Shown here: piece by piece, positions 1-64,000 of the stretch
Position numbering within the stretch: the stretch's first letter is position 1
Layout of the letters: each line of letters opens with the position of its first letter
Position numbers and translations under genes: made by a program
DNA from: an uncultured Actinomycetes bacterium
GTDB lineage: Bacteria; Actinomycetota; Actinomycetes; Nanopelagicales; Nanopelagicaceae
Direction of reading: 5' to 3'
Assembly (NCBI GenBank): GCA_903827945.1
Contig: CAIKKN010000019.1
Span: 1-64,000 of the forward strand
DNA length: 64,000 nt
Notes under the pieces: generated by a model
Told to the model about the DNA's origin: nothing
Database searches by the model: none
The model's input: only the letters and a program-made list of their open reading frames with translations

Positions 1-43
1 AAATGCCGTGGCCGCTTTAGTCCAGAGGAGGTGGGGTTAACAC

Positions 44-328
44 ATGCGTCATTATGAAATCATGGTCATCCTCGACCCTGAGTTAGAAGAACGTACAGTT
101 CAGCCAAGCCTTGAGACCTATCTCAAGATCATCAAAGATTCTGGTGGTCGCGTCGACAAGCTCGACATTTGGGGTAAGCGTCGCATGACCTTCGAAATCA
201 ACAAGAAGGCAGAAGGCATTTACGCTGTTGCAGATCTGCACTGTGGTCCAGATGCAATCAAAGAGTTGGATCGTCTACTTAATTTGAATGAATCTGTTCT
301 ACGCACAAAAGTTGTACGTCCAGAATAA
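44..328 (+). CDS. rpsF: Ribosomal protein S6 (bS6)
   Basis: Small-subunit ribosomal protein that pairs with S18 on the platform of the 30S subunit. The 94-residue product has the usual family length, opens with the typical [14 protein letters not shown] strand and carries [16 protein letters not shown] in the middle. A strong Shine-Dalgarno (GAGGAGG at 25-31) precedes the ATG by 12 bases. It heads the same-strand set rpsF-ssb-rpsR-rplI that is conserved near the actinobacterial origin. Its promoter lies outside or at the very edge of the window, so upstream control cannot be judged. Confidence 0.97.
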
Positions 329-378
329 TTCCTCACACAAAGTAGCCGAAAAGAAAAGTAGAGAGAAAAGGAAAAGAT

Positions 379-879
379 ATGGCAGCCGGAGATACAAACA
401 TCACGATTATTGGCAATCTTGTTAATGATCCAGAACTTCGATTCACACCTAGCGGTGCTGCAGTCGCAAAGTTCACCGTGGCTTCAACACCACGTTATCT
501 CGATAAGGCAACAAACGAGTGGAAAGATGGCGACAGCCTATTTCTACAGTGCCAGATTTGGCGTCAAGCAGCTGAAAACGTTGCAGAGTCACTAACTCGC
601 GGAATGCGTGTTCTTGTTTCTGGTCGTCTTAAGCAACGCTCTTATGAAACAAAAGAAGGCGAGAAGCGCACAGTATTTGAGGTTGAAGTTGACGAAGTAG
701 GTCCATCACTTCGTAACGCAACAGCAAAGGTCACTAAGACAACACGTCAAGGTGGTTCAACTGGTGGATTCTCAACGCCAACCACTGTTTCATCGGATGC
801 ATCAGATGATCCTTGGTCAGCCGCACCAGTAGGTGGCGGTTGGGCAACAACAGGATCAGACGATCAACCACCCTTCTAA
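379..879 (+). CDS. ssb: Single-stranded DNA-binding protein
   Basis: Binds single-stranded DNA during replication, repair and recombination and recruits partners through its C-terminal tip. The 166-residue product has an OB fold over about the first 115 residues (start [16 protein letters not shown], core [18 protein letters not shown]) followed by a Gly/Ser/Thr-rich linker. It ends in the acidic tip DDQPPF, the partner-binding tail of bacterial SSBs. A purine-rich Shine-Dalgarno (AAAAGGAAAAG) lies just before the ATG. It sits between rpsF and rpsR as in most Actinobacteria and is probably co-transcribed with them. Confidence 0.97.
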
Positions 880-954
880 AACCTAGAAATTAACTAACCA
901 ACCATTCTCGAATGTCTCACAAGATAGTCGAGGCATCCCAAAAGGAGCACCAAA

Positions 955-1242
955 GTGGGCGCAAGAAGTAATAAGACGCTGAAGCCTAAGAAAGTTGCAC
1001 CAAAACTTTCTGCTGCAGCGCTAAAAAAGTTCAAGAAGAAGCCTTGTTCTTTCTGTCGTGAAAAGGTCACTTATATCGACTACAAAGACATCGCAACACT
1101 TCGCAAGTTCATCTCCGATCGCGGCAAAATCCGCGCTCGCCGAGTTACAGGAGCTTGCACACAACACCAACGTCAGATTGCCGCAGCTGTAAAGAACAGC
1201 CGCGAAATGGCACTTCTGCCTTACACCTCAACAGCGCGCTAA
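955..1242 (+). CDS. rpsR: Ribosomal protein S18 (bS18), zinc-type
   Basis: 30S subunit protein that binds next to S6. The start is GTG at 955, after the Shine-Dalgarno AAAGGAG. The 95-residue product is longer at the N-terminus than many S18 proteins and keeps a Cys pair (C31-S-F-C34) plus a later Cys and His in GACTQHQ. That is the pattern of the zinc-binding C+ form; zinc binding itself is inferred from this pattern. The stretch [19 protein letters not shown] is the diagnostic S18 core. It lies between ssb and rplI. Confidence 0.96.
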
Positions 1243-1258
1243 AGGGGGCTGAATAATT

Positions 1259-1702
1259 ATGAAGCTCATTCTTACTCGCGAAGTCACTGGCCTAGGCCAA
1301 GCAGGCGATGTTGTTACCGTGAAGGACGGATACGCACGCAATTTCCTTTTGCCACGTAGCCACGCAATCCTTTGGTCACTAGGCGGAGAGAAGCAGATCG
1401 AAGCAATTCGTCGCGCTCGTACCGCTCGTGAAATCCGCGACCGCGAACATGCAGTCGAAATCAAGAACTCACTTGAAAAGTCACCAATTGCTGTCAAGGC
1501 AAAGGTTGGCTCAACAGGTTCTTTGTTCGGTTCTGTCACTGATAAGCAGATTGTTCTTGCTATCAAGGGTGCAACTGGCGTTGATATCGATCGTCATAAG
1601 CTCAAGGTTGGACACATCAAGAAGCTTGGTAAGTACACCGTCAAGGTTGCGCTCACCAGCCAGGTTTCAGCAAGCATCGCCATCGAGGTTGTTGCTGCTT
1701 AA
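1259..1702 (+). CDS. rplI: Ribosomal protein L9 (bL9)
   Basis: Large-subunit protein at the base of the L1 stalk. The 147-residue product has the expected two-domain form: an N-terminal domain with GLGQAGDVVTVKDGYARNFL, a long charged connecting helix (about residues 45-75), and a C-terminal domain with GSLFGSVTDKQI. It begins 16 bases after rpsR, preceded by AAGGGGG. A clear intrinsic terminator at 1719-1747 closes the operon right after it, which separates the ribosomal set from dnaB. Confidence 0.97.
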   Translation: MKLILTREVTGLGQAGDVVTVKDGYARNFLLPRSHAILWSLGGEKQIEAIRRARTAREIRDREHAVEIKNSLEKSPIAVKAKVGSTGSLFGSVTDKQIVLAIKGATGVDIDRHKLKVGHIKKLGKYTVKVALTSQVSASIAIEVVAA

Positions 1703-1718
1703 ATCAATTATGAAGTGA

Positions 1719-1747
1719 GGCCCGCTGAGAATTCAGCGGGCCTTTTT
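1719..1747 (+). terminator. Intrinsic terminator after rplI
   Basis: A perfect 10-bp stem (GGCCCGCTGA at 1719-1728 with its complement at 1733-1742) encloses a 4-base loop and is followed by five T. Flanking GTGA/TCAC can extend the stem. It ends the rpsF-ssb-rpsR-rplI unit. Confidence 0.93.
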
Positions 1748-1774
1748 CACATACTGAGACAAGTCGAAAAACTT

Positions 1775-1848
1775 TTATCCACACGCAATGAAGGAAATCT
1801 GAGCCTAAAAGCCAGCCACCACTCGACCTTATGCACTCGTTATCCACA
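1775..1848 (+). promoter_or_regulatory. Two perfect DnaA-box 9-mers upstream of dnaB
   Basis: TTATCCACA occurs at 1775-1783 and again at 1840-1848 in the same orientation. Both lie in the 240-base gap between the rplI terminator and the chosen dnaB start. A degenerate third copy (TTCCCCACA) is at 1872-1880. This is the consensus binding site of the initiator DnaA. No binding data are available, so a role in controlling dnaB is inference. The rest of the gap shows no other gene. Confidence 0.6.
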
Positions 1849-1944
1849 CCTTTTCCACCGCACTACACAGCTTCCCCACAGGCGCATACACAAGAAGGGA
1901 GTTCGGTAATAGGGAATGTCAGTGCTCCCAACGAGAATACGGCC

Positions 1945-3342
1945 ATGAGTATCGCGGAGTTTCCATCACGTTCAAACAACAGTAACCCTGTTGAATTTGA
2001 ACGTACTCCACCGCAAGATCTTGTTGCAGAACAATCTGTACTTGGCGGAATGCTTCTTTCCAAAGATGCGATTGCTGATGTTGTTGAAATTATTAAAGAA
2101 CGCGATTTCTATCGCCCCGCCCATGAACTTATTTACGATGCAATTCTTGATTTGTATGGAAAAGGCGATCCTGCGGATCCAGTAACAGTTGTTGCAGAAC
2201 TTACAAAACGTGGAGACATTGCTCGCGCAGGCGGCGCCCCATATCTTCATACTTTAATTTCATCAGTACCGACCGCGGCGAATGCTGGCTACTACGCAAA
2301 GATTGTCCGCGATTGCGCAATCATGAGACGTTTAGTTGAGGCCGGAACAAAAATTGTTCAGCTTGGTTATTCAGCTGAAGGCGATGTAGATGATGTTGTC
2401 GATCAAGCACAAGCTGAAGTTTATGAAGTTACAGAACGGCGCGCCTCTGAAGATTACATTCAACTTTCAGAGCTACTTCCTGACGCCCTTGATGAGATCG
2501 AAGCAATTGCAACTGGTATTAAAGATGAGGGTGTTAAGTCTGGATTCAAAGATCTCGATGCGCTCACAAATGGATTCCATGCAGGAAATATGATCGTACT
2601 TGCGGCTCGTCCAGCGGTTGGTAAGTCAACACTTGGTCTTGATATAGCCAGGCATGCAGCGATTCACAATGGAGACGCTGCTGTTATTTTCTCTCTTGAA
2701 ATGTCCCGCTCTGAAATCACTATGCGTATGCTTTCAGCAGAAGCACGCGTTGGACTTAATAACATCCGCTCAGGCTCACTCTCTGATGATGAGTGGGGCC
2801 GTCTTGCAAAGCGCATGGGAGAAATTTCAGATGCGCCACTATTTATTGATGATTCACCAAATCTATCTCTGATGGAAATTCGTGCAAAAGCCCGTCGTTT
2901 AAAGCAGAGACATAATTTGAAGTTAATTGTTATCGATTACTTGCAGTTGATGTCGTCAGGTAAGCGCGTTGAAAGTCGCCAACAAGAAGTTTCAGAATTC
3001 TCACGTAATCTTAAGTTGCTGGCAAAAGAGCTCGGGGTACCTGTTATTGCTATTTCACAGCTCAACCGTTCACCCGAACAGAGAGCCGATAAGAAGCCAA
3101 TGCTCTCCGACCTTCGTGAATCTGGTTCGATTGAACAAGATGCGGATATGGTTATTTTGTTGCACCGAGATGATCTCTACGAGGGATCTTCGCGTTCTGG
3201 TGAAGCAGATCTAATCGTTGCCAAGCACCGTAACGGACCAACTCGTACGATTACCGTGGCTGCTCAACTTCACTTTGCAAGATTTGCAGATATTGCTCCA
3301 GCCTTCCAATCACCTACGGAAAGCTTTATTAAAGACAATTAG
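1945..3342 (+). CDS. dnaB: Replicative DNA helicase DnaB
   Basis: Hexameric 5'-3' helicase that unwinds DNA at the replication fork. From the ATG at 1945 the product is 465 residues, the usual DnaB length. The N-terminal domain begins around PPQDLVAEQSVLGGMLL. The RecA-like domain carries Walker A (ARPAVGKST, about residues 220-230), IFSLEMS, the Walker B region LIVIDYLQLM, and SDLRESGSIEQDADMV. An in-frame opening reaches back to 1831, but that extension runs through a DnaA box and has no family similarity, so it was left out. A weak -10-like GAGAAT lies 6 bases before the ATG. No intein is seen. Its stop shares bases with the convergent carbonic anhydrase gene. Confidence 0.93.
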   Translation: MSIAEFPSRSNNSNPVEFERTPPQDLVAEQSVLGGMLLSKDAIADVVEIIKERDFYRPAHELIYDAILDLYGKGDPADPVTVVAELTKRGDIARAGGAPYLHTLISSVPTAANAGYYAKIVRDCAIMRRLVEAGTKIVQLGYSAEGDVDDVVDQAQAEVYEVTERRASEDYIQLSELLPDALDEIEAIATGIKDEGVKSGFKDLDALTNGFHAGNMIVLAARPAVGKSTLGLDIARHAAIHNGDAAVIFSLEMSRSEITMRMLSAEARVGLNNIRSGSLSDDEWGRLAKRMGEISDAPLFIDDSPNLSLMEIRAKARRLKQRHNLKLIVIDYLQLMSSGKRVESRQQEVSEFSRNLKLLAKELGVPVIAISQLNRSPEQRADKKPMLSDLRESGSIEQDADMVILLHRDDLYEGSSRSGEADLIVAKHRNGPTRTITVAAQLHFARFADIAPAFQSPTESFIKDN

Positions 3343-3833
3343 TTAATTGGGTTAATGCGCCCAGTTTTAACATCATAGATTGCGCCCATTACTTGAATCC
3401 CGTTGGGCAAAAGCGGATATGACTCGATGCGTTGAATATCTTGAAATAGCGCTTTGTTTTGATCTCGCACAGTTCGAATTTCAATACCGCGAGTATCTAC
3501 TCCACTTGCTTCCTTAATTTGCTGATGAATTTCAGATTCATCGGCAGATGCCATACGGCAATCAGTGTGTGGCATAACAAGCACACGCTTTACACCAAGT
3601 AGATGGGTAGCTAAAACAAGTGTACGAAGTACATCCTCTGTGACACGAGCCCCAGCATTTCGAAGAATCTTTGCATCACCTGCATGCATGCCAACAATAC
3701 GGAGGGGATCAATTCGTGAATCCATACATGTGACAATAGCTAAACCTTTTTGCGCGAAGCCAGTCAACTCTTCTTTTGTGAAATGCGCGGCATACTCTTC
3801 GTTAGATTTAAGAAGGTCTGCAAAATTCTCCAT
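3339..3833 (-). CDS. Beta-class carbonic anhydrase
   Basis: Likely interconverts CO2 and bicarbonate with a zinc cofactor in the cytoplasm. The 164-residue product has the beta-class signature: C36-x-D38-S-R40 and H89-x2-C92, giving the three zinc ligands (C36, H89, C92) and the Asp-Arg pair. The length fits the short bacterial subclass. Its mRNA is probably leaderless, because TAGAAT ends 6 bases before the ATG. The gene converges on dnaB and the two stop codons overlap within 3339-3342. It is a single gene with no linked bicarbonate transporter. Confidence 0.88.
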   Translation of the reverse strand: MENFADLLKSNEEYAAHFTKEELTGFAQKGLAIVTCMDSRIDPLRIVGMHAGDAKILRNAGARVTEDVLRTLVLATHLLGVKRVLVMPHTDCRMASADESEIHQQIKEASGVDTRGIEIRTVRDQNKALFQDIQRIESYPLLPNGIQVMGAIYDVKTGRINPIN

Positions 3834-3839
3834 GTGGAA

Positions 3840-3845
3840 ATTCTA
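3840..3845 (-). promoter_or_regulatory. Leaderless -10 for carbonic anhydrase
   Basis: Minus-strand hexamer TAGAAT sits 6 bases before the ATG ending at 3831. This places the expected first transcribed base at the start codon. Confidence 0.55.
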
Positions 3846-3848
3846 GTA

Positions 3849-4763
3849 TTACTTTAAAGCTGCTTTGTCCGCTAAATAAATACCCACAAGTACGATGGCC
3901 CCACCTATCAGTTGAACGAGATTAAATGTCTCTTTCAGCAAGATCCACGCAAATCCGCCTGCGAAGATTGGTTCCACCATCCCGATTATGGAGGCAGTAC
4001 TGGCGTTTATGTTCTTAATTGCAGAAGTAACCAAAAGGTATGGAACAAGAGTTCCCATGACTACAACCCAAATAACCAAGATCCAGCCAGGAATAACATG
4101 GCCAGCAAATCGCCCCGTTAGTGGAACTGCATCAGTAAAGATATGAAATGGATAACTCCACCATGGTTGGATAATTGCAAAGAAAATTGCGCTTACACCC
4201 ATCCCATAGAGAATCAGTGTTTCACCGCTTACATACTTTCGTAATTTGGATGCTTGATAAAAATAGAAGGCAAGTGCCAGCGCATCAAGAATTGATGAGA
4301 TTAATCCGATGCCATTAAAGGTCAACCCTTGCCATACCTGACCGACGAGAATCAATCCAGCAAAACCAAAAAGCAGCCCTAGCCACATGGATCGAGCAAC
4401 CGTCTCCTTTTTTACAAAACGAATATATAGAGTGATCCAAATGGGAGCAGTAAACTCGATAATGAGTGCAATCGAAACTGGCAATTTTGAAATCGAGAAA
4501 AAATAAAATCCCTGAACAGCTGCAACCCCAACAATGCCGAAGATGACCAGACGTTTTACAAGGTTTCGCTCAACCCTAATATCTTGGGGCTTTCGAATAA
4601 GAAGATAGGCTAAAAGCAATACAGCGACACCTAATGTTCGCACTTCGGTAAGTCGCATCGAACTAATGCCGGTTAACAAAACCCACTTAGCAACGACACC
4701 ATTGAATGCGAAGAAAACCGCAGCAAGAATTAAAAGAATTTCACCACGGTGAGTTTTTAACAC
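3849..4763 (-). CDS. EamA/DMT-family metabolite exporter
   Basis: Ten-helix membrane protein of the drug/metabolite transporter superfamily. The 304-residue product is a tandem repeat of two EamA units, the first near residues 8-135 (ILLILAAVFFAFNGVVAKW) and the second near 150-300 (ending in IGGAIVLVGIYLADK). Family members export amino acids or other small metabolites; the substrate here cannot be told. The start is GTG at 4763, with TACTCT ending 6 bases before it, which supports leaderless translation. It stands alone between genes of unrelated function. Confidence 0.8.
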   Translation of the reverse strand: MLKTHRGEILLILAAVFFAFNGVVAKWVLLTGISSMRLTEVRTLGVAVLLLAYLLIRKPQDIRVERNLVKRLVIFGIVGVAAVQGFYFFSISKLPVSIALIIEFTAPIWITLYIRFVKKETVARSMWLGLLFGFAGLILVGQVWQGLTFNGIGLISSILDALALAFYFYQASKLRKYVSGETLILYGMGVSAIFFAIIQPWWSYPFHIFTDAVPLTGRFAGHVIPGWILVIWVVVMGTLVPYLLVTSAIKNINASTASIIGMVEPIFAGGFAWILLKETFNLVQLIGGAIVLVGIYLADKAALK

Positions 4764-4769
4764 CCCGCA

Positions 4770-4775
4770 AGAGTA
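4770..4775 (-). promoter_or_regulatory. Leaderless -10 for the EamA transporter
   Basis: Minus-strand TACTCT ends 6 bases before the GTG start. It helps choose this GTG over later in-frame starts. Confidence 0.5.
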
Positions 4776-4784
4776 GCGAATTAA

Positions 4785-6614
4785 TTAGAAAGCAGACTCC
4801 GATAGCCCCATAAGTGCGCCATCTTCACTTTCCAATATCTTTTTATCTGCAGTGATGTGTGGAAGCACAGTGCGAATAAAGTGTTTTGCAGCAGCAATCT
4901 TGCCGGTGTAAAAATCTAAATCTTTCCCCGTCGCCGAAGGCAGACGTTCTGCTGCGATCTCGGCTTGGCGAAGTAGGAGCCAGCCAATAATTACTTCACC
5001 AGTTGCCATAAGCAGTCTGGATGTGTTGAGGCCAACCTTGTAGATTTCTGCTTCATCGCCCGCTTCTTGGGATGCCATTGCATAACCAACGAGAGTTCCC
5101 ATCATCTCATTCACATCACCCAGCGCCTTAGATAACTTCTCCTTCTCGGAGGCATGTACCCCACCAGTAGATGTAAATGCTCCAATTTCTTTTGCAAGCA
5201 ATCCGATTGCTCTGCCGCCATCTTTGACAATTTTGCGGAAAAAGAAATCCAATCCTTGAATTGCGGTAGTTCCCTCGTACAAAGTGTCGATTTTGGCATC
5301 TCGAACATATTGTTCAAGAGGCCAGTCTTGGGTAAATCCCGATCCGCCAAATATTTGTAGCGATTCAGTGCCTAGCAAAACCCAAGATTTTTCAGATCCA
5401 TATCCCTTAACAATGGGGAGAAGCAGGTCGTTAAGTTTTTCTAAGTCCTCAAGCTTTTCACTTCCCTCGGCCCTTGCGAGCGCAATTTCATCTTGGATAG
5501 AGGCTGTGTAAAGAACGAGTGCGCGCATGCCCTCTGAATAAGCTTTTTGTACCATCAAGGAACGACGTACATCGGGATGCTTAATAATTGTTACGCGAGG
5601 TGAATTCTTATCATTCATCACCTTCATGTCTCCACCTTGGATACGAGTCTTTGCATAAGCAAGTGCTTGTTGGTAACCAGCAGAGAGTGTTGAGATGGCT
5701 TTTGTTCCAACCATCATGCGAGCAAATTCGATCACCTTAAACATTTGAGCGATACCGTCGTGAACATCACCTAGTAGATACCCAACCGCTGGTTGCTTTT
5801 CTCCAAGGTTCATTTCGCAGGTAGAGGAGACATTTAGCCCCATTTTATGTTCAACATTTGTTACATAAATCCCGTTTCGTTCTCCAAGTGCGCCAGTATC
5901 AAAATCAAACATAAATTTAGGAACCAAGAAAAGTGAAAGTCCTTTTGTTCCAGGTCCAGCACCTTCTGGTCGAGCGAGGACATAATGAATAATATTTTCA
6001 TTAAGGTCGCTATCTCCAGAAGTGATGAATCGCTTTGTGCCGGTGATATGCCAAGTTCCATCTGGCTGTTGAACTGCTTTTGATCGCCCCGCCCCAACAT
6101 CTGAACCTGCATCAGGTTCAGTGAGTTGCATCGTGGCACCCCAGTCTTTATCCACCATTAATTTTGCAATCTTTTTCTGTTCCTCGGTGCCCAAGTAATA
6201 GGCAACATTTGCAAAAGAGGATCCCGATGCATAAATATGAATTGCAGGATTTGAACCCAAAATCATTTCCGCAATTGCCCAACGAATCGAAGGTGGTGTG
6301 GACATTCCACCGATTTCAACTGGTGCGTCTAAACGCCACCATTCGTTATCGATATATGCTCGATATGACTTTTTAAAACTTTCCGGAAGCGTGACAGAGC
6401 CAGTTGATTTATCGAATGTTGTTCCCAAACGATCACCTTCGACAAATGACGCGGCGAGATCATTTTCAGCCAATCGTTTGATTTCCTCAAGCATGCCCAT
6501 CGCAGTTGGGCGATCCATATCTTTATAAATTGAGCGTCCCATGACACTTTCACGCTCAAGTAGATCAAAGAGGCAAAATTCAATGTCGCGGAGATTGGCT
6601 GTGTAATGGCTCAT
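4785..6614 (-). CDS. Acyl-CoA dehydrogenase (long FadE-type)
   Basis: FAD enzyme expected to oxidise acyl-CoA to enoyl-CoA. At 609 residues it belongs to the long form with an extra C-terminal domain. Visible landmarks are QLTEPDAGSDVG (substrate and flavin site), GTKRFITSGD, and the C-terminal YEGTTAIQG block whose Glu is the usual catalytic base position. Residues beyond about 470 form the additional helical domain. No other beta-oxidation gene is adjacent, so the physiological acyl chain is unknown. A CATTAT hexamer ends 6 bases before the ATG, a weaker version of the leaderless pattern seen in neighbours. Confidence 0.88.
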   Translation of the reverse strand: MSHYTANLRDIEFCLFDLLERESVMGRSIYKDMDRPTAMGMLEEIKRLAENDLAASFVEGDRLGTTFDKSTGSVTLPESFKKSYRAYIDNEWWRLDAPVEIGGMSTPPSIRWAIAEMILGSNPAIHIYASGSSFANVAYYLGTEEQKKIAKLMVDKDWGATMQLTEPDAGSDVGAGRSKAVQQPDGTWHITGTKRFITSGDSDLNENIIHYVLARPEGAGPGTKGLSLFLVPKFMFDFDTGALGERNGIYVTNVEHKMGLNVSSTCEMNLGEKQPAVGYLLGDVHDGIAQMFKVIEFARMMVGTKAISTLSAGYQQALAYAKTRIQGGDMKVMNDKNSPRVTIIKHPDVRRSLMVQKAYSEGMRALVLYTASIQDEIALARAEGSEKLEDLEKLNDLLLPIVKGYGSEKSWVLLGTESLQIFGGSGFTQDWPLEQYVRDAKIDTLYEGTTAIQGLDFFFRKIVKDGGRAIGLLAKEIGAFTSTGGVHASEKEKLSKALGDVNEMMGTLVGYAMASQEAGDEAEIYKVGLNTSRLLMATGEVIIGWLLLRQAEIAAERLPSATGKDLDFYTGKIAAAKHFIRTVLPHITADKKILESEDGALMGLSESAF

Positions 6615-6664
6615 GGCGCAATAATGCTACTCGTGGGTAACTTAATCAACATCCCCCGCTCAGA

Positions 6665-6670
6665 TAGGGT
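6665..6670 (+). promoter_or_regulatory. Leaderless -10 for dcd
   Basis: TAGGGT ends 6 bases before the dcd ATG at 6677. No Shine-Dalgarno is present in the short gap. Confidence 0.5.
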
Positions 6671-6676
6671 CTGCCC

Positions 6677-7255
6677 ATGCTTCTAAGTGACCGCGATATA
6701 CGTGCAGAATTGACCGCAGGCCGCGTCAAAGTTGAGCCATTTGAAGAAAAGATGGTCCAACCATCCTCAGTGGACGTCCGCCTTGATCGCTTCTTCCGTG
6801 TTTTTGAGAATCACAAGTACGAGTCCATCGATCCATCAATTGAACAATCTGAACTAACCCGCGAAATTGCGGTGGGGGCCGATGAGTTCTTTATTTTGCA
6901 CCCAGGAGAGTTTGTTCTTGCAAGCACGTACGAAGTGATCACACTGCCAGACGATATTGCTGGACGCCTTGAAGGTAAGTCTTCACTTGGTCGCCTTGGC
7001 ATACTTACACACTCAACTGCGGGATTTATTGATCCCGGATTTAGCGGGCATATCACCTTAGAACTTTCAAACGTTGCCAATCTCCCAGTGAAACTCTTTC
7101 CAGGAATGAAGATTGGGCAACTTTGCCTCATCAAACTCTCATCTCCCGCAGAGCACCCTTATGGTTCAGCACTCTATGGTTCTAGATACCAAGGCCAACG
7201 CGGACCCACAGCTTCTAAATCTTGGTTGAACTTTCATAAATCAGTCGTAGAGTAG
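6677..7255 (+). CDS. dcd: dCTP deaminase (possibly bifunctional with dUTPase)
   Basis: Deaminates dCTP on the route to dUMP and dTMP. The 192-residue product matches the family length and has [31 protein letters not shown] and the C-terminal [10 protein letters not shown] region. These motifs cover the nucleotide site and the catalytic Ser/Arg/Glu positions of Dcd. In mycobacteria the same enzyme also hydrolyses dUTP; whether this one does cannot be decided from motifs. It is followed 5 bases later by the lemA-htpX pair and may be partly co-transcribed with them. Confidence 0.94.
7248..7253 (+). promoter_or_regulatory. -10-like hexamer at the dcd stop, before the LemA gene
   Basis: TAGAGT starts one base into the end of dcd and ends 7 bases before the LemA start at 7261. 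It could give a leaderless transcript, but AGAGGG directly before the ATG could equally act in read-through translation. Confidence 0.35.
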
Positions 7256-7260
7256 AGGGT

Positions 7261-7815
7261 ATGAGTACAACCTTAATTATCGTTGCAGCAATTCTAGTAA
7301 TCGCTTTAATCTGCGTAGCAGGTTACAACCGACTTGTTCGACTGAATGTTTCTGTTGATGAGGCATTCGCACAAATTGAAGTTCAACTCAAGCGCCGCAG
7401 TGATTTGATTCCAAATTTAGTAGAAACCGTTAAAGGTTATGCCGCGCACGAGAAAAGCACATTCGATGCAGTGGTTGCTGCTCGAGCCCGTTCAACAAGT
7501 GCAACAACAATCACAGATGTAGCGGCGGCCGACGGGGCAATGACACAAGCGCTACGTGGATTGCTCGCTGTTGCTGAGGCATACCCGGACCTAAAGGCAT
7601 CAGCGAATTTTCTATCACTCCAGGAAGAGCTGTCGACAACAGAGAACAAAGTTGGATTTGCTCGTCAGTTCTATAACGATAATGTGCGCTCGCTCAATAG
7701 TGCGGTAAAAACTTTTCCATCAAACCTCTTTGCAAATCTAGCTAAAGTTACATCACGAGCATTTTACGAAGTGGATGATCCTTCAGATCGCAAGGCTCCA
7801 AACGTAAAGTTCTAG
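7261..7815 (+). CDS. LemA family membrane protein
   Basis: The 184-residue product has one N-terminal membrane segment (about residues 4-24) and a helical domain with the LemA signature VDEAFAQIEVQLKRRSDLIPNL, followed by the ARQFYNDNVRSLN block. The biochemical role of LemA proteins is not settled. They are very often encoded beside HtpX-type M48 proteases, as here, where htpX follows after a single base. That pairing suggests a shared role in membrane protein quality control, which is an inference. Confidence 0.92.
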   Translation: MSTTLIIVAAILVIALICVAGYNRLVRLNVSVDEAFAQIEVQLKRRSDLIPNLVETVKGYAAHEKSTFDAVVAARARSTSATTITDVAAADGAMTQALRGLLAVAEAYPDLKASANFLSLQEELSTTENKVGFARQFYNDNVRSLNSAVKTFPSNLFANLAKVTSRAFYEVDDPSDRKAPNVKF

Positions 7816-7816
7816 T

Positions 7817-8725
7817 ATGAATTTTCGAAGAATCCAAGCAGCAAATAGACGAAAAACATTCGAGCTTCTTTTTGGAATGGGTTTGCTCGTGGGAGCGGTT
7901 GTTTATGCCGCCCTTACATACTTCGGAAAGACCGGCGTTGGAATAGTTCCATTTGCAGTAGGAATTGCGCTGATTTTGGTATGGGGTTCTTATTGGGCAT
8001 CCGACACAATCGTTTTAACAATGACTGGTGCTCAAGAGGTTGTGGAATCAGAGAATCCAAAACTTTTTGATTTAATTCACGAAGTTGTGATTGCAAGTGG
8101 TTTGAAAATGCCAAAAGTGGCCATAGTTCAAGATTCGGCTCCTAACGCATTTGCTACGGGACGCAATCCAGATAAAGCCCTCATTGCTTTTACAACTGGA
8201 ATGCTCAATGTGATGGATAGAGAAGAACTTCAAGGCGTTATTGCTCACGAATTGAGTCATGTAGCAAATCGCGACACTTTGGTTTCTGCCGTGGCAGCGA
8301 CAACAGCCGGAGCAATCGCGATTTTAAGTGACTTCCTTACTCGCATGATGTGGTTTGGTGGTGGGCGACGCGATGATCGAGAAAACAATCAAAATCCTCT
8401 AGCCCTTATCTTCTCACTCATTATTTTGATTCTGGCGCCCCTTGCCGCGATTTTGCTTCGTTCTGCTATCTCACGTCGAAGGGAAGCTCTCGCGGATGCA
8501 ACCGCTGTTTCCTTCACACGAAATCCAACAGGTCTTCGCAGAGCATTAGAGGTTTTGGCTGCAGATAATACTGTTGTGCAACAACGCTCAACCGCTGTTG
8601 CGCACATATGGATTGAGTCTCCATTAGATGGAAGTTCGGTCTCTAAATTATTTAGCACTCATCCACCGATAGAAGAACGAATTGCAACACTCAGACGTAT
8701 GGAAGCGAATCCAGAAACTTATTAA
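7817..8725 (+). CDS. htpX: M48 zinc metalloprotease HtpX
   Basis: Membrane-bound protease that degrades damaged membrane proteins. The 302-residue product has two N-terminal membrane segments (about 17-60), the zinc motif H144-E-L-S-H148, two further membrane segments (about 160-215), and the distal block REALADATAVSFTRNP that supplies the third zinc ligand. Residues near the end (FSTHPPIEERIATL) are typical of HtpX. It starts one base after the LemA gene ends. Its stop overlaps the stop of the convergent histidine kinase gene within 8722-8725. Confidence 0.95.
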   Translation: MNFRRIQAANRRKTFELLFGMGLLVGAVVYAALTYFGKTGVGIVPFAVGIALILVWGSYWASDTIVLTMTGAQEVVESENPKLFDLIHEVVIASGLKMPKVAIVQDSAPNAFATGRNPDKALIAFTTGMLNVMDREELQGVIAHELSHVANRDTLVSAVAATTAGAIAILSDFLTRMMWFGGGRRDDRENNQNPLALIFSLIILILAPLAAILLRSAISRRREALADATAVSFTRNPTGLRRALEVLAADNTVVQQRSTAVAHIWIESPLDGSSVSKLFSTHPPIEERIATLRRMEANPETY

Positions 8726-10185
8726 TCGTTCTGTATTGGGAAGTGAAGAGTAAAGGTAGACCCTTTTCCAACTTCTGAGTTCAACGTAATTGAGCCACCG
8801 TGAGCTTTCATAACTGCATCAACGATAGAAAGCCCCAGACCAGACCCTTCGCCACCGGAACGAACACGTGATGGATCAGCGCGATAGAACCTCTCAAATA
8901 TTTTCTCTTGAATTTCTGGCGACATTCCTGGCCCGTTGTCATGAACAGAAATCGCCTTTTCATCATCTGTTGCGCTTACTGAAACAGTAATTGGCGTTCC
9001 AGAAGGAGTGTGAGTTCTTGCATTTGCAAGTAGATTTTGGAGCGCCTGATGAATGTGGATTTCATCGCCTAAAACATAATTTTCATCATCGGTTATTTCA
9101 ATTGTGATTGGGTGATGTGGTCCCGCTGCTAAAGCCGATGCTACACATTCGCTCACAACCTTATTTATGTCAACTGCCTGTTGATTAAATTGTGGAGCTT
9201 GATCCATGCGAGCAAGAAGAAGTAGGTCTTCAACGAGTGAACTCATGCGAATAGATTCTTTTTCAATTCGCCCAACTAGTTCCTTTGTTTTCTCCTCACC
9301 GCTCACTGCGCCTTGGCGGTGTAGTTCAGCAAAGCCGCGAATGGCAGAAAGAGGCGTACGAAGTTCGTGAGAAGCATCTGCGACAAAACGGCGAAGTCGC
9401 GATTCAGAAGCAATACGAAGCGCGAAAGATTCTTCAATGCGTCCCAACATGGTGTTGAGTGAAGCAGAGAGTCTTCCCACTTCTGTGCTTTCATCAACTT
9501 TAGGAAGACGTGCGGAATAATCACCATCTGCAATTGCAGCCGCAGTGTGCTCAACTTCCCTCAGAGGACGAAGTGAAATTCGAATTATCCAACGCGCCAG
9601 TAATGCAATTAATAAGAGAACAATCAAAGTCACAAGAATGAAGAATCCTTGAAGTTGTTGTTCTGTCGTCTCAACACCGGCAAGAGAAGTAGAAATTACA
9701 ACGCTTCCGAGTCCTGACGGCAATATCTTTGCGATAGCGCGAAAATTGGGGCGATCTCCGACACCGTGAATTGTGAAGGGGACTCCATTTGTTGCTTGGA
9801 CTTGTTCGGCCGTGAGGTTTGCAAATGAAGAGGTCTGCGTTCCAAGGGTGCTCGACATCTCACCACCGAGGGTACCCACTGTATTTCCCTTTAAATCAAG
9901 CAATGTAACCATTGTGGACGTCGGAACGTTTCGAAGTGGTCGAACAGGACGAAATGCCTGGCTATCGTCGTTTTGTGTCGTAGCCGCATCGATACCAGCG
10001 CGATCTAACCTTGAAAGAGAACCATTTGTAATATCTGTGAGCTGAGAATCCACCTGCTTAACAAGATAAGAACGGAGCGCAGTGTTGGCAGCAAAATCAG
10101 ATGCCCCAATTCCTATTGCAGCTACGGCAACGGTCGCCAACAACAATCGATTGCGAAGGCTCCAATTACTAAAACTTATTCTCAT
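8722..10185 (-). CDS. Membrane sensor histidine kinase
   Basis: Sensor of the two-component system with the response regulator just upstream. The 487-residue product has a first membrane segment near residues 14-33, an external sensor domain (about 34-178), a second membrane segment (about 180-203), a HAMP linker, a HisKA domain with H273 in DASHELRTPLSAI, and a HATPase domain with NLLANARTHTPSG, DNGPGM and GEGSGLGLSI. The organisation fits the PhoR/TcrS-like orthodox kinases. It begins 12 bases after the regulator stop. The signal is unknown; the external domain gives no recognisable ligand fold. Confidence 0.93.
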   Translation of the reverse strand: MRISFSNWSLRNRLLLATVAVAAIGIGASDFAANTALRSYLVKQVDSQLTDITNGSLSRLDRAGIDAATTQNDDSQAFRPVRPLRNVPTSTMVTLLDLKGNTVGTLGGEMSSTLGTQTSSFANLTAEQVQATNGVPFTIHGVGDRPNFRAIAKILPSGLGSVVISTSLAGVETTEQQLQGFFILVTLIVLLLIALLARWIIRISLRPLREVEHTAAAIADGDYSARLPKVDESTEVGRLSASLNTMLGRIEESFALRIASESRLRRFVADASHELRTPLSAIRGFAELHRQGAVSGEEKTKELVGRIEKESIRMSSLVEDLLLLARMDQAPQFNQQAVDINKVVSECVASALAAGPHHPITIEITDDENYVLGDEIHIHQALQNLLANARTHTPSGTPITVSVSATDDEKAISVHDNGPGMSPEIQEKIFERFYRADPSRVRSGGEGSGLGLSIVDAVMKAHGGSITLNSEVGKGSTFTLHFPIQND

Positions 10186-10197
10186 CAGAGAGGAAGG

Positions 10198-10962
10198 TTA
10201 CTTCTTTGGAGGCATTCTCATGCGATAACCAACTCCACGAACGGTGTGAATTAGCGCAGGTTCATAGATATCAATCTTCTTTCGAAGGTATGAGACATAT
10301 GTTTCAACTATTCCAGCATCACCGCGGAAGTCGTATTGCCATACGTGATCCAAGATCTGTGACTTGCTAACCACCCGATCAGCATTAATCATTAAATAGC
10401 GAAGAAGCAGAAATTCTGTAGGGGAGAGATCAATCATGTGACCTGCGCGTCTTACTTCATGAGTTGCTTCATCAAGTTCAAGATCTGCGAAGCGGACCTT
10501 CTCTTCGTCCACATCAACTTCAACTGCGCCAATTCGGCGAAGAAGTGCGCGGAGTCGTGCAACTAGCTCTTCTAAGCTAAATGGCTTTGTAACGTAATCA
10601 TCTCCACCAATTGTGAGTCCTTGAATTTTATCTTCAACTGCATCTTTTGCTGTCAGGAATAAAACTCCGACGCTATGACCGTCGATGCGAAGTTGGCGAC
10701 AAACATCAAATCCATTTGTATCAGGAAGCATCACATCAAGAATAAGTGCGTGCGGTTTAAATTCTTCAGCAACTCGAAGTGCTTCTGCGCCAGTTGCTGC
10801 GCTGCGAACATCGAATCCGACAAAACGGAGGCTTGTTGCGATGAGATCGCTAATACTGTTTTCATCATCAACTACGAGAATGCGCGAGGTAGTTGATGGG
10901 GCGGTTGTGCTCTTTGCTATCTGGGGTGCTGTCTGGGGTGCTATCTGGAATGCGGTTGTCAT
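10198..10962 (-). CDS. OmpR-family response regulator
   Basis: DNA-binding partner of the histidine kinase downstream. From the ATG ending at 10960 the product is 254 residues. The receiver domain (about 28-145) has DDE acidic residues in RILVVDDENS, phospho-acceptor D76 in LILDVMLPD, and the conserved Lys in YVTKPFS. The C-terminal winged helix ends with VETYVSYLRKKID and VRGVGYRM. A longer reading from TTG at 11034 is possible, but the ATG has AATATT ending 6 bases before it, so it was preferred. The N-terminal tail is a short Q(I/T)A(P/K) repeat encoded by a 12-bp tandem repeat. Confidence 0.9.
   Translation of the reverse strand: MTTAFQIAPQTAPQIAKSTTAPSTTSRILVVDDENSISDLIATSLRFVGFDVRSAATGAEALRVAEEFKPHALILDVMLPDTNGFDVCRQLRIDGHSVGVLFLTAKDAVEDKIQGLTIGGDDYVTKPFSLEELVARLRALLRRIGAVEVDVDEEKVRFADLELDEATHEVRRAGHMIDLSPTEFLLLRYLMINADRVVSKSQILDHVWQYDFRGDAGIVETYVSYLRKKIDIYEPALIHTVRGVGYRMRMPPKK
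10917..10952 (-). repeat. Three 12-bp tandem repeats in the regulator N-terminus
   Basis: On the plus strand the units are CTATCTGGGGTG, CTGTCTGGGGTG and CTATCTGGAATG, end to end. They encode a four-residue repeat, QIAP-QTAP-QIAK, ahead of the receiver domain. The unit length preserves the frame, so copy number could vary without breaking the gene. Confidence 0.85.
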
Positions 10963-11037
10963 GGCAGCAATATTCTCTCTTATTCTGGGGGTTTCCTGAG
11001 AATGAAGTGAGGGGCTACTGCTAATTAAAGGCAAAAG

Positions 11038-11059
11038 TTATCCACAGAGATTATCCCCA
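11038..11059 (+). promoter_or_regulatory. DnaA-box 9-mer plus near-match between regulator and crgA
   Basis: TTATCCACA at 11038-11046 is followed 4 bases later by TTATCCCCA at 11051-11059 (one mismatch). An opposite-facing partial match follows. The cluster lies in the gap between the response regulator and crgA. DnaA binding is a prediction from the 9-mer only. Confidence 0.5.
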
Positions 11060-11096
11060 TGTGGAGGAATTACAGCGGTGTAGTTCGCTTAAAAAG

Positions 11097-11363
11097 CTAG
11101 CGCCATTTTGTTGCGAGGGTAAAACCAGCTCCAATGAAGCCAAATCCCACAACCATGTTCCAAGCCCCGATATGAGGGATTGGGTAGAGCGTGCCTGAGA
11201 TGTAGAAGACAACAATCCAGAAAAGACCGACGAGAAAAGCGGCAACCATGGCTGGAGCGAGCCAGCGTGGGCTCTCTTCGGGCACAAATGGGGCTAGTTC
11301 TTGAACTTCCACCTCGTGGTGGTGCTTCTCTTTTACCTTCTTGCGCACTTTGGATTTAGGCAT
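11097..11363 (-). CDS. crgA: Cell division protein CrgA
   Basis: Small membrane protein of the actinobacterial divisome that helps bring septal peptidoglycan enzymes to mid-cell. The 88-residue product has a basic, His-rich N-terminus (KVRKKVKEKHHHEVEVQ), the PRWLAP motif, and two membrane segments (about 34-54 and 62-84). Length and layout match the family, and crgA beside trpG and pknB is the standard arrangement near the actinobacterial origin. TAACCT ends 6 bases before its ATG. The start faces trpG across a 27-base gap. Confidence 0.92.
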   Translation of the reverse strand: MPKSKVRKKVKEKHHHEVEVQELAPFVPEESPRWLAPAMVAAFLVGLFWIVVFYISGTLYPIPHIGAWNMVVGFGFIGAGFTLATKWR

Positions 11364-11390
11364 GGCGCAAGGTTACTACAGAATAGGGGT
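11364..11390. promoter_or_regulatory. Divergent leaderless promoter region, crgA and trpG
   Basis: The 27-base gap holds a minus-strand TAACCT (complement of 11370-11375) ending 6 bases before the crgA ATG, and a plus-strand CAGAAT (11379-11384) ending 6 bases before the trpG ATG. The second matches only the A2 and T6 positions of a -10 element. The -35 regions would lie inside the opposite gene. Confidence 0.5.
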
Positions 11391-12038
11391 ATGGGAAGAG
11401 CAGCAAACGGGCGGGCAAAGATCCTTGTAGTGGATAACTACGACTCCTTTGTTTTTAACCTCGTGCAATATTTGGGCCAAATAGGAGCCGAATGCGTTGT
11501 TCTCCGCAATGATGAAGTAAAGCCAGAAGATGCTGCGGGATATGACGGCGTCTTAATTTCACCTGGACCTGGAACTCCAGAAGAAGCTGGAGTAAGTATC
11601 CCAATGGTGAAATATTGCGCAGAACACAAGATCCCACTTTTCGGAGTTTGTTTAGGACACCAAGCAATTGGAGTCGCTTTTGGTGGCGTTGTTTCTCGCG
11701 CGCCAGAACTTCTTCACGGAAAAACTTCACGTGTTACTCACAAAAACAAAGGTGTTCTTGCCGATCTTCCATCACCGCTTACTGTCACTCGCTATCACTC
11801 TCTTTCAATTGAACCAGAAACAATGCCAGAAGAACTTGAAGTGATCTGTGCAACCGATAGTGGAGTTGTTATGGGAATCCAACACAAAACTCTTCCGATT
11901 TCCGGAGTTCAATTCCACCCTGAATCAGTTTTAACAGAACACGGGCATCAGATGTTAGGAAATTGGTTGGTCGCTTGTGGAGATGCAGAAGGTCGTAAAC
12001 GCTCTGAAGGACTTTCACCTGTCGTTATTAAAGCTTAA
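11391..12038 (+). CDS. trpG: Glutamine amidotransferase, anthranilate/aminodeoxychorismate synthase component II
   Basis: Supplies ammonia from glutamine to a chorismate-using partner for tryptophan or folate synthesis. From the ATG at 11391 the product is 215 residues with a class I amidotransferase fold: ILVVDNYDSFVFNLVQYL at the start, nucleophile C87 in GVCLGHQ, and the His/Glu pair in HPESVLTEHG. The in-frame stretch back to 11301 runs antisense through crgA and was rejected as coding. No component I gene is nearby, so it may serve both pathways, as amphibolic enzymes do. Its stop overlaps that of pknB within 12035-12038. Confidence 0.92.
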   Translation: MGRAANGRAKILVVDNYDSFVFNLVQYLGQIGAECVVLRNDEVKPEDAAGYDGVLISPGPGTPEEAGVSIPMVKYCAEHKIPLFGVCLGHQAIGVAFGGVVSRAPELLHGKTSRVTHKNKGVLADLPSPLTVTRYHSLSIEPETMPEELEVICATDSGVVMGIQHKTLPISGVQFHPESVLTEHGHQMLGNWLVACGDAEGRKRSEGLSPVVIKA

Positions 12039-13576
12039 GAATTTTTATTTACAGTCAATGTAATTATTGAGCCAATATTCGCCGAGGTTCCTGCATCAGG
12101 GGCCTGTGCTAGCACTGTATCGATTGGCTTATCTGCTTGGTAAGCATAAATAATTCTCGATAAGAAACCACCTTGTGTGAGCACGGTTTGTGCTTCAATT
12201 TCAGATAATCCCAATAATTGCGGGACTTGAACTTGGCCGCTTGAAATTTGAAGAATGACACCACTGCCCGCAGGAACGGTTGTTCCTGGTACGGGATCTG
12301 ATTGCAAAATCATTCCAGGTGCTTGATTTGAATCGATAGGTTGCGTGCGCGATATAACGAGACCTGCAGCTGCGAGTGAAATTCGCGCTTCTTCTAAACT
12401 CTTACCAACAAGGTCGACAGGAACCACCGTATCGCCAGCACCATCAGAAATTGTGAGGGTTACAGCGCTTCCTTTTTGAACTTTTGATGCGGGGAGCGGA
12501 AGTTGTGAAGCAATTCGATCCTTTGGAATATGTGCATCCGGGGCGCGTTGAACCGTCACAGTAAACCCATTGAGGAGTGCACGCGCATCTTGTTCAGATA
12601 ATCCAACAACGTTGGGAAGCTCGAAGCCCACAGAGACACTCTTTGAATTAAAGCTGACAAACGATGCGCCGACGCCGCCAACCAATAAAAATATAAGTAC
12701 TGCAATCAGCGAAGTTCTTTTCCTGTTAATCCGCCGAATTTTGGTGGTGACCGGTTCACCCTTTCTGGCGTGCTTAACATCTTCAAGCATTGCTCCGGCA
12801 TCTTGATATCGATGTGCAGGATCCTTGGATAGTGAAACAGAAATGATGGTGTCGATATCTTTTTCGAGATTCTCAACAAAGTCAGAAGGCGGAACATGTT
12901 GCCCTGAGACATGTTGATATGCAATCGAAACGGGAGTATCGCCAGTGAAAGGGGGTTCTCCTACGATTAGTTCATAAAGCAAACAACCAACAGAGTAGAT
13001 ATCGCTTCGTCGATCTGCAATTTCTCCAGTAGCTTGCTCAGGAGAAAGATATTGGGCAGTTCCAACAATATTCCAGGTGCTAGTCATTGTTGCACCCACA
13101 TCAGAAAGTGCGCGAGCGATACCAAAATCCATCACCTTTATATCGCCAGATTCTGTAATCATTACATTGCCGGGCTTGATATCTCTATGAATAATTCCCT
13201 TTCGATGAGAATATTCGAGAGCTTCCAGAATTCCAGCAGTGATGTCGAGCGCCCGATTAATGGAAATCAACTCATCACTCTGCAGAAGGTCTCTTAAGGT
13301 TCGCCCGTTGACCAATTCCATAACAATGTATGAGTTGGCGCCATCTTCTCCAGAGTCGTACACGGCGACAATTCCGGCGTGGCTCAATCCAGCCGCTGCA
13401 AGAGCTTCTTTTCTAAAACGTGCGATAAAGGCCGGGTCTCTTGCAAGATCACTTCGTAAAATCTTTATTGCAACTTCGCGATTTAAGCGCGTATCTGTTC
13501 CGCGGAAAACGTCAGCCATGCCGCCAGAGCCAATCATTTCTCCGACTTGATATCGATCGCCCAGTATCTTTTTCAC
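12035..13576 (-). CDS. pknB: Serine/threonine protein kinase with three PASTA domains
   Basis: Membrane kinase controlling growth and division in Actinobacteria. The 513-residue product has a kinase domain (about 8-262) with GSGGMADVF, the Lys in EVAIKIL, HRDIKPGN, DFGIAR and the activation loop TSTWNIVGTAQY. One membrane segment follows (about 288-310), then three external PASTA domains (about 315-379, 380-447, 448-513) that bind peptidoglycan fragments. M. tuberculosis PknB has four. The start is GTG and overlaps the pstP stop as GTGA, which implies translational coupling. The usual pknA, rodA and pbpA neighbours are missing here. Confidence 0.94.
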   Translation of the reverse strand: MKKILGDRYQVGEMIGSGGMADVFRGTDTRLNREVAIKILRSDLARDPAFIARFRKEALAAAGLSHAGIVAVYDSGEDGANSYIVMELVNGRTLRDLLQSDELISINRALDITAGILEALEYSHRKGIIHRDIKPGNVMITESGDIKVMDFGIARALSDVGATMTSTWNIVGTAQYLSPEQATGEIADRRSDIYSVGCLLYELIVGEPPFTGDTPVSIAYQHVSGQHVPPSDFVENLEKDIDTIISVSLSKDPAHRYQDAGAMLEDVKHARKGEPVTTKIRRINRKRTSLIAVLIFLLVGGVGASFVSFNSKSVSVGFELPNVVGLSEQDARALLNGFTVTVQRAPDAHIPKDRIASQLPLPASKVQKGSAVTLTISDGAGDTVVPVDLVGKSLEEARISLAAAGLVISRTQPIDSNQAPGMILQSDPVPGTTVPAGSGVILQISSGQVQVPQLLGLSEIEAQTVLTQGGFLSRIIYAYQADKPIDTVLAQAPDAGTSANIGSIITLTVNKNS

Positions 13577-14361
13577 AATGCGGCACCAATCAATTGGATT
13601 TGCGCATGGGGAGGCTCTTCAACGATTTCGGCCCATAGAATCGTGATGTTATCAGGGGCGCCCTTCTTCTTTGTGGCGTCAATGAGGGCATCAAGAAGAT
13701 CTTCTTTTTTATCCTGATATTTCCTGATCACTTCTGAAATTTCATGATCAGAGAGAACGCCATTGAGCCCATCACTGCACAATAAATATTGATCCCCAAT
13801 TTCTGCTGTGAAAACAACCAGAACTGGATCAATCCCACTGTCGCCCATTAAAGCTTGAGTAAGTAGAGATCTTTGAGGATGGCTCAGTGCTTCTTCGGGG
13901 GTAATTCGCCCCTGAGCAATTAATTCTTGCATCACAGTGTGGTCGACACTTAATTGGATGAGTTTGTTTTCTTTCCATTGGTAACAACGCGAATCACCGA
14001 TGTGCAGAAGTTCGACTGAATGTGCACCGAGGTGAAGGGCGGTCAGGGTTGTTCCCATCCCAGCCAACTTTGGGTTCGACTCAACCTCACTTGCAATATT
14101 GTCATCAATTGATAATGAAATATTCATTAATAAATCTTCACGAGATTCAGTATCCAGCGCTCCGTCGTTTAGTACCTCACTCAAACCTTTAAGCGCATCA
14201 ATCGCAATTTTTGAAGCAACTTCTCCACCCGCGTGCCCACCCATTCCATCGGCAACAGCAACAAGGCGGGAGGAAATCATGGCTGAATCTTCGTTTCCAT
14301 CGCGAACCAACCCAACATCAGTGCGGGAGCGCACTCTGAAGGATCGGGCGTTGTTAGACAT
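13573..14361 (-). CDS. pstP: PP2C-type serine/threonine phosphatase
   Basis: Reverses phosphorylation by PknB. The 262-residue product has the PP2C metal-binding motifs: RDGNEDSA near residue 20, VADGMGGHAGGEVAS, LHIGDSRCYQW, and the late pair CSDGLNG and APDNITIL. It ends right after the catalytic domain, whereas characterised PstP of M. tuberculosis has an added membrane segment and external tail. This form is therefore probably cytosolic. It is the first gene of a two-gene unit with pknB (GTGA overlap). TACACT ends 6 bases before its ATG. Confidence 0.93.
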   Translation of the reverse strand: MSNNARSFRVRSRTDVGLVRDGNEDSAMISSRLVAVADGMGGHAGGEVASKIAIDALKGLSEVLNDGALDTESREDLLMNISLSIDDNIASEVESNPKLAGMGTTLTALHLGAHSVELLHIGDSRCYQWKENKLIQLSVDHTVMQELIAQGRITPEEALSHPQRSLLTQALMGDSGIDPVLVVFTAEIGDQYLLCSDGLNGVLSDHEISEVIRKYQDKKEDLLDALIDATKKKGAPDNITILWAEIVEEPPHAQIQLIGAAL

Positions 14362-14383
14362 AGTGAAAGTGTAGGTTAGGTCT
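14362..14383. promoter_or_regulatory. 22-base divergent promoter with overlapping -10 elements
   Basis: The whole gap between the pstP and hydrolase start codons is 22 bases. Minus-strand TACACT (complement of 14368-14373) ends 6 bases before pstP. Plus-strand TAGGTT (14372-14377) ends 6 bases before the hydrolase ATG. The two hexamers share the TA at 14372-14373. No room exists for a 5' leader on either side. Confidence 0.6.
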
Positions 14384-15172
14384 ATGAATTCTGGATATAT
14401 CGATCTACGAGGCCATCAGACTTGGTCAGTCGAATATGCCAATAATGGCCAACCTTTGCTCTTGTTGCACGGTGGACTTAGCGCGAATGAAGACTGGGAT
14501 TCCTACATTCTGCCGGCGGTTGAGAAAACTCATCATGTATTTGGGTATGACCGCTGCGGCCACGGACGAACAGGAATACGAGAGGGTTACTATCATTTTG
14601 AATTCCAACGCGATGAGGCGATTGCCTATTTAGAAGATGTTGTTAAGGGACCAGCACATATTGTTGGGTATAGCGATGGTGGAATCATCGCGCTATTGGT
14701 TTCTCTCAAGCGACCAGATTTAGTGAAATCTATGGTTCTCATTGGCGCTAACTACCACTGGAATTCAGGCGGCTTGGTATTTGATGAAAACACAGAAATA
14801 GTGTGGGATGAAGAAGAGAAAGCAATGTGGAGTTCACGCTCGCCCGATCCGATTGAAGTGGGTATCGCGACTGTAAAGAAAGCATTTGGAATTTGGTCGA
14901 AAGAACCAAACATGACTCTTGAGCAACTTTCAACAATTTCCTGCCCAACACTTGTGATGTCGGGGGACGATGAGCCTCATAGCAATCACCACACTGTTGA
15001 ACTTTATGAAGCCTTGCAAGACGGCCGCTTGGCCATTGTTCCTGGAACTTCACATTTTGTTATTAAAGAGAAGAACGAACTTGTTGTCGCGATACTGATT
15101 GACTTCTATTCAAATTTGGCTTTCCCAATTACCAAGTGGCCAAGATTGCGAAAGGGTAAACTTCCGCAGTGA
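14384..15172 (+). CDS. Alpha/beta-fold hydrolase
   Basis: The 262-residue product has the alpha/beta-hydrolase landmarks: oxyanion HGG near residue 30, a GYDRCGHGRT turn, the nucleophile elbow G-Y-S-D-G-G near residue 95, an acid in VMSGDDEP and the catalytic His in GTSHFV near residue 225. The substrate cannot be told; esterases, C-C hydrolases and lactonases share this plan. The gene is leaderless by its -10 position and overlaps pheA as GTGA. Coupling to phenylalanine synthesis is positional only. Confidence 0.85.
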   Translation: MNSGYIDLRGHQTWSVEYANNGQPLLLLHGGLSANEDWDSYILPAVEKTHHVFGYDRCGHGRTGIREGYYHFEFQRDEAIAYLEDVVKGPAHIVGYSDGGIIALLVSLKRPDLVKSMVLIGANYHWNSGGLVFDENTEIVWDEEEKAMWSSRSPDPIEVGIATVKKAFGIWSKEPNMTLEQLSTISCPTLVMSGDDEPHSNHHTVELYEALQDGRLAIVPGTSHFVIKEKNELVVAILIDFYSNLAFPITKWPRLRKGKLPQ

Positions 15173-15996
15173 CTAGATATTCCTATCTCGGCCCAGAAGG
15201 TACGTTTACTGAAGCGGCCCTTCGTCAGATAACGAGCGAAAATGATCTGCTTACCCCATATGGAAATGTGACAGCCGCCCTTGAAGCTGTGCGCACTGGC
15301 GCGGTTGATAAAGCTTTGGTTCCGATCGAAAATTCTGTAGAAGGCGTTGTTGCGCGAACACTTGATGAACTCGCCCTTGGCGATGCGTTAGTAATTTCGG
15401 CAGAAACTACTCTTCCCGTTTCTTTCTCTCTCATGACTTTACCGGGAAATGAAAAAAATGAAATTAAGAAGATCGCCACACACCCACACGCTGAGGCTCA
15501 GACTCGCGCTTATATTGCCCAGAATTATCCACATGCAGAAATGATTGAAACCCCATCGACAGCAGCAGGTGCGCAAGGGTTGATTAAAGGGAATTACGAT
15601 GCAGCAATTGCTGCAAAAATTGCTGCGGAGAAATATGGTTTAAAGATTCTTGCGGAAAATATCGGCGACAATGAGGGTGCCATAACTCGCTTTGTTGTCG
15701 TGGAGAAACCAGGACATTTGCCAGCACCGACTGGAGCAGATCGCACTTCACTTGTGGCCTATATAGATATTGACCACGCTGGAGCGCTCTTGGAAATACT
15801 TACAGAATTTGCAAAGCAAAAAGTAAACCTTACTTTTATTCAATCACGTCCCACAGGGCGACAACTCGGTCATTATCACTTCATCATTGATGCCGAGGGC
15901 CATATTCACGATGCGCCGGTGAAGGCCGCTCTCGATGGATTGCGCAAAATATGCAATGACATTCGATTCTTGGGTTCATATCCACGCACACGATAG
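15169..15996 (+). CDS. pheA: Prephenate dehydratase
   Basis: Converts prephenate to phenylpyruvate in phenylalanine synthesis. The 275-residue product has a catalytic domain (about 1-180) beginning YSYLGPEGTFTEAAL with VPIENSVEGVV, ENIGDNEGAITRFVV at its end, and an ACT regulatory domain (about 193-270) containing the ESRP-like FIQSRPTGR. The ACT domain suggests feedback control by phenylalanine. It starts with GTG overlapping the hydrolase stop. There is no fused chorismate mutase domain, as usual in Actinobacteria. Confidence 0.95.
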   Translation: MTRYSYLGPEGTFTEAALRQITSENDLLTPYGNVTAALEAVRTGAVDKALVPIENSVEGVVARTLDELALGDALVISAETTLPVSFSLMTLPGNEKNEIKKIATHPHAEAQTRAYIAQNYPHAEMIETPSTAAGAQGLIKGNYDAAIAAKIAAEKYGLKILAENIGDNEGAITRFVVVEKPGHLPAPTGADRTSLVAYIDIDHAGALLEILTEFAKQKVNLTFIQSRPTGRQLGHYHFIIDAEGHIHDAPVKAALDGLRKICNDIRFLGSYPRTR

Positions 15997-15999
15997 ACT
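15994..15999 (+). promoter_or_regulatory. Leaderless -10 for serS, built on the pheA stop
   Basis: TAGACT begins with the pheA stop codon TAG and ends 6 bases before the serS GTG at 16006. Confidence 0.5.
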
Positions 16000-16005
16000 C
16001 GCACC

Positions 16006-17274
16006 GTGATTGATCTTAAAACGCTCCGGGATAACCCCGACCTTATTCGCAACTCGCAAAAGGCACGTGGGGAGAACGTTGATTTAGTGGATCAACTTAT
16101 TGCAGCAGATGACCTGCGCAGAACCGCTATTAATGACTTTGAGGCATTGCGCGCCGAGCAGAATGTTTTATCTAAGAGTGTGGGATCGGCGAAGGGCGAT
16201 GAAAAAACTAAACTTCTTGAAAATGCGAAGGAACTCGCCGGCAAAGTAAAAGCCGCAGATACAAAGCGCGCTGAATTAGAAGAAGCATCCAAGAAAATAC
16301 TTCTACAAATTTCAAACATTATTGATTTTTCTACTCCCGTTGGCGGGGAGGCAGATTTTAAAGTTCTTGAACACGTTGGGACACCCCGTGATTTTGGAGT
16401 TGAAGGTTTTGAACCAAAAGATCACGTTGAATTGGGGAAGATTTTAAAGGCGATTGACACCGAGCGCGGCGCAAAAGTTGCCGGTTCTCGCTCATATTAC
16501 TTAACTGGCGTGGGCGCACTTCTTGAATTCGCAATGGTGAATTACGCAATTTCACAAGCTGTTAAATCTGGATTCACACCTGTAATTCCACCGGTTTTGG
16601 TAAAGCCACCAGCCATGGAAGGAACAGGATTTCTTGGACAAGCGGCAGAAAATGTTTATCATCTTGAAGAGGATGATGTTTATTTGGTTGGAACTTCAGA
16701 AGTTCCCTTGGCTGCTTATCACATGGATGAAATTATTGATGTTGAAAATGGACCTATACGTTATGCCGGGTATTCATCATGTTTTAGACGCGAAGCAGGA
16801 ACTTATGGCAAAGATACCCGCGGGATTATTCGCGTGCACCAATTTGATAAAGTTGAAATGTTTACCTTCTGCAAGCCAGAAGAAGCACAAGCTGAGCATG
16901 CACGTTTACTACAGTGGGAAAAAGATTTTCTTAATGCAATGGAAATTCCTTATCGCGTGATTGATGTGGCTTCAGGAGATCTTGGTTCGTCAGCCATTCG
17001 TAAATTTGACTGCGAAGCGTGGGTTCCAACTCAAAGCGCCTATCGAGAAGTAACAAGCACTTCCAATTGCACAGAATTTCAAGCGCGACGCTTAAATATT
17101 CGTTACAAGACTGAGGACGGAACAAAAGCCGTAGCAACACTTAATGGAACACTTGTAGCAATTCCACGCATGATTGTTGCGGTTCTTGAAAATCATCAAA
17201 ACGCTGACGGTTCGGTCAATGTGCCAAAAGCACTTCGTCCATTCCTTGGTATGGACACACTCCTTCCCGCATGA
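16006..17274 (+). CDS. serS: Seryl-tRNA synthetase
   Basis: Charges tRNA-Ser. The 422-residue product has the N-terminal long coiled-coil arm (about 30-100, rich in Lys, Glu and Ala) and a class II catalytic domain with motif 2 ([21 protein letters not shown]) and motif 3 ([16 protein letters not shown]). The start is GTG at 16006, fixed by the family N-terminus [12 protein letters not shown] and by a -10 hexamer 6 bases upstream. A tRNA-Ser gene follows 0.9 kb downstream. The HAD gene overlaps its stop as ATGA. Confidence 0.96.
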
Positions 17275-18092
17275 GCATTCCTGGGAAGCGCCCAAAATTA
17301 ATTGGAACCGATCTTGACGGCACGATTGTTCGAGATTACTCAGGAGTTTCAAAGCGCACCGTAGAAGCTTTCCAACGCGCTCACGAAATGGGTATTGAAA
17401 TCTTTTATGTGACAGGCCGACCTCCAAGATGGATGCCTGAGATTCGAGAGACTTTCGGTCTTGGAAATGCGATTTGTGCAAACGGCGCAATTTTATTCGA
17501 CCTTATGAACGATCGAGTGTTGGAAGAGTGGTTAATGCCAATTGACGAGCAGAAGGAAGTTGTAAAAATTCTTCGTCAACATATTCCAAATATTTCTTTT
17601 GCAATCGAGTACAACAATGAGTTTCATCACGAGGTCGCATATGTTCCTCGTTGGGACGTCGGAGTTGATTTAGCACCAGTAGAGAAAATTGAAGAAAAGA
17701 TGACACAGCCAGCTTTTAAGATGCTTGCGCGTTGCTCTAACTACGACCTCACATCAGATCAAATGCTTCTTATCGCTCATCAAGTGGTTGGGGAATTAGC
17801 AACCGTTACGCACTCCAATCCATCTGAATCAATTCTGGAAATTTCAGCAATCGGCGTAAGTAAAGGTGAAACTCTTTCCAAGATGGCAGCTCGAGCTGGG
17901 ATTGGTCCAGAAGATGCCGTCACATTTGGGGATAATCCAAATGATTTCTCAATGCTGCGATGGGCTCATCGTTCATGGGCTATGGGCGATGCCCACCCTG
18001 AGACGAAGAATCACGCGAAATCTGTGGCCGATCTGCATACAGAAGATGGCGTCGCGAAGGTGATTGAGCAACTGCTCGAACTGCCTGAATAG
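17271..18092 (+). CDS. Cof-type HAD-superfamily phosphatase
   Basis: Likely hydrolyses a small phosphorylated metabolite. The 273-residue product has HAD motif I (GTDLDGTIV, near residue 13), motif II (YVTGRPPR), a class IIB cap in the middle, a Lys in GVSKGETL and motif IV ([13 protein letters not shown]). This is the Cof/YbiV plan. The substrate is unknown; such enzymes are often broad. It is translationally coupled to serS by an ATGA overlap, a recurrent arrangement in Actinobacteria. Confidence 0.88.
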
Positions 18093-18131
18093 AATTTTGA
18101 GTACTTCCACTCAGCCGGTAAGTTTGCCCAC

Positions 18132-18217
18132 GGAGGGCTCGCATAGCGGCCGAGTGCACCGGTCTTGAAAACCGGCAAGGGAAACCTTCGTGGGTTCAAA
18201 TCCCACGCCCTCCGCCA
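18132..18217 (+). tRNA. tRNA-Ser (anticodon TGA)
   Basis: The acceptor stem pairs GGAGGGC (18132-18138) with GCCCTCC (18207-18213). The anticodon stem CCGGT/ACCGG encloses CTTGAAA, with anticodon TGA at 18166-18168. A long variable arm (AAGGGAAACCTT) marks class II, and the T arm is GTGGG-TTCAAAT-CCCAC. CCA is encoded at 18215-18217. It lies downstream of serS and a HAD gene. Confidence 0.96.
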
Positions 18218-18235
18218 GTAAAAGGAATAAAGCAA

Positions 18236-18272
18236 GCGCAGGTGGCTGACTTCACAGCCCCTGCGCCTCTTT
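18236..18272 (+). terminator. Likely intrinsic terminator after tRNA-Ser
   Basis: A 12-bp stem with one bulged T (GCGCAGG and GGCTG pairing with CAGCC and CCTGCGC, ending at 18266) is followed by CTCTTT. The T tract is imperfect. It separates the tRNA from the sdh genes. Confidence 0.7.
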
Positions 18273-18291
18273 CTATCTAGCGCGTATCTCG

Positions 18292-19116
18292 ATGGCTCGG
18301 CAGAATTACGCCATGGCTACAGGCGTATTTTCTCAAGGACGAGCAAAGATTTCCGAGCGCACGTTGCGCACCGACAAATGGTGGATTCAACCCCTCATCA
18401 CCTTTGGGGTTCTCTTCTCATTTATTATTTATGCAACATGGCGCGCATTTGAAGGTGCGCACTATTACGCAGAACCTCTGATTTCTCCTTTCTATTCACC
18501 GTGCCTCACAACCGACTGTGTAAACGGTTCTTCACTTCTTGGAACTCCATTCGGCCACATTGTCCTATTTGGAATGGCGCTCTCACCCGCATTTATTATT
18601 TTGATCTTCCCTCTCGGATTCCGAATGACTTGTTATTACTATCGCAAGGCTTACTTCCGTTCCTTCTGGATGTCTCCGCCTGCATGTGCAGTTGCTGAGC
18701 CTCATGCTAAGTACACGGGAGAAACAAAAGCACCATTGATCGTAAACAATGGTCACCGCTATTTCTTTTACATTGGTTTAGTTTTTAACACACTCCTTAC
18801 TATTGATGCATTTCTCGCATTTAAAAATCCACAAGGCCAATGGGGCCATATGAGCATCGGAACTGTTGTGCTTCTCTTGAACGCAACATTCTTATGGGGC
18901 TATTCCGCTTCATGTCACTCATGTCGCCACGCGATTGGTGGTCGACTTCGCCACTTCTCCAAACATCCAATCCGCTATAAGGCTTGGACAATCGTTACTA
19001 AACTCAATACAAAACATCAGAATTTTGCTTGGGTCTCTTTGATCTGGGTTGCATTCTCTGATTTCTTTGTACGTATGGTTTCACTTCACCCAACCTGGAA
19101 TAAATACTTCTTTTAA
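18292..19116 (+). CDS. sdhC: Succinate dehydrogenase membrane-anchor subunit
   Basis: Anchors the SdhAB dimer and passes electrons to quinone. The 274-residue product has about five membrane segments and many His residues. It matches in size and position the single large anchor of the actinobacterial Sdh1 operon (M. tuberculosis Rv0249c type), not the paired short SdhC/SdhD. Notable features are WWIQPLITF near the start, FYSPCLTTDC and the late SCHSCRHAIGG motif. A second start at 18313 is possible, because CAGAAT ends 6 bases before it. It leads an sdhC-A-B order. Confidence 0.85.
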   Translation: MARQNYAMATGVFSQGRAKISERTLRTDKWWIQPLITFGVLFSFIIYATWRAFEGAHYYAEPLISPFYSPCLTTDCVNGSSLLGTPFGHIVLFGMALSPAFIILIFPLGFRMTCYYYRKAYFRSFWMSPPACAVAEPHAKYTGETKAPLIVNNGHRYFFYIGLVFNTLLTIDAFLAFKNPQGQWGHMSIGTVVLLLNATFLWGYSASCHSCRHAIGGRLRHFSKHPIRYKAWTIVTKLNTKHQNFAWVSLIWVAFSDFFVRMVSLHPTWNKYFF

Positions 19117-19130
19117 TCGGAGCTAATGAC

Positions 19131-21011
19131 ATGACACTTGAAAAACATAAGTACGACGTCGTCATTATTGGCGCCGGTGGAGCAGGATTACGCGCGGCTG
19201 TAGAAGCGCGTGAAGCTGGTCTCTCTGTTGCAATCGTCTGCAAATCCTTGTTTGGCAAAGCCCACACCGTAATGGCCGAAGGCGGCGCCGCTGCTTCAAT
19301 GGGTAACGTCAATGACAACGATAATTGGATGGTTCACTTCCGTGACACCATGCGCGGAGGCAAATTCCTCAATCATTACCGTATGGCTGAACTACATGCC
19401 AAAGAGGCCCCCGATCGTATTTGGGAGCTTGAAATGTGGGGAGCGCTCTTTGATCGCACAAATGAAGGCAAGATTTCTCAGCGCAATTTTGGTGGGCACG
19501 AGTACCCAAGACTTGCTCACGTAGGAGATCGTACCGGTCTTGAACTTATTCGCACTATGCAACAGCGCATCGTTGCTCTTCAGCAACAAGATGCAAAAGA
19601 GCATGGCGATGCAGAGAAGAATATGAAAGTTTTTGCTGAAGTAACAATCACTGAGATTCTCAAAGAGAATGGCAAGATTGCTGGAGCGTACGGATATCGC
19701 CGCGAATCTGGTTCCGAAGTTCTATTTCAAGCTCCTGCAGTTGTAATCGCAACCGGTGGAGTCGGTAAGACATTTAAAATTACTTCCAATTCTTGGGAAG
19801 GCACGGGAGATGGTCACGCCCTGGCGTTGAAAGCCGGAGCGAACTTAGTTGATATGGAATTTTTGCAATTCCATCCAACAGGAATGGTTTGGCCGCTTTC
19901 TGTTAAGGGAATTCTTGTTACAGAGTCTGTTCGCGGAGAAGGCGGAATCCTCACAAATTCACTCGGTGAACGTTTCATGTTCAAATACATCCCGGATGTG
20001 TTTATTGATAAGTATGCCGATAACGAAGCGGAAGCCGACCGTTGGTATGAAGATCAAGACAACAACCGCCGCCCACCTGAACTTCTTCCACGTGATGAAG
20101 TTGCTCGCGCGATTAACAGCGAAGTAAAAGCAGGGCGTGGAACAGAACATGGCGGAGTATTCCTCGATGTTTCAAAGCGTTTATCTGCAGAAGTAATTAA
20201 GAAGCGTCTGCCTTCAATGTGGCACCAGTTCTATGAACTAGCTGGAGTAGATATCACAAAGGAGCCAATGGAAGTTGGTCCAACGTGTCACTACGTTATG
20301 GGCGGAGTTGAAGTAGAGCCAGATAGCGCTGCCGCAGTTGGCGTTCCTGGACTCTTTGCAGCTGGCGAGGTTGCCGGCGGAATGCATGGTTCTAATCGAC
20401 TTGGTGGAAATTCACTGACCGATCTATTGGTATTTGGACGTCGTGCCGGTAAAGGCGCCGCTGATTACGTTAAAGCTAATGGCGCAAACCCAGTGAGTGA
20501 TGCCGCTATTGAAAAAGCAGCAGCAAAAATTGAGGCACCATTTACAAGCACAGGCGGAGAAAATGCTTACACCTTGCACCAGGAACTACAGGAGATCACA
20601 CATAACCTTGTAGGAATTATTCGTACCGGAGCGGAATTGACGGAAGCTATTGAAAAAATTGCTGACATCCGCAGACGAAGCGGCAATATCTCTGTAACCG
20701 GTGATCGTAAATTCAATCCAGGATTCCATCTGGCTTTCGACCTCGACAATATGTTGCTCGTTGCCGAGAGCACTGCGAAATCTGCTCTACTTCGTGAGGA
20801 ATCACGAGGCGGACACACTCGCGATGATTTCCCAGGAATGAATTCAACCTGGCGCCAGGTCAATCACATCTCTAGCTTTGATGGAGATAAAGTGAGAATT
20901 AAATCCCAACCACTACCAGTACTTCCTAAAGAGCTCTTTGATCTCTTTGATGTACACGAACTTGAGAAGTACATGACATCGGCTGAAATTGCGAAAGGTG
21001 GTTCCAACTAA
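19131..21011 (+). CDS. sdhA: Succinate dehydrogenase flavoprotein subunit
   Basis: Oxidises succinate to fumarate with covalent FAD. The 626-residue product starts with the dinucleotide-binding motif VVIIGAGGAGLRAA, has H45 in KAHTVMAEGG as the expected FAD-attachment His, and carries QFHPTGMVWP, TESVRGEGG and the late GNSLTDLLVFGRRAG block. The C-terminal helical domain is complete. It begins 14 bases after sdhC and shares one base with sdhB (TAATG). The sequence is of the type grouped with actinobacterial Sdh1. Confidence 0.95.
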   Translation: MTLEKHKYDVVIIGAGGAGLRAAVEAREAGLSVAIVCKSLFGKAHTVMAEGGAAASMGNVNDNDNWMVHFRDTMRGGKFLNHYRMAELHAKEAPDRIWELEMWGALFDRTNEGKISQRNFGGHEYPRLAHVGDRTGLELIRTMQQRIVALQQQDAKEHGDAEKNMKVFAEVTITEILKENGKIAGAYGYRRESGSEVLFQAPAVVIATGGVGKTFKITSNSWEGTGDGHALALKAGANLVDMEFLQFHPTGMVWPLSVKGILVTESVRGEGGILTNSLGERFMFKYIPDVFIDKYADNEAEADRWYEDQDNNRRPPELLPRDEVARAINSEVKAGRGTEHGGVFLDVSKRLSAEVIKKRLPSMWHQFYELAGVDITKEPMEVGPTCHYVMGGVEVEPDSAAAVGVPGLFAAGEVAGGMHGSNRLGGNSLTDLLVFGRRAGKGAADYVKANGANPVSDAAIEKAAAKIEAPFTSTGGENAYTLHQELQEITHNLVGIIRTGAELTEAIEKIADIRRRSGNISVTGDRKFNPGFHLAFDLDNMLLVAESTAKSALLREESRGGHTRDDFPGMNSTWRQVNHISSFDGDKVRIKSQPLPVLPKELFDLFDVHELEKYMTSAEIAKGGSN

Positions 21012-21772
21012 TGGCACGCACACTCAAACTTAGAATTTGGCGCGGCGATGACAAGACCGGTGGTCTTCAAGATGTCACCGTTGAGGCAAACCATGGCGAA
21101 GTAGTTCTCGACATCATTCATCGTGTTCAAGCAACACAGATGGGTGACCTTGCTGTTCGCTGGAATTGCAAAGCGGGTAAGTGTGGCTCTTGCTCAATGG
21201 AAATTAACGGAAAACCACGTCTTGCTTGCATGACACAGGTTGCCTCATATCCTGAAGACGAAGTCATCACCATTACTCCACTTCGCGCATTCCCAGTGAT
21301 TAAAGATCTTGTTACAGATGTATCTTTCAATTACAAGAAAGCTATGGAGATTCCTGCGGTCGTTATGCCAGAGGGCATGAAGCCAGGAGAGCCACGCATG
21401 CAGCAAGTCGATGTGGAGCGCTCACAAGAGTTCCGTAAATGCATTGAATGTTTCTTGTGTCAGAACACTTGTCACGTAATTCGCGATCATGAAGAGAACA
21501 AAAAATCATTTTCTGGTCCACGATTCTTCATCCGTATTGCTGAACTCGATATGCACCCATTGGACATGCTCCGTAATCGCAAGAAGACGGCTCAAGAAGA
21601 GCACGGTCTCGGTTTTTGTAATATCACCAAGTGCTGCACTGAGGTTTGCCCAGAGCACATCAAGATCACCGACAACGCCATCATCCCTATGAAGGAGCGC
21701 GTTGCAGACGAGAAGTACGACCCAGTTCGTTGGCTCGGTTCAAAAATTCGCCGTCGCGAGGAAGTGCTTTAA
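21011..21772 (+). CDS. sdhB: Succinate dehydrogenase iron-sulfur subunit
   Basis: Carries electrons from SdhA to the membrane anchor. The 253-residue product has the plant-type 2Fe-2S cysteines in CKAGKCGSC and a following Cys in LACM, then two ferredoxin-like clusters: CIECFLCQNTC and CNITKCCTEVCP. Length and cysteine spacing fit the family. The ATG overlaps the sdhA stop by one base, so translation is coupled. It ends the sdhC-A-B unit. Confidence 0.95.
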   Translation: MARTLKLRIWRGDDKTGGLQDVTVEANHGEVVLDIIHRVQATQMGDLAVRWNCKAGKCGSCSMEINGKPRLACMTQVASYPEDEVITITPLRAFPVIKDLVTDVSFNYKKAMEIPAVVMPEGMKPGEPRMQQVDVERSQEFRKCIECFLCQNTCHVIRDHEENKKSFSGPRFFIRIAELDMHPLDMLRNRKKTAQEEHGLGFCNITKCCTEVCPEHIKITDNAIIPMKERVADEKYDPVRWLGSKIRRREEVL

Positions 21773-21783
21773 TAGCAATCTAG

Positions 21784-21789
21784 TACCCT
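21784..21789 (+). promoter_or_regulatory. Leaderless -10 for the holin-fold protein gene
   Basis: TACCCT ends 6 bases before the ATG at 21796, within the 23-base gap after sdhB. GAGGA next to the ATG is too close to act as a normal Shine-Dalgarno. Confidence 0.5.
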
Positions 21790-21795
21790 TGAGGA

Positions 21796-22158
21796 ATGAA
21801 ACTATTCATTCGTTGGGCGGTAATGGCACTGTCTGTTTGGGTTTCCACTTTGGTTATCCCTGGCATAAAAGTTCATGGTGGTGCATGGAGTTATTTCTGG
21901 GTCGCTTTAGTATTCGGATTAATTAATACCTTCATTGGATCCTTGCTTAAGGTATTAACACTTCCTGCAGTTATCCTCTCGTTAGGTCTCTTCATCTGGG
22001 TAATTAATGCAGCAATGTTGGAATTAACCGCACGCTGGAGCACAGCTCTCGACATTACGAGTTTCTGGTCTGCTCTCTTCGCAGCACTAATTATTAGCGT
22101 TGTTTCTTCAATGTTGAATCGCACCGTGAAGAAAGTAGGCGGGGCAGATAAATATTAA
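21796..22158 (+). CDS. Four-helix membrane protein of the holin superfamily IV (YvlD-like)
   Basis: The 120-residue product has four hydrophobic segments and the motifs WVALVFGLINTFIGSLLKVLTLP and SLGLFIWVINAAML typical of Phage_holin_4_2 family proteins. Chromosomal members are widespread in Actinobacteria and Firmicutes, and most have no link to phage. The function is unknown; some are linked to envelope stress. No phage gene is near. Its stop codon overlaps the probable ATT start of the following crcB gene. Confidence 0.82.
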   Translation: MKLFIRWAVMALSVWVSTLVIPGIKVHGGAWSYFWVALVFGLINTFIGSLLKVLTLPAVILSLGLFIWVINAAMLELTARWSTALDITSFWSALFAALIISVVSSMLNRTVKKVGGADKY

Positions 22159-22531
22159 AAGCGTTGCTGTTGTTTCACTAGGCGGCATTGTTGGTTCCCT
22201 CGCACGATGGGGCGCCTCACTTCTTTTTGTAGATAAAGGGTTTCCTTGGGCAACCTTGCTAGTCAATTACATTGGATCTGCTGTTCTTATGACGCTTCTT
22301 CTTTTTGTTCGCCACCATAAGAGTCCAAAATGGTGGTGGCGTCCGGCGCTTGGCGCAGGTTTTTGCGGAGGATTTACAACATATTCAGCATTTGCGCTAA
22401 AGATAGATCAATACTTTCAAGTTCATAATTATGGTTCGGCTCTAACGTATGCACTTGCTTCACTTTTAGGAACTTATCTCATAGTCCTAGTAACTCACGA
22501 AGCCCTTAAGAATAAGTGGGTTAAGCCATGA
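22154..22531 (+). CDS. crcB: CrcB fluoride channel subunit 1, probable ATT start
   Basis: Fluoride exporter subunit. The reading frame is open from 22139, and the conserved N-terminus with SLGGIVGSLARW is encoded before the first ordinary start codon (TTG at 22256). A protein from that TTG would lack the first membrane helix and the G-x-x-R motif. No ATG, GTG or TTG lies in frame between 22139 and 22256, so initiation is assigned to ATT at 22154, overlapping the previous stop (ATTAA); ATA at 22148 is the alternative. GGCGGGG lies about 9 bases before the ATT. The product would be 125 residues, with the channel motif GFCGGFTTYSAF. Confidence 0.75.
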   Translation: MKSVAVVSLGGIVGSLARWGASLLFVDKGFPWATLLVNYIGSAVLMTLLLFVRHHKSPKWWWRPALGAGFCGGFTTYSAFALKIDQYFQVHNYGSALTYALASLLGTYLIVLVTHEALKNKWVKP

Positions 22532-22872
22532 GAGCCATATTTGTTGCACTAGGCGCTGGAATAGGAGCGCCACTTCGATATCTCATTGATCAAGAAGTGA
22601 AGAAATTGCATCGATCATTGATTCCTGTTGAAACACTTTTCATTAATACAGTTGGGTCATTTGTCCTAGGGTTGATGATTAATTCTCATGGAAATTGGCT
22701 TTTAATCATTGGAACAGGTTTCGCAGGCGCATTTACAACATGGTCTACATTTGCAGTTGAAACTCATCACTTGCTCAAACATAAACATAGAAAAAAGGCA
22801 CTTTTGTACTTAGCGCTAACTCTCGTATGTGGAATCAGCGCAGCGGCTCTTGGTGTAAAACTAGCGAGCTAG
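22528..22872 (+). CDS. crcB: CrcB fluoride channel subunit 2
   Basis: Second CrcB/Fluc subunit, 114 residues with four membrane segments. It has GAGIGAPLRYLID at the start, NTVGSFVLGL in helix 2 and GFAGAFTTWSTFAVE in helix 3, the fluoride-pathway region. It overlaps the first crcB gene as ATGA. Adjacent unequal copies usually form an antiparallel heterodimer that lowers cytoplasmic fluoride. No fluoride riboswitch is visible upstream. The 3' end overlaps the convergent pepP gene by 12 bases. Confidence 0.92.
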   Translation: MRAIFVALGAGIGAPLRYLIDQEVKKLHRSLIPVETLFINTVGSFVLGLMINSHGNWLLIIGTGFAGAFTTWSTFAVETHHLLKHKHRKKALLYLALTLVCGISAAALGVKLAS

Positions 22873-24315
22873 CTTCTTAACCCACTTTTCGATTGCATCT
22901 GGAGTTCTTGGAATTCCCGCGCTGAGATTTATATTTCCATCTTTTGTCACAAGAATGTCATCTTCAATGCGAACGCCAATTCCACGATATTCAGGGGGCA
23001 CAAACTCATCATCAGGATGAATATAGATTCCTGGCTCAACCGTCAAGATCATGCCAGGCTCCAACTTTGCCAACGTGTAATTCTCACGTCGTGCTTGCGC
23101 GCAATCGTGCACGTCGATGCCCAGCATATGTCCGGTGCTATGTGGCATCCATCGGCGATGTAGTCCACTCGTTGCCTTTAAAGATTCCTCGGGAGGTAAC
23201 GGTAGTACGCCAAGTTGCGCCATCCCATACGCCACAACGCGCATGGCAGCCTTATGAAAATCTCCAAAGTCCGCCCCTGGCTTCACAGCTTTAATACCAG
23301 CGTCGGCCGCTTCAAGAACAATCTCATATATGCGGCGTTGTTCCTTTGAAAACTTTCCATTGATGGGAACAGTGCGAGTGATATCTGCCGTGTAATAAGC
23401 ATCAGTTTCCGCCCCGGCATCAATAAGGATTAGATCACCCTTCTTAACTTGGCCATCATTTCTGATCCAATGGAGGATGCAGGCGTGGGATCCTGAAGCA
23501 ACAATTGATGGGTATCCGATGTCATTTCCTTCAACGCGGGCACGGCTAAAGAATGCACCCTCAATAACGCGCTCACCCTTTGGTGATTTGATTGCTTCTG
23601 GAAATACTTTCAACATATCATCAAAGCCACGAGCTGTTGTTGCGATTGCTTTTTTCATTTCCGAAATTTCAAATTCATCTTTTACAAGACGCATCTCGGA
23701 GAGATGAGTAAGAAAATCTTTATCTTGCACTCTCGTTGTTTTAACTATCGCATCAACAATTTTGTCTTCCCCGCGGACGACAAGAACTTTCTTTTTAGTT
23801 TTCAAGAAAGCAGGAAGCGTGTCAATATGACGCACCTTGATTCCGTAGCGCTTTTCTGTCTCTTCTTTGGTCATTCGACGACCAACCCAAAATTCACCAT
23901 GTCTGGAATTACGGAAGAATTCATCTTCATCGCGAGGGGAACGCGGGTGAATGAAGAGAAGTGCATCATGTCCTGATTTAGACGGCTCTAGGACTAATAC
24001 TGAATCTGGTACCACATCATCGGCACTGATGCCGGTGAACCATGCAAATGCAGAATGCGCGCGAAACTGGTAATCACTGTCATTTGAGCGAACCTTTAAA
24101 TTCCCTGCCGGGATTACCAAACGAACGCCTTTATATGCTTTTGATAATTTTGCACGACGCTTTTTTGTAAATGGCACAGCTGCATGCGCAGTTATACCCT
24201 TCAGTGGAGAAGGTGCCCACCCTTGCGACATAAAGGTGAGGTGATCTGTAGATGGTGGAATGTCATGAAGGCGAGTGCCCTTGTTTTTGAAAGGCGAGTC
24301 TTTTACTGATTTCAT
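22861..24315 (-). CDS. pepP: Xaa-Pro aminopeptidase (M24B)
   Basis: Removes N-terminal residues preceding proline. The 484-residue product has an N-terminal creatinase-like domain (about 40-220) and a pita-bread catalytic domain with the metal ligands in LIDAGAETDAYYTADITRT, HSTGHMLGIDVHD, TVEPGIYIHPDD and VRIEDDILVT. This set of two Asp, one His and two Glu is complete. It overlaps the aroE stop as ATGA, so it is the second gene of an aroE-pepP unit. Confidence 0.94.
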   Translation of the reverse strand: MKSVKDSPFKNKGTRLHDIPPSTDHLTFMSQGWAPSPLKGITAHAAVPFTKKRRAKLSKAYKGVRLVIPAGNLKVRSNDSDYQFRAHSAFAWFTGISADDVVPDSVLVLEPSKSGHDALLFIHPRSPRDEDEFFRNSRHGEFWVGRRMTKEETEKRYGIKVRHIDTLPAFLKTKKKVLVVRGEDKIVDAIVKTTRVQDKDFLTHLSEMRLVKDEFEISEMKKAIATTARGFDDMLKVFPEAIKSPKGERVIEGAFFSRARVEGNDIGYPSIVASGSHACILHWIRNDGQVKKGDLILIDAGAETDAYYTADITRTVPINGKFSKEQRRIYEIVLEAADAGIKAVKPGADFGDFHKAAMRVVAYGMAQLGVLPLPPEESLKATSGLHRRWMPHSTGHMLGIDVHDCAQARRENYTLAKLEPGMILTVEPGIYIHPDDEFVPPEYRGIGVRIEDDILVTKDGNINLSAGIPRTPDAIEKWVKKLAR

Positions 24316-25160
24316 GCTATTTCCTCCAGAGCATTTCGCATTACAGTTTGATCTGAGTCTAATCCAGTCCAGTACTTGATTCCGATGATTCCTTGGTAAA
24401 CAAGCATTCCAACCCCATCAATTGTGACCGCCCCTCTTTTTGCAGCCTGCTGTAAAAGGTGAGTGTTTGGCGGATTCACAATCACATCAGAAACAACCAT
24501 TCCCGAACGGATTGAATTAAAATCGATATCCAACTCTTTTCCTTCAAATTGTTCCATGCCAATAGTTGTGGCATTAACAATGGCATCCACTTCTGCAGGA
24601 ATCGAAAATTTCGGAGTCCATTGAATAAATTCAGCTGTTGCTGAAGTTCTTGTCCTAATTGTGTCAACTAGATCTTCTCCGCGTTCAATGTTGCGGTTCA
24701 CAACAATGATTTTCTTCGCCTTCACAAGTGCAAGTTCAACTGCTATAGCGCGCGCCGCTCCACCTGCACCGAAAATACATATTGTCTTCCCTTCCGGGCT
24801 TAGAACTTCTGAAAAAGCGGTGAGAAATCCTTTTCCATCTGTATTTTCGCCAATCAACTTTCCATCGCGATTAACCACACAATTCACGGCGCCCATAATG
24901 GATGCAGACTCACCGAGACCATCTAACATTGGGATCACAGAAACTTTATGTGGGGCCGAAAGGTTAAACCCGAGCCAATTCATCGCTCTTGCCCCGTTAA
25001 CGGCGTCTTGCAATCCGTCAGGAAAAACTTCAGTGTTGATATATCGAATATTTAGATTGGCGGCTTTGTATGCCGCTTCAACCATAGCAACTGTTGGATT
25101 GCCATCTGCTGGAGTTGAAAAACTTCCAGTAAGTTTGCTCAAGAAATTGGGTTTGGACAT
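24312..25160 (-). CDS. aroE: Shikimate dehydrogenase family protein
   Basis: Expected to reduce 3-dehydroshikimate to shikimate with NADPH. The 282-residue product has the catalytic Lys in GFNLSAPHK, AVNCVV, and the Asp in GENTDGKGF, followed by a Rossmann domain with IFGAGGAARAIAVELA and NATTIGM. The N-terminal substrate loop reads TGSFSTPADGNPTVAM, which differs from the common HSxSP form, so it belongs to a distinct subgroup. The mRNA is probably leaderless (TATATT ends 6 bases before the ATG). It is followed by pepP. Confidence 0.87.
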   Translation of the reverse strand: MSKPNFLSKLTGSFSTPADGNPTVAMVEAAYKAANLNIRYINTEVFPDGLQDAVNGARAMNWLGFNLSAPHKVSVIPMLDGLGESASIMGAVNCVVNRDGKLIGENTDGKGFLTAFSEVLSPEGKTICIFGAGGAARAIAVELALVKAKKIIVVNRNIERGEDLVDTIRTRTSATAEFIQWTPKFSIPAEVDAIVNATTIGMEQFEGKELDIDFNSIRSGMVVSDVIVNPPNTHLLQQAAKRGAVTIDGVGMLVYQGIIGIKYWTGLDSDQTVMRNALEEIA

Positions 25161-25166
25161 GAATTA

Positions 25167-25172
25167 AATATA
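25167..25172 (-). promoter_or_regulatory. Leaderless -10 for aroE
   Basis: Minus-strand TATATT, close to consensus TATAAT, ends 6 bases before the aroE ATG. The opposite gene begins 45 bases from the aroE start. Confidence 0.6.
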
Positions 25173-25204
25173 ACTTGAATCGAGGTATTACGCTTTAATT
25201 AGCT

Positions 25205-26698
25205 ATGGAAAATCTTTCAGCAGCAGTCGTTGTTATCGGTTCTGGAATTGGTGGGGCCACTACAGCGTTTGCTTTGGCGAAGAAGGGAATTGACGTGCTT
25301 GTTATCGAGCGCGGAGATTACCTGCCAAAAGAGCCTGAAAATTGGTCTCCTCAAGCAATCTTTATTGATCAACGTTATAAACCAACTGAAAAGTGGCTTG
25401 ATGGATCAGGAAAGGAATTCGGTCCAGGAGTTCACTATTTCGTCGGAGGAAATTCGAAGGTTTACGGCGCCGCGCTTCCCAGGTTTAGAGAAGCGGATTT
25501 CGGTGAAATTAAGCATTTAGAAGGGATTTCACCAGCGTGGCCATTTACCTATACAGATATTGAACCGTACTACTGTCAAGCAGAAGAACTATATAAAGTG
25601 CACAGCACCGCAGGGATTGACCCAACGGATCCTCCGCGAAGTAAGCCATTTCCATTTCCCGCGATCGCGCACGAAGGTTATGTAATTGATTTAGAGAAGC
25701 GGTTTCGCAAGATTGGTCTTCATCCATTTCCTAACGCAATGGGAATTGACTTAGGAGAGAATGGTAAATGTATTCGCTGTAGCACATGCGATGGCTTTGC
25801 ATGCAAAGTCGACGCAAAGAGTGATGCGCAAAGTTGCGCACTCGATCAAGCTCTAAAAACAGGAAACGTCCGAATTCTTACAAATTCAAAGGTTGAGCGT
25901 TTGGTTGCAGATGAAAGTGGCGAGGCAATCTCACACATTGTTGTTTCAGGAAAAAATGGAGAATTTAAAGTCCATGGACAAAGATATGTTTTGTCTGCCG
26001 GAGCAGTAAACTCTGCGGCTCTCATGCTTAAGTCAGGAGTTGGAAATTCCTCCGGCTTGGTTGGTCGAAACTTTATGATGCACATTAATTCCCATGTGGC
26101 GACATTCGATCCGATGAGAAAAAATGATCTAACTTTCCAAAAGACCCTCTCGTTTAACGACTGGTACTTCGATGGTGGCAAGGGGTACCCATTAGGTGCT
26201 GTCCAACTCATTGGAAAAGTCACAGGTTTAATGATGAAGAGTTTTGCGAAAAAAGTGCCGCTTTCTTTGCTGAACTACATTGCTGACCATAGTGTTGAGT
26301 TTGTTTTGATGACGGAGGATTTGCCTGATCCCGAAAATAGAATTGAAGTTACAAAAGGCGGTCGAATCCAGGTATTTCTGAAGCAGCGCGGCATGAAAAC
26401 GCATATGGAACTTCTCAAGAAGGCTAAGCGTTATTTGCGAAAGTCAGGTTACAAAGCAATTTTTCGCCAACCATTTGATATCAGCATGAATTCACATCAA
26501 TGTGGAACTGTGAAGGCCGGCAACGACCCTCAATCAAGTGTTTTGGACCAGTATTGCAAGTCTCATGATTTGAGCAATTTATATATCATCGACGGGGGAT
26601 TTTTCCCATCTTCTGCTGCAATGAATCCAGCATTAACAATTGCAGCCCAGGCCCTGCGGGTTGTCGCAGAATCTGGGCTGGCAAAGGGAATTATTTAG
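25205..26698 (+). CDS. GMC-family FAD oxidoreductase
   Basis: Likely oxidises an alcohol or sugar hydroxyl. The 497-residue product has the FAD motif VVIGSGIGGATTAFAL at the N-terminus, VIERGDYLP, and a C-terminal active-site region with SHQCGT and NPALT, where the GMC catalytic His and His/Asn pair lie. An unusual Cys-rich insert near residues 195-215 (C-x2-C-x2-C-x4-C) could bind a metal. It opens the carbohydrate region and converges on the ABC importer genes (stops overlap at 26695-26698). The substrate is unknown. The start has no good Shine-Dalgarno; TACGCT ends 10 bases upstream. Confidence 0.83.
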   Translation: MENLSAAVVVIGSGIGGATTAFALAKKGIDVLVIERGDYLPKEPENWSPQAIFIDQRYKPTEKWLDGSGKEFGPGVHYFVGGNSKVYGAALPRFREADFGEIKHLEGISPAWPFTYTDIEPYYCQAEELYKVHSTAGIDPTDPPRSKPFPFPAIAHEGYVIDLEKRFRKIGLHPFPNAMGIDLGENGKCIRCSTCDGFACKVDAKSDAQSCALDQALKTGNVRILTNSKVERLVADESGEAISHIVVSGKNGEFKVHGQRYVLSAGAVNSAALMLKSGVGNSSGLVGRNFMMHINSHVATFDPMRKNDLTFQKTLSFNDWYFDGGKGYPLGAVQLIGKVTGLMMKSFAKKVPLSLLNYIADHSVEFVLMTEDLPDPENRIEVTKGGRIQVFLKQRGMKTHMELLKKAKRYLRKSGYKAIFRQPFDISMNSHQCGTVKAGNDPQSSVLDQYCKSHDLSNLYIIDGGFFPSSAAMNPALTIAAQALRVVAESGLAKGII

Positions 26699-27489
26699 CG
26701 AACTGGCTTGAAAGTCTGGTCCTTCTCATCGACAGTGAGCGCACCAGTCATGATTGCCACCACCTGATTCATGTCGTGAGTTTTTGGAGTCACAACAGCG
26801 GCGCGTTTTCCAAGGCGCTGAATTTGAATACGATCAGCAACTTCAAAGACCTGTGGCATGTTATGTGAAATCAAGATAACAGGAAGACCGCGATCGCGAA
26901 GCCTTTCAATCATCTTAAGAACTTGATTAGATTCACGAACTCCAAGAGCGGCAGTTGGCTCATCAAGAATAATAACTTTAGAGCTAAAGGCAGAGGCACG
27001 AGCAACTGCGACAGCTTGGCGTTGCCCACCAGAGAGAGTCTCAACTGCTTGGCTGATATTTTGAATAGTGGAAATGCCGAGATCCGCAATGTGATTTTTT
27101 GATGCAGCTTTCATAGCGCTGTTGTCCAGAGTCCTAAATACTTTTCCAACTAGACCTGGTCTGCGCAACTCTCTACCGAGGTAAAGGTTTGCTGCGATAT
27201 CAAGTGCAGGAGCAACTGCCAGCGATTGGTAGACGGTTTCAACACCGGCGCCGCGACCATCTTGTGGCTTTGCAAAGTGAACTTGGTTTCCCTCAAGGAA
27301 AATTTCTCCCGTGTCAGGCACTTCGGCGCCAGAGAGACACTTAATAAGTGTTGATTTTCCAGCACCGTTGTCACCAACGACTGCTAGAACTTCACCAGGA
27401 AACAATTCAAGGCTTGAACCATTGAGAGCGATAACGTTTCCATAGGCTTTTTCTAAGTTAATTGCTTGAAGAATTGGCTGAGCGCTCAT
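26695..27489 (-). CDS. Sugar ABC importer, ATP-binding subunit
   Basis: ATPase of the ribose-type importer with the two genes upstream on the same strand. The 264-residue product has one ABC domain: Walker A GDNGAGKST, signature LSGGQRQAVAVARA, Walker B VIILDEPTAALG and the His loop in LISHNMP. RbsA and XylG have two fused ABC domains; this single-domain form resembles FrcA. It overlaps the permease stop by one base (TAATG). It is the last gene of the binding protein-permease-ATPase unit. Confidence 0.92.
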   Translation of the reverse strand: MSAQPILQAINLEKAYGNVIALNGSSLELFPGEVLAVVGDNGAGKSTLIKCLSGAEVPDTGEIFLEGNQVHFAKPQDGRGAGVETVYQSLAVAPALDIAANLYLGRELRRPGLVGKVFRTLDNSAMKAASKNHIADLGISTIQNISQAVETLSGGQRQAVAVARASAFSSKVIILDEPTAALGVRESNQVLKMIERLRDRGLPVILISHNMPQVFEVADRIQIQRLGKRAAVVTPKTHDMNQVVAIMTGALTVDEKDQTFKPVR

Positions 27490-28511
27490 TATTTGCGGGC
27501 CTTTCTAATCCATTGGTCGATAGTCACGGCTGAGATAATCAAAATACCGACAGCGAGCGTCTGGTAGTAAGGATCAAGCCCGGCAAGTGTTAGGCCGTCG
27601 CGGAATACGCCAACGATCACAGCTCCAATAAGTGAACCAATTATTCTTCCGCGGCCACCAAATAGTGACGTTCCCCCGATCACTACAGCAGTGATTGAGT
27701 CAAGGTTTAAGTCCTGACCGGAGTTTGGAGAGGCTGCATTAACGCGACCGATGATGATCCAAGCGGTCATTGCAAAAATGAAACCAGCGACTAGGTAGAC
27801 GCTCATCAAAACGCGATTTGTTTGAATACCAGCAAGGCGCGCAGCTTCAATATCATCACCAGTAGCATAAACGTGACGACCCCACGCGGTGTAGCGGAGT
27901 GCGTAAGCAAGAATTAAATACATTGCAATCATAACGAGCACGCCATAAGTAACGTTAAAGGCGCCGATATGAATTACTTTTCCAAGTGTTAATAAGAATG
28001 GATCGACTTCGGTATCGCGAACTGTGCGACCTTTTGCAAACAAAAGTGTGAAAGCGGTGAATACGTTAAACGTTCCCAAAGTTACGATGAAGGGAGGCAA
28101 TTTAACCTTTGTGACGAGGAAGCCGTTAAACGCGCCGGCACCTGTACCAACAGCCAGACCGATAATGAATGAGAGTGCGACAGGCACATGGTTTTCAAAG
28201 GCTAATTTCGCCATAACCATGGAGGCAAAGATTGCGATTGCCCCGCACGAAAGGTCAATACCTGCGGTCAAAATAATAATTGTTTGGCCAATTGCGATAG
28301 AACCAACAACGGCTACTTGCTGTAAAACCAAAGATAAATTGAATGGGTCTTTGAAATTTGGATTTAGGAACCAGAAGACTCCAAGAGAAATAATAAGAAC
28401 GAGCGCGGGGCTCAGTGTTGGGTACTTATGTAGTGCAACCTGAATTCTTCCCGCCAAAGATTGTTTTTCAGCTTGGTGACTGAATTCGAGTTCAGCGGCT
28501 GATTTGGTCAA
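27489..28511 (-). CDS. Sugar ABC importer, permease
   Basis: Membrane subunit of a ribose/fructose-type importer. The 340-residue product has about nine hydrophobic segments and the RbsC-family motifs AIGQTIIILTAGIDLSCGAI, GAFNGFLVTKVKLPPFIVTLG, and GGTSLFGGRGRIIGSLIGA, the last being the site that contacts the ATPase. It lies between the binding protein gene and the ATPase gene. Two hairpins separate it from the binding protein gene upstream, which probably lowers its expression relative to that protein. Confidence 0.93.
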   Translation of the reverse strand: MTKSAAELEFSHQAEKQSLAGRIQVALHKYPTLSPALVLIISLGVFWFLNPNFKDPFNLSLVLQQVAVVGSIAIGQTIIILTAGIDLSCGAIAIFASMVMAKLAFENHVPVALSFIIGLAVGTGAGAFNGFLVTKVKLPPFIVTLGTFNVFTAFTLLFAKGRTVRDTEVDPFLLTLGKVIHIGAFNVTYGVLVMIAMYLILAYALRYTAWGRHVYATGDDIEAARLAGIQTNRVLMSVYLVAGFIFAMTAWIIIGRVNAASPNSGQDLNLDSITAVVIGGTSLFGGRGRIIGSLIGAVIVGVFRDGLTLAGLDPYYQTLAVGILIISAVTIDQWIRKARK

Positions 28512-28551
28512 TGTCCACTCCTTTTACTAGCCCTAATTACAATTAAATGAA

Positions 28552-28614
28552 GAAGGGCGCTTGCCTGTTGGGTAAGCGCCCTTCCCATCAATGATTAGAT
28601 TTTACCTAATCATT
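28552..28614 (-). terminator. Two hairpins between binding protein and permease genes
   Basis: Reading on the minus strand, an AATGATTAG/CTAATCATT hairpin (complement of 28590-28614, loop of 7) comes first. An 11-bp stem then pairs GAAGGGCGCTT (28552-28562) with 28574-28584. No long U tract follows, so a partial terminator or mRNA stabiliser that favours the binding protein is more likely than a full stop. Confidence 0.65.
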
Positions 28615-28623
28615 AGATACCTA

Positions 28624-29703
28624 TTAACCCCAAGCGTTAGCTAGGCCATAAGCCGTGTTACGGCTTGGAACTCCAGCTGCAAGTGAGTTAGTAATAAGGG
28701 TTACGCCAGTGTTGTAGAAATCAAGTCCTGGTGTGACCTTTGGCTTTGTACCCTTTGTGATGAGGTCGAAAATGGCTTGTACGCCAAGTGATGCCATCTT
28801 TAGTGGGTACTGCTGTGAAGTTGCTCCGATTACGCCTGAAGCAACGTTCTGAACGCCAGCCTTTCCGCCGTCAACTGAGACAACGAGAACACCCTTTGTC
28901 TTACCAGCTGCCTTGAGAGCTGCATATGCACCAGCTGCTGTTGGCTCGTTGATTGTGTATACAACGTTGATCTTTGGATTCTTAGCAAGGAGATGCTCCA
29001 TGCCTGTACGGCCGCCTTCTTCATTAGCGCCTGTAGCTTCGTTTCCAACGATTGTGTATGAACCACCCTTACCGCCGGTGTACTTACCTGTCTTAACTTC
29101 ATCGCCATTGAGCTTGCCGTTGTTTACTGGAATACCCATGCCCTCAAGGAAACCTTGATCGCGGTTGTAATCAACAGAAACTACCTTGTCATTGAAGATG
29201 TCGAGAAGTGCAATTACTGCAGCTTTTCCGTTTAGCTTTGCAGCAGCCCACTTACCGATTAGGTTTCCAGCAACACGGTTATCTGTTGCGAAAGTGATGT
29301 CTACTGTGTTTGCAGGATCTGGTGGTGTATCAAGTGCAATAACAAATAGGCCAGCTGCGCGAGCCTTCTTGATTGCATCGTTGACGCCTGTTGACATTGG
29401 TGTAATCAAAATGCCTTGTTGCTTTCCAGCAATAGCAGCTTCGATTGCAGCAATCTGACCAGCATCGTCGCCTTCAGCTTTTCCTGAAGCGATAGTGATC
29501 TTTACGCCGAGCTTTGCAGCAGCTGCCTTTGCGCCACCTTGCATAGCTACGAAGAATGGGTTTGTTGAATCTTTGGTGATCAAAGAAACAGCAACTGACT
29601 TTGTTGCAGCGTGTGATGATGTAGCAACGCCAGCTGTTAGCAACATTGATGCGCTAACTGCTGCGACTAGAGCGACTTTACGCCCTGAAATTAGTCGTGA
29701 CAT
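28624..29703 (-). CDS. Sugar-binding protein of the ABC importer
   Basis: Extracellular receptor for the importer. The 359-residue product has a signal peptide (basic start, hydrophobic core to about residue 25, SHA cleavage site near 32) and a type I periplasmic-binding fold: SLITKDSTNPFFVAMQGGAKAAA, GILITPMSTGVNDAI, VIALDTPPD and VVSVDGG. This is the RbsB/FrcB group that binds ribose, fructose or related sugars. No lipobox Cys is present, which is odd for a Gram-positive binding protein. A good Shine-Dalgarno (GGAAGGGA) precedes the ATG. It leads the importer unit. Confidence 0.92.
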   Translation of the reverse strand: MSRLISGRKVALVAAVSASMLLTAGVATSSHAATKSVAVSLITKDSTNPFFVAMQGGAKAAAAKLGVKITIASGKAEGDDAGQIAAIEAAIAGKQQGILITPMSTGVNDAIKKARAAGLFVIALDTPPDPANTVDITFATDNRVAGNLIGKWAAAKLNGKAAVIALLDIFNDKVVSVDYNRDQGFLEGMGIPVNNGKLNGDEVKTGKYTGGKGGSYTIVGNEATGANEEGGRTGMEHLLAKNPKINVVYTINEPTAAGAYAALKAAGKTKGVLVVSVDGGKAGVQNVASGVIGATSQQYPLKMASLGVQAIFDLITKGTKPKVTPGLDFYNTGVTLITNSLAAGVPSRNTAYGLANAWG

Positions 29704-29835
29704 GTTTTCCCTTCCTAGAGAGGTTGGCCATTTGGACCGTCTGTATCCTTGGGTATTTGGAGGGTACTAGCAAGCCGAAAGTGCCTATTTCAATGATTGT
29801 TATGAAACTGTGACAATCACCCCTGCGTGAGGCGC

Positions 29836-29841
29836 TAACCT
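29836..29841 (+). promoter_or_regulatory. Leaderless -10 for rbsK
   Basis: TAACCT ends 6 bases before the ATG at 29848. The divergent binding-protein gene, by contrast, has a Shine-Dalgarno and so a leader. Confidence 0.55.
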
Positions 29842-29847
29842 ATTTTC

Positions 29848-30777
29848 ATGGGCGTCTTACTGATCGGTAGCTTGAACATCGACTTGGTGTCTCGCGTGGA
29901 GACGATGGTAAAGCCCGGAGAAACCATTATGGGAAAAGATTTTCAGACCTTCCCCGGCGGCAAAGGGTTGAACCAAGCCGTTGCCGCTGCGCGGGCGGGC
30001 GGTGAAGTAACGATGGTTGGAGTTCTCGGTACAGATTCGAATTCGCAAGTAATTCGCAGATTGATGAAGGACGAAAAAATCGACCAGTCATTTGTGAGTG
30101 AAGTCGATGGAGTTTGTGGAACAGCAATTATTGAAGTCGATTCATCGGGACAAAATCGAATCATTGTTATCGCAGGCGCGAATAGCAAGTTGAAGGCAAA
30201 AAACGTTGATGAAAAAGCTCTCTCATCAGTAAAAGAAAAGAAGATTTTGCTGGCTCAATTAGAGAGCCCCATTGAAGAGTTAGAAATTCTTTTTAAGAGA
30301 GCTAAAGAAGTGGAATTTTTTACAATTCTAAACCCTGCTCCTGCTGCAGCGCTTTCAAATTCATTTGTATCGTACGTTGATTTACTTATACCTAATCAAT
30401 TTGAAGCAGAAACTCTGACGGGAATCCGCGTAAGCGATGAAGCAAGCGCAATTGAAGCGGGAAAGAAATTGATGGCAACCGGGATTGGATCCGTACTTAT
30501 TACTTTGGGGGGAGACGGCTCACTTTTGATCACGAAAGATGGCTCTCAACATTTCCCTGCATTTAGCGTTTCTCCAATCGACACAACAGCCGCGGGCGAT
30601 GCTTTCTGTGGTGCGCTCGCTACAAGTCTTAGTAAGGGAGTTTCATTACAAGACGCAATTCCATTTGCTTCGGCTGCAGGAGCGCTTGCTACGACAAAAA
30701 CAGGAGCAACACCTTCCTTGCCAACGGCTTCAGAGATATCATCGATGCTTATTAATATGAATAATAAGGAAGGCTAG
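29848..30777 (+). CDS. rbsK: PfkB-family sugar kinase, ribokinase-like
   Basis: Phosphorylates a sugar after uptake. The 309-residue product has the ribokinase signatures: GSLNIDLVSRV at the start, GGKGLNQAVAAARAG, and the catalytic C-terminal DTTAAGDAFCGAL with the Asp base. Length and motifs fit ribokinase best. It is divergent from the binding protein gene and followed after 3 bases by an RbsD-like mutarotase gene, the classic rbs grouping. Ribose is the obvious guess, but the surrounding dehydrogenases leave the true substrate open. Confidence 0.88.
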   Translation: MGVLLIGSLNIDLVSRVETMVKPGETIMGKDFQTFPGGKGLNQAVAAARAGGEVTMVGVLGTDSNSQVIRRLMKDEKIDQSFVSEVDGVCGTAIIEVDSSGQNRIIVIAGANSKLKAKNVDEKALSSVKEKKILLAQLESPIEELEILFKRAKEVEFFTILNPAPAAALSNSFVSYVDLLIPNQFEAETLTGIRVSDEASAIEAGKKLMATGIGSVLITLGGDGSLLITKDGSQHFPAFSVSPIDTTAAGDAFCGALATSLSKGVSLQDAIPFASAAGALATTKTGATPSLPTASEISSMLINMNNKEG

Positions 30778-30780
30778 AAA

Positions 30781-31170
30781 ATGCTTAAGACCGGAATCAT
30801 CAACGACCAACTTGCATCAGTTCTTGCAAAGTTTCGCCATGTAAATACATTGGCAATCGTCGATGGGCCCTTCCCAAGTTATCCAGGCGTGGAGTTAGTG
30901 GATTTGGCTCTGGTGAAAGGTTTCCCGACAGTCCCACAAATACTCGATGCAATTTTGCCCCTCTTAGACGTTACGGGTTTATACCTGGCAAACGAATTTG
31001 CTGAAAAAGTGGATGCCAAGATCGTCGCCGAGTACAAGTCCCACTTTGCTGGAACTCCTGAAATCCTTATCCCTCACGAGGAATTTAAGGTCAAAGTTGG
31101 CCAATCGCTAGCCATTATTCACACGGGCGATGCGGTCCCATACAGCAGCGTCATTCTGAAATCTGGGTGA
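30781..31170 (+). CDS. rbsD: RbsD/FucU-family sugar mutarotase
   Basis: Interconverts pyranose and furanose (or anomeric) forms so that the kinase can act. The 129-residue product aligns with RbsD through KTGIINDQLASVLA, the catalytic His in FRHVNTLAIVDG with its Asp, and DLALVKGFPTVPQILDA. Near the C-terminus the ribose-contact motif is PYSSVIL where E. coli RbsD has PYANIIL, so one sugar-contact Asn is replaced. It follows rbsK after 3 bases. It may accept a sugar other than ribose. Confidence 0.85.
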   Translation: MLKTGIINDQLASVLAKFRHVNTLAIVDGPFPSYPGVELVDLALVKGFPTVPQILDAILPLLDVTGLYLANEFAEKVDAKIVAEYKSHFAGTPEILIPHEEFKVKVGQSLAIIHTGDAVPYSSVILKSG

Positions 31171-31210
31171 CTCTTGCCCTGTTTTTCACTGTAAACTTCA
31201 CCTGCAACTC

Positions 31211-31302
31211 GGAGACGTCGCATAGCCCGGTCGAGTGCGCCTCACTGCTAACGAGGTAAGGTTTAATCGCCTTCAAGAGTTCAAATCTCTTCGTCTCCGC
31301 CA
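31211..31302 (+). tRNA. tRNA-Ser (anticodon GCT)
   Basis: The acceptor GGAGACG (31211-31217) pairs with CGTCTCC (31292-31298), discriminator G, with CCA encoded at 31300-31302. The anticodon GCT is at 31247-31249 in loop CTGCTAA. A long variable arm and T arm AAGAG-TTCAAAT-CTCTT are present. The last pair of the anticodon stem is an A-C mismatch (positions 31 and 39). Confidence 0.95.
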
Positions 31303-31335
31303 TTTTTACTCGCGACTACCTGCATTGGAGCAATC

Positions 31336-32508
31336 GTGGAAAATATCGAGGCATTCAATAACCACTTACCTGTAAAGGTCCGCTTCGGTGAAGGTCGAGC
31401 ACTTGCCCTGGCGGATGTAGTAGCCGAATGTGGGGCGACAAATGTTCTTCTGATGGTTGATGAAGGCATAGAGAAGTTCAATCCAGCAGCTAAGGCATGC
31501 ATAGAAAAGTTGATTGCGACCTCGGGGATAAAAGTCACAACTTTTGAGAAGCCAGCGGGCGAACCGACGATTGATATGGTCGATGACGCAACAAAGGCAG
31601 TCGTTGCATCCGGCGCAGAGGCAATTGTTGCCCTTGGCGGTGGATCAGTAATTGATACGGCGAAGGCTGCGCGCCTTTGTGCACAACTTGGTATTACATT
31701 CCGCGAATTTCAAGAACGCAAACCCGAGTACCCAATCCCAACAGTTTCTCTCATCGCAATGCCAACATCTGCCGGTACGGGTTCAGAAGTTTCTGGTGGG
31801 TCGGTTATTTCTGATCCAGCTGCAGGAAGAAAAGCTGGTATCGCAAACGGAAACCTTCGTGCGCAATTTGCAATCGTTGACCCAGTACTAACCTATTCGA
31901 TGCCCCCATCTATGACAGCGAACACCGGAATTGATGCGCTCGCTCAAGCAATCGCAGGAATTATTGCCAAATGCAGCACACCTATCGGTGATGCAATCGG
32001 CTATGAAGCGATTCGCATGATGACGCCAGCGCTGGTTGGTGCATATAAGGATGGAAACGATAAGGCGGCCCGCGCAGGTATGGCTGCGGGATCCATGATG
32101 GCCGGCCTCACAATGAATATTTCAGATTGCACTGCCGAGCACTCACTTGGTCAAGCGATTGGTGGCTTAAAACATGTTCCGCACGGCCTAACCATTGGAT
32201 TAGTTCTTGTAGAGACACTTACACGTGAGGCAAAAGTAGTGCCAGCAAAGATGGAACGCGTTGCTGATGCAATGGGAGCTCCAGACGACGGAAGCAAAGA
32301 TGGCTCACGAGCGGTGAAAGCTGTTCAAAAGATTCTCGCAGACCTTAACTTCCCAGTGCTTTCAAGCCTTGGATTTGTCGAGGCTGACATTGATAATTTG
32401 GCTGACATCGCACTTGAAGACTTCTTTATTACACAAGCTCCAACTCCATGGAGCAAGGTTGAAGTAGTCGAAGCATTCATGTCTGCGCTCGCTTTAGAGA
32501 GCCGTTAA
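31336..32508 (+). CDS. Iron-containing alcohol dehydrogenase family protein
   Basis: NAD(P)-dependent dehydrogenase of the Fe-ADH/glycerol dehydrogenase superfamily, 390 residues. It has the nucleotide motif ALGGGSVIDTAKAARL and SAGTGSEVSGGSVI. Metal-site residues are D200 in GIDALAQA, and His residues in EHSLGQAIGG and HVPHGLTIG. At the position where most Fe-ADHs have a His (D-A-L-x-H) this protein has Q204. Glycerol dehydrogenases also bind zinc with three ligands, so activity is not ruled out. The start is GTG, after GGAG with 5-base spacing. It heads a group with a P-loop kinase and an MDR dehydrogenase. Confidence 0.85.
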   Translation: MENIEAFNNHLPVKVRFGEGRALALADVVAECGATNVLLMVDEGIEKFNPAAKACIEKLIATSGIKVTTFEKPAGEPTIDMVDDATKAVVASGAEAIVALGGGSVIDTAKAARLCAQLGITFREFQERKPEYPIPTVSLIAMPTSAGTGSEVSGGSVISDPAAGRKAGIANGNLRAQFAIVDPVLTYSMPPSMTANTGIDALAQAIAGIIAKCSTPIGDAIGYEAIRMMTPALVGAYKDGNDKAARAGMAAGSMMAGLTMNISDCTAEHSLGQAIGGLKHVPHGLTIGLVLVETLTREAKVVPAKMERVADAMGAPDDGSKDGSRAVKAVQKILADLNFPVLSSLGFVEADIDNLADIALEDFFITQAPTPWSKVEVVEAFMSALALESR

Positions 32509-32531
32509 TAAATTAACGAAATGACTTTTTG

Positions 32532-33137
32532 ATGAGCATTTTTGAAGATATTGAAATAGCCCTAAGGGCAGACAAAAGAACGCTGCTTGGAATAATCGGT
32601 GAACCAGGAGCAGGAAAGTCAACGCTTGTAGAGCAAATCAAAGAGAGATTTCCGGGCAATGAAATTGCAATATTGCCTATGGATGGTTATCACCTCAGCA
32701 ACAAGGTCTTGCTCGAAAAAGGTATTCGCGATATTAAGGGAGCGCCTCAAACATTTGATGCCCTCGGATTCGTTTCACTCCTAAAGCGAGTCAAACATAA
32801 CAAAGAAGAAAATATCTATTTTCCTGTTTTCCACAGAGAAATTGAAGAATCGATAGCAAACGAGGATGTCATCTCTCCGGAAGTCAAAGTTGTCATCGTT
32901 GAGGGAAATTACCTCCTATATCCAGAGATGGGATGGGGCGGAGTGCGAGAACTCCTTGATTCCAGTTATTTCATAGATATTCCGCAAGAGATTCGCATAG
33001 AGCGTTTGATTGCTCGACACGAGCGGTATGGGAAAACCCCTCAAGAAGCCCATGATTGGGCTTTGGGAACCGATGAAGCGAATGCAAAATTGATTCGCGC
33101 GACAAGAGAACTTGCCTCGAATACAATCACTTTATGA
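32532..33137 (+). CDS. P-loop sugar/nucleoside kinase family protein
   Basis: The 201-residue product has Walker A GEPGAGKST near residue 26, LPMDGYHLSN after it, VIVEGNYLLYP as the Walker B region, and IERLIARHERYG as lid. This is the uridine kinase/FrcK-like group of small kinases that is often found beside fructose- or ribose-type ABC importers. The phosphorylated compound is unknown. TTG at 32529 immediately precedes the ATG; the ATG was preferred. It overlaps the next gene as ATGA. Confidence 0.8.
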   Translation: MSIFEDIEIALRADKRTLLGIIGEPGAGKSTLVEQIKERFPGNEIAILPMDGYHLSNKVLLEKGIRDIKGAPQTFDALGFVSLLKRVKHNKEENIYFPVFHREIEESIANEDVISPEVKVVIVEGNYLLYPEMGWGGVRELLDSSYFIDIPQEIRIERLIARHERYGKTPQEAHDWALGTDEANAKLIRATRELASNTITL

Positions 33138-34162
33138 AACAAATAGTTGCCACCGCCCCGAAGGTACTTACAACAAACGAAGTTCCTGTTCCTCAAGTTC
33201 AAGCAGGCGAAGCCCTTGTCCAAACTCTAGTATCAGGTGTCTGCGGATCAGATCTACACGCAGTTCAAGGCTTACATCCATTTGTTCCAATTCCTTATAA
33301 GCCAGGGCATGAAGTTGTAGGAGTGATTCGCGAGTTAGCTCCTGATGTAAAAGGTTTGTCAGTGGGTGATCGCGTCACAGTCGAGCCTGATCTTCCTTGT
33401 TGGAATTGCAAGAATTGTAAGAATGGAAATGAAAATCTTTGTGAAAACTTACAGTTCTTCGGATGCGGATATTCGCAAGGTGGAATGTGTGAATTTTGGA
33501 CTCTTCCCGCAGGACGTCTTCACGTGATTCCTGCAAGCTTCAGTGACGAGCAGGCGGCACTCATCGAGCCACTTTCAACTCCAGTGCACGCGACAAAATT
33601 GGCCTTTGTAGGTCATAAGGATTTAACTGGAAAATCAGTTGTTATTTTGGGTTGTGGAACCATCGGACTCCTGACGCTTTTCGCAGCGAAGCATTTCAAT
33701 GCTAAGAAAATCATCATGACCGATTTGGTTCAAGAAAAGCGTGATCGTGCGGTCAGACTTGGTGCTGATTCCGCCTTCGATGCTGGTTCACCAACCGTTG
33801 TTGACGACGTTCGAAAAGAACTCGGTGAAAGCGCCGATGTCGTCTTTGATTGCGTAGCATTTCAACCAACCGTTCTGCAGGCAATTCGCATGGCTGATAA
33901 AGGCGGAACTGTTGTGATTGTTGGAGTTCCTGAAAAGGATGTAACTGTTCCCTTGCCGATAATTCAAGACCACCAGATCAGAATTCAAGGAGCAGCTACT
34001 TATCTTCCTTCTGACTACAAGGATTCAATTGCAATTCTAAGCGCGGAAAATTTCCCGGTTAGCGAATTTGTTACTTCCGTATTCCCAGTGGAAGAGGCTC
34101 AGAAAGCATTTGAAAGCGCGCTTTCTGGCGATCAAATTAAAGTATTAATTCGCTTTAGCTAG
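33134..34162 (+). CDS. Zinc-dependent MDR alcohol/polyol dehydrogenase (first copy)
   Basis: The 342-residue product has the catalytic zinc Cys and His in CGSDLHAVQG and GHEVVG, four structural zinc cysteines in CWNCKNCKNGNENLC, and a Rossmann motif VVILGCGTIGLLTLFAA. This resembles sorbitol, threonine and galactitol-type dehydrogenases that oxidise a secondary hydroxyl with NAD. It overlaps the kinase gene as ATGA. It converges on the SDR gene with stops overlapping at 34159-34162. The substrate is unknown. Confidence 0.88.
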   Translation: MKQIVATAPKVLTTNEVPVPQVQAGEALVQTLVSGVCGSDLHAVQGLHPFVPIPYKPGHEVVGVIRELAPDVKGLSVGDRVTVEPDLPCWNCKNCKNGNENLCENLQFFGCGYSQGGMCEFWTLPAGRLHVIPASFSDEQAALIEPLSTPVHATKLAFVGHKDLTGKSVVILGCGTIGLLTLFAAKHFNAKKIIMTDLVQEKRDRAVRLGADSAFDAGSPTVVDDVRKELGESADVVFDCVAFQPTVLQAIRMADKGGTVVIVGVPEKDVTVPLPIIQDHQIRIQGAATYLPSDYKDSIAILSAENFPVSEFVTSVFPVEEAQKAFESALSGDQIKVLIRFS

Positions 34163-34896
34163 TTGCTCTGCTGCTCTTTTGAAATAATTGTTGTCAAAGG
34201 AATGCGAACCGAAGCTGGTTGACGTGCAATATGAACAATTTGCATGGCAACTTCTTCAGGTTTGAGATACATATCCAAGCGGGGAGCACCTGGAGTTCTT
34301 CCAGTTCCAAAGGCAAAGTTTGTAGAAACTCCTGAAGGAGCAATCAGCGATACTCGAATTCCTTTTTCGCGAAGCTCGTGATCTAACCCCGCAGCAAGTC
34401 CTACTTGTGCATGTTTAGTTCCAGCGTAGATGGCTTCTTTACCTGCGCCATAGAAACCAGCCACGGAACAAACAATAATTATGTCTCCAGCACCTTTTTC
34501 AACCATAACTTTGGCGCACGAACGAATGAGGTGAACGGTACCCTCGAAATTTGTGCGCATCATGGCGTTCACGTCGTCATCAGACCAATCAAAAATAGAA
34601 CCGTAAAGACCTATTCCTGCGTTAGGAATGACGATATCAATAGTGCCAAAAAGGCCTAGAGCTTCAGCTGCGACTGCCTTTGAAACTTCTGGGTTTGAAC
34701 AATCTCCAGCAACATAGCCGACCGATTTAGCGCCTAGTTCGTTCTGAATTTGGCGAAGGTTTTCTTCACTTCGCGAGTTCAAAATTACCTTTGCACCATT
34801 CTGGACCATTGCTTTGGCAGTTTCTTTGCCGATTCCAGAAGTTGCACCCGTGATGACAACAACTTTTCCGGTTAAGTCTTGAAGTTCAAAATTCAT
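34159..34896 (-). CDS. Short-chain dehydrogenase/reductase
   Basis: NAD(P)-dependent oxidoreductase of about 245 residues. It has the cofactor motif GATSGIGKETA, NAGIGLYG, the catalytic Ser in VCSVAGFYG, and the Y-x3-K pair in IYAGTKHAQ. The start chosen is the ATG ending at 34894 (MNFELQ), because TAAACT ends exactly 6 bases before it. The ATG two codons upstream lies inside that spacer. It is a single gene between two MDR dehydrogenase genes. The substrate is not recognisable. Confidence 0.87.
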   Translation of the reverse strand: MNFELQDLTGKVVVITGATSGIGKETAKAMVQNGAKVILNSRSEENLRQIQNELGAKSVGYVAGDCSNPEVSKAVAAEALGLFGTIDIVIPNAGIGLYGSIFDWSDDDVNAMMRTNFEGTVHLIRSCAKVMVEKGAGDIIIVCSVAGFYGAGKEAIYAGTKHAQVGLAAGLDHELREKGIRVSLIAPSGVSTNFAFGTGRTPGAPRLDMYLKPEEVAMQIVHIARQPASVRIPLTTIISKEQQSN

Positions 34897-34902
34897 ATCC
34901 AT

Positions 34903-34908
34903 AGTTTA
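34903..34908 (-). promoter_or_regulatory. Leaderless -10 that fixes the SDR start
   Basis: Minus-strand TAAACT ends 6 bases before MNFELQ. It overlaps the region just upstream of the first in-frame ATG, so the second ATG is favoured. Confidence 0.5.
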
Positions 34909-34964
34909 GTGGTAATTCAATTATTGACCTGTCATAATTCACACTCACCTACATTGGAGCCTTC

Positions 34965-35987
34965 ATGAAAGCAGTTGTCTACGACTCAGCCAAGAACTTC
35001 ACTGTTCGCGAGATTCCGACACCTACTCCTCAACCAGGTGAAGTCCTCATTAAGACTGAATTAGCAGGCGTCTGCGGCACCGATCTACATATTCACGAAG
35101 GACATTTCCTTGCTGAATTTCCACTGATTCCTGGCCATGAAATGGTGGGCATTGTTTCAGCCCTTGGGGAAGGTGTAACTCAGTTTAAAGTTGGCGAAAG
35201 AGTCACCGTAAATCCAGTTGTAAGTTGCGGAGATTGCGAATTTTGTAGAGAAGGAAAACCAATTTTATGTCACAACAGAAAAGGCCTCGGAACTAATTGG
35301 CCCGGTTCGTTCGCTGAATACATGATTGCAACGCAGGATTTAGTTTTTAAGGTTGAGGGACTGACTGTTGATCAAGCAGTCTTCGCTGAGCCTGCTGCAT
35401 GCGCAATGCATGGAGCTCAAATGCTCGGTATCAAACCGGGAAGCAGCGCACTTATTTTTGGCGCCGGCCCAACCGGCCAACTTTTGGCCCAATTGGTAGC
35501 CAAAGGCGGAGCGGCCTCTGTCGTTGTAGCTGGATCATCACAATTTAAATTAGATACGGCGAAGAAGCTTGGCGCGGATGCAACATATTTGATGGACCGA
35601 GCAAACGTTAAGAAGACATTTGAAGATCTAAAAGCGCTTCGCCCATCCGGATTCGACATCGTAATTGAGGCTACTGGAAGTACCGAAGTTGCAGAAATAT
35701 GTGTGCCGTTAACTCGTAGTGGTGGAACCATGATGGTTTACGGAGTTACCGAATCGCATGAAACTTTTGCGATTAACGCCTTCGATGTTTTCCACCGCGA
35801 AATCACGATAAAAGGATCTTTTGCAGAAATCGATACATTCCCAGCGACGATTGCAGCGCTTTCAAGTGGCCGTTTGCAAACGGCAGGAATCATTACGCAT
35901 CGATTTAAACTTGATGAATACGGTAAGGCTCTTGAAACTTTGCGCTCAGATAAAACTGCTCACAAAGTTGTGATTGAGTTTAATTAA
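34965..35987 (+). CDS. Zinc-dependent MDR alcohol/polyol dehydrogenase (second copy)
   Basis: The 340-residue product has CGTDLHIHEG and GHEMVG for the catalytic zinc, CGDCEFCREGKPILC for the structural zinc, and IFGAGPTGQLLAQLV for NAD. It shares the plan of the first MDR copy but differs throughout, so it is not a recent duplicate. Family relatives include D-arabitol and sorbitol dehydrogenases. It has a GGAG Shine-Dalgarno with 5-base spacing. It converges on the Gfo/Idh gene with overlapping stops at 35984-35987. Confidence 0.88.
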   Translation: MKAVVYDSAKNFTVREIPTPTPQPGEVLIKTELAGVCGTDLHIHEGHFLAEFPLIPGHEMVGIVSALGEGVTQFKVGERVTVNPVVSCGDCEFCREGKPILCHNRKGLGTNWPGSFAEYMIATQDLVFKVEGLTVDQAVFAEPAACAMHGAQMLGIKPGSSALIFGAGPTGQLLAQLVAKGGAASVVVAGSSQFKLDTAKKLGADATYLMDRANVKKTFEDLKALRPSGFDIVIEATGSTEVAEICVPLTRSGGTMMVYGVTESHETFAINAFDVFHREITIKGSFAEIDTFPATIAALSSGRLQTAGIITHRFKLDEYGKALETLRSDKTAHKVVIEFN

Positions 35988-37123
35988 TTCTCAAGCTGCT
36001 CTGCAGCGTGGGAAGCGTGGGATTTCATAGCAGCCTCAAAGACTTTGTGAGATTCCAAAACTTCCTCAACTCTTGCACAACCGAATTTCTCTCCCAATAA
36101 TCCCTCTCGCTCTGCAAAGAATGCTGCCCACATTTGCAAAAGAGAGTCAGGAAAACCGAATTCAAAAATTCCACCTGTTATCACAGGCCAATTTCCCTTG
36201 TGCCCAGGTTGGGTTTCAATCCAACTCTGTTCTCCATCTTTATAAGTAAATCGCTCAAGAACTTGTGGATTACGGGTAGAAAAGCGAACTCCGCCATTCA
36301 TTCCCATTGCCGAGAAGTACCAAGAATTGCTTTCACCGGGGGCAATACGTTTCATCTCCCAAATCATCGGGAACTCTCTTGTCTGTGATCCTGAAGTGGC
36401 TTTAATTGCCAAAACTGCGTTATCGAAAGTGTCGCAAGGAACTTCATTCCCTTTGCCATCGATTCTTGTTTCAACAATCTTGTCGAGCATGGAATAAACA
36501 GATTTTGTTTTGAGCGCAAGGCGTGTAGGAACGTGAGCTACATGCATACCCAGATCACCCATAACTCCAATAGCGCCGCAAAACTTCACTTGGCGTTTCC
36601 AGTTAATAGGCTTTTTAGTATCTAAATCAGATGAGTGCAGGAATCCTGCGCGGACTTCGACAATCTCACCCAATGCGCCTGACTTCACATAATTAATCGC
36701 GCCTTGTGCACCAGGGTAGAAGGGCATCTCACTTGAAACACGAACGAAGACCTGACTTGCCTGTACAGCGGCCACAATCTTCTTTGCTGCCACTAAATCT
36801 ATTCCAAACGGCTTCTCGCCAAGGAAGTCTTTACCTGCGGCGATAGTTGCCAGATAGATTTCCTCATGCAAATTATGTGGAACAGCGATGTAAACAACGT
36901 CCACATCTGGGTTAGCAAGAAGTTCCTCGTAACCTTCATAAATATTCTTTACCCCGGCGTTTGTGAACCAATCACGCACCGCGGGGGACAAATCAGCAAG
37001 CGCGACAACTTCTGGGCGCACAGGATGGTCGACGAGGGCATCCCATCGTCTGGTGGCAGCCAAGAGTTCTTTACCCATCAGACCGCCGCCGATAATGCCG
37101 ACGCGCACAATCTTCTGTGTCAT
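35984..37123 (-). CDS. Gfo/Idh/MocA-family oxidoreductase
   Basis: NAD(P)-dependent sugar or cyclitol oxidoreductase, 379 residues. The N-terminal Rossmann domain has VGIIGGGLMGKELL, and EKPFGIDL near residue 100 contains the family Lys. The C-terminal alpha/beta domain (about 130-330) includes GVMGDLGMHVAHVP with the usual Asp/His active-site pair. Relatives act on inositols, glucose and modified sugars. It starts 2 bases after the aldolase gene ends, so the two form an operon. Confidence 0.87.
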   Translation of the reverse strand: MTQKIVRVGIIGGGLMGKELLAATRRWDALVDHPVRPEVVALADLSPAVRDWFTNAGVKNIYEGYEELLANPDVDVVYIAVPHNLHEEIYLATIAAGKDFLGEKPFGIDLVAAKKIVAAVQASQVFVRVSSEMPFYPGAQGAINYVKSGALGEIVEVRAGFLHSSDLDTKKPINWKRQVKFCGAIGVMGDLGMHVAHVPTRLALKTKSVYSMLDKIVETRIDGKGNEVPCDTFDNAVLAIKATSGSQTREFPMIWEMKRIAPGESNSWYFSAMGMNGGVRFSTRNPQVLERFTYKDGEQSWIETQPGHKGNWPVITGGIFEFGFPDSLLQMWAAFFAEREGLLGEKFGCARVEEVLESHKVFEAAMKSHASHAAEQLEN

Positions 37124-37125
37124 GT

Positions 37126-37953
37126 TTACTTTAACATTTCAAGAGCGGCTTCAACGGATGCGTTCTGATGCAGCATAGACATGAGAGCACGAGTCATTGC
37201 AGCGGGTTTCGCATGTTGAATGATGTTTCTTCCGTAAACAATACCTGCAGCCCCCAGTGCAAGAACATCAGCGGTGCGTTGTAACAACTCTTGATCGGCA
37301 ACACGTCCGCCACCGCGAACTAATACTGGAATATCTCCAGCAATTCTGATCACATCTACATAATCTTTAGGGTCATCAGTTGGATCAGCCTTAATCACAT
37401 CTGCGCCCAATTCAACTGCTTGGCGAACAAGTGGAACAACTTTTTCTGGACGGCCATCCGAGGTGTATCCGCCGCCATCGGAATCCTTCATAACGAGGGG
37501 TTCAATCATGAGTGGCATTCCATAGTGATCGCATTGTGCGCGAAGAGCAACGATATTTCGAATACATGCATCAAGCATTTCGGGGCGAGAAGGTAAATCA
37601 AATAAATTAACCACAACAATTGCAGCATCTAAACGAACAGCAGTAAGAACTGGATCTGCAATCGAAATACTGAACATATGTTCTGGCAATTTCTTTCCGT
37701 ACACATTTGCAACATCAGTACGCAATACCAAACTTGGGCGATCTTTTTGATCAACGTTTTGAAGTAAGCGAGCTTGTCCAATGGTTAGTTGGATGGCGTC
37801 TGGAGCAGCGTTAACAAGTGTTTTAACTGCAGAATTCATATCTTCAATTCCAGCGAGGAAGGCGCCTTCTCCAAAGAATCCGTGATCGACAGCGATGTCT
37901 AAACAACGTCCCTTGTTAAATAATCGGGAAAGTCGAATTGATGAATCTGACAT
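37126..37953 (-). CDS. Class I aldolase of the DeoC/LacD/FbaB type
   Basis: Likely cleaves a phosphorylated sugar or keto compound by Schiff-base chemistry. The product is about 275 residues with a TIM-barrel pattern: CLDIAVDHGFFGEGAF near the start, LMIEPLVMKD in the middle, the probable Schiff-base Lys in GADVIKADPTDD, and the phosphate-binding end VLVRGGGRV and GIVYGRNI. It resembles the actinobacterial Cgl0159-type barrel often found in inositol-related clusters. The start is uncertain: ATG ending at 37951 has GGGGA before it, and another ATG lies four codons upstream. It precedes the Gfo/Idh gene. Confidence 0.8.
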   Translation of the reverse strand: MSDSSIRLSRLFNKGRCLDIAVDHGFFGEGAFLAGIEDMNSAVKTLVNAAPDAIQLTIGQARLLQNVDQKDRPSLVLRTDVANVYGKKLPEHMFSISIADPVLTAVRLDAAIVVVNLFDLPSRPEMLDACIRNIVALRAQCDHYGMPLMIEPLVMKDSDGGGYTSDGRPEKVVPLVRQAVELGADVIKADPTDDPKDYVDVIRIAGDIPVLVRGGGRVADQELLQRTADVLALGAAGIVYGRNIIQHAKPAAMTRALMSMLHQNASVEAALEMLK

Positions 37954-38024
37954 GAAGGTCCCCATTCCGTAATTGATTTAAACGAAAACTATTTCCATCT
38001 CTTTCAGAACTGCATTCTACAGCG

Positions 38025-38030
38025 TATAGT
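38025..38030 (+). promoter_or_regulatory. Leaderless -10 for the isomerase-like gene
   Basis: TATAGT ends 7 bases before the ATG at 38038. No Shine-Dalgarno is visible. Confidence 0.45.
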
Positions 38031-38037
38031 TCAGCGC

Positions 38038-39075
38038 ATGACAAGCAGAGAAGCCCGCCCAGAGAAGTTACCTTCGAATCAGTTCGATCATTTCTACAAA
38101 GGTGGAAATCGAATTGGTGTCCTGAGACATGGTCCTGGTGGACCAATGCGCCCAGAAGAATGGATTGGCTCTGTCACCACTCGTTTTGGCGAACCTCGAA
38201 TGGGTCTATCGGAATTAGCAACAGGTGAATTACTTGTTGATGTGATCGGAAGAGATTCGGAAGCTTGGCTTGGCGCAGAACATCTTGCTACTTACGGAAC
38301 AAGTACTGAATTATTAGTAAAGCTTTTAGATTTAGATCAACGTTTGCCAGTTCACTATCATCCAAATCGTAAATTTGCTAAAGAACATCTTTCGTTGAAG
38401 CATGGAAAGACGGAAGCGTGGATTGTTTTAGAAGCGCCTGCAAATGCAACTGTTGGTTTAGGTTTTGCTGTAGAAAAGAGCAAGAAGGAAATTGCGGAAA
38501 TGGTGGACAACAGAGATGCTGTTGGTTTACTTGGATCTCTTCAACAATTCTCTGCAAAAGTGGGAGACGCAATTTTGGTTCCAGCCGGAGTGCCACACTC
38601 GGTACCAGCAGGCACCTTTGTACTCGAGCTTCAAGAGCCTTCAGATATGTCAGCGCTACTTGAATGGAATGAATTTGCGGTTGACGGAGTAAAGGATGGC
38701 CACTTGGGTCTTGGCTTCGATACTGTTTTGGATGCACTTCGCTACACGCCAATTGGTTCAAGTGAGGCTGAGAAGTTAATTTCTCCACAACGCCTGTACG
38801 GAGAGAATGACTTGGCAATCTTCTCTGATGCAGCAAATCCTTACTTCCGAGCAGATTTCCTCACTGGCAAACACAGCGCCGTAGAAGCAGGATTCTCGAT
38901 TCTCTTGCTCCTGGGCGGTAGCGGTGAGATTTCATTCTCAAACGCTGCAGCAATGCCAGTGACAAAGGGTGATGCAATTGTGATTCCTTATTCAGCTGGC
39001 ACTTGGCACCTAAACGGTGCAAGTGGTGTTGTTTGCCGCCCTCCTCAAGCTAAATTTGCGTCGCTCGCAATTTAA
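38038..39075 (+). CDS. Phosphomannose isomerase-like cupin protein
   Basis: The 345-residue product belongs to the class I mannose-6-phosphate isomerase group with two cupin domains. It has the metal-site motif LPVHYHPNRKFAKEHL with H-x-H and Glu, then KTEAWIVLEA, and AILVPAGVPHSVPAG with a further His. The residues match the zinc site of ManA proteins. Whether it acts on mannose-6-phosphate or on the sugar of this region is unknown. The FGGY kinase gene follows 14 bases later, suggesting a shared pathway. It diverges from the aldolase gene. Confidence 0.82.
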   Translation: MTSREARPEKLPSNQFDHFYKGGNRIGVLRHGPGGPMRPEEWIGSVTTRFGEPRMGLSELATGELLVDVIGRDSEAWLGAEHLATYGTSTELLVKLLDLDQRLPVHYHPNRKFAKEHLSLKHGKTEAWIVLEAPANATVGLGFAVEKSKKEIAEMVDNRDAVGLLGSLQQFSAKVGDAILVPAGVPHSVPAGTFVLELQEPSDMSALLEWNEFAVDGVKDGHLGLGFDTVLDALRYTPIGSSEAEKLISPQRLYGENDLAIFSDAANPYFRADFLTGKHSAVEAGFSILLLLGGSGEISFSNAAAMPVTKGDAIVIPYSAGTWHLNGASGVVCRPPQAKFASLAI

Positions 39076-39077
39076 TT

Positions 39078-39083
39078 TAAGGT
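39078..39083 (+). promoter_or_regulatory. -10-like hexamer before the FGGY kinase TTG start
   Basis: TAAGGT ends 6 bases before the TTG at 39090. AAGG can also serve as a Shine-Dalgarno in a joint transcript, so the two roles cannot be separated by eye. Confidence 0.35.
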
Positions 39084-39089
39084 AGTCAA

Positions 39090-40403
39090 TTGCAAAAAGT
39101 ATTAGTCGGTATCGATGTCGGCACCACTCGCATAAAAGTGGTGGTAACCGATTTGCAATTGAATTTGTTACAGCAAGATGCAGTTGCCACACCGTGGGTG
39201 CATACAAATAATCTTTCTGAAATTGATATGAACTTGTTGGCCAAAACTGCGATTGAAATAACAGAGAAGGTTGTCGCTGCTGCCGATGGGCAGGCGGTAT
39301 CCATAGGTATAACTGGCTTTTCAGAGACCGGCGCTTTGTTGGGAAAAGATTTAAAACCCATTGCACCAGGCTTTGCATGGCATGATCCCCGTGGCAACTT
39401 AGAGCAAGTCGAAAATGTATTTGGGTCAGAAGAATTTGAAAGAACTGTCGCCGCTAAGATTTCTCCGGTTGTAACGCTACCTAAAATCCTTTGGCAACAA
39501 GAGCGCATGCCCGAGACTCGCGAAGTTTCTCATTTTATAAGCGCGCCAGAATGGATTATGTATTGCTTGGGCGCGGAACTTGTTAATGAGCTCTCACTAG
39601 TAAGTCGTACTGGATTTCTAGATATCGCGGCAAAAGCGCCATGGATGCCTGCCGTCGAATTAGTGGGTGGCGGTCCAGATTTTCTCGGCCGACTAGTTGG
39701 TGCTGGTGAACCAATTGGCACAGCTAATGATTCTGCCCCAGAAAATCTACGAGGAGCTGTTTTAACAATTGCTGGGCACGATCATCAGACAGCAGCATAT
39801 TATTTAGGAGCGATCAAAGATGGCGCGCTCTTTGATTCGATGGGAACTGCTGAAGCCGTTGTTCGCACTCGCAAAGGAAGCGTCTCGAAGGATTCAATGG
39901 GCCGACTCGCAAAACATGGAGTCAATGTTGGATGGACGGTTATCCCCGACCACCAAATGATTCTTGCTGGTATGCCTACAGGAATTTCCTTAGAACGAAT
40001 TAGTTCCATGCTTGGGGCAAACACAACTGAAGATCGAAAGAAACTCGGCGATGCAGCACTCCTTGTAAATCGCGATTCTCATGAATTAAAAGTTAATGGA
40101 ACCTATGCGAGCGTTGATGTAATTGGCTTAACTGACGGGGTAACACCTGCGCATGTTTGGCGCGCAGCTGTCGAAGATTTAACTGATTTATTCGACAGAA
40201 CCGTCAAAGCAATCAACGAGGAAGTTGGGCCCTTTGATGAAGTAACCATCGCCGGCGGTTGGATTCACAATCCAATGGTGCAAGAGGCGAAAAAGAAGGA
40301 ATACGGTTCTTATAAAGTTGTGGAAAAACTCGAACCTGGCGCGATGGGGGCGGCTGAATTCGCCGGCATTGCTTTAGGAGTGATAACACCTCGTTGGGTC
40401 TAA
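39090..40403 (+). CDS. FGGY-family carbohydrate kinase
   Basis: ATP-dependent sugar or polyol kinase, 437 residues with a TTG start. The N-terminal actin-like fold opens with LVGIDVGTTRIKVVVTD. The second signature region includes AGHDHQTAAYYLGA with the catalytic Asp, then GTAEAVV. The C-terminal part has IAGGWIHNPMVQ for nucleotide binding. It is shorter than glycerol or xylulose kinase, so it belongs to a divergent FGGY branch. It is probably co-transcribed with the isomerase-like gene. Confidence 0.87.
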   Translation: MQKVLVGIDVGTTRIKVVVTDLQLNLLQQDAVATPWVHTNNLSEIDMNLLAKTAIEITEKVVAAADGQAVSIGITGFSETGALLGKDLKPIAPGFAWHDPRGNLEQVENVFGSEEFERTVAAKISPVVTLPKILWQQERMPETREVSHFISAPEWIMYCLGAELVNELSLVSRTGFLDIAAKAPWMPAVELVGGGPDFLGRLVGAGEPIGTANDSAPENLRGAVLTIAGHDHQTAAYYLGAIKDGALFDSMGTAEAVVRTRKGSVSKDSMGRLAKHGVNVGWTVIPDHQMILAGMPTGISLERISSMLGANTTEDRKKLGDAALLVNRDSHELKVNGTYASVDVIGLTDGVTPAHVWRAAVEDLTDLFDRTVKAINEEVGPFDEVTIAGGWIHNPMVQEAKKKEYGSYKVVEKLEPGAMGAAEFAGIALGVITPRWV

Positions 40404-40422
40404 CTACTTTCACGAATTCCTG

Positions 40423-40428
40423 TAGATT
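40423..40428 (+). promoter_or_regulatory. Leaderless -10 for fprA
   Basis: TAGATT ends 6 bases before the ATG at 40435. Confidence 0.5.
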
Positions 40429-40434
40429 AAATCT

Positions 40435-41742
40435 ATGAGCAAGTACAAGGTGGCAATCGTTGGTGCCGGCCCTTCAGGATTTTTCGCAACGCAAGCTCTC
40501 CAAAATTCGCAAACCGATGATTTGAAATTTGAAATAGACATGATTGAGCGTCTTCCCACCCCTTGGGGGTTGGTTCGATCTGGCGTAGCCCCAGACCATC
40601 CAAAAATTAAGACTGTATCTAAAGTCTTTGAAAAGATTGCAGCCGAGCCTGGATTTCGCTTTCTCGGAAATATTGATTTAGGTAAAGACATCACGATTGA
40701 AAATTTGCGTGATCGCTACGACGCAGTTGTATTAGCAACAGGTTCAGGCCTTGGTCGCAAGCTTGGAATCCCAGGCGAGGAACTTCGCGGAAGTCTTTCT
40801 GCAGCTGATTTTGTACCTTGGTATAACGGACATCCTGATTATGTGAATGTTGATGTTCCACTTGATGGAAAAGTTGCCGTCATCATCGGTGCTGGAAATG
40901 TTGCCATGGATTGCGGACGTATCTTGGCAATCAATCCAGAAGAGTTGGATTCAACTGATACTGCACCGCACGCACTCGCTGCTTTACACAAGAGTTCCAT
41001 TCGAGAAGTGCACATTGCCGCGCGCCGCGGTGCCGAACATGCAGCATTCACCGCCCCAGAACTTCGCGACCTTCCAAAGCTTGAACATACCGACGTGCAT
41101 CTAAACGCAGATGAAGTAGCGCAAGCACTTGCCCGCGCCAGCGCACTTGGAGAACCAGAAAAAGAAGTCCGCAACAATCTTGAAGCAATGCGGATCATTG
41201 CTGAAAACCCACTTGCTGGACGCGATCGTTCTCTTCACCTCCAATTCTTACTTGCCCCCAAGGAGATTGTTGGAAGCGAACGGGTTGAGGGAATTACATT
41301 TTCTATTAACCGCGTCGATGGTGAGAAAGTTGTTGACACCGGTGAAACTCTCACCATTAGTTGCCAACTAGTTATCAGCGCTATTGGCTACACAGCTGAA
41401 CCACTTGCAAGCGTTCCAGAAGATAAAGGCAAGATTAAGAACATCGATGGTCGAGTTGAAGGCAATATGTATGTAGTCGGCTGGGCAAAGCGCGGACCAT
41501 CTGGTGTTGTAGGCACCAACAAGAGTGATGCTGCAGATGTTATAAAACTTTTGATAGAAGATTTAAACGCCCCTAAGAACTCACAAGGTATAGAGGACTT
41601 ACTTCCCGCAGGTCATGTAGTAGTTGATCAAGAGAAGTGGCTGCGCATTAATGCCTCTGAAGTCGCTGCCGGTGAAGCCCTTGGAAAGCCTCGTTTAAAG
41701 GAAGTTTCACGCGAAAAATTGCTGAGTTTGGGCGAGGCATAA
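40435..41742 (+). CDS. fprA: Ferredoxin-NADP reductase, FprA type
   Basis: Flavoenzyme passing electrons between NADPH and ferredoxin, of the adrenodoxin-reductase type. The 435-residue product has the FAD motif VAIVGAGPSGFFATQAL, RLPTPWGLVRSGVAPDHPK, the NADP motif VIIGAGNVAMDCGR, and the late GWAKRGPSGVVGTNKSDA region. Each is diagnostic of FprA. KorAB, which needs ferredoxin, is encoded 6 kb away, and the pair could exchange electrons through ferredoxin; this is an inference. Confidence 0.93.
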   Translation: MSKYKVAIVGAGPSGFFATQALQNSQTDDLKFEIDMIERLPTPWGLVRSGVAPDHPKIKTVSKVFEKIAAEPGFRFLGNIDLGKDITIENLRDRYDAVVLATGSGLGRKLGIPGEELRGSLSAADFVPWYNGHPDYVNVDVPLDGKVAVIIGAGNVAMDCGRILAINPEELDSTDTAPHALAALHKSSIREVHIAARRGAEHAAFTAPELRDLPKLEHTDVHLNADEVAQALARASALGEPEKEVRNNLEAMRIIAENPLAGRDRSLHLQFLLAPKEIVGSERVEGITFSINRVDGEKVVDTGETLTISCQLVISAIGYTAEPLASVPEDKGKIKNIDGRVEGNMYVVGWAKRGPSGVVGTNKSDAADVIKLLIEDLNAPKNSQGIEDLLPAGHVVVDQEKWLRINASEVAAGEALGKPRLKEVSREKLLSLGEA

Positions 41743-41782
41743 CAAGCAGGTAGTATTCGGTCTGCTTCACCCAGCGCCACAA

Positions 41783-41855
41783 GCGCTTGTAGCTCAACGG
41801 ATAGAGCATCTGACTACGGATCAGAAGGTTAGGGGTTCGAATCCCTTCAAGCGCA
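41783..41855 (+). tRNA. tRNA-Arg (anticodon ACG)
   Basis: The acceptor GCGCTTG (41783-41789) pairs with CAAGCGC (41848-41854), discriminator A. The anticodon stem TCTGA/TCAGA encloses CTACGGA, with anticodon ACG at 41816-41818. The T arm is AGGGG-TTCGAAT-CCCTT. CCA is not encoded, unlike in both tRNA-Ser genes here. The A34 implies adenosine-to-inosine editing by TadA. Confidence 0.96.
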
Positions 41856-41877
41856 CTTACTAGATAAAAATAGCTTC

Positions 41878-42204
41878 TTAATTCCGGCTACTTCTTCTCA
41901 AGAAGAATTCCCATAACGTTAAAGTGAATAGAATCAAAGAGAATCCGAAGAGTAGGTCCTCAATGGGAGCGCCGGCCAAGCGACGTCCAATAATTTCACT
42001 TGGCGAATACATAACGATGTTCTTAGACGTTAGCCACCAATTTGTTAACAGTTGAAAAGGAAGTATCAAGCCATATGTCAACCAAAATATCCCTTTAGTG
42101 AGCATCTGAGTCCTGGTGAAGAAAAGATCACAAATCACTGCAACCATTACTGCGTCGAGAGCGATATCTGAATAAATCATTGTTGACTGCTTTCTGATTG
42201 CCAA
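41878..42204 (-). CDS. crtYd: Lycopene cyclase subunit, second half
   Basis: Small membrane protein of 108 residues with three hydrophobic segments and the lycopene cyclase domain motif GAPIEDLLFGFSLIL. In Actinobacteria two such proteins together form the cyclase that turns lycopene into a cyclic carotene. It overlaps the first subunit gene by 28 bases in another frame. With Blh next door the expected product is beta-carotene, but ring type (beta or epsilon) cannot be read directly. Confidence 0.85.
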   Translation of the reverse strand: MAIRKQSTMIYSDIALDAVMVAVICDLFFTRTQMLTKGIFWLTYGLILPFQLLTNWWLTSKNIVMYSPSEIIGRRLAGAPIEDLLFGFSLILFTLTLWEFFLRRSSRN

Positions 42205-42509
42205 CCCGTGATTTTAAGTAAAGCTTTATATGTAATGATGGCCATTATTGGCACAAGTATGAAGAAAAGTATTTCTTCAATCGGCAATTTCCCGAAGATA
42301 TTCACATTCAGAATCTGGTTTGAATCGAAGTACCAATTCCCATTTTCTACAGCCCACGTATCCCAAATAAGGTAGAGAAGAAGGATTGACGCGTCGGTAG
42401 CCAGAAGGGTGCGCCAGTACTGGGCTATGTGGATCCGAAAAAAAAGGTTTACGCCTATCGCACATATGAAGATGAATATAAGAACAAATGAATAGTGAAG
42501 ATGGTTCAC
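42177..42509 (-). CDS. crtYc: Lycopene cyclase subunit, first half
   Basis: Partner of the gene downstream. From the GTG ending at 42507 the product is 110 residues with three hydrophobic segments, WDTWAVENGNWYF and LPIEEILFFILVP, both hallmark motifs of CrtYc-type proteins. The start was set at this GTG because a full AAGGAGG lies 7 bases before it; an in-frame ATG eight codons upstream falls before that Shine-Dalgarno. The gene diverges from blh across 44 bases. Confidence 0.87.
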   Translation of the reverse strand: MNHLHYSFVLIFIFICAIGVNLFFRIHIAQYWRTLLATDASILLLYLIWDTWAVENGNWYFDSNQILNVNIFGKLPIEEILFFILVPIMAIITYKALLKITGWQSESSQQ

Positions 42510-42541
42510 CCTTCCACCTCCTTCTTTTTTCAAAATTAGAA

Positions 42542-42547
42542 TAACCT
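42542..42547 (+). promoter_or_regulatory. Leaderless -10 for blh
   Basis: TAACCT ends 6 bases before the blh ATG at 42554. The divergent crtYc gene uses a Shine-Dalgarno instead. Confidence 0.5.
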
Positions 42548-42553
42548 TTAACT

Positions 42554-43516
42554 ATGAATCCAGTTCTCGCCCAAGTCTATTATTGGGCAAGCCAATTCTC
42601 CCGGTATTGCCTCGTTGCAGTTCTGGCTCTTGTTGTTGGGTTCAAGGCGAGCGGAATTTCTATTCCTTTGAGCGCCCAAATCGTAATTGCACTCATCTCT
42701 CTATTGATCGGGATTCCACACGGAGCAATCGATCACTTGGTAGCAATTCAGAAAGAGCCAAGAAGTAGATTCTTCCTCTACATAGTTTTGTATACCTTGA
42801 TTGCAGTTCTGTCCGGGTGGGGAATCGCCACATGGAATCAAAACGGATTTCAAGTGATTGTTCTCTTGAGTTCTCTTCACTTTGGCTTTGGAGATGCTTC
42901 CTACGCCAATGAATGGCGAGATGCGAAAGGAATTGCACGTTATAAGAAATTCTCTGAATATGCATACGCGATTCCCGCGGGACTTATCCCCGTTATTTTG
43001 CCCCTTACTGATTCGAGGGCGCTGAGCGCGCTCAATCGCATTAATCACTCACTCGGTGGTTGGGCGGGAAGCTACACAGAACTCATCCGTAACGTGACTT
43101 TTGCATTCACCATTCTTGGAATTTTTATTTTAGTGATTAACCGGAGTACAACACTTATCGTTGATTTGTTGCTACTCACGACACTTGCAACACTTGCTCC
43201 ACCACTTATCACTTTCTCACTTTATTTTGGATGTTGGCATGCAATTAGGCATACGGCTCGGCTCGTTCCTAAACTAGCAAGTGCACGAGCGGCTATTGAT
43301 GAAGGTGATTCCAAAGGCGCCATAATCTTTGCCGTAGTTCCTGGTTTATATGCAGTTGCTGGAACATTGTTAATTGCGGTTCTGTTGCTTGTTTTTGATC
43401 CTCATAAATTTGGTTCTGGATTGCTGTGGACTACTTTGGTCATTGTTTGGGCGCTAACAGTGCCGCACATGTTGACAACGGCCAAGTTTGATCGAAAGGC
43501 CCTCTTTAATAAATAG
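42554..43516 (+). CDS. blh: Beta-carotene 15,15'-dioxygenase, Brp/Blh family
   Basis: Membrane enzyme cleaving beta-carotene into two retinal molecules. The 320-residue product has about eight hydrophobic segments and the family's conserved His residues: GIPHGAIDHL near residue 55, LSSLHFGFGDA near 110, FGCWHAIRHTARLVP near 225 and VPHMLTT near the end. These are the expected iron ligands. It sits beside crtYc-crtYd, so the local genes complete the path from lycopene to retinal. No rhodopsin gene is in the window. Confidence 0.92.
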   Translation: MNPVLAQVYYWASQFSRYCLVAVLALVVGFKASGISIPLSAQIVIALISLLIGIPHGAIDHLVAIQKEPRSRFFLYIVLYTLIAVLSGWGIATWNQNGFQVIVLLSSLHFGFGDASYANEWRDAKGIARYKKFSEYAYAIPAGLIPVILPLTDSRALSALNRINHSLGGWAGSYTELIRNVTFAFTILGIFILVINRSTTLIVDLLLLTTLATLAPPLITFSLYFGCWHAIRHTARLVPKLASARAAIDEGDSKGAIIFAVVPGLYAVAGTLLIAVLLLVFDPHKFGSGLLWTTLVIVWALTVPHMLTTAKFDRKALFNK

Positions 43517-43555
43517 CGAAAGAGTTTTGCAGCGTTTGCCCCAAGAAGTTAGTCG

Positions 43556-44464
43556 CTAAAGATTTGCTATTTGTGTCTTATAAAATTGCGATCCAAAATC
43601 ATTCTGAACATCCGCGTACTTCTTCATTCCCCATGACCAGAAATCAAAATCAAGTTCAGATATGCCATCTTGAATGGAAGCCCACAAAGTCCATCCATAC
43701 TTTGCTAAAACACTAAAAAGCCAGGCTCTGGCAAATTTGTCTGGTCGGTCTTCGCCATAGTATGCCGTAACAAGCTTTTGTAGCGATTCAATCGGCAGCC
43801 CTGATTCAGACCAAATGTTTCCTAGTTCAAAGCAAGCATCATTATTTCCTGAGTATTCGTAATCGATCAACCAGATTTTTGTCCCATCATCAATAAAGTT
43901 GGCGGGCAGCAAGTCGTTATTGCAGGGGACAGTACCGTCATGGGTCGCAGAGAAGGCCCCAAAGAGTTCATCACGAAAAATCTGGAAGTCTTCGTAGTTA
44001 TCTGGAATACGAAAACCACGATCTTTCACGATGGATAAGTAATTCTTTTGAACTTCAAACATATCAAAGTCTCGAACAAAGGGAGGAGCTTGATGGAGCT
44101 TTTTAACGCTTTCTGCAATGCGAGTGATGTTATTTCCAACATCAACTGATTCATAGGTTCTGCCTGGCAAGAAACCAATGACTAACAATCCATCTGACGG
44201 TAGATAGTCGTAAACAGGAGCACCAACTCCTGCCTCTGCTGCGATAATCGAATTCTGGTATTCGCAGGCTCGATCGATAGATAAGAGATTTGATTCATTA
44301 CTTGAAATTCTTGCAACGTAGGCGCTGTCGGCAGTTAGAACTTTTAAATTTCTATTTGTTAAACCGCCTGATAATTCTGAGATTCCAACTCGATTTCTTA
44401 AACGAGGTACCTTGTCGAGGATGGCACCGAAAGTCTCTTCCAACGGAGTGGCAGACAAACTCAT
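43556..44464 (-). CDS. Choline/aminoglycoside kinase-like phosphotransferase
   Basis: The 302-residue product has the APH/choline-kinase fold: LSGGLTNRNLKV, a Lys-less strand YVARISSN, the catalytic block HDGTVPCNNDLLPANFI and the metal-binding LIDYEYSGNNDACFELGN. The motifs match choline or ethanolamine kinases (LicA type) better than antibiotic kinases. The catalytic motif has CNND in place of the common HND. The start is set by TATCCT ending 6 bases before the ATG at 44464, not by the ATG five codons upstream. It diverges from a dimethylglycine-dehydrogenase-like gene. Confidence 0.8.
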   Translation of the reverse strand: MSLSATPLEETFGAILDKVPRLRNRVGISELSGGLTNRNLKVLTADSAYVARISSNESNLLSIDRACEYQNSIIAAEAGVGAPVYDYLPSDGLLVIGFLPGRTYESVDVGNNITRIAESVKKLHQAPPFVRDFDMFEVQKNYLSIVKDRGFRIPDNYEDFQIFRDELFGAFSATHDGTVPCNNDLLPANFIDDGTKIWLIDYEYSGNNDACFELGNIWSESGLPIESLQKLVTAYYGEDRPDKFARAWLFSVLAKYGWTLWASIQDGISELDFDFWSWGMKKYADVQNDFGSQFYKTQIANL

Positions 44465-44486
44465 TCCAAAAGGATACATTTACCGT
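44465..44486. promoter_or_regulatory. 22-base divergent promoter with overlapping -10 elements (second case)
   Basis: The two start codons are separated by 22 bases. Minus-strand TATCCT (complement of 44471-44476) ends 6 bases before the kinase ATG. Plus-strand TACATT (44475-44480) ends 6 bases before the oxidoreductase ATG. They share the TA at 44475-44476. The geometry is identical to that at 14362-14383. Confidence 0.6.
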
Positions 44487-46934
44487 ATGGCGCAAGAACA
44501 GGTCCCTAGCCGAGCAAAAATAGTCATTATTGGCGGGGGTGTAGGCGGTACATCTGTTGCTTACCACCTAACAAAACTCGGTGAGCGTGATGTCATTCTT
44601 CTTGACCGAAGTGACTTAACAAGTGGCTCCACTTTTCACTCCGCAGGTCTAGTCGGTCAATTGCGGGCCGATCCAACGCTGACGAAGATGAATATGCACT
44701 CAGTTAATCTCTATCGTGAATTAGAAAAGAGTGAAACTCCACCTTCCTGGGTCGAGTGCGGAAGTATCAAATTGGCTTCTACTCCAGAACGACTAGAAGA
44801 AATTCGTCGCCAGATTGGATGGGCAAAGACTTTCGGCTTGGACTTGCATGAGATTTCTCCAAAGGAAGCTCAAGAGAGATTTCCACTGATCGATCTGGAT
44901 GGTGTTGTTGGCGCCTGCATCATGGAATCAGATGGACAAGTAGATCCTTCGCAATTGGCGCATGCACTCGCTGGCGGAGCGCGCCGCGGCGGCGCTCAAA
45001 TATTTACGCATACCCGCGTTCTTGCAATACGAACAAAAAATAATCACGTTGTGGGAGTTGACACTGATAAAGGATTTATTGAGTGCGACAAAGTCGTTAA
45101 CTGTGGAGGAATGTTTGCCGCAGAAATTGGTCGCCTTGTTGATGTTCGCATACCAATCGTGCCGATGAGTCACCAATATCTCATCACAGAAAATTTCTTG
45201 CCCCCTGGACAACCAAAACTTCCTTCACTTCGTGACCCCGACCTTCTTATCTATTTCCGCCAAGAAGTTGATGGATTGGTCATGGGAGGTTATGAACGAA
45301 ACTCAAAACCTTGGCGCACGAGTCGCGATCAATTTGATGATATTCCAAAAGACTTCAACGGAAAATTGCTTCCAGATGAATGGGAGCGCTTTGAAGAAAT
45401 AGCTGTAAATTCCCAGAAGCGTGTGCCAAAGATGGCCGAGATTGGCGTGAAAAATTTCATTAACGGCCCTGAAGCTTTCACTCCAGATAACGAATTTTGC
45501 CTAGGCGAAACTGAAGTGGGAGGGTTCTATGTCGCTGCTGGTTTCTGCGCGCATGGAATCGCTGGCGCTGGAGGAATTGGAAAAGTAGTTGCCGAATGGA
45601 TTGTCGCTGGCGAGCCAACAATGGATTTGTGGCATATGGATATTCGCCGCTTTGGAAGTTCCTATCAATCTCCTGCATTCACAATGGATCGTGTTCAAGA
45701 AAATTATGAACAGTATTACGACATTCACTACCCGCTAGAGGAACGTCAATCAGGTCGCCCGGCGAAGACATCACCGGTTTATGAATGGCATAAGGCAAAT
45801 GGGGCGGTATTCGGTGAAAAGGCCTCTTGGGAGCGCGTGAATTACTACGAAACCCACAAGGGAGATGAAGCTTCGCGTCCGCATGGATGGGCAGGAAAGC
45901 ATTGGGCGAACTCGGTTCAAGTAGAGCACAAAATCACTCGGACAACTGCTGGAATTTTTGATGAATCAAGTTTTGCAAAATTAAAGATCAGCGGGCCTCG
46001 GGCCGGTGAATTTCTTAATCTAGTTTGTGCCAATAATGTTGTTCGCGGAGTTAACCGAACTATTTACACTCAAGCCTTGAACACAAAAGGCGGAATTGAA
46101 TCCGACTACACCGTCACACAAATCGCAGATGCAGAATTTCTCATTATTACCGGAACCGCATTTGGAACACACGACGGGGGATGGCTGCGAAAGCAACGAC
46201 GTGAATTGAAATTTGATGAAGTTGAAATCACGGATGTCACAACTGATTTAGCGGTCTTTGGAATATGGGGACCTAAAGCTCGTGAAATATTGCAATCAAT
46301 CACAGACTACGACTTGAGTAATGAAAATTTTCCTTTCATGCATTCGCGAGAAATTGAGATTGCTGGAGTAACGCTTCGCGCAACCCGAATTACTTATGTT
46401 GGAGAGCTTGGCTGGGAACTTTATCTACCCGTTTCTTCAGGAATGACGGTGTGGAGCGCACTTATTAATGCGGGTAAACCATTTGGGGCCGAAGCATGTG
46501 GTTACCGTGCGATCGAATCCTTACGACTTGAAAAAGGTTATTTGGCTTGGGGTACTGAAATCAATACTGAAACAACTCCTTTTCAAGCGGGGCTAGGTTT
46601 TGCAGTTTCGCAGAAGAAAGAAAAATTTATTGGTAAAGCAAGCTTGGAAGCACAAGTGAGCCCATCGGTGAAATTGGTAGTAATGACATTTGATGACGTG
46701 AAGCGAGTTCCACTTGGCAATGAACCCATTCGAGTAGATGGAAAAATAGTTGGTCGAATGAAGAGCGGTGGTCAGGGATACTCACTCAACAGAGGGATTG
46801 GGTATGCATATTTACCCCTCGAATGTGCAACTCCTGGAACATCTGTTGAAGTTGAATTTTTTGGAGATTGGCATTCTGGAGTTATCGGTGTTTCGCCACT
46901 GTTTGATCCTGATGGATTAAGAATTAAGGCATGA
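44487..46934 (+). CDS. Dimethylglycine/sarcosine dehydrogenase-like flavoprotein with GcvT domain
   Basis: Expected to remove N-methyl groups from dimethylglycine or sarcosine and pass one-carbon units to folate. The 815-residue product has an N-terminal FAD domain (IVIIGGGVGGTSVAYHL), the His in SGSTFHSAGLVG where the flavin is covalently bound in relatives, and a C-terminal GcvT folate-binding domain (about 430-815) with YVGELGWELYLP and CGYRAIESLRLEKGY. The start is the ATG at 44487 (MAQEQV), set by the -10 spacing; the open frame back to 44412 lies antisense to the kinase gene. A galE-type gene follows 4 bases later. Confidence 0.87.
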   Translation: MAQEQVPSRAKIVIIGGGVGGTSVAYHLTKLGERDVILLDRSDLTSGSTFHSAGLVGQLRADPTLTKMNMHSVNLYRELEKSETPPSWVECGSIKLASTPERLEEIRRQIGWAKTFGLDLHEISPKEAQERFPLIDLDGVVGACIMESDGQVDPSQLAHALAGGARRGGAQIFTHTRVLAIRTKNNHVVGVDTDKGFIECDKVVNCGGMFAAEIGRLVDVRIPIVPMSHQYLITENFLPPGQPKLPSLRDPDLLIYFRQEVDGLVMGGYERNSKPWRTSRDQFDDIPKDFNGKLLPDEWERFEEIAVNSQKRVPKMAEIGVKNFINGPEAFTPDNEFCLGETEVGGFYVAAGFCAHGIAGAGGIGKVVAEWIVAGEPTMDLWHMDIRRFGSSYQSPAFTMDRVQENYEQYYDIHYPLEERQSGRPAKTSPVYEWHKANGAVFGEKASWERVNYYETHKGDEASRPHGWAGKHWANSVQVEHKITRTTAGIFDESSFAKLKISGPRAGEFLNLVCANNVVRGVNRTIYTQALNTKGGIESDYTVTQIADAEFLIITGTAFGTHDGGWLRKQRRELKFDEVEITDVTTDLAVFGIWGPKAREILQSITDYDLSNENFPFMHSREIEIAGVTLRATRITYVGELGWELYLPVSSGMTVWSALINAGKPFGAEACGYRAIESLRLEKGYLAWGTEINTETTPFQAGLGFAVSQKKEKFIGKASLEAQVSPSVKLVVMTFDDVKRVPLGNEPIRVDGKIVGRMKSGGQGYSLNRGIGYAYLPLECATPGTSVEVEFFGDWHSGVIGVSPLFDPDGLRIKA

Positions 46935-46938
46935 GACC

Positions 46939-47895
46939 TTGACGCGAATATTTGTCACGGGAGGGGCTGGCTATATCGGAGCGATTGCCACCCACCAACT
47001 TCTTGAATCTGGCTATGACGTCACCGTTTTTGATGATTTGAGCACGGGACATCGCGATGCCGTGGATAGTCGAGCCCAATTTGTTCAAGCATCTCTGCTC
47101 GACGAGGACGCTTTGAAAAAAGCCATCGAGGGTGCACATGCCGTCATGCACTTCGCTGGGAAATCACTTGTTGGTGAGTCAGTCGAAAAGCCCGATTTGT
47201 ATATGAAAGTTAACGTTGAAGGCAGCAAAAATGTTCTTAGCGCCATGAGATCGGCAGGAGTAAAGAAGATTGTGTTTTCATCTTCAGCAGCAACGTATGG
47301 TGAACCCACAGAGAGTCCTATTACAGAAGAAAGTGCAACGCTTCCAACAAATCCGTACGGATTGTCAAAACTCACCGTAGATATTTTGCTTGCTGAGAGT
47401 GAGATTGCTGATGGATTCGCATCTTGTTCGTTGAGATATTTTAATGTTGCTGGCGCCCTCAATACAGGGAAGAAATGGTTGGGCGAACGCCATGACCCCG
47501 AGACCCATTTGATTCCTAGAGTTCTGGAGGCGACAGAAAATAATCCACTTAAGATTTTCGGAAACGATTGGCCAACCTCTGATGGGACATGCATCAGAGA
47601 TTACATTCATGTTGTTGATCTCATTGAGGCTCATCTAAGTGCTCTAAAGAATTTGGATGAAAAAGGTCATTCAATTATAAATATAGGAAGCGGCGGCGGT
47701 TACAGCGTGAATGAAGTCGTCACAACTGCCGGCAATGTTCTTGGCCGCGAAATTCCAATTCGAATTGATTCTCGTCGTGCAGGGGACCCCGCAATTCTTG
47801 TTGCATCGATTGAAAAGGCAAAGAAAGTACTTTCTTGGTCTCCAACCAGGAATCTAGAGTCGATGATTAGAGACAGCTTTCAATCTTCGATGTAA
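46939..47895 (+). CDS. galE: UDP-glucose 4-epimerase
   Basis: Interconverts UDP-glucose and UDP-galactose. The 318-residue product has the NAD motif FVTGGAGYIGAIATH, DDLSTGH, the Ser/Thr in FSSSAATYGEP, and the Y-x3-K pair in PYGLSKLTVD. The length and GERHDPETHLIP block fit bacterial GalE. The start is TTG, 4 bases after the preceding stop, which implies read-through from that gene. The GalU gene at 53.7 kb supplies its UDP-glucose. Confidence 0.9.
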   Translation: MTRIFVTGGAGYIGAIATHQLLESGYDVTVFDDLSTGHRDAVDSRAQFVQASLLDEDALKKAIEGAHAVMHFAGKSLVGESVEKPDLYMKVNVEGSKNVLSAMRSAGVKKIVFSSSAATYGEPTESPITEESATLPTNPYGLSKLTVDILLAESEIADGFASCSLRYFNVAGALNTGKKWLGERHDPETHLIPRVLEATENNPLKIFGNDWPTSDGTCIRDYIHVVDLIEAHLSALKNLDEKGHSIINIGSGGGYSVNEVVTTAGNVLGREIPIRIDSRRAGDPAILVASIEKAKKVLSWSPTRNLESMIRDSFQSSM

Positions 47896-47900
47896 GTCTT

Positions 47901-48902
47901 TTACTTAACTTCCCAGGTGTCTCCGCTTGAGAGTAATTTTGCGAGATCTCCCGCTCCTTGGCTAGCGATGGCTTCTGCGATTTGATTATTAACTAAACCA
48001 CCATATTCAGCACGTTCGACATCCCTAAAGACTCCAATTGGAACATGTACCAACTCTGATCCAGATAGACGCGACAGAGCGAATGCGTATGAAGGATCCA
48101 AGGTATTCGCATTGTGCACCACGATTTCACTCTCTTGAACTGAATCAAGAGGAACAACTTTCATGGCTCCATTTACGAAAATAACACCATGCGTTTGAGA
48201 CTTAATCGGCTCGCCATGGACTAATTGCAGCGTTGCAGAGCCTTTTGTATCGGCATCTTTCACAATTTGGTAGGCATCGTCATTGAAAATCGGGCAGTTC
48301 TGATAAATCTCAATAAGAGCTGAACCCTTATGCAACGAAGCAGCTCGTAACGTATCCGTCAGATGCTTGCGATCGCTATCAATAGAACGGGCCACAAATG
48401 TTGCTTCGGCGCCTAAAGCTAATGAAATTGGATTGAAAGGAGTATCTAACGAACCTGCAGGAGTTGATTTGGTAACTTTGCCAGTTTCACTTGTTGGAGA
48501 ATACTGCCCTTTTGTTAATCCATAAATACGATTATTGAAAAGCAAAATTTTTAAGTTCACATTTCTGCGAAGAGCATGAATGAGGTGATTTCCGCCAATA
48601 GAGAGAGCATCGCCATCGCCAGTAATAACAAAGACGGTTAAGTCAGGTCGGGAAATTGCTAGCCCTGTAGCAAGCGTTGGAGCACGACCATGGATCGAGT
48701 GAATTCCGAATGTCTCCAAGTAATATGGAAAACGTGAGGAGCAACCAATTCCAGAAATAAATACGATGTTTTCGCGTGGAAGACCAAGCTCTGGAAGGAA
48801 AGATTGAACGGTGGAAAGAATGGAGTAGTCACCACATCCAGGGCACCATTTCACTTCTTGATCTGAAGTGAAGTCTTTCTTAGTGAGAGTTAAATCAGTC
48901 AT
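47901..48902 (-). CDS. korB: 2-oxoacid:ferredoxin oxidoreductase, beta subunit
   Basis: Thiamine-diphosphate subunit of a 2-oxoglutarate (or related 2-oxoacid) ferredoxin oxidoreductase. The 333-residue product has WCPGCGDYSI near the start, the TPP/Mg motif GDGDALSIGGNHLIHALRR, and NNRIYGLTKGQYSPTS. It overlaps korA by 8 bases and follows it on the minus strand. The two-subunit KorAB form is typical of aerobic Actinobacteria and needs no separate delta subunit. The exact 2-oxoacid is inferred from family. Confidence 0.92.
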   Translation of the reverse strand: MTDLTLTKKDFTSDQEVKWCPGCGDYSILSTVQSFLPELGLPRENIVFISGIGCSSRFPYYLETFGIHSIHGRAPTLATGLAISRPDLTVFVITGDGDALSIGGNHLIHALRRNVNLKILLFNNRIYGLTKGQYSPTSETGKVTKSTPAGSLDTPFNPISLALGAEATFVARSIDSDRKHLTDTLRAASLHKGSALIEIYQNCPIFNDDAYQIVKDADTKGSATLQLVHGEPIKSQTHGVIFVNGAMKVVPLDSVQESEIVVHNANTLDPSYAFALSRLSGSELVHVPIGVFRDVERAEYGGLVNNQIAEAIASQGAGDLAKLLSSGDTWEVK

Positions 48903-50724
48903 TTAGCACCGCCATTGTTGCTTCAATTATTTCTAGAGTCGAGAACGGAAGTCCACGAACTTGGTTGTATCCAGTGATGTCTTTCATGTATTGCGAACGC
49001 AATAAGATCGCAAGCTGTCCCAAATTCATTTCCGGAACCACAACGCGGTCATATTTAGCCAGCACATCACCAAGATTCTTTGGGAATGGGTTGATGTACT
49101 TCAGATGTGCTTGCGCGACGCTCTCTCCATTTTCCCGCAGTGCCTCAACGGCAGCAGCAATTGGACCAAATGTTGAACCCCATCCGAGTAGAAGTACTTT
49201 TGCATCACCTGTTGGGTCGTCCACTTCTAAGTCCGGGACGCTCACACCTGCAACTTTGGCTGCGCGCGTGCGGACCATAAAGTCATGATTGGCTGGATCG
49301 TATGAAATTGCGCCAGTCTTATCTGCTTTTTCAACACCACCAATTCGGTGCTCAATTCCCTTTGTGCCCGGAACCGCCCACGGCCTAGCAAGCGTTTCTG
49401 GATTGCGGGCGTATGGCAGGAAGTTCTCTTGAGTTCTTGCAAATTCCACACGTAAATCAGGCAGATCCGCTTGTTCTGGAATCTTCCAAGGCTCTGAACC
49501 ATTTGCAATATATCCGTCTGAAAGAATGAAGACGGGTACGCGATATGTTGTTGCAATTCGCGCAGCCTCCATTGCAATGTTAAAACAATCCTTTGGGGTT
49601 GCCGGAGCTAGAACAACACAAGGGGATTCGCCATTTCTTCCATACATTGCTTGCAATAAATCAGCTTGTTCGGTCTTGGTTGGCAAACCAGTGGAAGGGC
49701 CGCCTCTTTGCACATCTATGATGATGAGCGGCAATTCAAGCATTACGGCTAGACCAATCATTTCTGCTTTTAGCGCAAGCCCTGGGCCGGATGTTGTCGT
49801 TACGCCAAGAGCTCCACCGTAGGCAGCACCTAAAGCAGAACCGACAGCAGCAATCTCATCTTCAGCCTGGAAAGTAATAACACCAAACTTCTTGTGCTTT
49901 GACAGCTCGTGCAAGATATCTGAAGCAGGAGTGATTGGGTATGAACCTAAGAAAAGTTTTAATTCACTTTGCTTGGAAGCGGCAATCAAACCGTAAGCCA
50001 TAGCAACGTTTCCACTGATATTACGGTATTTACCCGGAGCCATTTTTGTGGGAGCGATTTCGTAAGAAACAGAAAAATCTTCAGTCGTTTCTCCGTAGTT
50101 CCAACCAGTTTTAAATGCGAGTAGATTTGCCGCGAGCACTTCGGGCTTCTTTGCAAATTTTGCGTTGAGAAAATTTTCAGTTGATTCTGTTGGACGGTGA
50201 TACATCCAGGTGAGAAGTCCGAGGGCAAACATGTTCTTTGAACGCTCGGCTTCTTTACGAGATAAGGTCAATTCCGAGAGTGCTGTGACAGTCATGCTTG
50301 TTAATGGAATTCCGTGGACCTTGTAGCTATCAAGTGATCCGTCTTCCAATGGATTTGTTTCGTAACCAACTTTTGTCAGATTGCGAGTAGTGAACTCATC
50401 GCTATCTACAATAATCGTTGCGCCACGTGGCAAATCTTTTATATTGGCTTTTAAAGCTGCAGGATTCATCGCTACTAATACATCTGGGGCGTCACCAGGG
50501 GTCTGCACATGGTGATCCGCAAAATGTAGTTGGAAGGAGGAGACACCGGCGAGAGTTCCTTGCGGCGCTCGAATCTCCGCTGGAAAATTAGGAAGAGTCG
50601 AAAGATCGTTTCCAAGGCTTGCTGTATCCATAGTGAAACGGTCGCCTGTTAATTGCATTCCATCGCCGCTGTCTCCAGCAAATCGAATTGTTACCTGGTG
50701 CAGCGAAACTACTGTTTTACTCAC
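48895..50724 (-). CDS. korA: 2-oxoacid:ferredoxin oxidoreductase, alpha (gamma-alpha fusion) subunit
   Basis: Catalyses CoA-dependent decarboxylation of a 2-oxoacid with KorB, donating electrons to ferredoxin. The 609-residue product fuses a gamma domain (about 1-190, RFAGDSGDGMQLTGDRF) to the alpha domain (about 220-600) with GSYPITPASDILHEL, TTSGPGLALKAEMIGLAV and RGGPSTGLPTKTEQADL. The start is GTG, with AGGA about 8 bases upstream. In mycobacteria KorAB allows 2-oxoglutarate oxidation independent of the dehydrogenase complex. FprA is a possible electron partner. Confidence 0.93.
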   Translation of the reverse strand: MSKTVVSLHQVTIRFAGDSGDGMQLTGDRFTMDTASLGNDLSTLPNFPAEIRAPQGTLAGVSSFQLHFADHHVQTPGDAPDVLVAMNPAALKANIKDLPRGATIIVDSDEFTTRNLTKVGYETNPLEDGSLDSYKVHGIPLTSMTVTALSELTLSRKEAERSKNMFALGLLTWMYHRPTESTENFLNAKFAKKPEVLAANLLAFKTGWNYGETTEDFSVSYEIAPTKMAPGKYRNISGNVAMAYGLIAASKQSELKLFLGSYPITPASDILHELSKHKKFGVITFQAEDEIAAVGSALGAAYGGALGVTTTSGPGLALKAEMIGLAVMLELPLIIIDVQRGGPSTGLPTKTEQADLLQAMYGRNGESPCVVLAPATPKDCFNIAMEAARIATTYRVPVFILSDGYIANGSEPWKIPEQADLPDLRVEFARTQENFLPYARNPETLARPWAVPGTKGIEHRIGGVEKADKTGAISYDPANHDFMVRTRAAKVAGVSVPDLEVDDPTGDAKVLLLGWGSTFGPIAAAVEALRENGESVAQAHLKYINPFPKNLGDVLAKYDRVVVPEMNLGQLAILLRSQYMKDITGYNQVRGLPFSTLEIIEATMAVLND

Positions 50725-50878
50725 GCTTATATCCTGCCACTTTGCGGCGGAATTACTAGGTTGGGGTAGATTTTGAGTGATGATATGAGTCTCAATATTT
50801 CAACTGAGCAAGGGTTATCACTCCTAATTCGTTACCTAATCGAAGGCGCTATTTCCCAAGAAATCCCAATGTGATAGG

Positions 50879-50884
50879 TAAAAT
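50879..50884 (+). promoter_or_regulatory. Leaderless -10 for the copper-region membrane protein
   Basis: TAAAAT, close to consensus, ends 6 bases before the ATG at 50891 and selects it over the TTG at 50885. The rest of the 166-base gap from 50725 holds no other recognisable feature. Confidence 0.55.
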
Positions 50885-50890
50885 TTGCCA

Positions 50891-51397
50891 ATGCACCTGG
50901 GTCCAAAATATGCACGAAGCTGGGCTCACGCGCTAATTCTTTTTTTTGGATCCCTTAGCGCCCACCTCTTAGGTGGTGGAGGCCTAGTTAACTTCAATAA
51001 CTTGGCTTTCGATTCTTCTCTTATCATTGTTCTATTGGTTCGCATCAATTTAAGTGAAGCATCACCTTATAAAGTAGCGACACTTATCGTTATTGCGCAG
51101 AGCGCTGGGCACTTTGTCCTAGGTGGCATGACTTCAGGCAATCTCTTAATGGCTATTTCGCACCTGGTGAGTGGATTCATTTCATACTTAGCAATCACGC
51201 GGTCAGAGGAGATTTGGAGACATGTTGCAGCAACCACAAACAGGCTTCTGCTGCGTAAGTTTGACTTCCAGATACATTTAAAAAAATTTGCAAATATCCA
51301 AATAGGAAATCGAATACTTCTTCAATCCTTAGAACTTATTTCTAAATCTCACCAAAGAAGAGGACCCCCCATAAGTTTCTCTCCAGCCGGGGCATAA
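50891..51397 (+). CDS. Uncharacterised membrane protein next to the copper genes
   Basis: I do not recognise this 168-residue protein. It has about four hydrophobic segments within residues 10-105 (for example HALILFFGSLSAHLLGGGG), His residues in or near the membrane (MHLGPKY, SAHLL, SAGHFVLGG, ISHLVSG), and a basic C-terminal third. It precedes a 35-residue membrane peptide, YcnI and CopCD on the same strand with short gaps. Membrane-embedded His residues plus context suggest a role in copper handling, which is inference. The start follows a leaderless -10 hexamer. Confidence 0.65.
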   Translation: MHLGPKYARSWAHALILFFGSLSAHLLGGGGLVNFNNLAFDSSLIIVLLVRINLSEASPYKVATLIVIAQSAGHFVLGGMTSGNLLMAISHLVSGFISYLAITRSEEIWRHVAATTNRLLLRKFDFQIHLKKFANIQIGNRILLQSLELISKSHQRRGPPISFSPAGA

Positions 51398-51400
51398 GCG

Positions 51401-51508
51401 ATGTCAATGTCTGGATTCATTTACGACCATCGCCTACATATTCTATTAACCGTTTTGGCACTCAGTGCAATCGGAGCATGGTGGCTCTGGGGAAAGCGCC
51501 ACCCTTAG
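51401..51508 (+). CDS. 35-residue single-span membrane peptide
   Basis: A short open frame begins 3 bases after the preceding stop and encodes MSMSGFIYDHRLH, one hydrophobic helix (ILLTVLALSAIGAWWLW) and a basic end GKRHP. GGGG lies 8 bases before the ATG. The charge layout predicts a single membrane span. It lies between the unknown membrane protein and YcnI and would be co-transcribed. No family is recognised; it may be a small accessory subunit. Confidence 0.5.
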   Translation: MSMSGFIYDHRLHILLTVLALSAIGAWWLWGKRHP

Positions 51509-51535
51509 ATTATTTACTTTATTGAAAGGTTTATT

Positions 51536-52057
51536 ATGAAAAGAAAAGTATTTGTAGTATCTACAGCACTCGTTATATCGGTCATCGGTTCAACAATTGC
51601 AAATGCACACGTAGAGTTCAATCCTGATTTCGTTCTTGCAAACAAGCACCAAGTTCTTTCGCTTGTAGTGCCACATGATTGCAGTGCTACTTCAAAAACG
51701 ACGGAAATCAAGATACAACTTCCTGGCAATTTTGATGTTAAGAGCTTCTCACCCGTTGGAGTTTTCCAACACGGAAAGGCTGTAAAGAGTTGGTCTGAGA
51801 AGATTGTGACATCTGGCGGTAAGTCTTACGTCGACATAAAAGGTCCAGGAATTATGGCTGGCCCAGATATGGGTGCAAACGCAGTAACATTGAAATTCAA
51901 TGCAACGACTCCATCAACTAAAGGTGCTCAACTTAAATTCCCTGCAGTCCAGTACTGCACTGGAGGAGGATCTGTCAGTTGGATTCAACCACGCCCTGCT
52001 GATGGATCAGATCCAGCCGAATCAGCTAAGCCAGTTCCTGTATTGAATCTTAAGTAA
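51536..52057 (+). CDS. YcnI-family (DUF1775) copper-binding protein
   Basis: Exported copper-binding protein, 173 residues. A signal peptide ends at ANA near residue 24, leaving a mature protein that starts with His (HVEFNPDF). This is the N-terminal His that binds Cu(II) in YcnI proteins. The DUF1775 domain carries VPHDCSATSKTTEIKIQLP and the late Trp in GSVSWIQPRP, matching the other site residue of the family. A Shine-Dalgarno (GAAAGG) precedes the ATG. The CopC-CopD gene follows 9 bases later, the usual pairing. Confidence 0.9.
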   Translation: MKRKVFVVSTALVISVIGSTIANAHVEFNPDFVLANKHQVLSLVVPHDCSATSKTTEIKIQLPGNFDVKSFSPVGVFQHGKAVKSWSEKIVTSGGKSYVDIKGPGIMAGPDMGANAVTLKFNATTPSTKGAQLKFPAVQYCTGGGSVSWIQPRPADGSDPAESAKPVPVLNLK

Positions 52058-52066
52058 TACGAGTCA

Positions 52067-53635
52067 ATGTTGAATAAGAGCAAGCAAAGCGCCTTTAAAT
52101 ATATTTATGAACTATTCCTGGGCTCTTGCTTGCTCTTTTCACTCGTACTTCTCGGTTCGCCATCCGCATCAGCACATGCCCAACTAGTTGCGACTTATCC
52201 AGTCGATAATTCTGAGGTCACCTCTGCCCCGGAAGTCATAGTTTTATCTTGGGGCGAGGATGTTAGAACCAACGCAAGGCAATTTTCAATCACTCGTTCC
52301 GACGGCTCTTCTCAGAAATTTTCCTTTAACTATCGCTTCGATGCCACAACTAGTGAAGGAAGTGCCTCGCTTGTTCCGGTGGCGAAACTTCCAACTGGTT
52401 CCTACATAGTTTCTTGGAAAGTGGTTAGCCATGACGGCCATCTTGTTGCTGGCGCAACAACTTTTGGGATCAACGTATCTGCCGCAACAGTAAAAAGTTC
52501 TAGTTCAACTTCGTTATTTGATGAATTCTTGCAGGGATTCTTCTGGCTCCTGATGATTTTTACTTTTGGTGCGATTATGTCTGGTAGAAGAAGAATTTAT
52601 TCACTCACTGCAAGACTTATATTATTGGTTGGGTTAGCACGGTTAATGAGCACCTATTTGGTCCTTCATGGATCGTTCCTAACTACGGGTAGTGCCAAGA
52701 TTTCTATTTGCACATTCATATTTTTGCCGATAATCATCGCAATCCCAAAAACGAAACTAAACGTTCAGGGTGATACAAAGCTGTATCAACTCATTCTTCT
52801 TTCAATCCTCTTTGTTTCACAACCATTTTTCGAGGGGCATCCATTGGATGTCATTCAACCTGGTTATCTCAAGTATTTATCAGCAGGGCACTTATTATTC
52901 GCTTTGCTATGGACGGGATCGGTTATAGCCCTAGCTCTCAAGAGAGATGCCGCACAATATGCGATCACTCGTCGCATAAGCACCACAAGCATATTCCTGC
53001 TGGTTCTCTTCGGCGGAGCGCTTACCTATTTCCTCGCACTCCCGTTAAATTTCGCAAGCAAGAGTGCGTGGGAAACCTTTATCGTTGTAAAAATTGCTTT
53101 AGTTCTCACAGCGCTATTTATTGGGGCCTATCATCATTTTGCCGGTAAGAAAGCTCTTGAATCTTCAGAGTTTCAAATTAGTAAAACGCTTCTTCTTGAA
53201 TCGGTAACGATAATTAGCATTGTGACTACCACTGCTTTGTTGGTGGGATATACCCCTCCAAAAATTATTGCAAACCAATACAAAATTTCACAAAGACTTA
53301 CCTCGGCTAATTCTGGAAACGACTATCTAAATTTCCCAGTTAAATTCGATAACGGGCTTACTGGCACTTTCTATGTCCAAAAAGTAACAACAGGAAAACC
53401 AGCCATGATTATGCTCGCCGTTAAGTCTAAGAAATCTCTCAAATCTCCAATTGTTGATGTGTACTTTTCCAATACAAAACTCAATATCATCGATTTACAT
53501 TCTAAACTCGCCGGAGCCTCCAATCAGTACATGTCGTACCTATCAATTCCGGGCAAAGGAAGTTGGCATTTAAGCATCCAAATTCTCATCGATGAATTTA
53601 CACAAACTCAAGCCAACTTCAATGTCAATATCTAA
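52067..53635 (+). CDS. CopC-CopD fusion copper-resistance protein
   Basis: Membrane protein of 522 residues. A signal peptide ends near SASA (about residue 37), so the mature CopC domain starts with His (HAQLVATYP), and SHDGHLVAG near residue 125 holds the other copper ligands. About eight membrane segments follow (150-400), forming the CopD domain. A C-terminal external beta domain (about 415-522) resembles YtkA/FixH-like folds. Together with YcnI it should move or buffer copper, possibly for the cytochrome oxidase encoded at the window end. Confidence 0.9.
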   Translation: MLNKSKQSAFKYIYELFLGSCLLFSLVLLGSPSASAHAQLVATYPVDNSEVTSAPEVIVLSWGEDVRTNARQFSITRSDGSSQKFSFNYRFDATTSEGSASLVPVAKLPTGSYIVSWKVVSHDGHLVAGATTFGINVSAATVKSSSSTSLFDEFLQGFFWLLMIFTFGAIMSGRRRIYSLTARLILLVGLARLMSTYLVLHGSFLTTGSAKISICTFIFLPIIIAIPKTKLNVQGDTKLYQLILLSILFVSQPFFEGHPLDVIQPGYLKYLSAGHLLFALLWTGSVIALALKRDAAQYAITRRISTTSIFLLVLFGGALTYFLALPLNFASKSAWETFIVVKIALVLTALFIGAYHHFAGKKALESSEFQISKTLLLESVTIISIVTTTALLVGYTPPKIIANQYKISQRLTSANSGNDYLNFPVKFDNGLTGTFYVQKVTTGKPAMIMLAVKSKKSLKSPIVDVYFSNTKLNIIDLHSKLAGASNQYMSYLSIPGKGSWHLSIQILIDEFTQTQANFNVNI

Positions 53636-53646
53636 CAGAACTAAGT

Positions 53647-53652
53647 TAATCT
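53647..53652 (+). promoter_or_regulatory. Leaderless -10 for galU
   Basis: TAATCT ends 6 bases before the galU ATG at 53659. The gap after the copper genes is only 23 bases. Confidence 0.5.
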
Positions 53653-53658
53653 AGTCCC

Positions 53659-54567
53659 ATGCAAAGGCCAATAATCAAAGCAGTCATCCCTGCTGCGGGT
53701 ATGGGCACACGTTTTCTCCCGGCGACAAAAGCAATGCCCAAAGAAATGCTTCCGGTCGTAGATAAGCCAGCGATTCAATATGTAGTTGAAGAGGCAGCGA
53801 TTGCAGGCCTCACCGAAATCATGATGGTGACAGGACGCAACAAACGCGCACTTGAAGATCATTTTGATCGGGCAACTGAACTCGAAGCGCTCCTTGAAGA
53901 GAAAGGAAACCTTGAATTACTGGCAACTGTTCGAGAATCTACGAAATTGGCGAATATGCATTATGCCCGCCAAGCATTCCCGCGTGGCCTAGGAGATGCA
54001 GTTTTAACAGCAGCAGGCTTTGTTGGTAAAGACTCTTTTGCAGTTCTTCTCGGAGATGACTTAATTGATGCGAGGAATCCCATCCTTCCAACAATGATTG
54101 CAGTTCATGAAAAATTTGGCGGAACAGTTTTGGCGCTCATGGAAGTTAGTCCAGAGAAGATCTCTTCTTATGGAGCAGCAGCGGTAGCACCAATTGCCCC
54201 CGGAAGTGGTTTTGATAACGTTATGCGAATAACAGGTTTAGTTGAGAAGCCAGCAAAGGAAAGTGCACCAAGCAACTACGCTGTTCTTGGTCGTTACCTG
54301 CTTACTTCAGAAATTTTTGATGTCTTGAGAGTGACTAAACCCGGAAAGAGCGGTGAAGTTCAATTAACCGATGCCATCGCCGAATTAACATCGCGCGAGG
54401 AAAAAGGTGGCCCCGTGCATGGAGTTATTTTTAACGGTCTTCGTTATGACACTGGTGACAAACTTGGATATTTACAAGCCACAATTCGATTAGCTTCAGA
54501 AAGAAGTGACCTCGGCCCAGATTTGCGTAAATGGTTGAGAGAGTTTGTAAAAGGCTTACCTAACTAA
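53659..54567 (+). CDS. galU: UTP-glucose-1-phosphate uridylyltransferase
   Basis: Makes UDP-glucose for cell-envelope and storage polymers. The 302-residue product has the nucleotidyltransferase start IPAAGMGTRFLPATKAMPKEML, VDKPAIQYVVEEA, LLGDDLIDA and GLVEKP, all typical of GalU. It has its own leaderless promoter after the copper genes, so it is probably a separate unit. It ends one base before the convergent VKOR gene, with no terminator between. Confidence 0.94.
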   Translation: MQRPIIKAVIPAAGMGTRFLPATKAMPKEMLPVVDKPAIQYVVEEAAIAGLTEIMMVTGRNKRALEDHFDRATELEALLEEKGNLELLATVRESTKLANMHYARQAFPRGLGDAVLTAAGFVGKDSFAVLLGDDLIDARNPILPTMIAVHEKFGGTVLALMEVSPEKISSYGAAAVAPIAPGSGFDNVMRITGLVEKPAKESAPSNYAVLGRYLLTSEIFDVLRVTKPGKSGEVQLTDAIAELTSREEKGGPVHGVIFNGLRYDTGDKLGYLQATIRLASERSDLGPDLRKWLREFVKGLPN

Positions 54568-54568
54568 T

Positions 54569-55195
54569 TTATACACCAATAGTTGGCAGAAAGTATTTTC
54601 CATACTTAAAGAAAATTGCAATCAGAATTATCGTATAAACAGCGGTGACGATTACATGGTCCCAGCCGCGATCTAGAAAGTTAATAATCTTTTCTTGGCT
54701 CTCTGGTGCTCTGTTAAAGGTATTTTCTCGTAAATTAATCCTCAGCATTGTGGAAAAAACAGTTACGGTGGAGATTGTTACGAGTAGGCACCAAGGGCAG
54801 AAAGCCTTAATGACGAAAAACGACTGAGAAAGCAACCAGAAAGCAAAAGTTAACCCAAAGCCATACACAACTAACGCAGCTTTAAGGAACCATTTTGGAA
54901 ATATCACCATTCCAAGACCAGCAACTGCAATCGAAATGACGACAGGCTCACAAATTAAACCTATGAATGAGTTTGGAAAACCAAGAAGGCTTGATTGCCA
55001 TGATCGTGCAACTTTGCCACATGAAACTACTGCGTTTACATCGCATGAAAGTTTTGTTGCCGCGTTCTTCGCGATCGCTATCGCGTCTACTGAAAGAACC
55101 AAAGAGGCTACAAGTGAGGCGAGGGAAGAGACCAGCATGAAAATGTAGGTCTTGCGGTAACTGCGGGCTCGCTCGACCATAGAAAGCTCTGTCAT
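54569..55195 (-). CDS. Vitamin K epoxide reductase (VKOR) family protein
   Basis: Membrane protein that reoxidises disulfide-forming partners outside the membrane, using menaquinone. The product is about 208 residues with four to five membrane segments. Four cysteines fit VKOR: the loop pair C-x8-C in LSCDVNAVVSCG and the redox motif FCPWCL. The start is the ATG ending at 55193 (MTELSM), with TAGACT 7 bases before it; GTG at 55201 is the alternative. No thioredoxin-like partner is fused or adjacent. It diverges from the ABC exporter gene. Confidence 0.88.
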   Translation of the reverse strand: MTELSMVERARSYRKTYIFMLVSSLASLVASLVLSVDAIAIAKNAATKLSCDVNAVVSCGKVARSWQSSLLGFPNSFIGLICEPVVISIAVAGLGMVIFPKWFLKAALVVYGFGLTFAFWLLSQSFFVIKAFCPWCLLVTISTVTVFSTMLRINLRENTFNRAPESQEKIINFLDRGWDHVIVTAVYTIILIAIFFKYGKYFLPTIGV

Positions 55196-55202
55196 ATGCA
55201 CA

Positions 55203-55208
55203 AGTCTA
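55203..55208 (-). promoter_or_regulatory. -10 hexamer for the VKOR gene
   Basis: Minus-strand TAGACT ends 7 bases before the ATG ending at 55193. It helps prefer that ATG to the GTG two codons upstream. Confidence 0.4.
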
Positions 55209-55259
55209 TAGGAGACGCAGGGGGCTCAACCCTGATGTGCAAGTGGGTAAAAATAAGGA

Positions 55260-55265
55260 TAAAGT
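55260..55265 (+). promoter_or_regulatory. Leaderless -10 for the ABC exporter
   Basis: TAAAGT ends 6 bases before the ATG at 55272. Confidence 0.5.
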
Positions 55266-55271
55266 CGAAGA

Positions 55272-57146
55272 ATGTCGATGACCCCCCACGCGCAATGGCG
55301 AGCCCTTCGCAATGCCTCCACAGATCAGTCTGTAAAAGACCAGAAACTTAAAGCGGGCACATTTAAGCGAATCGTGGGATTTGCCAAGCCGTACAAAAAG
55401 CAACTGATTATCTTTCTAGCGATGGTTGTGCTGGATGCAATCCTGACGGTCGCCTCACCTCTTATTCTCAAACAACTCATCGATAAGGGTGTGGTCCCTC
55501 ATAATGGACGTGTCGTAACCCAGCTTGCGCTATTGGTCGCACTCTTTGCGCTCTTTGATGCTGGCATCAATTTAGTTCTGCGCTGGCATTCAAGCCAAAT
55601 TGGGGAAGGTCTTATCTATGATCTTCGGACACAAGTCTTTTCACATGTGCAAAAACAGACGATTGCATTTTTTACCCGCACTCAAACCGGCGCACTGATT
55701 TCGCGATTGAACTCGGATGTCATCGGCGCGCAGCAAGCGTTCACTTCGACCCTTTCAGGAATCGTGAGCAATGTTTTGAGCTTAATTTTAGTTGTCGGTG
55801 CAATGCTTACATTGTCATGGCAGATTACGGTTGCATCTTTATTAATGATCCCATTCTTTATATTGCCCACTAAATGGATAGGGAAGCGACTTCAAGGGCT
55901 TACCCGTGAATCATTTAATGTCAATGCGGAAATGTCATCAACAATGACCGAACGATTTAATGTTTCCGGCGCTCTTCTTGTGAATATTTATGGCGATGGA
56001 AAAGTAGAAGGAGAAAACTTTCGCTCCAAAGCACGCAAGGTTGCAGATATTGGAATTAAGAGTGCAGTTCTTAACCGTGCATTTTTTAGCGTTCTCACAA
56101 CAATCGCTGCTATCGCAACCGCATTTGCCTATGGAATCGGTGGACATCTTGCGATAAGCAAGACAATAACGATTGGCACCTTGCTAGCAATCACGACTCT
56201 TCTCGCTCGACTTTATGGACCACTGACATCCCTTTCAAGCGTCCGTGTCGATGTGATGATGGCTCTCATTTCATTTGAACGCGTATTTGAAGTTCTTGAT
56301 CTGCAACCAATGGTGAAAGATCCAGAATCACCTAAACATTTCTCAGAAGAACAACCAAACGTAGAATTTAAGGAAGTTCGATTCTCCTATCCTCGAGCAG
56401 ATGAAATTTCTTTGGCATCTCTTGAAGTAGTAGCGAAAAAGGAGATAGTGGAAAGCGGTGAAGTGCTCAAAGGCATTTCCTTTGAAGTGAAACCAGGTTC
56501 ACTTACTGCCATTGTTGGCCCGTCAGGTGCTGGCAAAAGCACAATTTCTGGTTTGGTTCCTCGTCTTTACGATGTAACTGGTGGTGCAATTTTAGTGAAT
56601 GGCGTCGATATCCGGGATGTCTTGATCACAGAATTACGCTCGACAATTGGAGTTGTTACTCAAGACTCCCATATGTTCCACGACTCGATTAAAGCGAATC
56701 TTTTGTATGCACGCCACGATGCGAATGAATCTGAGTTGTGGGCTGCCTGTGATGCTGCACAAATCGGTGATTTCATTCGAACACTCCCAAATGGGCTGGA
56801 TACGGTTGTTGGTGAGCGCGGGCACAGACTTTCAGGAGGAGAGAAGCAGCGTCTGGCAATTGCTCGCCTGCTCCTCAAAGCACCGAAGATTGTAATCTTG
56901 GATGAAGCGACCGCTCATTTAGATTCTGAAAATGAAGCACAAGTTCAGGAAGCTTTGAAAATAGCTTTGAAGGATCGTACAAGCATCGTGATTGCCCATC
57001 GCCTTTCGACAATCGTGCAGGCGGATCAAATCCTTGTTCTGGAAAATGGATTGATTGCCGAGCGGGGTACACACGAAGAACTCGTTGCGCTACAAGGGTT
57101 GTATTTTGATTTGTACCAGCGTCAGTCTTTAACTCCCGCTGTTTAA
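55272..57146 (+). CDS. ABC exporter with fused membrane and ATPase domains
   Basis: Half-size exporter of 624 residues, expected to dimerise. The membrane domain (about 35-330) has six segments, and the ATPase domain (about 355-615) has Walker A GPSGAGKST, signature LSGGEKQRLAIARLL, Walker B IVILDEATAHLD and the H-loop in IAHRLST. This is the MsbA/MDR-like group. The substrate (lipid, peptide or drug) cannot be told. It starts from a leaderless promoter and is a single-gene unit with the PaiB-like gene 20 bases downstream. Confidence 0.92.
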   Translation: MSMTPHAQWRALRNASTDQSVKDQKLKAGTFKRIVGFAKPYKKQLIIFLAMVVLDAILTVASPLILKQLIDKGVVPHNGRVVTQLALLVALFALFDAGINLVLRWHSSQIGEGLIYDLRTQVFSHVQKQTIAFFTRTQTGALISRLNSDVIGAQQAFTSTLSGIVSNVLSLILVVGAMLTLSWQITVASLLMIPFFILPTKWIGKRLQGLTRESFNVNAEMSSTMTERFNVSGALLVNIYGDGKVEGENFRSKARKVADIGIKSAVLNRAFFSVLTTIAAIATAFAYGIGGHLAISKTITIGTLLAITTLLARLYGPLTSLSSVRVDVMMALISFERVFEVLDLQPMVKDPESPKHFSEEQPNVEFKEVRFSYPRADEISLASLEVVAKKEIVESGEVLKGISFEVKPGSLTAIVGPSGAGKSTISGLVPRLYDVTGGAILVNGVDIRDVLITELRSTIGVVTQDSHMFHDSIKANLLYARHDANESELWAACDAAQIGDFIRTLPNGLDTVVGERGHRLSGGEKQRLAIARLLLKAPKIVILDEATAHLDSENEAQVQEALKIALKDRTSIVIAHRLSTIVQADQILVLENGLIAERGTHEELVALQGLYFDLYQRQSLTPAV

Positions 57147-57165
57147 CGGTTAGATTTGCCACCTT

Positions 57166-57819
57166 ATGTATATCCCTAAACCATTTAAGATTGACGACTG
57201 GAAAGAGATTACTTCTTTTGTAAAACGTCATCCAGCCGTTGATCTTGTGACTGTCGGTGATGGCGGTGAAATCTTTTCCACCCTTTTGCCGTGCGTATGG
57301 GACACAACAAATTTACGCTCCGGGTATTTTGGAACTCTTATTACTCATATTTCTCGCGGTAATGAACAATGGAAAAATATTCGTCAAGATCAAAATGCTT
57401 TAGCAATTGTCCATGGAGCGCAGGCATATATTTCACCAAGTAATTATGAAAACAAAAATACGGATCATAAAGTAGTTCCAACATGGAACTATCAAGCGGT
57501 ACATTTGAGTGGGACCCTGGAAGTAAGTGAAGATATTGAATCTCTAAGGAAAATCGTAACTGAACTTACGGAATTTCATGAAGCTAGCCGTAAAACGCCT
57601 TGGAGTGCTTCTGAGACAAATCCTGAATATATGGAAGCACAACTAAAAGGAATTGTTGCGATTACCATGACGGTTACCAAAGTTGAAGCAAAATACAAAC
57701 TCAGCCAGAATCGCTCAAAACACGATCAACAAACTGTTGCAGAAGATCTTGCAAATTCGGCGAAACTTGAAGAACGTGTAATCGCGACTGAAATGCAACG
57801 CAATTTAAATCAAGGATAA
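57166..57819 (+). CDS. PaiB-family FMN-binding protein
   Basis: The 217-residue product belongs to the FMN-binding negative transcriptional regulator family named for B. subtilis PaiB: MYIPKPFKIDDWKEI at the start, FGTLITHISRGNEQWKNI, the AIVHGAQAYISPSNYE block and TPWSASETNPEYME. The split-barrel fold binds flavin. DNA binding is not established for most members, so enzyme activity is possible. TAGATT lies 9 bases before the ATG. It overlaps the convergent glutamate dehydrogenase gene by 10 bases. Confidence 0.85.
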   Translation: MYIPKPFKIDDWKEITSFVKRHPAVDLVTVGDGGEIFSTLLPCVWDTTNLRSGYFGTLITHISRGNEQWKNIRQDQNALAIVHGAQAYISPSNYENKNTDHKVVPTWNYQAVHLSGTLEVSEDIESLRKIVTELTEFHEASRKTPWSASETNPEYMEAQLKGIVAITMTVTKVEAKYKLSQNRSKHDQQTVAEDLANSAKLEERVIATEMQRNLNQG

Positions 57820-59048
57820 AGCCCCCGTAATTTGTGCGCTTCGGCAACGCGACCCACTCCAAGCATCATCGCAGCTTCCCGCCAAGTGACATCCTTGGAA
57901 TTTGCCATCGCCTCAACTTCTCGGACTGACTTCATCAATATTTCATTGAGGTTTTGCTTCACTTCATCTGCTGTCCAGAAATAATTTTGCTTATCCTGAA
58001 CCCACTCAAAGTAGGAAACAATAACTCCGCCAGCATTTGCGAGAATATCTGGCACCACAAGTATGTCTTTATCTTTCATTATGGCGTCGCCACCAGGCGT
58101 CGTAGGTGCGTTCGCGCCTTCGACAACAATCTTGGCTTGAATTCCGCCAGCAGACTTCTCTGTGATGGCATCAGAAAGTGCAGCAGGTATGAGCACATCA
58201 ACCTTGAGATGAAGCAACTCATCATTCGTAAGCTTTTCACTTCCAGGGATATTAATATTTCCATTTCCTTTAAAGTGTTCCCATACTGCACCTATTGAGC
58301 TAAAGCCAGTAATGCCACCATGAACATCACTTACAGCCACAACTTTCATTCCCATTTGTTCGCATGCGACAGCTGCCCAATAACCAACTTTTCCAAAACC
58401 TTGGATGGCAACCGTTGCACCGTGAGGATCGATCCCCTTTACTCGAAGTGCTTCTCGAGCTGAGATTGCAACACCATCACCGGTCGCCGATGTTCGGCCT
58501 AGCGAACCGCCTAAAACTATTGGCTTGCCAGTAACGACTCCCGGAACCGAGAATCCGGCGTTAACTGAGTATGTGTCCATCATCCACGCCATATTGCGCT
58601 CATCTGTACCTACATCGGGTGCTGGGATGTCGCGTTCTGGTCCAATGATTGGAAGAATTTCTGATGTGTATCTACGAGTTAATCGCTCGTTCTCAGTGAG
58701 GGAAAGTGAACCGGCATCGACAGCTATTCCACCTTTTGCGCCACCATATGGAAGATTGGTAAGTGCGCATTTCCATGTCATTAACATCGCAAGAGCAACA
58801 GTCTCATTCATATCGATGTCAGGATGGAAGCGGACGCCACCTTTCGATGGTCCGCGCGTAGTTGAGTATTGAACGCGATAACCGCGATACATCTCAACGT
58901 TTCCATTATCGCGTCGAAGCGGAACTGCAACTTCTAAGACGCGTCGTGGTGTGGAAAGGGTTTGCCAATCGTTCTCAGAAAGTCCAAGTTGAGAAACAGC
59001 TTGTTTGAGTTGAGATAAGGCAGTATCGAGTGCAGACTCCGTTGTCAT
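57810..59048 (-). CDS. gdhA: Glutamate dehydrogenase (Glu/Leu/Phe/Val family)
   Basis: Interconverts glutamate and 2-oxoglutarate, linking nitrogen to the TCA cycle. The 412-residue product has the substrate-domain motif YGGAKGGIAVD with the catalytic Lys, RYTSEILPIIGPERDIPAPDVGT, and a Rossmann domain with VAIQGFGKVGYWAA and VEGANAPTTPGGD. The hexameric family size fits. The start chosen (MTTESALD, ATG ending at 59046) has TATGCT 7 bases before it; another ATG lies four codons upstream. Cofactor preference cannot be read with confidence. Confidence 0.92.
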   Translation of the reverse strand: MTTESALDTALSQLKQAVSQLGLSENDWQTLSTPRRVLEVAVPLRRDNGNVEMYRGYRVQYSTTRGPSKGGVRFHPDIDMNETVALAMLMTWKCALTNLPYGGAKGGIAVDAGSLSLTENERLTRRYTSEILPIIGPERDIPAPDVGTDERNMAWMMDTYSVNAGFSVPGVVTGKPIVLGGSLGRTSATGDGVAISAREALRVKGIDPHGATVAIQGFGKVGYWAAVACEQMGMKVVAVSDVHGGITGFSSIGAVWEHFKGNGNINIPGSEKLTNDELLHLKVDVLIPAALSDAITEKSAGGIQAKIVVEGANAPTTPGGDAIMKDKDILVVPDILANAGGVIVSYFEWVQDKQNYFWTADEVKQNLNEILMKSVREVEAMANSKDVTWREAAMMLGVGRVAEAHKLRGLYP

Positions 59049-59055
59049 GAAATTG

Positions 59056-59074
59056 AGCATACTCTCGCTAGAGT
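59056..59074. promoter_or_regulatory. Divergent -10 elements, gdhA and GNAT gene
   Basis: Minus-strand TATGCT (complement of 59056-59061) ends 7 bases before the chosen gdhA ATG. Plus-strand TAGAGT (59069-59074) ends 6 bases before the GTG at 59081. The two elements are 7 bases apart. Confidence 0.45.
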
Positions 59075-59080
59075 ACCGTT

Positions 59081-59788
59081 GTGAATAACCTAGAAGTGAG
59101 AGAACTCATAACAATCGATGAACAATCGATGGCACGCGCAGTTTTTGACGAAGTCTGGCCAGTAATGGGTGGTGGCACTGAGGTCACCCCAAATTTAATG
59201 CAAGCAATGGTTCATAACGGTTCTTATTTAGCAGGAGCTTTTGTTGATGGAAAAATTGCAGGTGCTGCATTTGCATTTCCATCCGCAAAAGGGGAACTTC
59301 ACCTGCACTCTCACATGGCCGCAACTCTCTCGCAATTTCGTGATGCTGGAATTGGTTCAGCTTTAAAAATGCATCAATACTCGTGGGCTCGCCAAGAAGG
59401 CTACAAATCAATTCAATGGACTTTTGATCCACTGGTTCGGCGTAATGCAAAACTTAATATTGTGAAACTCGGAGTCGATCTCGTTGGGTATTTCCCAAAT
59501 TTCTATGGCGCCATGCCGGATATGTTAAACGCAGGAGATGAATCAGACCGCCTTATGGCCCGCTGGGATTTAACAGATGAGGCGCCGCTCATTCGCCCAC
59601 TCATTACTAATATTCCTGAAGGCTCCATTCGCATCGCTATTCCTGAGGATATTGTCACGCTTCGGGGGAAGGATCCTTTAAAGGCCAAAGAATGGCGAAT
59701 GAACGTTCGCCAAGTTTTCATGAATGCCTTAAAGAATAATCGCGAACTTATTGGCTTTTCCGATAACAACGAATACATTCTTGCCTAA
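59081..59788 (+). CDS. GNAT-family N-acyltransferase
   Basis: The 235-residue product has a GNAT fold with HSHMAATLSQFRDAGIGSALKMHQ, where the R-D-x-G-I-G loop holds acyl-CoA, and SIQWTFDPLVRRNAKLNI after it. The start is GTG, set by the -10 element 6 bases upstream. It overlaps the next gene by one base (TAATG). That gene encodes a MenC/N-acylamino acid racemase-type enzyme. In Geobacillus a GNAT succinyltransferase works with such a racemase on D-amino acids; an equivalent role is a reasonable inference, not a demonstration. Confidence 0.8.
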   Translation: MNNLEVRELITIDEQSMARAVFDEVWPVMGGGTEVTPNLMQAMVHNGSYLAGAFVDGKIAGAAFAFPSAKGELHLHSHMAATLSQFRDAGIGSALKMHQYSWARQEGYKSIQWTFDPLVRRNAKLNIVKLGVDLVGYFPNFYGAMPDMLNAGDESDRLMARWDLTDEAPLIRPLITNIPEGSIRIAIPEDIVTLRGKDPLKAKEWRMNVRQVFMNALKNNRELIGFSDNNEYILA

Positions 59789-60894
59789 TGAAAATACACG
59801 AGTTTGAACTTCGCACGATTCACCTTCCACTTGTGCGACCATTTCGCACATCATTCGGAACGCAGACTTCACGCGAACTCCTAGTTGTGAAAGTGACTGA
59901 TGAGGATGGAAACGTAGGATGGGCTGAGGATGTCGCTATGTCAGAGCCCCTATATTCTCCCGAATATGTTGCGGGCAATCTTGATTTGATAAAGCGCTTT
60001 TTGCTCCCAGAACTTTTCAAGCGCTCAGAAGTAAGGGCTGAGGACGTTGCCGAAATTTTGGCACCATACCTCGGTGCTCCTATGGCAAAAGCTGCGCTTG
60101 AAACAGCAATCCTTGATGCCCAACTTCGGGGCGAAAAGAGAAGTCTTTCTTCATATTTAGGTGCCACAAAAAGCAAAGTGGAGTGCGGTGTCTCAGTTGG
60201 GATTTCACCAACCATAGATCAACTCTTAGAAGAAGTTGCCTCGTATGTGGATGCTGGCTATCGCCGAATCAAACTAAAGATTGAACCTGGTTGGGATATT
60301 GAACCGGTGCGTGTAGTTCGAGAGACGTGGCCGACAATTCCTTTGCAGGTAGATGCAAACCAGGCCTACTCACGAGGCGATGGAGACCATCTGGCAAAGT
60401 TAGATCCTTTTGATTTACTCCTTATCGAACAACCACTTGATGAACATGACATTTTGGGTCATGCGGGACTTGCAAAGAGAGTGAAGACTCCAATCTGCCT
60501 CGATGAATCAATAGTTTCACTTCGAGCTGCGCAGGATGCTCTCGCTCTAGAAGCCACAACTATCATCAACATTAAACCTGGGCGCGTTGGCGGGTACATT
60601 GAATCAGTTCGAATTCATGACTTATGTCTTGAAAAGAAGATCCCAGTTTGGTGTGGGGGAATGCTTGAGACCGGTATTGGCAGAGCCGCAAATTTGGCTC
60701 TTGCCGCCCTTCCAGGATTTACCCTTCCAGGTGACACTTCCGCTTCTGCTCGATATTTTAAGGAAGATGTAACCGAGCCATTTGTAATGAACGAGGGCTA
60801 TCTAGATGTTCCACAAGGTTTTGGCATCGGAGTAGAGCCGCATATCGATTTCTTGGACGAAATCACGACTTATAAAGAAATTATTACCAAATAA
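59788..60894 (+). CDS. Enolase-superfamily enzyme: o-succinylbenzoate synthase or N-succinylamino acid racemase
   Basis: The 368-residue product has the muconate-lactonizing subgroup layout. The catalytic Lys pair lies in RIKLKIEPG near residue 165, metal ligands in [15 protein letters not shown] and CLDESI, and a second Lys in NIKPGRVGG. MenC (menaquinone synthesis) and N-succinylamino acid racemase share these motifs and some enzymes do both. No men gene is adjacent, while a GNAT transferase gene overlaps its start, which leans towards the racemase role. Confidence 0.85.
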
Positions 60895-60958
60895 TCCTTG
60901 CTCGGCGTTGGTCTCACCCGTACCGTTAGGCGTCAACCTACGACTGAGGGGCTTATTA

Positions 60959-62335
60959 ATGGGACTGAATAACGATCCGCATTCATTTACAAAAATTACG
61001 CTTGATGAAAGTGAAATGCCGACGCAGTGGTACAACATCATTCCTGATCTCCCATCACCTCCACCACCACCTTTGCATCCAGGAACTCACGAGCCCGTAG
61101 GGCCAGCAGATTTAGCGCCACTATTTCCAATGGATTTAATTTTGCAAGAAGTCTCAACCGATTCTTATATTGATATCCCGGGTGAAGTTCTTGATGTGTA
61201 TCGCACTTGGCGCCCATCACCGCTCTTCCGCGCTCGTCGCTTAGAGAAACTTTTGGATACCCCTGCTCGCATTTATTACAAGTACGAAGGCGTTTCTCCT
61301 GCTGGATCACACAAGACCAATACTTCGGTGCCTCAGGCGTACTACAACAAGAAAGCTGGAATCAAGAAGCTCACAACAGAAACTGGTGCTGGCCAATGGG
61401 GAACTGCGCTCGCTTTTGCATGCGCGCTCTTCGACCTTGAATGCGAAGTCTGGCAAGTAGGTGGATCATTTGATATGAAGCCTTACCGTCGCTTGATGAT
61501 GGAAGTCTTTGGCGCCGAAGTACATCGTTCACCGTCACAACTGACCGAAGCTGGCCGACGAATCGCAGCAGATCCAAAGAATATGTCTGGATCTTTAGGC
61601 ATCGCTATCTCCGAGGCTGTAGAAGCCGCTGTTGCAGATCCAACGGTTGCGTATGCACTTGGTTCAGTTCTAAACCACGTTCTTCTCCACCAGACGATTA
61701 TCGGCGAAGAGGCACTTCTCCAAATGGCGAAAGTTGGCGAAACTCCTGATCTTCTTGTCGGTTGCACAGGTGGTGGATCAAACTTTGCTGGCCTCTCATT
61801 CCCATTTATGCGCGAAAAGATGAAGGGCAAGATGAACCCTGAGATTCGCGCAGTAGAACCAGCTTCGTGCCCATCACTCACTCGTGGAACTTATGCTTAT
61901 GATTTCGGTGATACAGCAGGAATGACACCGCTGATGAAGATGCACACCTTGGGCCATGACTTCATTCCAGATCCAATCCATGCTGGTGGACTTCGTTATC
62001 ACGGTATGGCACCGCTTGTTTCCCACATTTACGAACTTGGAATGATGACTGCGACAACAGTGGGACAAAAGGAATGCTTTGAGGCAGCTGTTAAATTCGC
62101 TCGCACCGAAGGAATCGTTCCTGCTCCTGAACCTACACACGCAATTGCTGTCGCAATCCAAGAAGCTCTACTTGCTAAGGAGACCGGTGAAGAGAAAGTT
62201 ATTCTCACTGCTCTCTGCGGTCATGGACACTTTGATCTTGCAGCATACGATCAATTCCTCAGTGGCAATATGGAAGATTCAAAGCTTCTAGATTCGGATT
62301 TCGAAGCGGCGCTTGCAGCACTCCCAGTTATCTAA
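60959..62335 (+). CDS. trpB: Tryptophan synthase beta-like protein, TrpB2 type
   Basis: PLP enzyme joining indole and serine or acting on a related substrate. From the ATG at 60959 the product is 458 residues, the longer TrpB2 form. Landmarks are [18 protein letters not shown] Lys in [24 protein letters not shown] and [11 protein letters not shown]. The start has GAGGG 8 bases before it; the open frame back to 60908 was rejected. No trpA is next to it, which fits TrpB2 proteins that work alone in indole salvage. Confidence 0.9.
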
Positions 62336-62356
62336 GACGCGTCTCTAAGGGTTTTC

Positions 62357-62388
62357 ACAGGGGGTTTAAGGCAAACTTAGCCCCCTGT
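62357..62388 (+). other. Hairpin after trpB2
   Basis: ACAGGGGG (62357-62364) pairs with CCCCCTGT (62381-62388), and an inner TAAG/CTTA can extend it. No T tract follows, so it is not a standard intrinsic terminator; it may be a weak one or protect the mRNA end. Confidence 0.45.
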
Positions 62389-62424
62389 CCAAATCGCGTT
62401 AAATAATATTAGGAGTTATCTCAT

Positions 62425-62670
62425 ATGAAAAAAGTACTCGCAGCAGCAATTGTTCTAGGTTTACTTGTTCCAACGGTTTCTCAGGCAGCAACAACTTCTC
62501 CCACAGCTAAGAAGCCAGCTGTAAAGACTGTGGCAGGGGCTGAAGGAACTGCAACGCACGAGACTTCAGAGGCCAACACCGGTACGGCTGAAAAGACGAC
62601 TACGGTAAAAAAGGTTAAGAAGTCAGTAATTAAGAAGAAGGCAACAAAGAAAGCTGCAAAAAAGAAGTAA
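62425..62670 (+). CDS. Small exported lysine-rich protein
   Basis: The 81-residue product starts with a clear signal peptide (KK, then VLAAAIVLGLLVPTV, cleavage after SQA). The mature part is low-complexity: Thr/Ala/Glu in the middle and a strongly basic end rich in KK and KKK (KKSVIKKKATKKAAKKK). It resembles histone-like Lys/Ala tails, but the signal peptide implies export. AGGAG lies 9 bases before the ATG. A strong terminator follows directly. The function is unknown; binding to cell-wall polymers or extracellular nucleic acid is possible. Confidence 0.8.
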   Translation: MKKVLAAAIVLGLLVPTVSQAATTSPTAKKPAVKTVAGAEGTATHETSEANTGTAEKTTTVKKVKKSVIKKKATKKAAKKK

Positions 62671-62687
62671 AACGCTGAACAAAAAAA

Positions 62688-62724
62688 GCCCCGCTCATTA
62701 CCAGATGTAATGAGCGGGGCTTTT
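62688..62724. terminator. Bidirectional intrinsic terminator
   Basis: A perfect 13-bp stem (GCCCCGCTCATTA at 62688-62700 with 62708-62720) has a 7-base loop. It is flanked by TTTT downstream and seven A upstream, so it can end both the lysine-rich gene (plus) and the ctaE transcript (minus). Confidence 0.95.
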
Positions 62725-62736
62725 GACTTTGTACTT

Positions 62737-63348
62737 TTAGATTATGCTTGTCGTGATTGCACAAAGAGCACCAGCAATGGCAATCCATGTAAACCACGAG
62801 CTTGCAGTTAATTGACGCCAGTATTCAAGAGTTGGATCTACTTTTGCACGGAAGCCGCGAATAAATAGTCCAAGTGCAATAAATGCTCCAATGATGTAAT
62901 GAAACATATTTGCGCCAGCTAGTACAACCCAGTTGGATGCGTATGCACCTTCAAAGAAGTGGCGCCCACCATCATCAACAGCCACGAATGGCATGTGTGC
63001 AAGTTGTTTCCATTGGAGGTAACCGCCGACAAGCATTGCGAGAAGCACAAAGCCTGACGCAACTGCGCTGCGAGATTTAACTCCGATTTTATGAACAATC
63101 GCTGCTGCAATAAGTGGCGCTGCAACTACCCAACCGTTTGATGCTGCAAGCGTGTGGCCACCCTTTGGAACCCAACTGTTGTTCGCGTTAAGACCACGAA
63201 GGTAGAAGTAAGAGAAGATCATGCCGAAGACAAATGCGCCGTCTGCAACAATCAATAACCGAACTCCTAAACGTTCACGGCGTCCGACAACTGCTGGAGC
63301 ATCGTGGTGGATGTGGAACTCGGTGTGAGAAGCGGTATCAGATGACAT
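62737..63348 (-). CDS. ctaE: Cytochrome c oxidase subunit III
   Basis: Subunit III of the aa3-type terminal oxidase. The 203-residue product has five hydrophobic segments, as expected for the short actinobacterial form, with ERLGVRLLIVADGAFVFGMIFSYFYLR near the start and NMFHYIIGAFIALGLFI later, which hold typical lipid- and heme-side residues. It begins at the last base of ctaD, so the two are coupled. The 13-bp-stem terminator follows it. The copper genes at 51-54 kb may supply its copper. Confidence 0.93.
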   Translation of the reverse strand: MSSDTASHTEFHIHHDAPAVVGRRERLGVRLLIVADGAFVFGMIFSYFYLRGLNANNSWVPKGGHTLAASNGWVVAAPLIAAAIVHKIGVKSRSAVASGFVLLAMLVGGYLQWKQLAHMPFVAVDDGGRHFFEGAYASNWVVLAGANMFHYIIGAFIALGLFIRGFRAKVDPTLEYWRQLTASSWFTWIAIAGALCAITTSII

Positions 63349-64000
63349 TAGTTGCCCTTTCCATAGCCATAAGGATCGCTTGTAATAATTGGAGCTTCAT
63401 CAAAGTTCTCAAGTGGGACTGGATAAGGAACTGTCCACTCAAGAGTCTTTGCACCCCACGGATTTTGCGGAGCGATATCGCCTTTGCGCCATGAGTGAAT
63501 CACGGCCCACAAGAGAATTATGAAGCCAATGCCCACAAGATAAGCGCCGCCGGTGCTAATCATGTTCGAGTACTTGTACATCGCCGCGAAGCTGACAACA
63601 CGTCGTGGTTGTCCTTCCGCTCCGGCAATAAACATTCCCAAGAACAAGACCTGGAATCCAATTTGAGTAAACCAGAATGCTGTGTAACCAGCAGGCTCAT
63701 TGAGCATGCGCCCGGTCATCTTTGGGAACCAGTATGCAAGCCCTGCAACAGCGCCTGTAAGAGCTGCGCCCATTAATGTGTAATGGAAGTGCGCAGTCAC
63801 AAACATAGAACCATGCAAGTAGTTATCAGCAGGAACGTCAGACAGATAGATGCCTGTGATGCCACCGATGAGGAGGTTCCAGATAACGGCAAAAAGGCCC
63901 AACATTGGAAGTTTCATCCAAGGTTTTCCTCGCCAGATTGTTCCTAACATTACGAGGAAGAGCAGTCCGGTTGGTACCGAAATCATTTCCGTAGTCACCA
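63348..64000 (-). CDS. ctaD: Cytochrome c oxidase subunit I, C-terminal part (cut by window edge)
   Basis: About 217 C-terminal residues of the main catalytic subunit, which reduces oxygen and pumps protons. The visible part begins at MTTEMISVPTG, an internal segment near helix VIII. It contains AHFHYTLMGA, whose two His bind heme a and heme a3, and ends with the tail EAPIITSDPYGYGKGN. The 5' part lies beyond base 64000. It is followed by ctaE with a one-base overlap. The Met at 63998 is internal, not the start. Confidence 0.92.
   Translation of the reverse strand, partial: VTTEMISVPTGLLFLVMLGTIWRGKPWMKLPMLGLFAVIWNLLIGGITGIYLSDVPADNYLHGSMFVTAHFHYTLMGAALTGAVAGLAYWFPKMTGRMLNEPAGYTAFWFTQIGFQVLFLGMFIAGAEGQPRRVVSFAAMYKYSNMISTGGAYLVGIGFIILLWAVIHSWRKGDIAPQNPWGAKTLEWTVPYPVPLENFDEAPIITSDPYGYGKGN

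Follow-up and report, generated by a model that had tools for sequence, protein, structure and literature searches.

The stretch of DNA analysed here, referred to as the window, comprises 64,000 nucleotides from an uncultured member of the Nanopelagicaceae and has a G+C content of about 46%. It contains, in this order, sdhA, sdhB, a gene coding for a holin-like membrane protein with four transmembrane segments (PF04020; 21796..22158, plus strand), the channel genes crcB1 and crcB2, and a convergent pepP-like gene; the names sdh and pepP were assigned from reading the sequences, without a family search. The holin gene is located directly 5' of crcB1, and its stop codon TAA (22156-22158) falls within the crcB1 start region. 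The open frame of crcB1 extends over positions 22139-22531 of the plus strand, the part most likely translated being 22148..22531, and crcB2, which codes for the second Fluc subunit (22528..22872, plus strand), begins with an ATG that overlaps the crcB1 stop codon in the usual ATGA manner. Both CrcB proteins match PF02537, with scores of 79.9 and 98.2 bits at a cut-off of 32.9, and the TM3 motif GxxGGxTTFSTFxxE, as given in the accessible text of PMC3755343, is found in both of them, each time with substitutions (GFCGGFTTYSAF and GFAGAFTTWSTFAVE). With the limits of the helices only guessed, the positive charges appear mainly in the central loop and at the C-terminus of CrcB1, and mainly in the first and third loops of CrcB2. 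The crcB1 product is probably the first subunit of a paired, heterodimeric Fluc fluoride channel, as judged from its sequence. The accessible part of the same source describes the paired Flucs La1 and La2 as inactive singly and active together (PMC3755343); these resemble CrcB1 and CrcB2 in being encoded by tandem homologous CrcB genes. Start codons are not mentioned in that account, as far as its text is accessible. Fluoride riboswitches reaching the Rfam gathering score were found neither in the window nor in 20 related loci.

The crcB1 frame is closed on its 5' side by a TAG at 22136-22138, in agreement with the initial annotation, and continues with the codons GCG GGG CAG ATA (22148) AAT ATT (22154) AAA AGC. 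Direct reading of the frame bears out that no ATG, GTG or TTG occurs before the TTG at 22256..22258, which is codon 35 if counted from ATT. Two further details reported there can be seen in the sequence as well, namely that the ATT (22154..22156) overlaps the holin stop codon by a common T and that a GGCGGGG is present at 22138-22144; together with AGAAAG at 22130-22135, the latter makes up a Shine-Dalgarno-like stretch on the plus strand (22130..22144). The 64-kb window contains 67 non-overlapping stop-to-stop frames with 90 codons or more, and only in two of them does the first ATG, GTG or TTG come after more than 20% of the frame: crcB1 and a frame on the minus strand (18011-18316), which overlaps a tRNA gene (18132-18214).

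Gene callers restricted to ATG, GTG and TTG would choose the TTG at 22256, the first standard start codon in the frame, and crcB1 would then have to be regarded as a truncated or decaying gene. Such a start would cost about 30% of the open frame, including the first conserved stretch of the CRCB domain (the Pfam CRCB match starts at residue 11 of the open frame), and the relatives keep the frame open through the start region. Moreover, the 32 codons preceding this TTG show high or saturated synonymous divergence together with lower nonsynonymous divergence, both with the closest relatives and in the clade comparison, and this pattern is present in the crcB frame only and absent from the two other frames. 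Between the loci L013 and L022, for instance, 6, 2 and 21 differences are counted at the three codon positions of this segment. The N-terminus of crcB1 ahead of TTG 22256 is, on the basis of these substitution patterns, coding and under purifying selection, and this codon is therefore rejected as the start; a truncated or decaying gene is hardly credible, and the possibility considered earlier that peptides might begin at this TTG is excluded by the selection acting on the N-terminus. The earlier advice to check for a sequencing error was followed by comparison with a second assembly (G018, locus L003), which shares 99.6% identity with the window across 2300 bases. It deviates at five places between 17 bases upstream and 107 bases downstream of ATT, has a TGG in place of the TAG at 22136, and contains the same ATA AAT ATT; the DNA around the start is identical to that of L003 in a further locus, L032 (contig CAIUFY010000086.1). 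Because the second assembly has the same bases at the crcB1 start, a miscalled base is an unlikely cause of the missing start codon.

The gene must start near 22148-22154, and two codons of this segment come into consideration. The initial annotation named the ATT at 22154 and left unmentioned the ATA at 22148..22150, two codons further 5'. The window belongs to a clade of five species (SH-aLRT support of 99 with four proteins and of 93 with two), whose codons from -2 to 0, with 0 being the position of the ATT, read ATA AAT ATT in the window and L003, ATA AAT ACT in L022 and L023, and ATC AAA ACT in L013. Comparing this codon in relatives, where an ATG or GTG had been expected to point to a recent change, was informative within the clade, in which ATT occurs in only two of the five members and ACT in the three sister species; ATG is found in the close relatives L005 and L028. 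The ATTAA overlap proposed for the window is accordingly not conserved. The codon at 22148, by comparison, is ATA or ATC in all five members, and this is the only near-cognate candidate they share because ACT is implausible as a start. In L050, which belongs to another genus, ATA at -2 is the sole near-cognate among the four codons counted. The conservation in the five species is weaker evidence than that for CTG in the family (see below), because of the overlap with the holin gene: the holin codons GAT AAA or AAT CAA cover the same bases and partly dictate the AT at 22148.

A start at AUU 22154, coupled through ATTAA, would require the sister species with ACT to start elsewhere. It would place the start where relatives have CTG, the commonest start of the family, and downstream of a GGGG whose possible pairing with the 16S tail gives an aligned spacing of 9; ATT is also known to initiate in mycobacterial reporters (PMC4633059, accessible text). 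Set against this are the ACT in all three sister species and the ATA or ATC kept in all five members two codons upstream. The ribosome-binding region fits both codons about equally, as a Shine-Dalgarno scan with a rough run-energy scale allows the 16S tail to pair either with the AGAAAG preceding ATA or with the GGGG preceding ATT. The 16S 3' end used for this purpose (CACCTCCTTTCT) was read in two members of the genus, with a third record ending before the tail, and no match to a 16S gene was obtained in the assembly of the window genome itself. We regard AUA 22148 as the likely start codon, with ATT being more likely isoleucine codon 3, and AUU 22154 as the second choice and a rather doubtful one; the codon named in the initial annotation was probably off by two codons.

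A survey of the family indicates that the window is not an isolated case. Among 251 family genomes searched, 195 contained matches, and 122 crcB1 loci, mostly from the better-scoring matches and not representing the full set, were placed by profile and compared after one duplicate (L072) had been dropped from 123 loci. This set includes L050, placed by profile, which had been left out of an earlier alignment with its N-terminus unaligned (duplicates were also removed there). The start was counted as standard if an ATG, GTG or TTG was present between the in-frame upstream stop codon, at a distance of at most 20 codons, and codon +4. As judged by this test, 62 of the 122 loci have no such codon, with 8/26 in genus g1, 35/53 in g16, 11/15 in g4, 3/11 in g15, 3/3 in g7 and 1/1 each in g10 and g14, and 0/12 across g3, g6, g9, g11, g12 and one unplaced record. 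Four of the 62 (L048, L076, L092 and L097) have a standard codon more than 20 codons upstream, and the first standard start lies at a median of 34 codons inside the gene. Each of the 62 has at least one of the codons CTG, ATT, ATC and ATA in its start region; CTG at codon 0 accounts for 43, ten have ATT or ATC at -1 or -2 (nine in g4 and one in g10), six have ATA or ATC at -2, and three have such a codon at other places. A CTG at codon 0 accompanied by a less fitting standard codon is present in four further loci (L044, L107, L124 and L139). Three genes of the same operon served as controls with the same method and loci, and none of them contained a non-standard start: sdhB with 0/118 (three without N-terminus, one absent), the holin gene with 0/92 (30 absent) and crcB2 with 0/121 (one absent). 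The window crcB1 is part of a family-wide pattern of non-standard starts, as read from these alignments. A weak start is not required, because 60 of the 122 loci, including L005 and L028 with their ATG, contain a canonical codon within the range tested.

Some further features of these loci may be added. In eight loci of g4 (L077, L078, L087, L092, L093, L102, L136 and L141), an ATT or ATC start seems to be placed one codon upstream of the usual position, and the overlap with the holin stop reads ATTCTAA, ATTTTAA or ATCTTAA. A class-wide search for orthologues gave matches in 15 of 197 genomes; only three of these lay outside the family, with weak matches. No crcB1 match was obtained in four of 32 genus members (G003, G009, G010 and G024), two of which are listed as 98-99% complete, so that some lineages may have lost the fluoride channel. 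The locus L040 (CAISYI010000242.1), labelled as uncultured beta proteobacterium, has the actinobacterial gene order sdhB-holin-crcB1-crcB2-pepP and probably represents a mislabelled or mixed bin.

A view on the junctions between the genes provides information on selection at the start codon. The holin stop TGA begins at the second base of the crcB1 start codon in 39 loci, which makes the start an NTG whose N doubles as the final letter of the last holin codon. All 39 of these junctions have C as N, with nine kinds of last holin codon (CTC, TTC, CAC, CGC, AAC, TCC, TAC, CCC and AGC), but the relatedness of the loci inflates such raw counts, and counts on the tree are the better guide: there, the third letter of this codon has 0 changes and its first two letters have 13, and the third letters of the six preceding holin codons have 4-18 changes each. 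Across the holin genes overall, these amino acids are not predominantly encoded by codons ending in C. The 117 NTGA junctions between crcB1 and crcB2 have A in 99, G in 16, T in 2 and C in 0 cases, and a fortieth junction of NTGA geometry ahead of crcB1, with sdhB upstream (L055), has G. Because the contrast between C-only and never-C junctions is unexpected from a neutral or protein-level cause, CTG appears to function as a start codon, which suggests that the weak crcB1 start is kept by selection across the family. In 9/9 overlapping loci of g4, the A of the ATT or ATC codon coincides with the fourfold-degenerate position of a holin Pro codon and shows no change. At the window junction (ATAAATATTAA), the NTGA overlap is absent and the holin stop is found at +2. 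The CTGA overlaps of the family and the ATT or ATC codons of g4 back the initial proposal of a rare start linked to the gene upstream, but not as far as the ATT of the window itself is concerned.

The association with the upstream gene may be described as follows. The holin gene is located directly 5' of crcB1 in 92 of the 121 family loci with an upstream gene in view, one locus without such a gene being left out of the tally. Non-standard crcB1 starts occur in 63/92 loci with the holin gene upstream versus 3/29 with sdhB upstream (Fisher p 2e-8); sorted by start class instead, 63 of the 66 loci scored as non-standard and 29 of the 55 scored as standard have the holin gene immediately 5' of crcB1. 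A comparison of the upstream holin gene with the start class on independent tree pairs was not significant (median p 0.125), and the link is suggestive only. Loci lacking the holin gene, with crcB1 right after sdhB, mostly have ATG, GTG or TTG (26/29), examples being the loci L065, L070, L094, L099, L118, L123 and L128, among others.

A non-adaptive relaxation would also be conceivable, in which re-initiation at the overlap is so efficient that the identity of the start drifts among near-cognates. This would agree with the variety of codons and positions encountered (CTG at 0, ATT or ATC at -1, ATA or ATC at -2, TTG at -2, ATG at 0, -7 or -8) and with the lack of significance on independent pairs of the sole trait tested against the start class. 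However, drift predicts a mixture of A, G, T and C at the NTGA junctions instead of an unchanged C in all of them, and crcB2, with the same NTGA geometry, never has C, which renders mere drift improbable. A different kind of explanation would dispense with a start codon altogether, if a holin-CrcB1 fusion were made by a programmed frameshift near the holin stop. The frames of the two genes do overlap at the end of the holin gene in many loci, and an A-rich stretch precedes the stop in one locus (L007), but the shift needed differs, with the holin stop at +2 in the window clade versus +1 in the CTGA loci, and the nine kinds of last holin codon imply that there is no shared slippery site at this place. 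CTG is also present where crcB1 directly follows sdhB without overlap, as in the three loci L069, L088 and L129. With neither a common frame offset nor a slippery site, the frameshift fusion was rejected, its probability being very small.

The preferred reading, a selected near-cognate start, has parallels in known systems. Few bacterial genes with starts other than AUG, GUG or UUG have been characterised so far, according to the accessible text of PMC5472188, which gives ATT in E. coli and ATC in Streptomyces as the start of infC. The infC gene, coding for IF3, shares the near-cognate start with crcB1, its AUU or AUC being discriminated against by IF3. It differs in encoding the factor itself and being autoregulated, whereas crcB1 encodes a membrane channel subunit within an operon and has CTG, ATT, ATC or ATA depending on the lineage. 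The infC gene of the window genome (L060 1489-1491, contig C24) has no ATG, GTG or TTG between the in-frame upstream stop and an ATC, and probably starts at this ATC. In Streptomyces, the GTC start of sigR is repressed by IF3 and holds SigR below its partner RsrA (PMC5472188, accessible text). Like crcB1, sigR belongs to an actinobacterial two-gene pair, and the conserved rare start of this first gene reduces its product relative to the partner; unlike crcB1, it has a GTC or GTT start and a strong ribosome-binding site, and no overlap with an upstream stop is described in the text accessible (PMC5472188). In the ATGA type of coupling, stop and start codons share bases, as seen in the ATGA, GTGA or TTGA of the crcB1|crcB2 junction, whereas the holin|crcB1 junction is CTGA wherever it has the NTGA geometry. 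The window junction corresponds to neither of these, with the ATA eight bases before the holin stop, or else an ATTAA. A literature search retrieved no report on crcB start codons or on the family-wide pattern.

As the most plausible explanation, we consider it likely that a selected near-cognate start keeps CrcB1 weakly translated and tied to the upstream gene. Initiation of crcB1 would take place at a near-cognate codon other than AUG, GUG or UUG inside the last codons of the holin-like gene; this codon alone would initiate poorly, and ribosomes finishing the holin gene a few bases away would re-initiate and account for most of the crcB1 translation. Translation of crcB1 should then be sensitive to IF3, and CrcB1 would be the scarcer subunit relative to CrcB2, whose start is strong. 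The weak start would be maintained family-wide, mostly as CTG in the CTGA overlap and as ATT, ATC or ATA in some lineages. Of this scheme, the coupling, the sensitivity to IF3, the dosage effect and the exact codon used in the window are what we infer. It is by analogy with the sigR start and the paired Flucs that crcB1 is inferred to be limiting and to follow holin translation. The accessible text of PMC4633059 reports that ATT initiated well in mycobacterial reporters and that CTG was not enriched, and in E. coli and chloroplasts reporters with CUG were not expressed (PMC9845219, accessible text); if CTG works as a start here, the coupling to a stop codon is likely to be the reason. A more far-reaching version, which we put forward only tentatively, is that the near-cognate start may act throughout the family as a regulatory dial, with CrcB1 made almost only by ribosomes ending the upstream gene and the number of channels set by IF3.

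For the annotation of these genomes, the pattern means that gene callers restricted to ATG, GTG and TTG will truncate crcB1 in such loci. For the biology of the family, a single gene offers about 120 natural start variants, with sdhB, the holin gene and crcB2 as controls from the same operon. This makes it possible to test a weak start codon as a selected regulatory feature, the capacity of CTG to act as a principal actinobacterial start once it is coupled to a stop codon, and the balancing of subunits in paired channels.
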